23,435 nt of DNA from a virus. Shown one piece after another: positions 1 to 23,435 of the stretch. The notes under the pieces are model-generated. The model ran no database searches. It worked only from the letters and a program-made list of their open reading frames with translations, and was not told where the DNA came from. The stretch spans positions 1 through 23,435 of IMG/VR virus record IMGVR_UViG_3300025133_000607; one strand, written 5' to 3'. Position numbers and translations under genes: made by a program. Numbering within the stretch: position 1 is the stretch's first letter; every line of letters begins with the position of its first letter.

Positions 1-175
1 CCTTCGCACTTTTTTGTGAGCAGTATTTAGGGTAGCCAAAACCCCAATGTTTTTGACAATTGCTGCCAATTGCTGTAGGTCGCTGCCCCCTCCAAAGGTA
101 ATCTAAGGCCAAGGAAACGCCCCTGAAGCGGTTTTGACCCTCTTCTGGGCCTCCCTGACTATTTCTGATAAATTT
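1..175. other. Noncoding leader upstream of the terminase genes
   Basis: No convincing reading frame is visible here; stops are frequent in the frames I followed. The stretch carries a perfect 9-bp direct repeat (CAATTGCTG at 57-65 and 67-75, period 10 bp) overlapping a perfect TTGACA hexamer at 53-58. Packaging start sites (cos or pac) often lie just upstream of the small terminase gene, but I cannot identify one from sequence alone. Confidence 0.5.
53..81 (+). promoter_or_regulatory. Weak promoter candidate with direct repeats
   Basis: A perfect -35 hexamer TTGACA (53-58) is followed after 17 bp by TAGGTC (76-81), which is a poor -10 match. The 9-bp direct repeat CAATTGCTG fills 57-65 and 67-75, one helical turn apart, as a protein-binding site would. 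A transcript from here would meet the terminator at 176-208 before the terminase genes, so antitermination or read-through would be needed. The call is tentative. Confidence 0.2.
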
Positions 176-208
176 ACCTGCAGTCATTCTGATACTGCAG
201 GTCTTTTT
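176..208 (+). terminator. Rho-independent terminator before terS
   Basis: A perfect 9-bp stem (ACCTGCAGT 176-184, ACTGCAGGT 194-202) with a 9-nt loop is followed by CTTTTT (203-208). It ends 20 bp before the small terminase start, so it probably stops transcription arriving from upstream genes outside the window, or forms a control point for late expression. Confidence 0.7.
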
Positions 209-228
209 GACAACACCGCGAGGATTCC

Positions 229-651
229 ATGGTAAACGCTCCTGAACTGCCCGACGCGGTCTCACCGGAGGCCCCTTCCACCACAAATGGCGAGTACGTA
301 TCGCCGCAGCCGCCGCGTGGCCGGAGCAAAGAGTTCCTCTTCCGCTGGCGAGCTTACGCTCGGCTCATGTACGACACCGGTGTCTTGAGCGAAGAGTTTA
401 TGCCGTCGCTTGAAATGCTTTGCGACGCTCACGACCAGATCATCCTGGCAGACGTGGAGTTGAAGAAGGAAGGTAGCCAGTACATCGTCTCCGAGAAGGG
501 AACTGTCATGGCTCACCCTGCCTGCGTACGGCGAGAGTCGGCTAAGGCCGACGTACTCAAGTACCAGAAGGAACTCTGTCTGACTCCCACCACATGTCAT
601 CGGCGACCGACCCTCAAGAAGGCGGCTAAGGTAGAGACGGCACAGCGATGA
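229..651 (+). CDS. terS: Phage terminase small subunit (P27-like)
   Basis: The 140-residue product is probably the small terminase subunit, which recognises the packaging site on phage DNA and hands it to the large subunit. The central part (about residues 39-104) fits the P27/Terminase_4 style: an Arg-rich helix, an Asp/Leu-rich helix, a short Gly loop and an 'AHPAC' stretch. A C-terminal 'LCLTPTTCHRR' resembles the conserved LGLTPSSR end of that family. ATG 229 has a GAGGA ribosome site at 220-224, four bases upstream. The stop overlaps the next start (ATGA), which shows coupling to the large subunit. The N-terminal 30 residues are Pro-rich and probably disordered. Identification rests on motif memory and position. 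Confidence 0.8.
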   Translation: MVNAPELPDAVSPEAPSTTNGEYVSPQPPRGRSKEFLFRWRAYARLMYDTGVLSEEFMPSLEMLCDAHDQIILADVELKKEGSQYIVSEKGTVMAHPACVRRESAKADVLKYQKELCLTPTTCHRRPTLKKAAKVETAQR

Positions 652-2597
652 GTCACGAGATCATCAGCAAGTGGGCCACCTCCGACGAGAAGCCTCCCAA
701 GCTCACGCGAGAGCAATGGGACGCAACCAGACCTTGGATGAGGGACCGCAGCGACGACCTCGCCGTCGAGAATGGCTGTTACTTCTCGCCAGCCAAAGCT
801 GCGTACACGTGCCACTGGATTGAATCCAAATGTCACCTGTACGAAGGCGAGTGGCGAGGCGAACCTCTCATTCTGTACAGCCACGTAGACCAGCCTGACT
901 CCTGGTCTCGCGTCGGTGAAATGTTCCCTCACTTCTGGGGGAAAGAAGGAAAGCCGGGCAAGGCCGTCATGGCTTTCTACCAGGCTCGCATGGACTGGCA
1001 TAACGCCATGCTCCACGAGGGCAAGGCGCACATGGACTGGCAGTTCGAGTGTCACGCTCGCATCTACGGATGGCAACGGCCGGCTCCACGCCGATGGAGG
1101 AAGAAAGGCATTACGGAGGTCCGACGATTCCGCAAGGCGAACGTCTGGATCGCGAAGAAGAACAAGAAGACTCCGTCACTCGCGTCAAACTCCACCTACC
1201 TGACGTTTGGCGACGGTGAACAGGGTGGCAAGACTTTCATCTGTGCGAAGGACGGCGAGCAGGCCGCCAAAGCGTGGGACCATGCCGACAAGATGATCGC
1301 TCAGTCGGATATCCTGACTGAGAACTCGACTATCAATCGCACCACGAAGAAGATCACTGACGACGTATCCTGGTCGTACCTACAGCCGATGAGCTCTTCC
1401 TCGGTGCGTACGCAGGACTCGAAGGAAGGTGTCTCCGCGAATATCATCGTGGACGAAGCTCACGTGGTCGACCGAAACCTGATGGCGATTGTCAAGTACG
1501 CAGGCATCGCTCGTGCTCAGGCCATCCATCTGGAGTTCAGTACCGCGGGTCGTAACGCAGACTGCTACGGCAAGGACGAGTGGGATAAAGGACTCCGCAT
1601 ACGTCACGGCGAAGAGGAGAACGACGCTTACTTCTTCGCGAGTTATCACTGTCCGCAGGATCTCACCATAGAACAGATGGACAAGGACCCAGAGAAGTAC
1701 ATGCGTCTGGCTAACCCTGCCATGGGTGGGACGGTTGGCATGGACGAGATGATGCCCGCGTGGGAGGAAGCGAAGCAGGGATCGGTCAAGGACTTCCGTG
1801 ACTTCTGCACGTACCGACTCAACATCTGGCAGAACAGTGCGTCATCCTGGCTTCCACCTGGTGCATGGGCCGGATGCAAGCGAGAGTTCTACGACTCTGA
1901 CCTGAAGAACCTGCCCTGCGTCATGGGACTCGACCTGGCTCGTCGGTACGACCTCGCCGCAGCGGTCTACGCTTTCCTGGCGAACACGGACGACGACGGC
2001 GTCCAGAAGATCTTCCTCAAGCCTTTCTTCTGGTGTGCAGAAGAGATCATGGAGCAGCGGGCGTATAAGATCCCTGAGATGCTCGATTGGTCGCAGCAGG
2101 GGTTCATTACGGCCACACCAGGCAACGTGATCGACTTCCGTACGATTGAACGCGACCTTCGCGTCGGCATTAAAGAGTATGACTGCAAGGGCATCGTGTA
2201 TGACCACACTTACGCAGAAATGCTCATACAGAACCTGACGGAAGGGGTACAAACGGAAGACGGTAGGGTGATATCTGAGCCTCTCCCCGTGGGTGAGAAA
2301 GCCTTCAGCCAGGGCATTATGTCCATGACCGGTCCTACTACGGACTTCGAGAACGACGTAAAGAAGGGTCGACTGATCCACGACGGGAACCCAGTGCTCG
2401 ACTGGCAGGCCGGAAACGCCGGAATCAAGGAGGATAACAAGGGAAACATTCACGTAGTGAAGGAATCGCGAGCCAGCTTTCGTACGGTAGACGGCATCGT
2501 GGCAGCCATCATGGCTCGCTGGGGACTGACGGATTGCACCGACTTCAACCTGACCACCTACGACTATTATGTCAATCACGACATAGAGTTCATCTAA
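648..2597 (+). CDS. terL: Phage terminase large subunit
   Basis: This 649-residue protein is the packaging motor ATPase and nuclease. Residues 169-180 (AKKNKKTPSLAS) occupy the Walker A position, where HK97-type terminases usually carry RKNGKS; the P-loop glycine is missing. Walker B is clear at 266-272 (IIVDEAH). The C-terminal RNase H-like nuclease shows its acidic residues at D429 (MGLDLARRYDLAA), about D519 (IVYDH) and D615 (VDGIVAAIMA). The N-terminal region begins with the usual pattern around 50-76 (AYTCHWIE...GEWRGEPLIL) and then seems to carry roughly 60 extra residues before the DWQ at 130. It overlaps terS by four bases. All other landmarks are intact, so I expect a working enzyme. 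Confidence 0.93.
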   Translation: MSHEIISKWATSDEKPPKLTREQWDATRPWMRDRSDDLAVENGCYFSPAKAAYTCHWIESKCHLYEGEWRGEPLILYSHVDQPDSWSRVGEMFPHFWGKEGKPGKAVMAFYQARMDWHNAMLHEGKAHMDWQFECHARIYGWQRPAPRRWRKKGITEVRRFRKANVWIAKKNKKTPSLASNSTYLTFGDGEQGGKTFICAKDGEQAAKAWDHADKMIAQSDILTENSTINRTTKKITDDVSWSYLQPMSSSSVRTQDSKEGVSANIIVDEAHVVDRNLMAIVKYAGIARAQAIHLEFSTAGRNADCYGKDEWDKGLRIRHGEEENDAYFFASYHCPQDLTIEQMDKDPEKYMRLANPAMGGTVGMDEMMPAWEEAKQGSVKDFRDFCTYRLNIWQNSASSWLPPGAWAGCKREFYDSDLKNLPCVMGLDLARRYDLAAAVYAFLANTDDDGVQKIFLKPFFWCAEEIMEQRAYKIPEMLDWSQQGFITATPGNVIDFRTIERDLRVGIKEYDCKGIVYDHTYAEMLIQNLTEGVQTEDGRVISEPLPVGEKAFSQGIMSMTGPTTDFENDVKKGRLIHDGNPVLDWQAGNAGIKEDNKGNIHVVKESRASFRTVDGIVAAIMARWGLTDCTDFNLTTYDYYVNHDIEFI

Positions 2598-2608
2598 CCG
2601 GTTTTCCT

Positions 2609-2635
2609 GCCTACCGTACTCGGCTATTGGTAGGC
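2609..2635 (+). other. Stem-loop between terL and portal
   Basis: A perfect 7-bp inverted repeat (GCCTACC 2609-2615, GGTAGGC 2629-2635) with a 13-nt loop sits in the 56-bp gap before the portal gene. No T-run follows, so it does not look like a rho-independent terminator. It could be an RNA processing or protein-binding site, or chance. Confidence 0.3.
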
Positions 2636-2653
2636 TAGTAACCCGCATATACC

Positions 2654-4426
2654 ATGGGGGCTGGCCAGGCCCACCCTCACACCAGGATATTCCACGTGAA
2701 CCTCTCAGGCAAACTCGCTGACCTCGTAGACAGGATGGCAGGACGGCCCTCCCGAAAGCGAGTGGCCGCCGATATACAAAATGCTCTCACGAACGACGGC
2801 CTGGGGTGGGATTCCTTCTTTGGTCTCGGTGGGGGCACCAGCTCTGTCGCTGGAATAAAAGTGTCGGAGACAGGCCTGCTTAAGGTTCCAGCTGTCCGCC
2901 AGTCCATATTGACAATCAGTGGCGACATTGCGTGTTCAACTCTCGGCCTCCACAAGAGTGAGGTCCCCGCCGGCGAAGACTCACTGCAGAAGTCTCACCC
3001 TACGAATCAGATCGTTGCGGTCAAATGGAACGAGTGGGAGTCGGCGTTCGAAGCGTGGAAGCGGCTCTCAGTGCATGCCCTGTTGTGGGGAAACGGGTAT
3101 GCGTATATCAGTCGTGATAGACGCGGCCGCATAAACTGGATGATGAACCTGGCCCCGGGTGCCTGTCATCCTCACAACGAAGTGGATCCGGAATCAGGTA
3201 AGGCTGTCTCTGGGTATATGATCACCCTTGACGAGAACGAGCCTGCCTACTTCGTCGAACCTGGCGTGATATACCATCTCCGTGGGTTGTCTATTGATAA
3301 CGACCAGGCTGAAGACGCTATTACTTATCTGCGGGATACTGCGAGTGTCTATCTCGGAGCACAGAAGTTCGAGGGGTCCTTCTTCGCGAATGGAGCACAG
3401 AGCGGAGGCATCATCACCATTCCGCCGGGCGTACCGACCGAAGCGAGAGAGAGACTGGAGAATCAGATCCAGAAGAAAGCCCTCGCCGAAAACTGGTTCA
3501 AGACGATGGTGCTTCGCGACGGAGCCCAGTGGCATCAGACAACAGTGGACGCCCGTTCGGCAGAAATGATTCCGATAAAAGAGTCTGTCGTCAGGGACGT
3601 AGCCCGCTTCTTCAATCTTCCGCCGTTCAAACTTGGTGTCGAGGATTCGGTCTCTTACAATAGCTCAGAGCACGCACAGCGAGCGTACTTGACTGGGTGT
3701 CTGAATCACTGGTTGAGAGCAATCACATCCGAGGCGTACATTAAGTTGTTGCCTCCGTCACTGCAGGCCAGTGGCGAGTACCGATTCGAACACAACGTGA
3801 GTAAGCTGATTGAGCCTGACTTCAAAACGCTGAACGAAGTCCTGGCGATACAGCGAATGAACGGTATCATCACGGCGAACCAATGGCTGACAAAAATCAA
3901 TTTACCGCTGTCTACGGATCCGAGTGCTGAAGAGCTGTTCAACCCGAATACTCAAACGAACGCAGAGAAGACAGAAGACAAACCAAAAGACACAGAAGAA
4001 GTCGTCGAAGAAGATGACGACGAAGAAGATGAGCTGCAGGCTAAGTCACTGACGACTGAGATTACCAACGTCGAAAGACGATTACTACAAGAAGCAGTCG
4101 ACCGAGCCACAAAGCGAATCTGTACTCCTGTACTGAACCGGTCCAAGAAGGCGGAGAAGCTGTCCGACTGGGTAGATCAAGAACAACTCCAGAACCGTAA
4201 CCTAATCCAAGACGAACTCGGGACTGTCGCTGAAATGGTATTCGGCGACGACGCCGGGAATATCATTCAAGCGGTTTCTGACGAGTTCTTCGATACACTC
4301 CAGAGAGAAGTAGCCCTCTGTCTTGCCATGGACGCAGACAAGCTACAGGACAACGTCGCGTACGAGTGCCGCGACTTCTCGGCTAACATACACGAAATTC
4401 TGTCACCGCTGTTCACCAGGAAATAA
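2654..4426 (+). CDS. Phage portal protein (HK97-like)
   Basis: The product forms the dodecameric ring at the capsid vertex through which DNA enters and leaves. Conserved portal landmarks run in order: 'VPAVRQSILTISGDIA', a 'LLWGNGYAYISRDRRGRI' wing, 'VIYHLRG', and 'IPIKESVVRDVARFFNLPP' followed by 'YNSSEHAQRAYLTGCL'. After the usual core comes an extension of about 150 residues with a Glu/Asp-rich linker and a helical tail. The longest frame starts at ATG 2654, which has no clear ribosome site. An in-frame GTG at 2696 has AGGA at 2684-2687, eight bases upstream, and gives a more portal-like start (VNLSGKLADLVDR), so it is probably the true start. The protease gene follows after two bases. Confidence 0.92.
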   Translation: MGAGQAHPHTRIFHVNLSGKLADLVDRMAGRPSRKRVAADIQNALTNDGLGWDSFFGLGGGTSSVAGIKVSETGLLKVPAVRQSILTISGDIACSTLGLHKSEVPAGEDSLQKSHPTNQIVAVKWNEWESAFEAWKRLSVHALLWGNGYAYISRDRRGRINWMMNLAPGACHPHNEVDPESGKAVSGYMITLDENEPAYFVEPGVIYHLRGLSIDNDQAEDAITYLRDTASVYLGAQKFEGSFFANGAQSGGIITIPPGVPTEARERLENQIQKKALAENWFKTMVLRDGAQWHQTTVDARSAEMIPIKESVVRDVARFFNLPPFKLGVEDSVSYNSSEHAQRAYLTGCLNHWLRAITSEAYIKLLPPSLQASGEYRFEHNVSKLIEPDFKTLNEVLAIQRMNGIITANQWLTKINLPLSTDPSAEELFNPNTQTNAEKTEDKPKDTEEVVEEDDDEEDELQAKSLTTEITNVERRLLQEAVDRATKRICTPVLNRSKKAEKLSDWVDQEQLQNRNLIQDELGTVAEMVFGDDAGNIIQAVSDEFFDTLQREVALCLAMDADKLQDNVAYECRDFSANIHEILSPLFTRK

Positions 4427-4428
4427 CC

Positions 4429-5229
4429 ATGATCCCTCGACTCAAACGTCGGGCTGCTGCTATCTCAGCCTTCAAGAATCTCCAGTCACCGGAAGCCTCC
4501 AATCCTACGGATTTCACTTGCCGCGTAACGTCGCAGAGCGACGAAGAAATTGTCCTGGCTATCCGCGGCGACATCGGTGACGCATGGGAAGAGAACGACC
4601 ACGCTTCAGTGGTAGAGGCCCTGCAGAAATCGCCTCGGGCAAAAGTCAAGCTCTACATCAACTCCATGGGTGGGTCGGTCTTCGAAGGCTTTGGCATCGC
4701 CAATGCTCTTCTGGAGCACGAAGGTTTCGTGACGGCGATCATCGAAGGCGTCGCGTACAGTGCGGCCACCTTCCCACTGTTGGTCGCCGACAAAGTCATC
4801 GCACACAAAGCCTCCACAGTGGGGATTCACCGCTCCATGGTTTTGACCATGGGAAATCAGATCGAACACCTGGCTGCTGTCCAGCAGCTGGACGCGATTG
4901 ACGGCATCCTGATCGACTTGTACTCTGCCAAGACAGGGCTCAAGCGTGAAGCGATCATCCAGCTGTTGGACGCCACCATCGACGGAACAATGATGCCCTC
5001 GAAGCAGGCACTGTCACTCGGCTTCGTGGATGAACTCTTTAACTCTAGCCAAGATGAGGGAGGTGATCAATCTGATGACGACGATGACGAAGAAGAAGAA
5101 GAGGTCAAGGCCGAGTTAGCTACGAAGTGGCAGGCCCATAAAGCCAAGCGGAGGAAGCGAGAGGCTAACGCTGCTCGAGTTCGCCTTCGTGCCCTTGTGA
5201 CACGAGTATCAGGTAGGGCTTCTGACTAA
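4429..5229 (+). CDS. Prohead maturation protease, ClpP-like (S14)
   Basis: This 266-residue serine protease probably cleaves the capsid protein's scaffolding segment and other internal proteins during head maturation. The ClpP fold is clear: 'KLYINSMGGSVFEG' at 74-87 supplies the oxyanion loop, the nucleophile is Ser111 in 'GVAYSAATF', the histidine is His134 in 'GIHRSM', and Asp185 in 'TIDGTMMPSKQAL' is the best candidate for the third catalytic residue, ahead of 'GFVDEL' (199-203). A run of about ten acidic residues (216-225) is followed by a strongly basic tail (232-263), longer than a bare ClpP domain needs; it may bind other prohead parts. It starts two bases after the portal stop and its own stop overlaps the next start. 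Confidence 0.9.
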   Translation: MIPRLKRRAAAISAFKNLQSPEASNPTDFTCRVTSQSDEEIVLAIRGDIGDAWEENDHASVVEALQKSPRAKVKLYINSMGGSVFEGFGIANALLEHEGFVTAIIEGVAYSAATFPLLVADKVIAHKASTVGIHRSMVLTMGNQIEHLAAVQQLDAIDGILIDLYSAKTGLKREAIIQLLDATIDGTMMPSKQALSLGFVDELFNSSQDEGGDQSDDDDDEEEEEVKAELATKWQAHKAKRRKREANAARVRLRALVTRVSGRASD

Positions 5230-5639
5230 TGGCGATCTACACTATCACCTCCATCACTGTGCCCCTCCCGTTGAACGACGAAGTCCTCATCGCGGGGGAG
5301 GCTATTGACGCTGGGGAAGTGGTCTACCAGTTGGCCTCCGATGAGAAAGCCTACCTGGCTTTCAGCGGAGGCACAGAGGCTCAGGCTCAGGCTATTGGCT
5401 GGGCTACTTGCTCTGCGGCCGCTGGGCAACCGGTAAGCATCAACCGAACTCAGGTGATGACCATTAACACGGGCCTGTCAGTGACTCGTTTATACTTCCT
5501 GTCTTCCACACCGGGAGCCATGGAGGAAGAATCAGACATTGCCACTGGCGATACAGAGTACAAGACTCTCCTGGCAACAGGTTTGACGGCTACGACTTTG
5601 TGGCCGAACGTGTGGCCGTTGATGCTGACGGTTCCGTAA
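5229..5639 (+). CDS. Putative head decoration protein
   Basis: The 136-residue product has the features of a capsid decoration or cement protein: small, beta-rich, Gly/Ala/Thr-rich, with a 'LIAGEAIDAGEVVYQ' opening like that of DUF2190-type cement proteins. Its place between protease and major capsid gene is where such proteins are encoded (as gpD in lambda). The ATG shares a base with the protease stop (TAATG), so the two are coupled. A strong terminator lies 41 bp after the stop. I do not recognise the exact family, so the function is inferred from position and composition. Confidence 0.6.
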   Translation: MAIYTITSITVPLPLNDEVLIAGEAIDAGEVVYQLASDEKAYLAFSGGTEAQAQAIGWATCSAAAGQPVSINRTQVMTINTGLSVTRLYFLSSTPGAMEEESDIATGDTEYKTLLATGLTATTLWPNVWPLMLTVP

Positions 5640-5679
5640 GCGGACATATCCGGACATTATCCGGCCAAGGAACACTCCC

Positions 5680-5718
5680 ACGGCACAGTAGCATCCATCA
5701 TGTTACTGTGCCGTTTTT
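5680..5718 (+). terminator. Strong rho-independent terminator
   Basis: A 15-bp stem with a single G-T pair (5680-5694 with 5700-5714), a 5-nt loop (CCATC) and a run of five T (5714-5718) make this the strongest terminator in the window. It would end the terminase-to-decoration transcript and separate capsid expression from the genes upstream. Confidence 0.9.
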
Positions 5719-5738
5719 GCGTTATTTGTGAATTGGTG

Positions 5739-5767
5739 TTGGGTGTATCCGGCCATACCCTTACTAT
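5739..5767 (+). promoter_or_regulatory. Promoter candidate for the capsid transcript
   Basis: TTGGGT (5739-5744), a 17-bp spacer and TACTAT (5762-5767) resemble a sigma70-type promoter, about 170 bp upstream of the capsid start and just after the strong terminator. The -35 lies in the 8-mer GTGTTGGG (5736-5743), which recurs at 7470 and 20450, each time in an intergenic gap. Matches to consensus are only partial. Confidence 0.35.
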
Positions 5768-5937
5768 CTGGGTATCGAAACACCCTCGCTCGCGTCTTTA
5801 CGCCGGCGAAGCCTGGTACACGACTGCTCTTCAGCGGACATTACCGGACAACGATACGAACGTCCAAAGAGGCGACGAGGTTGTCGCCCGTAATCCAGCT
5901 CCCCCGCCATACGCGGAAACAGAAGGCAGTCATTCTC

Positions 5938-7398
5938 ATGGCAGATCCCATCGAAGTACCAGTACCAGCAAACGCATCAGAAGCCAAAGAGCTTCAGGCA
6001 AAGCTGGCCTCTCACGAAATCGCTCTGAACGAGCATCTCGATTCCAACGAAGCCAACTGGACCGCAGAATGCGAAACCCAGTTCAAGGCCATGCAGGCTG
6101 ACGAAGCCTCCATGGTTAAGGCTCTCGAAGCACACTGCGGAAATGTAGAAGCTGCTGCACAGCGACGCTCCACCATTGGTGCTCACGCTGAAGCCTTCGA
6201 AGCCCGGCTTCAGGCTACCGCAGGCGGAAGCACAGTCGCTCGTGCCAAACGAGTCGAGGAAGCCAAACGACAGGCTGACGATGTCACCGCCCTGTCGGAC
6301 AAGGACCTCGTCAATCTCGCTGTTGGTGGATTCATCTGCCAGGTGACTGACCGGCGTCCCGACGCAGATCAGGTGTCCGCCATGGGCCAGTACGAAGCCC
6401 AGCTTCGCGGCCAGTTGATGGACCGCAAGAGCAAGTCATGGTCAAGCACGACCACAACCATCGACTCTGCTGACGATGACTTCGTCGCTCGACTGCAGAT
6501 GAACGAGATCCAGAACGTCCTGGGTACGACCAATCCGGCCTACAGTGGCGACACCTCTCCGAACGAACTGTACGGTGCCTCCTTCGTCGAACAGATGGAA
6601 GAAGCCCGGCTGCACTTCGGCGGCATGAATCAGGTTGCTGATATCATGACGACTGACAGCGGTGAGCCAATCAACTGGCCAACTGCCAATGACACTGGCA
6701 ACCAAGGTGTGGGCATCGCGGAAGCAACTGCTCCTGCCGCTGCTGACCCGAGTTTCGGCGTCGTTTCCTGGGGTGCTTTCAAGCTGAGTTCCAAGGAAAT
6801 CATCGTCAACCGTGAGCTGATCGAAGATAATCAGGTTCGCCTGGTTTCTCGACTGGCTGGCATGCTCGGCGAACGTCTGGGTCGCGAAGAAAATCGCCTG
6901 TTCACTGTCGGTGCTGGTACGACTGAGCCTACGGGCATCGCGACTGCCTCCACTTCCGGTCTGACCGGTGCTTCCAACTCAGCCATCATCTACGATGAGC
7001 TGATCGACCTGGAACACAGTGTGGATCCGGCCTACCGTGGGGCGGCTAACCGATACATGTTCCACGACAGCACGTTGCTGTTGATCCGTAAGCTGAAAGA
7101 CAGCAACGGTCTGTACCTGTGGAACTCCGGAGCTGTCTCTGGCATTCCTTCGTCTCTGAATGGTTATGGCTACACCATCAACCAGGACATGGACGAATAC
7201 GCCGCTACCAAGAAGGTTGTCATCTTCGGCGACCTGAAGAAGTTCAAGATCCGCCGAGTTCGCGGCACACGTCTGGTCGTCACCGACGAGCTGTACTCAC
7301 GAACGGATCAGGTTGGCTTCTTCGCTTGGGTCCGAGTGGACAGCAATCTGCTGGACGCCGGAACCAATCCAGTGAAGCATCTCACGACTCCTGCGTAA
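5938..7398 (+). CDS. Major capsid protein (HK97 fold)
   Basis: This 486-residue product is the main shell protein. Residues 12-115 are Glu/Ala/Lys-rich and helical, like the delta (scaffolding) domain of HK97-type capsid precursors that the protease removes. After a Ser/Thr-rich hinge near 165-176 comes the HK97 core, with 'VVSWGAFKLSSKEIIVNRE', 'LGREENRLFTVGAGTTEPTG', 'YRGAANRYMFHDSTLLLIR' and a C-terminal 'RTDQVGFFAWVRVDSNLLD'. The frame is open from 5728, but ATG 5938 has AGAAGG at 5921-5926 and begins a capsid-like sequence, so I chose it. A separate transcript is likely, given the terminator and promoter candidate upstream. Confidence 0.93.
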   Translation: MADPIEVPVPANASEAKELQAKLASHEIALNEHLDSNEANWTAECETQFKAMQADEASMVKALEAHCGNVEAAAQRRSTIGAHAEAFEARLQATAGGSTVARAKRVEEAKRQADDVTALSDKDLVNLAVGGFICQVTDRRPDADQVSAMGQYEAQLRGQLMDRKSKSWSSTTTTIDSADDDFVARLQMNEIQNVLGTTNPAYSGDTSPNELYGASFVEQMEEARLHFGGMNQVADIMTTDSGEPINWPTANDTGNQGVGIAEATAPAAADPSFGVVSWGAFKLSSKEIIVNRELIEDNQVRLVSRLAGMLGERLGREENRLFTVGAGTTEPTGIATASTSGLTGASNSAIIYDELIDLEHSVDPAYRGAANRYMFHDSTLLLIRKLKDSNGLYLWNSGAVSGIPSSLNGYGYTINQDMDEYAATKKVVIFGDLKKFKIRRVRGTRLVVTDELYSRTDQVGFFAWVRVDSNLLDAGTNPVKHLTTPA

Positions 7399-7413
7399 CC
7401 CGAACCGAGATGT

Positions 7414-7436
7414 CGAGCGGTATCCATTGCCGCTCG
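7414..7436 (+). terminator. Possible weak terminator after the capsid gene
   Basis: A perfect 7-bp stem (CGAGCGG 7414-7420, CCGCTCG 7430-7436) with a 9-nt loop lies 16 bp after the capsid stop. Only a short, broken T-run (GCTTCTCTCC) follows, so termination would be partial; it may instead stabilise the 3' end of the capsid mRNA. Confidence 0.4.
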
Positions 7437-7563
7437 GCTTCTCTCCCCATATTTAAGCCTGCTGTCCCTGTGTTGGGGTTGGCTCGCGGCTTGATCCTCT
7501 TCCGCTGCGTCGGCGTACGGAGGAGGATCTTTTCAGTTACGCCGGCTCGGGAATGAAAAAGAA

Positions 7564-7845
7564 ATGGCCTCTAAACCTGCACACCGATGGGTAGTAATGC
7601 ACAGCTCCATGTCAATGAAGCTGCCGCGTAAAGACTCCTCGGGTAACCACGTGACCGATCAGTTTGGCAAGGGCGTATTCAATTATCGTTCCATCCAGCC
7701 GGACGAACCTATTGTACTCACGGCGAGCTTCGCCGAGAGACTCCTGGAACACGGTCGTGCTCGTAAGCCCAGAGCAAAAGACTTCGACGACAAGCAGATG
7801 CCGGACATGACACCTACGGAGCTGGCAGACGAGTCCATCGACTGA
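7564..7845 (+). CDS. Small protein after the capsid gene, function unknown
   Basis: The 93-residue product begins with a short strand (HRWVVMHSSMSMKLP), then 'IQPDEPIVLTASFAERLLEHGRARKP', and ends in a charged tail. Small proteins of this style, with a phrase like 'value ... ARRLLEHGRA', are common between capsid and connector genes of siphoviruses and are usually left without a function. The ribosome site is weak (GGGA 12 bases upstream); a stronger GGAGGAGGA at 7519-7527 is too far away. A strong terminator follows about 50 bp after the stop. It may be a minor head or connector part, but this is only positional. Confidence 0.65.
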   Translation: MASKPAHRWVVMHSSMSMKLPRKDSSGNHVTDQFGKGVFNYRSIQPDEPIVLTASFAERLLEHGRARKPRAKDFDDKQMPDMTPTELADESID

Positions 7846-7895
7846 GCTCTGACGTGAAAACGAATCACGTAGAAACCAAGGCGTGATAAGCCCTA

Positions 7896-7927
7896 CGGAG
7901 GCCGGAAGTATCCGGTCTCCGTTTTTT
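7896..7927 (+). terminator. Strong rho-independent terminator
   Basis: A 10-bp stem with one G-T pair (7896-7905 with 7912-7921), a 6-nt loop and six T (7922-7927) form a textbook terminator 24 bp before the connector gene. It would end the capsid transcript and make the connector and tail genes depend on read-through or their own promoter. Confidence 0.9.
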
Positions 7928-7950
7928 GTATCATCGATTAGGCAGCCGCC

Positions 7951-8871
7951 ATGACTCTTGTCCGTAAAACTCTCCCTCTCCTTCCTCTTGACGGACGCGA
8001 ACTCCTGTCTGCCGTCCGAGAAGACTCAGAGGACGAACTCGATCTGGCCGAAGGCTATCTGTATGCCGCTCAGGCGGCCCTGTACTCGCAGGTGCGGAGA
8101 GCCGCTCACAGGACTCAGTTTGAGCTGACGTTGCCTTGCTTCCCGTCCAACTACGATTCGTCAAACAACTTCGACGTCCCCTACACGAGGCACGAGTACG
8201 CCGCGGCGTACATCGAAGGGATCGAACTCCGGGTTCTGCCGTATGCGAAGGTGGACTCCATCCAGTACTACGATGCAGACAACGCACTGCAAACCTGGAC
8301 TGCCTCCAACTACACGATCATCGACGGCGGCGTTGACCGGCCAGCGACTATCTATCCCGCACCGGACGTCACATGGCCCGCTACGAAGGCTCGGCCAGAC
8401 GCAGTGGTAGTCACTTTCTGGGCCGGCGAAGTCACGCAGGCGACATACCTGGAAGTGGCACCCGACTTCGTGGGGACGGATGCTATCCAGACGGTCGACG
8501 GATACACGTTCGCTGTGGACGACATCATCACAGTCTCCCATTCAGCGAACAACAACGAAGTCCTCGGCCCTGTGGGGATAGGCTTCGGTACGACGGCTCG
8601 ACAGGACTACCACATCACCTACGTCTCTGGGGACACGTTTGAGATCGCGTTGACCAACGGCGGCACACCAATCGCATTGTCTACTCCTGTGGCCTCTACG
8701 GCGTTTGTGGGGACTCTCAGCCCACTTGTACGGAGAGTGCTCCTGTCCGTCGCCACAAACTGGTGGATGAATCGCTGTCCGCTCGAAGATTGCAGCTGCG
8801 AAACGAACGAAGCCGGTAAGATCGCGGGGCTCATGTCCCTGCTCCAATGGAATCACGGCCATGGAAATTAG
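7951..8871 (+). CDS. Head-tail adaptor (phiE125 gp8 / HK97 gp6-like) with inserted domain
   Basis: This 306-residue protein probably forms the adaptor ring under the portal. The family pattern is present: a helical start (25-50), an aromatic/strand segment (55-95), 'RVLPYAKVDSIQYYDADNA' (94-112), a Y-I-I strand near 121-124, 'WP' at 142-143 and 'AVVVTFWAGE' (151-160), then 'LSPLVRRVLLSVATNWWMNR' (256-275). Between the last two lies about 90 extra residues (163-256) rich in beta strands ('YTFAVDDIITVSHSANNNE', 'GDTFEIALTNGGTPI'), absent from usual family members of about 180-210 residues. The C-terminus has a CPLEDCSC cluster. The ATG lies just after a terminator, so its transcription must come by read-through or an unseen promoter. 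Confidence 0.8.
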   Translation: MTLVRKTLPLLPLDGRELLSAVREDSEDELDLAEGYLYAAQAALYSQVRRAAHRTQFELTLPCFPSNYDSSNNFDVPYTRHEYAAAYIEGIELRVLPYAKVDSIQYYDADNALQTWTASNYTIIDGGVDRPATIYPAPDVTWPATKARPDAVVVTFWAGEVTQATYLEVAPDFVGTDAIQTVDGYTFAVDDIITVSHSANNNEVLGPVGIGFGTTARQDYHITYVSGDTFEIALTNGGTPIALSTPVASTAFVGTLSPLVRRVLLSVATNWWMNRCPLEDCSCETNEAGKIAGLMSLLQWNHGHGN

Positions 8872-8874
8872 ACG

Positions 8875-9477
8875 ATGGACGCAGCTCTTGGTTGGTTTGG
8901 TGACGTTTTTCGCTTCTTGATGAAGCTGTGTCCTCATCTGGTTATCGTCAAGACAACCGACGAAGCCCTCAAGTGGGTCCGGGGATCGGAAGAGGTCCTC
9001 CTGACCAGCAGCAATGGCTGCCGCCGGTGCATCCCGCAGCTGCAGTCCACCTGGCCTTTCTTCCGTCGCCCGAGAACAGGGCTCCACTGGTATCTGCCCG
9101 TGGTCACGGAATTACTCGTGATCCCTGTCCGGCGGCAGACCCTCAATCTTGAGGACCAGTATCTCACCACGAAAGACTCTAAGTCTGTGGGGGTAGGAGG
9201 TATACTCGTGTGGGAGGTGAAGGACACTCGCGTTCTGCTCACCTCCTGTGAGGATTACGAAGACACCATGAAAGACATCAGTCTGGCAGTGGTCAAGCGG
9301 GTCATTACCACGAAAGACTTTCAGTGGTTCGTGGATAACCCGCACGACGCAGACAAGATGTTGACGCAGGCGATACGAAGAGAACTAAACCCGTTTGGCA
9401 TACGAACCAAGCGATGCACCCTAAGCGACTTCTGCCTCATCCGGCCTCTCGGCCTGTGGGGCAGTGGCTCTATGTGA
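8875..9477 (+). CDS. SPFH/band-7 domain protein inside the neck gene block
   Basis: The 200-residue product resembles the SPFH (stomatin/prohibitin/flotillin/HflK) domain, whose members form oligomers on membranes. Visible are a hydrophobic N-terminal helix (7-25), 'ALKWVRG' (31-37), 'GLHWYLPVVTELLVIPVR' (69-86, the 'G.h...P' signature), a Gln/Leu strand then 'LTTKDSKSVGVGGILVWEV' (97-115, the 'T.D...v.v...v.y.v' signature), and a C-terminal 'LTQAIRRELNPFGIRTKRC' (163-181, as in 'l...l..yGi.v'). It lies three bases after the adaptor gene and eight before the head-closure gene, so it is part of the same transcript. A role in the virion, at the host membrane during assembly, or in countering host defence are all possible; none is shown. 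Confidence 0.72.
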   Translation: MDAALGWFGDVFRFLMKLCPHLVIVKTTDEALKWVRGSEEVLLTSSNGCRRCIPQLQSTWPFFRRPRTGLHWYLPVVTELLVIPVRRQTLNLEDQYLTTKDSKSVGVGGILVWEVKDTRVLLTSCEDYEDTMKDISLAVVKRVITTKDFQWFVDNPHDADKMLTQAIRRELNPFGIRTKRCTLSDFCLIRPLGLWGSGSM

Positions 9478-9484
9478 GACAACC

Positions 9485-9850
9485 ATGCCCGTCCGAAAAC
9501 TACCCTGTACAACTGGTGGACTCGACAGCTATGACAAAGTGGCTGAGTACCAGCTGAAGCTGGAGGCACTGAATTCTTTCGGTGGGGTGTCCAACTCCAA
9601 TACGAATTGGACGAAGGTGTCTCGCGTCTATTGCAACCTGAAGACAGGCAACGGCACAGAAGTATATCGGGCGAAGCAGGTCGAATCTGATACTGATGCG
9701 GTAGTCACCATGGCGTGGAACTCGAAGACCGATGCGTTCGATGCCACTGGTAGGTTCGTGATCAAGGGGAAGACGTACAACATCCTGTTCGCCGTGAATG
9801 AGAACGACGACGACGCGAAGATGATATTCGGCTGCCGGAGAACGCACTGA
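9485..9850 (+). CDS. Head closure / head-tail joining protein
   Basis: The 121-residue product fits the head-closure (stopper) family of HK97-type necks: small, beta-rich, with 'WTKVSRVYCNLKTGNGTEVY' (a 'w..v..vya.i....g.E' pattern) followed by 'DAVVTMAWNSKTDAFDATGRF' and 'IKGKTYNILFAVNEN', the usual strand order. It would seal the portal-adaptor channel after packaging. I chose ATG 9485, seven bases after the upstream stop; a GTG at 9464 in the same frame would overlap the SPFH gene by 14 bp. Gene order (adaptor, closure, neck, completion) supports the call. Confidence 0.72.
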   Translation: MPVRKLPCTTGGLDSYDKVAEYQLKLEALNSFGGVSNSNTNWTKVSRVYCNLKTGNGTEVYRAKQVESDTDAVVTMAWNSKTDAFDATGRFVIKGKTYNILFAVNENDDDAKMIFGCRRTH

Positions 9851-9851
9851 C

Positions 9852-10478
9852 ATGAGAGTGTTCGTCAACAAGATTGACTCGCAGAACATCGCACTCTCAA
9901 TGGCTGCTATGCCAGACGCGATGTCCAACAAGATGATGAAGCCTGTCATGGACAGGCTGTCGTCCGTTGGTGCGAAGATGATGAAGAACAACCTGAAGAA
10001 GGTAGCTCGACGTCAACGGAAGGGAGACAGGTGGAAGAACACCGGTGCTCTGCTTGCTTCGATTGGCACGAAGAAGACGAAGCTGATGAAGAGCGGGGCT
10101 CTCTTCGGAGGGTTTGGTGTACGGCGGTCGCAGCACTTCGCCAAGAACAAACTGAAGACTGTCCGAGCACGAGTGGAGAAGATTACCACGTTCGGCTTCA
10201 AGAAAGTAAAACGTGGATCGATCCGTCTCGCTACGGCGAAGTCGAAAGTTGGTCCTCGCGGAGCGAATGAGATTCGCCCGAGTAACTACGCTCACCTGGT
10301 GGAACGCGGCCACGGCGGCCCCATCGTCGCGAAGGCTTACCCCTTTGCAGGCCCAACGGCCATCGAGATGGAAGGCTACTTTCGCGGGCATGCACCTAAG
10401 CTGCTGAAGGAACGCTGGGAGCCCCTCCTCAACCAGATGTCCGCCAGATTCAACAAGACAATAGCCCGAGGAAGATAA
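9852..10478 (+). CDS. HK97 gp10-like neck protein
   Basis: This strongly basic 208-residue protein matches the HK97 gp10/minor-tail neck family. Residues 64-72 (TGALLASIG) match the 'G.l..si' phrase, and 'NYAHLVERGHGG' (145-156) followed by 'AYPFAGPTA' (162-170) matches 'YA..vE.G...  ..PFl.PA'. The family joins the neck to the tail tube. The stretch from 80 to 140 is unusually long and Lys/Arg-rich, so it may touch DNA. ATG 9852 begins one base after the upstream stop. A GTG-started gene follows after two bases, so the set is translationally coupled. Confidence 0.82.
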   Translation: MRVFVNKIDSQNIALSMAAMPDAMSNKMMKPVMDRLSSVGAKMMKNNLKKVARRQRKGDRWKNTGALLASIGTKKTKLMKSGALFGGFGVRRSQHFAKNKLKTVRARVEKITTFGFKKVKRGSIRLATAKSKVGPRGANEIRPSNYAHLVERGHGGPIVAKAYPFAGPTAIEMEGYFRGHAPKLLKERWEPLLNQMSARFNKTIARGR

Positions 10479-10480
10479 CC

Positions 10481-10927
10481 GTGGCATACATAACAGATGA
10501 CCTTCTCGCGTACCTCGGGGCTCACGCCAGCATCACTCCGCTGATCACTACAGACCCTCTGCATATCTTCGCGGAGGCTGTCCCCGATCAGGTACGCAAT
10601 GCGTCCGGCAAACTGGTGAACATCGGGGACACGTACATCATCCTGGAGGAGGACGGTGGAACCAAGGACCGAGACATGGGAGGGTTCAGTGGGACGCGAG
10701 AGCCCAGTTTCACCATCACGGTGACTGCCCCCGGCAAACTGGCTGTCCGGCAGCTTTTCCTGGCTTTGGACGTCGCCCTGGAGATCAATCACTACCAGAT
10801 GAATGACTTCTGGATCGAGCATTCCTTCCTCGATGAGCCGCGGGACGTCAGCACTACGCCGCAGGACGGCACTGATGTCAATATCTACAAGATGGAGTCT
10901 ACACTGGATTTGATGGGTAGTCTGTAG
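10481..10927 (+). CDS. Tail completion / tail terminator protein (HK97 gp11-like)
   Basis: The 148-residue product resembles the DUF3168-type tail completion family, which caps the tail tube and joins it to the neck. It begins with a helix (DDLLAYLGAHASITPLITTD), followed by 'IFAEAVPDQ', a Gly/Asp loop, and strand-helix-strand sections ('SFTITVTAPGKLAVRQLFLALDVA'). It starts at GTG 10481 with GAGGAAG a few bases upstream, the best ribosome site in this block. The identity rests on position and secondary-structure pattern; no single motif is decisive. Confidence 0.7.
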   Translation: MAYITDDLLAYLGAHASITPLITTDPLHIFAEAVPDQVRNASGKLVNIGDTYIILEEDGGTKDRDMGGFSGTREPSFTITVTAPGKLAVRQLFLALDVALEINHYQMNDFWIEHSFLDEPRDVSTTPQDGTDVNIYKMESTLDLMGSL

Positions 10928-11021
10928 GTCGTTTACTGAAAATCTCCGGCTGCCTCTTCGTCTCCTACCCCTTAGGCAGTACACTGAGGGGACCACTTAG
11001 CCGTGAAACCGAGACCCAGTT

Positions 11022-11249
11022 ATGAACGAAACCACTCGCGTTAAGCTCAGGCTGCGTGACGGAAACGTCACGGAACTTGATGTCGCCGAAATCATCGAGG
11101 TTGACGGGAAACCGTTCATCCACCAGGACGAGTCGGACTCCAAGCTCGACACCGTCATAGACTCCCTCAACCATACGAATGGTCGGGTCGAGGCCATGCA
11201 GCAGATGCTGAACAGCCTGATCCAGCCGGCCCTCTCAACAGGAACCTGA
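11022..11249 (+). CDS. Small unknown protein before the tail tube genes
   Basis: A 75-residue acidic protein with a strand-rich first half (VKLRLRDGNVTELDVAEIIEVDGKPFI) and a helical second half. I do not recognise a family. The reading frame is continuous, its third-base choice resembles neighbouring genes, and it ends four bases before the first tail tube gene, so it is probably real and co-expressed. No clear ribosome site is visible. The 94 bp before it carry a TACACT hexamer (10980-10985) but no good -35. Confidence 0.6.
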   Translation: MNETTRVKLRLRDGNVTELDVAEIIEVDGKPFIHQDESDSKLDTVIDSLNHTNGRVEAMQQMLNSLIQPALSTGT

Positions 11250-11253
11250 AGTA

Positions 11254-11697
11254 ATGTCAAGCACAGAAGTACGCAGTGGTATAGGCACAACGATTGCCTT
11301 CGCCACGTCCTCATTCACGGCTCGCGTCAAAGGCTACACGGACCTGAGTGTCGAGCGTGAAACGCTTGATGGCACTCACATGGGTACGGCAGCTTCGACC
11401 ACTTCACCATTCACCGGTCTGCATTTCAAGGAAATGTGTCCCGGCGATTTGGCGACAGTCGGTGACCTGCAGCTGGACATCGTATTTGATCCGGATGCGA
11501 ACGACCTGCCGGTCGCTGCAGCCGAAGAAGTCATCACCCTCCAGTTCACCACTGTTGGTGCTCAATCAACTGGGGCCAGTTGGGTCTTCACCGGTTTCAT
11601 CAGTAAGTTCGACGCAGCAGTTCCGCATGACGGAATGATCACTGGGTCGATCACACTCGTAGTCAACGGCGAACCAACCTGGACCGCAGGTTCGTAA
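11254..11697 (+). CDS. Major tail tube protein, copy 1
   Basis: The 147-residue product is probably a tail tube subunit, stacked in rings around the tape measure. The pattern is typical: 'GIGTTIAFATSSFTARV' at the start, 'RETLDGTHMGT' (35-45) and a middle 'CPGDLATVGDLQLDIVFDP', with a C-terminal 'GSITLVVNGEPTW'. AGGAA lies about ten bases upstream of ATG 11254. It is roughly 84% identical to the product of 11815-12264. Its place between tail completion and chaperone genes supports the tail tube call. Confidence 0.78.
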   Translation: MSSTEVRSGIGTTIAFATSSFTARVKGYTDLSVERETLDGTHMGTAASTTSPFTGLHFKEMCPGDLATVGDLQLDIVFDPDANDLPVAAAEEVITLQFTTVGAQSTGASWVFTGFISKFDAAVPHDGMITGSITLVVNGEPTWTAGS

Positions 11698-11814
11698 GCC
11701 CTCCGCTCACTTGATTCATCCTGACTCATCATAGTTACGGCCGCCGTTTGTCGGGAGCCCGTGGCGGAAGACACGGGGAAAGAAGTGTTCAACTTTTCGT
11801 AAAGGACCACCAGA

Positions 11815-12264
11815 ATGTCCGTCGCAGAAGTAAGAAGTGGTATCGGAACCACGATCACCTTTGGCACCAGCGGGTTCACCGCTCGCGTCAAGGGTTATAC
11901 CGATTTGAGTGTCGAGCGTGAAACGCTTGACGGCACTCACATGGGTACGTCCGCCTCCGTTACCGCACCTTTCACCGGTCTGCATTTCAAGGAAATGTGT
12001 CCCGGCGATCTAGCCACAGTTGGCGACTTGCAACTCGATATCGTATTCGATCCGGATGCGAACGACCTGCCCATCGCTGCTGCCGAAGAAACCATCACGC
12101 TCCAGTTTGCTCAGTTGTCGACTCAGTCGGCCGGAGCCACCTGGGTCTTCACGGGTTTCGCAAGTAAGTTTGATGCAGCCATCCCGCACGACGGGTTGAT
12201 AACTGGATCTGTCACTCTCATCGTCAACGGCGAACCTACGTGGACCGCCGGCGTCGACATCTAA
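11815..12264 (+). CDS. Major tail tube protein, copy 2
   Basis: This 149-residue protein is a close paralogue of the previous gene, with about 84% identical residues and the same length plus two C-terminal residues. AAGGA lies eight bases before ATG 11815, a good ribosome site. Differences cluster in three places: the first 20 residues, 46-51, and 87-120, with scattered conservative changes later. Blocks such as the 38 bp from TTCACCGG to CGGCGAT (11972-12009) are identical in both genes, pointing to recent duplication or gene conversion. The two subunits could mix in one tube or be used at different places. Confidence 0.78.
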   Translation: MSVAEVRSGIGTTITFGTSGFTARVKGYTDLSVERETLDGTHMGTSASVTAPFTGLHFKEMCPGDLATVGDLQLDIVFDPDANDLPIAAAEETITLQFAQLSTQSAGATWVFTGFASKFDAAIPHDGLITGSVTLIVNGEPTWTAGVDI

Positions 12265-12313
12265 TCTCCTCTCTGCCGCAAGCTAAACCTCCAACACCAG
12301 GACACCAATTCAA

Positions 12314-12751
12314 ATGTCGTACACTGCCAATCAGTTTCTCTCCGTCCTCAAGAAGGCCGGGAAGGCTCTCGTCACTGAAGACGTCAATTGCCCCGAGTTA
12401 TCGGAGGACGGCAAGACGGACTTCCCCGTTCACCTCAAAGAGTTGAACGGCACTCTGATGGACCTGTGGAACAAGTGCTTCGAAGAGATGCTGGAGGACC
12501 CCACCTTGCAAGGTAAGTACGGGTCTCCGTCGCAGCTGGTAGTAGCTCTATCTCTCGTGGACCAGGGAGGAGACCGAGTGTTTAAGCCGCACGACTTCAA
12601 GTCGCACACGGCCCTTGGTGAGATGCCCAACCACGTGAAGGATCGACTGGCTTCCGCGGCTTATCGCATCAGTAAAATGCGTAAGGTAGATCAGGAAGCC
12701 CTGGCAAAAAACTCGCAGAGCAGCCCAGAAGAAGATTCGCCCTCTACTTAG
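12314..12751 (+). CDS. Tail assembly chaperone (G-type)
   Basis: The 145-residue product is the short form of the tail assembly chaperone pair, the counterpart of lambda gpG. It lies between tail tube and tape measure genes, the usual place. The body is helical with an acidic, Ser-rich C-terminus (SQSSPEEDSPST). Near its end, codons 132-133 are AAA AAC, part of a slippery run. Most ribosomes would stop at TAG 12749; some slip back and continue to make the longer G-T protein. The family is assigned by position, size and frameshift. Confidence 0.8.
   Translation: MSYTANQFLSVLKKAGKALVTEDVNCPELSEDGKTDFPVHLKELNGTLMDLWNKCFEEMLEDPTLQGKYGSPSQLVVALSLVDQGGDRVFKPHDFKSHTALGEMPNHVKDRLASAAYRISKMRKVDQEALAKNSQSSPEEDSPST
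12693..12712 (+). promoter_or_regulatory. -1 programmed ribosomal frameshift site
   Basis: The slippery heptamer A AAA AAC occupies 12706-12712 in the correct register for a -1 slip (zero-frame codons AAA 12707-12709 and AAC 12710-12712). AGGAAG at 12693-12698, about seven bases upstream, could act as the internal Shine-Dalgarno known to stimulate such slips (as in dnaX). A 7-bp perfect hairpin (GATTCGC 12734-12740, GCGAATC 12751-12757) lies downstream and straddles the zero-frame stop. After the slip the -1 frame is open to TGA 13033. Confidence 0.82.
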
Positions 12752-13035
12752 CGAATCAGCGGGGAGTGACGCTCGCCGAACTGAGGAACTTGCAGACTGC
12801 TACCGAGTTCGAGGAGCAGTGGCAGTCCTTCCTCCTTGACGGTATGCCTGGGTGGCTGCCTCAGGCTTTCTCCGTTGCTACTCAGTACACCAAAGTAGAC
12901 GCACGTCAAGTGCTACAGTGGATGATCGCGGAGTTCACCAACCCAACCCATCTCCGCAAGGAGATGAGCGACGAAGACCTACTGACCGGTCTGAAGGGCG
13001 TAGCAAAGCTGATGGGGACCAAGTTCGTGGAGTGA
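12712..13035 (+). CDS. Tail assembly chaperone extension (T-type), made by -1 frameshift
   Basis: This is the -1 frame continuation of the chaperone gene, the counterpart of lambda gpT. Joined to residues 1-133 of the upstream frame it gives a fusion of about 240 residues. The first post-slip residues read LAEQPRRRFALYLANQRG, then 'VTLAELRNLQTATEFEEQWQ', a pattern like T-type domains, which help wrap tape measure and recruit tail tube subunits. A GTG at 12766 could be called as a start, but it has no special ribosome site and the coding pattern begins before it, so frameshift expression is the better reading. Confidence 0.78.
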   Translation, partial: LAEQPRRRFALYLANQRGVTLAELRNLQTATEFEEQWQSFLLDGMPGWLPQAFSVATQYTKVDARQVLQWMIAEFTNPTHLRKEMSDEDLLTGLKGVAKLMGTKFVE

Positions 13036-13126
13036 TCCGAGGGATTTTGCACGCGGGTATGCCTGATTTCTGCCCTGTGGGTTACACTACGACTACCCCT
13101 AACAGCTACGCCGAAGCGAGGAAGCC

Positions 13127-15925
13127 GTGAGTAATACCCTTTCAACACTGTCTATTGGCTTTGTTGGCGACAACCAGAGACTCATGGGCTCCATTGAGGA
13201 GTCCATCGGGGGTGTGGGGCGATTGGCTCAGACCGCTGGGGGGATACTCGTCCCCGCGTTTGCTAACGTGTCTTCCGCGGGTCGCGACGCGGAATCTGGG
13301 TTGGGACGACTGGAGCAGTTGATAGAGGTGCTCGGCCTCCGTGTGATGGCCACCTCCACTCAGATATCAAACCTGGCTCAGTCCTCGCGTCGAATGGGCG
13401 GAGCAAACCGAGGCATACGCACTTCAGCTAACGCAGCTACGGAAGCACTGCACGCCGAGCAGGCTGCCGCAGCGAACCTCGCAGGAACTCTGTCCCAGTT
13501 GTCTCGTCAGGCTTCTGTGCGATCCCGCGACGCCGTCGCCCTCCAAGTGATAGACGAGGACCGGGAGATGTCCCGGCTGATGAGACTGCGGACAGAGATC
13601 CGACTTCTCTCTGAACAGCAGGCCCGGGAAGACGTAGCCAACCGCATAACAGCCATCGGTGGCGAGATGAGCACGCTGTCGGCAGAAAGGGAGAACCCTA
13701 ATCTACCGGGTTCAAGGCAGATAGAGATATCAGAACGACTGCAGGCTTTGGCCTCCGAGCGGCTACAGCTGGACACACAGCTGCGTATGTCGGTAGACCA
13801 AAGAAGTGAAACTGCCACCAAGATAGCGGCTAACCAGCAGCAGATGAATTCGCTCCTGGAACAGGAGAGCAGAACCCAGAGGAGAACCACTGAAGACCAT
13901 CGGCGGATGGTCGCAGAGAGGCAGCGTGCTGCTCGTACCCGGCTACAGCCTCCCCCCTCGCTCACGCAGACCGTCAGGGAATACCGACAGGTAAGTGCGG
14001 AGATACGACAATCTGACCGCCTTATGGCAGACCTCAACGCCCGGATGAGACGGTCGGTAGGTAACGCCGAAGAACTGGCTAGGCTGGAGACGCAGAGTAA
14101 TGCAGAGAGAGTCCGCGGAGCAGACCTGAGGGAGAGACAGTTGCAGCTGCAGGGGCAAGGGCATGCCCAGTTGGAGAGAGGTCGTACCTTGGAACAGCAG
14201 GTAGCGGCTAGCGTGAACCAACAGGCGGACGCAGGGAGCCGGGCTCATCAAGTAGCAAGACAATACACCCAGAGGTTGAATGAGCACATACAGCGTCTTC
14301 GGGAACTGGTTCGCCTGGGACGACTGACAAACGAGCAGGCCAGGGAGCAAGAGGCCACGTTCCGGCGGATTAACAATCAGCAAATGGTGCAGTCCGTTCG
14401 TCATGCCAACAACATTGCCGGTGGCGTCGGGCGAATGAATTTCGCCATGCAACAGTTCGGCTTCATGATCGAAGATGGTGCTTCGCAGATGGGCACTCGT
14501 GGACTGGCAGGGGCCGTGGGGGCGATGTCCAACAACTTAACTGCGATGGTCGGGGTCCTGGCCCGTAATCCGATGACTCTGATATTCACGTCTATCGGAG
14601 TGGCCGTAACTCAGTTGCTCTTACAGACAGGAGCACTGGAGAAGGCTTTCTCCGCCTTGGGCTTCGGTGCCAAGGAGCTTGAGAAGGACAACGAGGCTCT
14701 TGCTAAGTCTATTAAAGCGGTGAGTGATGCCCAGCGGGCGGCGTACGAGCAGAGTAAAAAGCTGGCCGAATTGAAAGCGGAGAAGAGTTCAACTCGGCTG
14801 AAAGAGGGACTGGCCGACGAGAAGCAGGCTCTACGAGAGCACCACCAGGAACTACAGGCCATAGAGGCCAAAGTGCAGCTGGAGAAAGACGCAAAGAGGA
14901 AGGAAGCAGTGGAAGCCGAACTGGCGGCTACAGGAGACAAGCAGCAGTTCCTCGCGAATAAGTTAGCGGGTGGCGGAGACCGAGGAGCGGCAGTAGCCCT
15001 GGACTTGCAAGAGAGGAACCGTGCTGCTCAGAAAGAGTTAGACGGCATTAACGCAAGAGCCGAAGCCGCGACCCGGGGAAAGTCTGCACTTGAGATAGAG
15101 CTGGAAAAGAAGAGGCAGGAGGTAGCTAACTCTGAGTCCCGCATAGCTACGGGGGAGATGGTGGCAGCACAGCGTAAGAAGCAGGAAGCCGAGAAACTGA
15201 AGGTAAGCGTAGACGCGATGAGGCACGAAGCTGACGTCGTTCGACAGAGTCTGAAGGAGGAACTTTCTCTCAGGGAGCAGCTGGTCGCTAACCGAGAGAA
15301 AGTGAGCAGGCTCGACGCAGACATAAAAGCGAAGATCAAACAGGCAGACAGGGGAGGGGTAGAGGCCGAACGCCGTCTGAGTATAGAAAAAGACATACTG
15401 GACAGAACGAAGCAGATGGTAGAGGCAAAGAAGACAGTGGCTTCACTGGAAGCAAAGGGGGCGGAGTCTCTGCAGAAAGCGGATGACCTTTTGTCTAAAG
15501 CGAAGGAGAGAGCCGGAGCCGAGGAGTCAGAGGAAGAGAGGCGGACTCGGGAACACCAGAAGTACACAGAGTCCCTGGATCGGGCAGTGAAACTGGAGAC
15601 GATCACGGTAGAGAAGAAGAGGGAAGCCCTCTCGCTACTTAACCAGGTACATCGGCAGGAGAGACTGAAAGAGAAAGCCGAACAAAGAAAGAAAGAGTTG
15701 AAGGAGCAGATCAAGGCTACGGCGGAAGTGCCCCAAGTGCAATCCGGAGTAACCGCGGGTTCTGCCGAAGCTCAAGGAATACTGAACCAGGCCCTCGTAG
15801 ATGGCATGCAGGCCACGATGCAGGAACCGCTGGTGGCTGAGATGCAACAGGTGTCCGAGAACATCAAGAAGGTCGAAGCCGCAATCAAAGGCATCAAACA
15901 ACTCAACCTGAAGAAGAAGAACTGA
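13127..15925 (+). CDS. Tape measure protein
   Basis: At 932 residues this is the longest complete gene in the window. It fills the tail lumen and sets its length; at the usual 0.15 nm per residue the tail would be about 140 nm (inference). It is mostly charged, Gln/Arg/Glu-rich coiled coil, broken by a hydrophobic stretch at roughly 460-507 ('LAGAVGAMSNNLTAMVGVL', 'PMTLIFTSIGVAVTQLLLQ') that may enter the host membrane at DNA injection. The start is GTG 13127 with GAGGAAG six bases upstream. No lytic enzyme domain is visible. Its stop overlaps the next start (TGATG). Confidence 0.9.
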   Translation: MSNTLSTLSIGFVGDNQRLMGSIEESIGGVGRLAQTAGGILVPAFANVSSAGRDAESGLGRLEQLIEVLGLRVMATSTQISNLAQSSRRMGGANRGIRTSANAATEALHAEQAAAANLAGTLSQLSRQASVRSRDAVALQVIDEDREMSRLMRLRTEIRLLSEQQAREDVANRITAIGGEMSTLSAERENPNLPGSRQIEISERLQALASERLQLDTQLRMSVDQRSETATKIAANQQQMNSLLEQESRTQRRTTEDHRRMVAERQRAARTRLQPPPSLTQTVREYRQVSAEIRQSDRLMADLNARMRRSVGNAEELARLETQSNAERVRGADLRERQLQLQGQGHAQLERGRTLEQQVAASVNQQADAGSRAHQVARQYTQRLNEHIQRLRELVRLGRLTNEQAREQEATFRRINNQQMVQSVRHANNIAGGVGRMNFAMQQFGFMIEDGASQMGTRGLAGAVGAMSNNLTAMVGVLARNPMTLIFTSIGVAVTQLLLQTGALEKAFSALGFGAKELEKDNEALAKSIKAVSDAQRAAYEQSKKLAELKAEKSSTRLKEGLADEKQALREHHQELQAIEAKVQLEKDAKRKEAVEAELAATGDKQQFLANKLAGGGDRGAAVALDLQERNRAAQKELDGINARAEAATRGKSALEIELEKKRQEVANSESRIATGEMVAAQRKKQEAEKLKVSVDAMRHEADVVRQSLKEELSLREQLVANREKVSRLDADIKAKIKQADRGGVEAERRLSIEKDILDRTKQMVEAKKTVASLEAKGAESLQKADDLLSKAKERAGAEESEEERRTREHQKYTESLDRAVKLETITVEKKREALSLLNQVHRQERLKEKAEQRKKELKEQIKATAEVPQVQSGVTAGSAEAQGILNQALVDGMQATMQEPLVAEMQQVSENIKKVEAAIKGIKQLNLKKKN

Positions 15926-16953
15926 TGGTAATCTCAATAACAGAAGTCCGCTGGCAGCGAGAGCAGCGAAGCGTGTCCTTCGAGGAGGGAGTGTACACGG
16001 TAAACGAGCTGCTGGAGGTGTGGACGGACCTGCCTGCAGATCCCGGTGGCACCGTTACGTCCGATCCTCTCTTCTTCGTTGGTGATGCTTTGTTCCCGGC
16101 TATCGGGGATGAACACCCGGAGAACTCAGGCTTACGTTTTCAAACGATAGGCCAAGCTACTCAACTAGAGAAGGACAAGTCCAAGTGGCACTTTCCCTTG
16201 GTGTACACTTCGGGTCAGTCCGCCATAGCTGACCAGTCAGGCGACGCAAACTACAACGTCAACGAGTACGTGGACTCCACGATTGCGAGGAAGGGTTGGT
16301 CCTTCAAGTCCATCAAGATGCCACGGCGTCCTTCCCCGGTCTCAGACGACGGTGGTACGACGTACACCACCAACTCGCAGATGACAGCAACCACTGCGGG
16401 CGAGCCCATCAATTCCACTGAGACGAAGTACTTGCCGGTGTTGAACTACACCCGGAACGAGCTGTCTACTCCCGCGTCTATCCTGTCTTTCGTGGGGAGC
16501 GTGAACTCGGATGCGATCACTCTCGACGGCATCGCCGTCGCAGCGGACGCCGCTCTCGTGAGCGACATAAAGATTAGCCCATGGAAACGGGACCAGGGAT
16601 TCCAGTTTCGTTCTGTCCAGTACACGTTTATGCTGAAGGACGACCTGTGGGATCTGGACCTGCTGAACCGGGGTTTCTATATTCGCACCTATGACGCGGC
16701 CGCCACACCTGATCCTACTTCCACGCTGTCTGTCGCCCAGAAGCCGGCGGGACCTGAGCTCAAACTGGCTAACGTGACTACCCCGCAACTGCTCAAGTTC
16801 GTGCAAGGCTCCGGAGCCAACGACTACGAGAAGTACTTCTCAAGCAACACTTCATTGCTGCCCGTCAGTGATACCGTGGACCTGTCCGACGCTCACTTCC
16901 GGAAGTACCAACACCCACAACGCACCACTTTCTCAGGATACGGGTTTAGCTGA
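15925..16953 (+). CDS. Tail protein of unknown function (distal tail position)
   Basis: This 342-residue, mostly beta-strand protein follows the tape measure directly (overlapping stop/start TGATG), where the distal tail protein is normally encoded. I see no usual Dit motif. A central section 'TAGEPINSTETKYLPVLNYT' followed by 'RNELSTPASILSFVGSVNSD', then 'FQFRSVQYTFMLKDDLWDLD' and 'LLNRGFY', resembles hypothetical tail proteins I recall from Planctomycetes prophages, but I cannot verify that. It is probably a tail-tip or hub protein. The coupling to the tape measure supports a role at the tail end. Confidence 0.6.
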   Translation: MVISITEVRWQREQRSVSFEEGVYTVNELLEVWTDLPADPGGTVTSDPLFFVGDALFPAIGDEHPENSGLRFQTIGQATQLEKDKSKWHFPLVYTSGQSAIADQSGDANYNVNEYVDSTIARKGWSFKSIKMPRRPSPVSDDGGTTYTTNSQMTATTAGEPINSTETKYLPVLNYTRNELSTPASILSFVGSVNSDAITLDGIAVAADAALVSDIKISPWKRDQGFQFRSVQYTFMLKDDLWDLDLLNRGFYIRTYDAAATPDPTSTLSVAQKPAGPELKLANVTTPQLLKFVQGSGANDYEKYFSSNTSLLPVSDTVDLSDAHFRKYQHPQRTTFSGYGFS

Positions 16954-16955
16954 TC

Positions 16956-17633
16956 ATGACGGAAGAAGACGGCGTATATTTTGGTGAGGCTCAAGCCGAA
17001 AACATACTCGAAGCGGTGGACCTGGTTCAACGCAGCGGGGACGCTCTGTCCGAGTTCTACCCACAGCAGCTCAGTCCTAATCAGTTCTGGTACGTCAAAC
17101 TCACCGAAGACCTCGACGCTCCGGCTGACGCAGACAATCCCACGACTGCAACAGCGAACGTCTGGCGAGCGAAGGAAGACGACACCCTAGAAGATACCGA
17201 AGAAGAGATCAACGTCACGAACCGGTTCGTCGGTTTCTCTGCGTCGGATGACTCATTGATCACTGTGGTACTGGAAGAGGGCGAGTACGTTCCTCAGTCG
17301 CCGAGCGGTACTGCTCGCAAAGTGGTCATGCTCTGTGCCAACCTATCCGGCCGAGCTGCCACTGGACAGAACGGTGGGGTACTCGGTACAATAAGTTCAG
17401 CCCTGGGGGCAGTCCTCGGACCACACCCGACTGTAGCCAATCGAATCGTGCAGACAGGCGAGAGCATCACTATCTCGAATATCTGGGACATAGACTTTAC
17501 GGCTCACCAGTTGGTCGCTGTGGAAAGCGGACTGCTCGGTTTTGCGTGGACTCCGTATGGAGCTGACTGCGGCAACGTAGGATCGGACGGGTCATTCTGG
17601 GACGAGTATTCAGGCAGCCTCGGTTGCGAGTAG
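16956..17633 (+). CDS. Tail protein of unknown function
   Basis: A 225-residue acidic protein that starts two bases after the previous stop. Residues 37-110 form a beta-rich section ('QQLSPNQFWYVKLTED'), and the end is Gly/Ser-rich with two cysteines (GADCGNVG, LGCE), a feature continued in the next, Cys-rich gene. I do not recognise a family. Order and spacing suggest it belongs to the tail tip complex. The frame has even amino-acid composition and no interruption, so it is very likely real. Confidence 0.6.
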   Translation: MTEEDGVYFGEAQAENILEAVDLVQRSGDALSEFYPQQLSPNQFWYVKLTEDLDAPADADNPTTATANVWRAKEDDTLEDTEEEINVTNRFVGFSASDDSLITVVLEEGEYVPQSPSGTARKVVMLCANLSGRAATGQNGGVLGTISSALGAVLGPHPTVANRIVQTGESITISNIWDIDFTAHQLVAVESGLLGFAWTPYGADCGNVGSDGSFWDEYSGSLGCE

Positions 17634-17642
17634 GGGGACGTC

Positions 17643-18215
17643 ATGCTATTAGGACGATGCGATTGCCACTGTGCGGAGCCTCCGAGTGAGAGCAGTCCGC
17701 CGAGTGAAAGCAGCCCTCCAAGCGAGAGTGTCTCCGCTTCGGCTTCAGTGTCCAGCAGCAGCGAGTATTCACAGTTCATCGGTTGCACCGCTTGTCAGGA
17801 TTCTGTCGCGGCTGTCGCATATGACGTGACCATTGAGAGCTCTACCTACTGCACCTCTGCCTACACGGGGACTTTCAGGTGTAGGAGATATGAGACAGGA
17901 GACCCATGGTACATATTACCTGGCACCAGTATCGCTGCTTGCCGGTGGATCACCGACGAGTTCAAGTGCTCCCGTCCTGGGTGTGTGAGTACTGGAAGTT
18001 ACGCCCGTATTCAGTTGTGTGCTTACCCTGTACCCACAGACAAGACACGGCTGCAGTGTTCCATCATATGGGATCCGGACGAGCTCTTCAATAGCGTGGA
18101 GGACCAGACACTCTCTGTTGACGTGGATCAGCCTTACAACTGCCTGCAGGATTGGGGTATATCAGGAGGGCTGGACGACGGGCTGTCTATCGTCTCAGTA
18201 GTGCCTGCGGTATGA
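17643..18215 (+). CDS. Cys-rich tail protein with Pro-Ser-Glu repeat
   Basis: The 190-residue product opens with CDCHC (6-10), then a low-complexity linker of three PPSESS-type units and a Ser/Ala stretch (13-40), and then a domain with ten more cysteines (13 in all: 6, 8, 10, 48, 51, 70, 80, 100, 109, 114, 126, 139, 167). Cys-X2-Cys at 48-51 and the CDCHC start suggest metal binding or disulfides. There is no signal peptide. Its last bases overlap the glycosyltransferase start (ATGA), so the two are coupled. I do not recognise the family; a tip or surface role fits the context. Confidence 0.6.
   Translation: MLLGRCDCHCAEPPSESSPPSESSPPSESVSASASVSSSSEYSQFIGCTACQDSVAAVAYDVTIESSTYCTSAYTGTFRCRRYETGDPWYILPGTSIAACRWITDEFKCSRPGCVSTGSYARIQLCAYPVPTDKTRLQCSIIWDPDELFNSVEDQTLSVDVDQPYNCLQDWGISGGLDDGLSIVSVVPAV
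17679..17732 (+). repeat. Tandem 18-bp repeat, 3 units
   Basis: Three in-frame 18-bp units (17679-17696, 17697-17714, 17715-17732) encode PPSESS, PPSESS and PPSESV. The units differ mainly at third bases. Being a multiple of three, changes in unit number would lengthen or shorten the linker without breaking the gene. Confidence 0.85.
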
Positions 18216-19933
18216 AACCCTGTGCTCACAGAATAAACGTGGAAGAGGAGCACTGCGGGTGCCTGTCTCCTAAGCTGATAGTTCCCGAACGCATCCCCCT
18301 TTCTGTCTGTGACAGGTGCCCTTACACAGAAGCCCCCGGACTCAAGGGTCTCGGCGATCTCGTCGAACGCGGCCTGAATACCGTCGGCATTACGCAGGAA
18401 CGAGTAGAGAAAGTTGTAGGTCACGACTGCGGTTGCACTGAACGAAAATCCTTCCTCAACAAACTCGTCCCGTTCGGCGTCCCCGACGAACCCACCGAGA
18501 TCTGCACTCCCGACGAGCTACAGTTCATCTGGGTCTACTGGGATGGAGGTGCAGCCTTAGACGAACTGCGATACTCGATGCGGTCCATCGAGAAGAACTA
18601 CCAGGGCAAAGCTAAGCTGACGATCATCGGTGACAGGCCCCGCTGGTTCAAGGGTCACGTCATCCACCAGAGAAGAGTAAACGCCGGGGACAGAGGATTC
18701 CAGAGGGGATTGCGTGACGTCCTCGCTAAGATGCACACCCTCAGTCGTCATCCAGATGTGCAGGACGAATTCGTGTGGATGATGGACGACGTCTTCATGG
18801 TCAAGCCATGCACGTACACCGATATGGTTACGCCGCGGGCAGCCCCAGCCATCAAGCGGTCAAAGGGTAACCGGTGGCAATCCATCAAGACCAACACGGC
18901 TGCTCGTCTCGAACGCAACGGCCACACAACGTACGACTACGGAACTCATCTTCCGCATCACGTGGAGAAGGCGAAACTCGCTGGGATGTTCAAGGTGTGG
19001 AAACCACTCGAGCACCTCTTCCTATGGGAGGTCGTCTACGGCAATCTGTACCGAGGCAAGCCCCAGTCGCACGTACCCTTTCTCCGTCGTACGAAGGACA
19101 AGGTGGAGGACGCAACCTATACTCGATGGGCCAAGCGGAACTCGTTCTTCAACCTGGCCAAAGACGGATGGGGTCACCCGATACGCAACTGGTTGATTGA
19201 CAGGTTTCCCGAGCGTGCCGCCGGCGAGGAAGGAGCCCTGCCCGTACACATGAGTTCGCAGGTTCGCAACGAGCCAATCGACGAACACATCATCCTGATT
19301 CAGTCTGCGTACAACGACGCAGAGCTCAGTCGCAGTCGACTTGCTCTGTCTCGTAAGACGGTCTACCCAGCGTTGCTGCAGCAGACCGTTGATGTCCGAC
19401 TGCAGGTCTCTGTGTGCGAAGACGACCCTCTGCTCGCTGACAGGAAGCGGATGTTCGAGTCCATGAGGCACCCCGTGGAATTCGTGTTCAACGAGCCTAC
19501 CGTGGAGGGTGATCTCTACTCGCACAAATGGGACCTGCCCGTCGGCCCACGGAATCTCGTTGGTCGCGTTGACGACGACGATATCCTGCCTGTCGATTTC
19601 TGCCGTATCAGCCAGGAGAAAGCGGCCTACTGTGACGAAGACGGGGTGCTGATCTGGCCGAACGGATACGTCTTCTATGAGGGCGAGTTCTACCGAATGG
19701 CTCATCCCGGCAATCAGTTCTGTGCCTTGGTTTCTCGTCGTGGAGTGGGTCCTCACGAGTTTGACCACCACACGTACGAGAAAGCCTGGCCAGTGTTATA
19801 CGCCGAGCACAGCCGAGGCTGGGTCTGGGTCAGGCATGACGGAGCCATCACCAACACTAAGCCTCGATACTTACACGCCAAAGGCACCCGATTAAACACT
19901 CGCCGCTTCCCTTATGATTTCAGTCAGCTGTAG
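18212..19933 (+). CDS. Two-domain glycosyltransferase with Cys-rich N-terminus
   Basis: This 573-residue protein looks like a fusion of two sugar-transfer domains. Residues 1-90 hold Cys/His clusters (C4, H6, C15, C17, C33, C36, C73, C75) including 'HDCGCTERKSFLNKL' (71-85). Residues 103-350 resemble the Stealth/capsule phosphotransferase type: 'LDELRYSMRSIEKN' (116-129), 'FVWMMDDVFMVKP' (187-199). Residues 358-565 resemble a GT-A rhamnosyltransferase type: a 'SRSRLALSRKTVYPALLQQT' phrase and the metal-binding 'GRVDDDDILP' (451-460). The frame is open from 18152, but ATG 18212 overlaps the upstream stop and starts the Cys-rich part. Likely targets are tail proteins or a surface glycan. Substrate and linkage cannot be read. 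Confidence 0.7.
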   Translation: MKPCAHRINVEEEHCGCLSPKLIVPERIPLSVCDRCPYTEAPGLKGLGDLVERGLNTVGITQERVEKVVGHDCGCTERKSFLNKLVPFGVPDEPTEICTPDELQFIWVYWDGGAALDELRYSMRSIEKNYQGKAKLTIIGDRPRWFKGHVIHQRRVNAGDRGFQRGLRDVLAKMHTLSRHPDVQDEFVWMMDDVFMVKPCTYTDMVTPRAAPAIKRSKGNRWQSIKTNTAARLERNGHTTYDYGTHLPHHVEKAKLAGMFKVWKPLEHLFLWEVVYGNLYRGKPQSHVPFLRRTKDKVEDATYTRWAKRNSFFNLAKDGWGHPIRNWLIDRFPERAAGEEGALPVHMSSQVRNEPIDEHIILIQSAYNDAELSRSRLALSRKTVYPALLQQTVDVRLQVSVCEDDPLLADRKRMFESMRHPVEFVFNEPTVEGDLYSHKWDLPVGPRNLVGRVDDDDILPVDFCRISQEKAAYCDEDGVLIWPNGYVFYEGEFYRMAHPGNQFCALVSRRGVGPHEFDHHTYEKAWPVLYAEHSRGWVWVRHDGAITNTKPRYLHAKGTRLNTRRFPYDFSQL

Positions 19934-19935
19934 CC

Positions 19936-20445
19936 ATGCACCATTCCTCAATGAAGAAAATGAGCGAGTTCGCTCGGGTCATGCTCCGTGGCAAGGACCC
20001 GAGCAAGACCTCCGTCCTTGACGTCGGATCCCTCAACGTCAATGGTACGTATCGTTCGCTGTTCAAGGGCTGTGATTATGTCGGCTTGGACATAGTGGAA
20101 GGAGATGGCGTTGACATCACTGTGGTCGACCCGTGGAGCTGGAAGGAGCTAGATGGACGCAAGTTCGACCTGATCATCTCAGGTCAGTGTCTGGAGCACG
20201 TGGAGTACCCGTGGAGGACCGCAAAGCTAATGCTTGACCATTGTGTCGCAGACGGCTTCCTGGCCGTTACAGCCCCTGCCAGACAGGTCAGGCACAACTA
20301 CCCGAGCGATTACTTCCGGTACTTCGAGCAGGGATTGATTGCTCTGTTCGAGGGCGAGATAGATGTGGTGACTGCCGGCTGGACGGAGGGGAAAAAGGTT
20401 GACGATGCCTGGCTTCTGGCTCGACCGAAGTGGAGATCGACCTAG
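19936..20445 (+). CDS. SAM-dependent methyltransferase (class I)
   Basis: The 169-residue product has the class I methyltransferase landmarks: motif I 'VLDVGSLNVNG' (27-37), 'YVGLDI' (48-53) with an acidic end for the ribose, and 'FDLIISGQCLEHVEYPW' (77-93). Downstream 'HNYPSDYFRYFEQGL' (120-134) is typical of small Methyltransf_11-type enzymes that often act on sugars. It starts two bases after the glycosyltransferase stop, so the pair probably acts in one pathway, perhaps capping a glycan. The acceptor is unknown. No DNA-methylase motif (such as NPPY) is visible. Confidence 0.82.
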   Translation: MHHSSMKKMSEFARVMLRGKDPSKTSVLDVGSLNVNGTYRSLFKGCDYVGLDIVEGDGVDITVVDPWSWKELDGRKFDLIISGQCLEHVEYPWRTAKLMLDHCVADGFLAVTAPARQVRHNYPSDYFRYFEQGLIALFEGEIDVVTAGWTEGKKVDDAWLLARPKWRST

Positions 20446-20452
20446 TAGGGTG

Positions 20453-20481
20453 TTGGGAGTCGAGCCCGTAGGCCTTATACT
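20453..20481 (+). promoter_or_regulatory. Promoter candidate before the last two genes
   Basis: TTGGGA (20453-20458), a 17-bp spacer and TATACT (20476-20481; five of six consensus bases) form the best sigma70-like promoter in the window, in the 80-bp gap after the methyltransferase gene. Its -35 is part of the 8-mer GTGTTGGG (20450-20457), shared with the spacers at 5736 and 7470. It could drive the beta-rich protein and fibre separately. Confidence 0.45.
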
Positions 20482-20525
20482 GAACCCCTGGTTACACCTT
20501 CAAATCACTCCCAGGGAACACCGCA

Positions 20526-20945
20526 ATGGCCGCGATCATAGGCTGCTCAATCACCACTCAATGCCCCCAGGGCTCCGTCGGCTCTCAATTCAACGTGGAC
20601 GTCAAGGCCGGCTCACAGACGCACGTGTGCGAGACTCTGAAGCCTGACGAGTCCTTCACCGTGGATGTACACGACTCTCCGGCCTCGCTGAACATCCAGT
20701 CGGACTTCCCTATCCGGATCACACTGGTCAGCGACGAAGCGGAAGGCGAGTCTGCAGCAGTCGAGCTGAAGGGTACGAAGAAAGGCGGGAGGCCGTTCTT
20801 CTTCCTCGACGGTTTCGCAGGAGCAGGCAACCTGGACGGCCTGACCAAGATCGTGATCCAGAATGTCGCCTTGCGATACAACGACAATGGAACGCCGCTC
20901 GGCAAGAAAGCCCTGTTCCGTGTTCTGCTCGCTGCCAAGCCGTAG
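20526..20945 (+). CDS. Small beta-rich protein, function unknown
   Basis: The 139-residue product is strand-rich: 'FTVDVHDSPASLNIQSDFPI', 'RITLVSDEAEGE', 'AAVELKGTKKGGRPFFFLDG', and a C-terminal 'KIVIQNVALRYNDNGTPLG'. It has two Cys near the start and one at 35. It resembles a single structural domain, such as a fibre-associated or decoration protein, but I recognise no family. A promoter candidate precedes it and the fibre gene begins 61 bp after its stop. The start ATG 20526 has AGGGAA at 20513-20518, seven bases upstream. Confidence 0.6.
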   Translation: MAAIIGCSITTQCPQGSVGSQFNVDVKAGSQTHVCETLKPDESFTVDVHDSPASLNIQSDFPIRITLVSDEAEGESAAVELKGTKKGGRPFFFLDGFAGAGNLDGLTKIVIQNVALRYNDNGTPLGKKALFRVLLAAKP

Positions 20946-21006
20946 TACGGCAACGGCAGCAGACCTCCCGTTCCAAACTTGCGTTACTTCGTGCTAGAGA
21001 AAACTG

Positions 21007-23435
21007 ATGACAGACCAACTTTTGGGACCGGTAGAAGGCTCACCCTACATCGGCGGAACGCCGGGCGGGGTGGTGTACGCGAACGCATCGGGGAAACAGA
21101 CGACGGATGGTCCCACCTGGGACGGAAGCACGCTGTCTGTCGGTCCTGCTGGTGATGGTACGGGGACGGTAAACGCTGAATACTTTCGCGTAGGTGAAAC
21201 CAATGTATTCGATCACGCTACGGTCGGTACATACTGGTTCAAAACGTACTGGTCAGGAGCCGAACGATCAGAACACGGTCAGGACGTGAAGACTGTCTCC
21301 ACTGGTCGCATGATGTGGGCTAACGTGAGTAACAGCCTAAGTGGTTTCGACGCGATGGTGACCCGTCTTAGCGGCGGTGGAGGGGTTGGAGTCTACAGCG
21401 ACTTGGTGGGAACCCTCGGTACGTTGCAGGCAGCGACGGTAGACAATCCGTCAGCGGCTCTAACTCTCGGGAATGCTACGTATGCACCTCGTAGTGGTAA
21501 CGGATTGACCGGCTCAGAAACGTATGGAGAAAATAGCCCGGCGACCAGTGTTAACCAGACGTTTTTCGGTGCAGGCTGTCAGGGCGGGGCATACAGTACG
21601 GTCTTAGGGGCGGGGGCTTCAGCGGCTAGCACAAACTGGAACGCTAACGGAGTGACTATCGGTTACGCAGCAGTAGGTGGTTCTAATCGAATCGTTATTG
21701 GCGGGACTGCCAACGCAACGGCCGCCTACCAATTCGTTGCAGGCAACCAGTACTGTGACATGCAAAACGTCTACTTCGGCCGGGGCGTAATCGACGCAAC
21801 ACCCGGAACGACTACCGTTAGAGGTACGGCGAATTCAACGACGGACGGGGACGGCGGCGACCTTGCCCTGCAAGGTGGAGCACCTGACGGAGTAGGTGCG
21901 TATGGCGACTTGATTTTGCAGCCGGACGGCGGTGACGTTGTTGTCACAGGCGATATAACGGCCAGCGGTCAGCTAAAAGTCAGTGAACAATCTGTTACCC
22001 AGATACTAAGCGACCCGGTGTCCGTCGATGCTGAAAACACTCGGGCGTACACGGAATACTGGTGGAGAGTGGACACAGGAGGGGCACGGGTAGCTTATTC
22101 AGGGCTGGTGTCTGACAACACATGGACAACAGCAACTACACACGCTGCTGGACGCATGAACTTCCAGACCGGCAATCAAGTGATTGCACTGACGATCGAA
22201 GCAGACCAGAACATAACGGCCAGAGGTGACTTAGACGTAACCGGCAGAGTGAAAATCGGAGGGGATGGCAGCGGGTTCCTTGATTCCAATAGCGTACCGC
22301 TCGGGGTTCAGTCAACCGTGCAGATGGCACTGGTTCTGGACTCTCCCGATCTGGTCGCACGTTCCAAGACTCTATACGCCCGATACTGTAATACTGGCGA
22401 CGGATTTATTATTGCGAGTGATGGACCGATTACATTCCAGACGGGTTCTGGCGGCAGTCCAGAGGCTCTACAGATAGACACAAGTCAGAACGCCACTTTT
22501 GCCGGTGATATAACGGCAAGCGGTGACCTGTTGCCCGCAACAACACACATGTATGACATTGGGTCCGGTGCCCTACAATGGAATGATTTGTACAGCAAAG
22601 GTGCAGGGAAGTTTGGGGACTTCTATGTGAACACGACCAGCAAGGGGAGCGACGGCATTAGCTTCAACGGCACGGGCAACGTGGATTACCATTCACGTGG
22701 GGCAACAAGGTACTTTGCAGACACGAACAACAATGAAGGGGTGGGGAACCGGTTTGCATGGTATATCAATCAGAGTCCCACAGGGGCAAGCGGCCCGGTT
22801 CTGACGATAGACGACGTAGGAGACGCCACTTTTGCCGGTGATGTCGGTGTTGGCGGTGCTCCTGCAAGGGAACTGCATATACAAGGGTCTGGTGCGGTTT
22901 ATGGTATGTGGTCGAATACAAGCACAGGACACACTTCTGGCAATGGTTTAATCTGTGGAATTGACGCTAACGGAATTGGCTACCTCTGGAATTATGAAGC
23001 CAAAGATCTGGTTCTTGCAACAAATAACGCAGCGGCGATAACAATTAGCGGTACGACACAAGACGCCACTTTTTCCGGTGATGTCTACCGAGAAGGCACT
23101 AACGGCGGTATCACACTTGAAGAATACCATATAGAATATCAGTCAAATTATGCTTCGGCATTCTTCAAGACGAACTACACAATCGGAGCGGGTACGGAAT
23201 GTACTGTCTCTTATGATGGCGGTAACAACCTCTACAAGATTGATACGAAGGGCGGTACGTTTGAGGTCGCTAATAATGCAGGCACTGCACTGACTGTAGA
23301 CGGATTAGACGCCACTTTTGCCGGTGATATAACGGCCAGCGGTAACATAGAACTAGCTACGAACAACTCACTCCTTGTAGGAGGTACAGGCGAGGGATAC
23401 ATCACGTCGAACGGATCTAATCTGCGGTTTGGGTG
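21007..23435 (+). CDS. Tail fibre-like protein, 3' end cut by the window
   Basis: From ATG 21007 the frame stays open to the last base (809 codons), so the gene is partial. The start (MTDQLLGPVEGSPYIGGTPG) leads into a Gly/Ala/Thr/Asn-rich, beta-structured chain with 'YANASGKQTTDGPTWDG', a YadA-like section ('GVTIGYAAVGGSNRIVIGG'), and repeated 'DATFAGDITASG' phrases at codons about 495, 606, 686 and 768, plus weaker versions near 315 and 403. These patterns are common in fibre proteins of phages from water habitats. Adhesin role is inferred. The C-terminus, where a chaperone domain (such as S74 peptidase) or receptor-binding tip would be, lies outside. It looks a little richer in AT codons than the genes upstream. 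Confidence 0.8.
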   Translation, partial: MTDQLLGPVEGSPYIGGTPGGVVYANASGKQTTDGPTWDGSTLSVGPAGDGTGTVNAEYFRVGETNVFDHATVGTYWFKTYWSGAERSEHGQDVKTVSTGRMMWANVSNSLSGFDAMVTRLSGGGGVGVYSDLVGTLGTLQAATVDNPSAALTLGNATYAPRSGNGLTGSETYGENSPATSVNQTFFGAGCQGGAYSTVLGAGASAASTNWNANGVTIGYAAVGGSNRIVIGGTANATAAYQFVAGNQYCDMQNVYFGRGVIDATPGTTTVRGTANSTTDGDGGDLALQGGAPDGVGAYGDLILQPDGGDVVVTGDITASGQLKVSEQSVTQILSDPVSVDAENTRAYTEYWWRVDTGGARVAYSGLVSDNTWTTATTHAAGRMNFQTGNQVIALTIEADQNITARGDLDVTGRVKIGGDGSGFLDSNSVPLGVQSTVQMALVLDSPDLVARSKTLYARYCNTGDGFIIASDGPITFQTGSGGSPEALQIDTSQNATFAGDITASGDLLPATTHMYDIGSGALQWNDLYSKGAGKFGDFYVNTTSKGSDGISFNGTGNVDYHSRGATRYFADTNNNEGVGNRFAWYINQSPTGASGPVLTIDDVGDATFAGDVGVGGAPARELHIQGSGAVYGMWSNTSTGHTSGNGLICGIDANGIGYLWNYEAKDLVLATNNAAAITISGTTQDATFSGDVYREGTNGGITLEEYHIEYQSNYASAFFKTNYTIGAGTECTVSYDGGNNLYKIDTKGGTFEVANNAGTALTVDGLDATFAGDITASGNIELATNNSLLVGGTGEGYITSNGSNLRFG
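22489..23343 (+). repeat. Dispersed in-frame 36-bp repeat in the fibre gene
   Basis: Copies of a DNA unit beginning GACGCCACTTTTGCCGGTGA occur at 22489-22524, 22822-22845 (partial), 23062-23085 (partial, one base differs) and 23308-23343. The spacings are 333, 240 and 246 bp, all multiples of three. A shorter relative lies at 21949-21969. Each copy follows a 'LTID'-like strand and precedes a new beta domain, so it marks domain joints. Confidence 0.85.

What the first reader, a model, noticed from the sequence alone, without database searches (positions are those of the whole stretch)
8875..9477. An SPFH/band-7 protein encoded inside the phage neck gene block
SPFH proteins are membrane-scaffold proteins of cells, not known parts of an HK97-type neck. 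Here one sits three bases after the adaptor gene and eight before the head-closure gene, in the same tight transcript. It shows a hydrophobic N-terminal helix, the GLHWYLP and LTTKDSKSV...VWEV signatures and a C-terminal FGIRTKRC section. Either it is a new neck or assembly component (ring-forming like adaptors), or a membrane-acting accessory protein expressed with late genes.
Basis: partly seen in the sequence, partly recalled or inferred. Interest (0 to 1): 0.78.

Follow-up and report, generated by a model that had tools for sequence, protein, structure and literature searches.

The report
Phage mini-SPFH membrane protein in neck operon
A small stomatin-like membrane protein really is encoded between two neck genes of this uncultured phage, but about 80 other phages carry relatives of it in quite different places, so it is most likely an accessory protein acting at the host membrane and not a part of the phage neck.

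Summary
Window 8875-9477 encodes a 200-aa SPFH/Band_7 protein (Pfam E 1.4e-14). It lies 3 bp after the adaptor gene and 7 bp before the head-closure gene (PF05521). Related contigs (L012, and the near-identical L015/L016) keep it in the same slot under purifying selection, so it is neither an artefact nor a recent stray insertion. AlphaFold2 with 57 relatives gives a confident SPFH fold (pLDDT 90; stomatin Z 16-18).

The reading as a neck component is not supported. The protein belongs to a large, apparently undescribed family of 170-208-aa "mini-SPFH" proteins in 80 or more uncultured viral contigs: an amphipathic N-terminal helix plus SPFH1-SPFH2, with no coiled coil. About 57% sit just after a large tail-type gene; others lie beside an endolysin, a terminase or replication genes. 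None of 50 such phages has a convincing PF05521 neck gene. In the tree the neck-slot proteins form one clade nested among proteins in non-neck positions.

Best explanation: an accessory protein bound to the inner membrane surface that acts on host membrane organisation or membrane proteolysis. The target is unknown. A virion role is unlikely but not excluded. SPFH genes in phages were known; the minimal, coiled-coil-less family is the new part.

The parts
8875..9477 (+). mini-SPFH (Band_7) gene, 200 aa
   Evidence: PF01145 E 1.4e-14; AlphaFold2 pLDDT 90.4, stomatin Foldseek E 2.5e-13; VIA Z 18.2 to 8gn9, 16.2 to 9zd2
8878..8925 (+). codons 2-17: predicted amphipathic N-terminal helix (presumed membrane-surface anchor)
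   Evidence: helix 2-17 in the model; residues 2-19 family mean hydrophobic moment 0.48 against 0.20 for shuffled
9007..9075 (+). codons 45-67: insertion before the GLHWYLP motif, of low model confidence; present in only about 11 of 57 family members (the clade of P0001)
   Evidence: alignment columns; pLDDT 57-72
9124..9441 (+). codons 84-189: SPFH2 core; the protein ends 11 residues later, with no coiled coil
   Evidence: VIA alignment of model 85-189 to 8gn9
7951..8871 (+). head-tail adaptor-like protein, 306 aa, with an extra segment of about 90-100 residues that distant adaptors lack
   Evidence: alignment A4; distant adaptors 178-235 aa
9485..9850 (+). head closure protein (Phage_HCP)
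   Evidence: PF05521 E 3.7e-9; phrog_25 Hc1 E 2.4e-5
9852..10478 (+). HK97 gp10-like / Neck1-like protein (weak match)
   Evidence: PF04883 E 0.27, phrog_5 E 0.11; by position
10481..10927 (+). probable tail completion protein (by position only)
   Evidence: no family match

Best explanation
The gene encodes a minimal SPFH protein: an amphipathic N-terminal helix followed by SPFH1-SPFH2, with no coiled coil. It belongs to a widespread family of accessory genes of uncultured tailed phages. In one phage lineage it moved into the adaptor/head-closure interval and is now presumably co-transcribed with the neck genes. The protein most likely lies on the inner face of the host membrane, self-associates through its SPFH domains as stomatins do, and alters host membrane organisation or FtsH/NfeD-type membrane protein quality control late in infection. 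SHOWN: SPFH homology, predicted fold, fixed short length, gene position, purifying selection, mobility between contexts. INFERRED: late expression, membrane binding, self-association, action on host membrane proteins.
For: Band_7 in all window-lineage copies, E about 1e-14 to 1e-15, and E about 1e-17 in a per-record search. AlphaFold2 pLDDT 90.4 with 57 relatives; nearest folds stomatin, prohibitin, HflK/C, QmcA. 83 stretches encode relatives in IMG/VR, 80 loci kept; complete members 170-208 aa. N-terminal helix amphipathic in family average. 42 of 74 loci lie within about 1.7 kb after a large tail-type protein (weak tail match); L141 starts an endolysin immediately after the SPFH stop codon; L136 and MW202733.1 near TerL. 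PF05521 over the cut-off in 0 of 50 carriers. Neck clade (100/100) nested in an 11-row clade (100/95) of otherwise non-neck genes.
Against: No experiment and no direct evidence of membrane binding or of a target. Oligomerisation in known SPFH cages relies largely on the coiled-coil helices that this family lacks, so rings may not form. The closest relatives sit in replication or nucleotide-metabolism neighbourhoods in at least some phages (L061, L074, L079), which argues against strictly late expression. One phage lineage kept the gene in the neck slot, which a structural role would also explain.
Confidence: 0.6

Rival explanations
1. It is a new structural or assembly component of the HK97-type neck, forming a ring between adaptor and head closure.
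For: Position between adaptor and head closure in window, L012, L015, L016; conservation similar to the neck genes; SPFH proteins form rings; the adaptor of the same lineage carries an extra segment.
Against: Relatives occur in phages without a detectable PF05521 gene and in non-neck positions. Distant phages with related adaptors have no SPFH ORF at this place. The neck-slot copies are one nested clade.
Confidence: 0.1
2. It is a poison or cap of host SPFH assemblies: with SPFH domains but no coiled coil it inserts into HflK/C, stomatin/NfeD or flotillin cages and blocks them, releasing or redirecting FtsH-type proteolysis.
For: Retains SPFH1-SPFH2, lacks the part that makes the cage wall (architecture of SPFH cages in PMC12624060). 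Fixed short length across the whole family. HflKC modulates FtsH and the lambda CII decision (stated in PMC4936722).
Against: No sign of which host SPFH it would match; closest by fold is stomatin rather than HflK/C. The family is widespread over divergent phages, so a single host partner would have to be very conserved.
Confidence: 0.15
3. It is part of the lysis or superinfection-exclusion equipment at the membrane (lysis timing, holin partner, blocking of further DNA entry).
For: Often near the end of the tail module; directly upstream of an endolysin in L141; holin-like and lipoprotein-like ORFs follow it in L065 (by eye); a Vi01-like phage SPFH gene lies beside a superinfection-exclusion gene (PMC3220722).
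Against: Endolysin family phrog_7 found in only 1 of 50 carrier records, though that family does not cover all endolysins. Members also sit beside DNA polymerase or helicase genes.
Confidence: 0.15

Closest known systems
Stomatin / slipin family (human stomatin; Pyrococcus PH1511; bacterial slipins)
   Same: SPFH domain by sequence (E 9.8e-12 with profile A8) and fold (Z 16-18); membrane-proximal N-terminal segment
   Different: No C-terminal coiled coil, no detectable hydrophobic hairpin, 170-208 aa in all; encoded by phages
HflK/HflC (FtsH modulators)
   Same: Shares the SPFH domain; weak TIGR01933/TIGR01932 matches
   Different: Scores far below the NCBIfam cut-offs (26 against 159 bits); no transmembrane helix, no coiled coil
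PHROG 200 (SPFH 'lipoprotein' of larger phages) and Pfam-noted SPFH ORFs of T4-like phages 44RR, Aeh1, RB43 (PMC1524935)
   Same: Phage-encoded SPFH; 50 of 57 mini-SPFH members hit phrog_200
   Different: phrog_200 is 379 positions long and matches P0001 only over residues 68-129 at E 0.004; sampled cultured-phage SPFH genes lie outside the neck block
UniProt A0A6J7WFI0 'HflK' of an uncultured Caudovirales phage
   Same: 173 aa, best viral structural match (TM 0.70/0.81): probably a member of the same family
   Different: 16% identity; genome context not examined
Prohibitin-like gene of podovirus MW202733.1
   Same: Stand-alone 187-aa SPFH protein (Band_7 E 2e-11), gene next to the terminase large subunit
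   Different: 19% identity; not in the neck

Membership tests
SPFH / Band 7 superfamily | PF01145 match above gathering score | tested here: met
   55 bits against a cut-off of 23.6; all four window-lineage records over the cut-off
SPFH / Band 7 superfamily | SPFH1-SPFH2 fold | tested here: met
   AF2 pLDDT 90.4; Foldseek E 2.5e-13 stomatin; VIA Z 16-18
SPFH / Band 7 superfamily | N-terminal membrane anchor (transmembrane helix or hydrophobic hairpin) | tested here: inconclusive
   Amphipathic helix, moment 0.51; no window over the usual transmembrane threshold; binding untested
Cage-forming SPFH proteins (stomatin, prohibitin, HflK/C, erlin) | C-terminal CC1/CC2 coiled coil that builds the cage wall | tested here: not met
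   Chain ends about 11 residues after the SPFH2 strand; all complete family members 170-208 aa
Cage-forming SPFH proteins (stomatin, prohibitin, HflK/C, erlin) | Ring or cage oligomer on a membrane | not testable with these tools
   No multimer prediction or experiment available
HflK or HflC (equivalog) | NCBIfam TIGR01933 / TIGR01932 above curated cut-off | tested here: not met
   26.3 and 19.1 bits against 159.4 and 134.4
Known neck families (adaptor, head closure, Neck1, tail completion) | Match of P0001 to a connector family | tested here: not met
   No connector PHROG or Pfam match for P0001
Phage 'mini-SPFH' family (defined here) | Full-length alignment, 170-208 aa, N-terminal helix then conserved Pro and a K-[WF] motif, SPFH, no coiled coil | tested here: met
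   A9 alignment of 57; P20, G69, P75, T78, G175 invariant

The most novel reading that the evidence does not exclude
In this lineage the mini-SPFH protein has been recruited into the virion as a ring at or near the neck that touches the host membrane during DNA entry or assembly, together with the extra segment of the adaptor: the first SPFH protein in a phage particle.
Probability: 0.08. Interest if true: 0.85.

Novelty: new variant of a known kind. Interest (0 to 1): 0.5.

Why it matters
SPFH proteins are found in all domains of life, yet what many bacterial ones do is unclear. A large family of minimal, coiled-coil-less SPFH proteins that diverse phages keep at near-constant length suggests a useful activity residing in the SPFH domains alone. 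It would give small proteins for testing what SPFH domains do at bacterial membranes and whether phages target membrane microdomains or FtsH-type proteolysis.

Tried and rejected
AlphaFold2 with only three sequences failed (pLDDT 30); 57 sequences solved it. tblastn of five family members against 50,697 phage records gave nothing: the family has no cultured-phage member detectable at that sensitivity. Two genome-contig scans found no cellular relative, so no host could be named. A match to known defence families was looked for and not found for P0001 (PADLOC). Recent acquisition was rejected: GC and GC3 of the gene (0.56, 0.70) equal those of its neighbours. A frameshift or assembly artefact was rejected by the independent related contigs. 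Lysis as the sole explanation is not favoured: phrog_7 in 1 of 50 records. Paper searches found no description of this family, in an open-access library only. In the VIA list, vault, FliL and ribosomal rows below the SPFH rows were taken as shared sub-folds, not relatives.

Full report
OBSERVATION. The ORF at 8875-9477 (200 aa, P0001) is present and intact. It lies 3 bp after the adaptor-like ORF (7951-8871) and 7 bp before the head-closure ORF (9485-9850; PF05521 E 3.7e-9; phrog_25 Hc1). P0001 matches PF01145 Band_7 at E 1.4e-14 and stomatin sequences in the PDB at 5.3e-5 alone, 9.8e-12 with an 8-member profile. The window is a 23,435-base IMG/VR virus record.

REALITY OF THE SLOT. Contig L003 is 100% identical over its 12,023 bp and adds no independent evolution. 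L012 (SPFH 68% identical) and L015/L016 (77%; these two contigs are near-identical to each other) have the same order adaptor-SPFH-HCP-gp10-like-tail completion. Differences between window and L012 or L015 are concentrated in third codon positions (53/33/116 and 38/21/120). dN values are of the same order as those of neighbouring genes; dS is saturated, so exact ratios should not be used. GC3 matches the neighbours. The gene is old in this lineage and under purifying selection.

IS THE SLOT A NECK POSITION ELSEWHERE? A scan with the adaptor alignment brought 28 loci. In the 23 distant ones examined, the ORF after the adaptor is in most cases a head-closure-sized ORF of about 100-120 aa that overlaps or follows closely; some contigs end too early, L027 and L029 have other ORFs there, and none shows an SPFH ORF (by reading ORF lists; head-closure identity was not checked by profile for each). 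So SPFH is an insertion into the neck operon of one lineage.

THE FAMILY. Iterating alignments (A1, A7, A8) through viral contigs gave first 4, then 12, then 83 stretches that encode relatives (80 loci kept). Apart from one apparently interrupted ORF (L142), members are 170-208 aa long. They share an N-terminal helix, an invariant proline at position 20, a K-[WF] motif near position 33, and SPFH1-SPFH2; none has a coiled-coil extension. The clade of P0001 carries an insertion of variable length before the GLHWYLP motif. 50 of 57 members hit phrog_200, P0001 itself only over residues 68-129 at E 0.004. No close match was found in INPHARED phages. The best viral structural match is a 173-aa protein annotated 'HflK' from an uncultured Caudovirales phage. 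A further stand-alone SPFH protein sits after TerL in podovirus MW202733.1, and a 218-aa relative (31% identity, E 7e-12) sits between integron-like repeats on a Vibrio campbellii replicon.

STRUCTURE. With 57 sequences AlphaFold2 gives pLDDT 90.4, pTM 0.79: helix 2-17, SPFH1, SPFH2 ending at 188. Foldseek ranks stomatin, prohibitin and HflK/C first, with QmcA also among the top matches (best E 2.5e-13). VIA-align gives Z 18.2 over 105 residues at 1.2 A (8gn9) and Z 16.2 over 159 residues at 3.8 A (9zd2). The N-terminal helix is amphipathic (family mean moment 0.48, shuffled 0.20 +/- 0.10) and is not hydrophobic enough for a transmembrane helix in 52 of 57. Known SPFH complexes such as erlin and prohibitin run transmembrane helix - SPFH1 - SPFH2 - CC1 - CC2 - C-terminal region, and the CC1 helices form the cage wall (PMC12624060); these proteins keep only the SPFH part.

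CONTEXTS. In 43 of 74 loci a large (about 860-1050 aa) tail-type protein lies within five genes; in 42 its end is 0 to about 1.7 kb upstream of the SPFH gene, in the one exception the gene call looks wrong. Its tail identity rests on weak phrog_2048 matches (E 6e-5 and 1.2e-3). L141: an endolysin starts immediately after the SPFH stop codon (phrog_7 E 8e-16). L136: T7-type TerL upstream. L110: major head protein downstream. L079: DNA polymerase A. L074: helicase. L061: thymidylate synthase. PF05521 reaches the cut-off in 0 of 50 carrier records (one sub-threshold hit, E 0.0043, about 19 kb away); many are fragments, so absence in any one is weak, but the sum is telling. In the tree, the three neck-slot proteins are one clade (100/100) inside an 11-row clade (100/95) whose other members lie elsewhere. 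The shared property of the family is the protein, not the neck.

HOW IT MOST LIKELY WORKS. Shown: SPFH homology and predicted fold, near-fixed minimal architecture, mobility between contexts, purifying selection in the window lineage. Inferred: association with the inner membrane surface through the amphipathic helix, self-association by SPFH domains, and action on host membrane organisation or on FtsH/NfeD-type proteolysis, in the window lineage together with late genes. I put about 0.8-0.85 on 'accessory protein, not a neck part' and 0.35-0.4 on the membrane/protease step; 0.6 for the statement as a whole. Rivals: poison of host SPFH cages (0.15; overlaps with the best explanation), lysis or exclusion (0.15), neck component (0.1).

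KNOWN AND NEW. SPFH genes in phages are known: T4-like phages (PMC1524935), Vi01-like (PMC3220722), prophage AH14b (PMC4936722), haloviruses (PMC7230728), Brevundimonas and Xanthomonas large phages. I found no description of the minimal, coiled-coil-less family, but the paper library is partial. Filed as a new variant of a known kind.

LIMITS. All close relatives are metagenomic contigs, many incomplete; hosts are unknown; neighbouring genes were called by a simple longest-ORF rule; expression timing is inferred from gene order only.

Noticed in passing
window 8425-8730 (within the adaptor gene 7951-8871): The adaptor of this lineage carries an extra segment of about 90-100 residues (306 aa against 178-235 in distant relatives), without a clear database match. 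It occurs in the same phages as the neck-slot SPFH gene; whether the two are linked is unknown.
   Followed up: partly
window 11254-11697 and 11815-12264: Two tandem tail-tube-like genes, about 80% identical in DNA; the duplication is also present in L012, L015 and L016.
   Followed up: no
window 18152-19933 and 19936-20445: A Stealth CR2 / glycosyltransferase-like gene and a methyltransferase gene within the tail region: possible glycan modification genes.
   Followed up: no
window 4429-5229: The ClpP-like prohead protease also weakly matches NfeD1b_N (E 0.002), the protease type that partners stomatins in cells; probably just the shared ClpP fold.
   Followed up: no
L051:1276-1932 (Vibrio campbellii NZ_CP050465.1): A cellular mini-SPFH gene lies between 133-nt direct repeats of integron attC type: it seems to be an integron cassette, so this minimal SPFH also travels outside phages.
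   Followed up: partly
L061:5626-6276 and L062:5602-6276: In the closest sister phages the mini-SPFH gene is followed by conserved genes of unknown function (216-224 aa and 269-270 aa).
   Followed up: no
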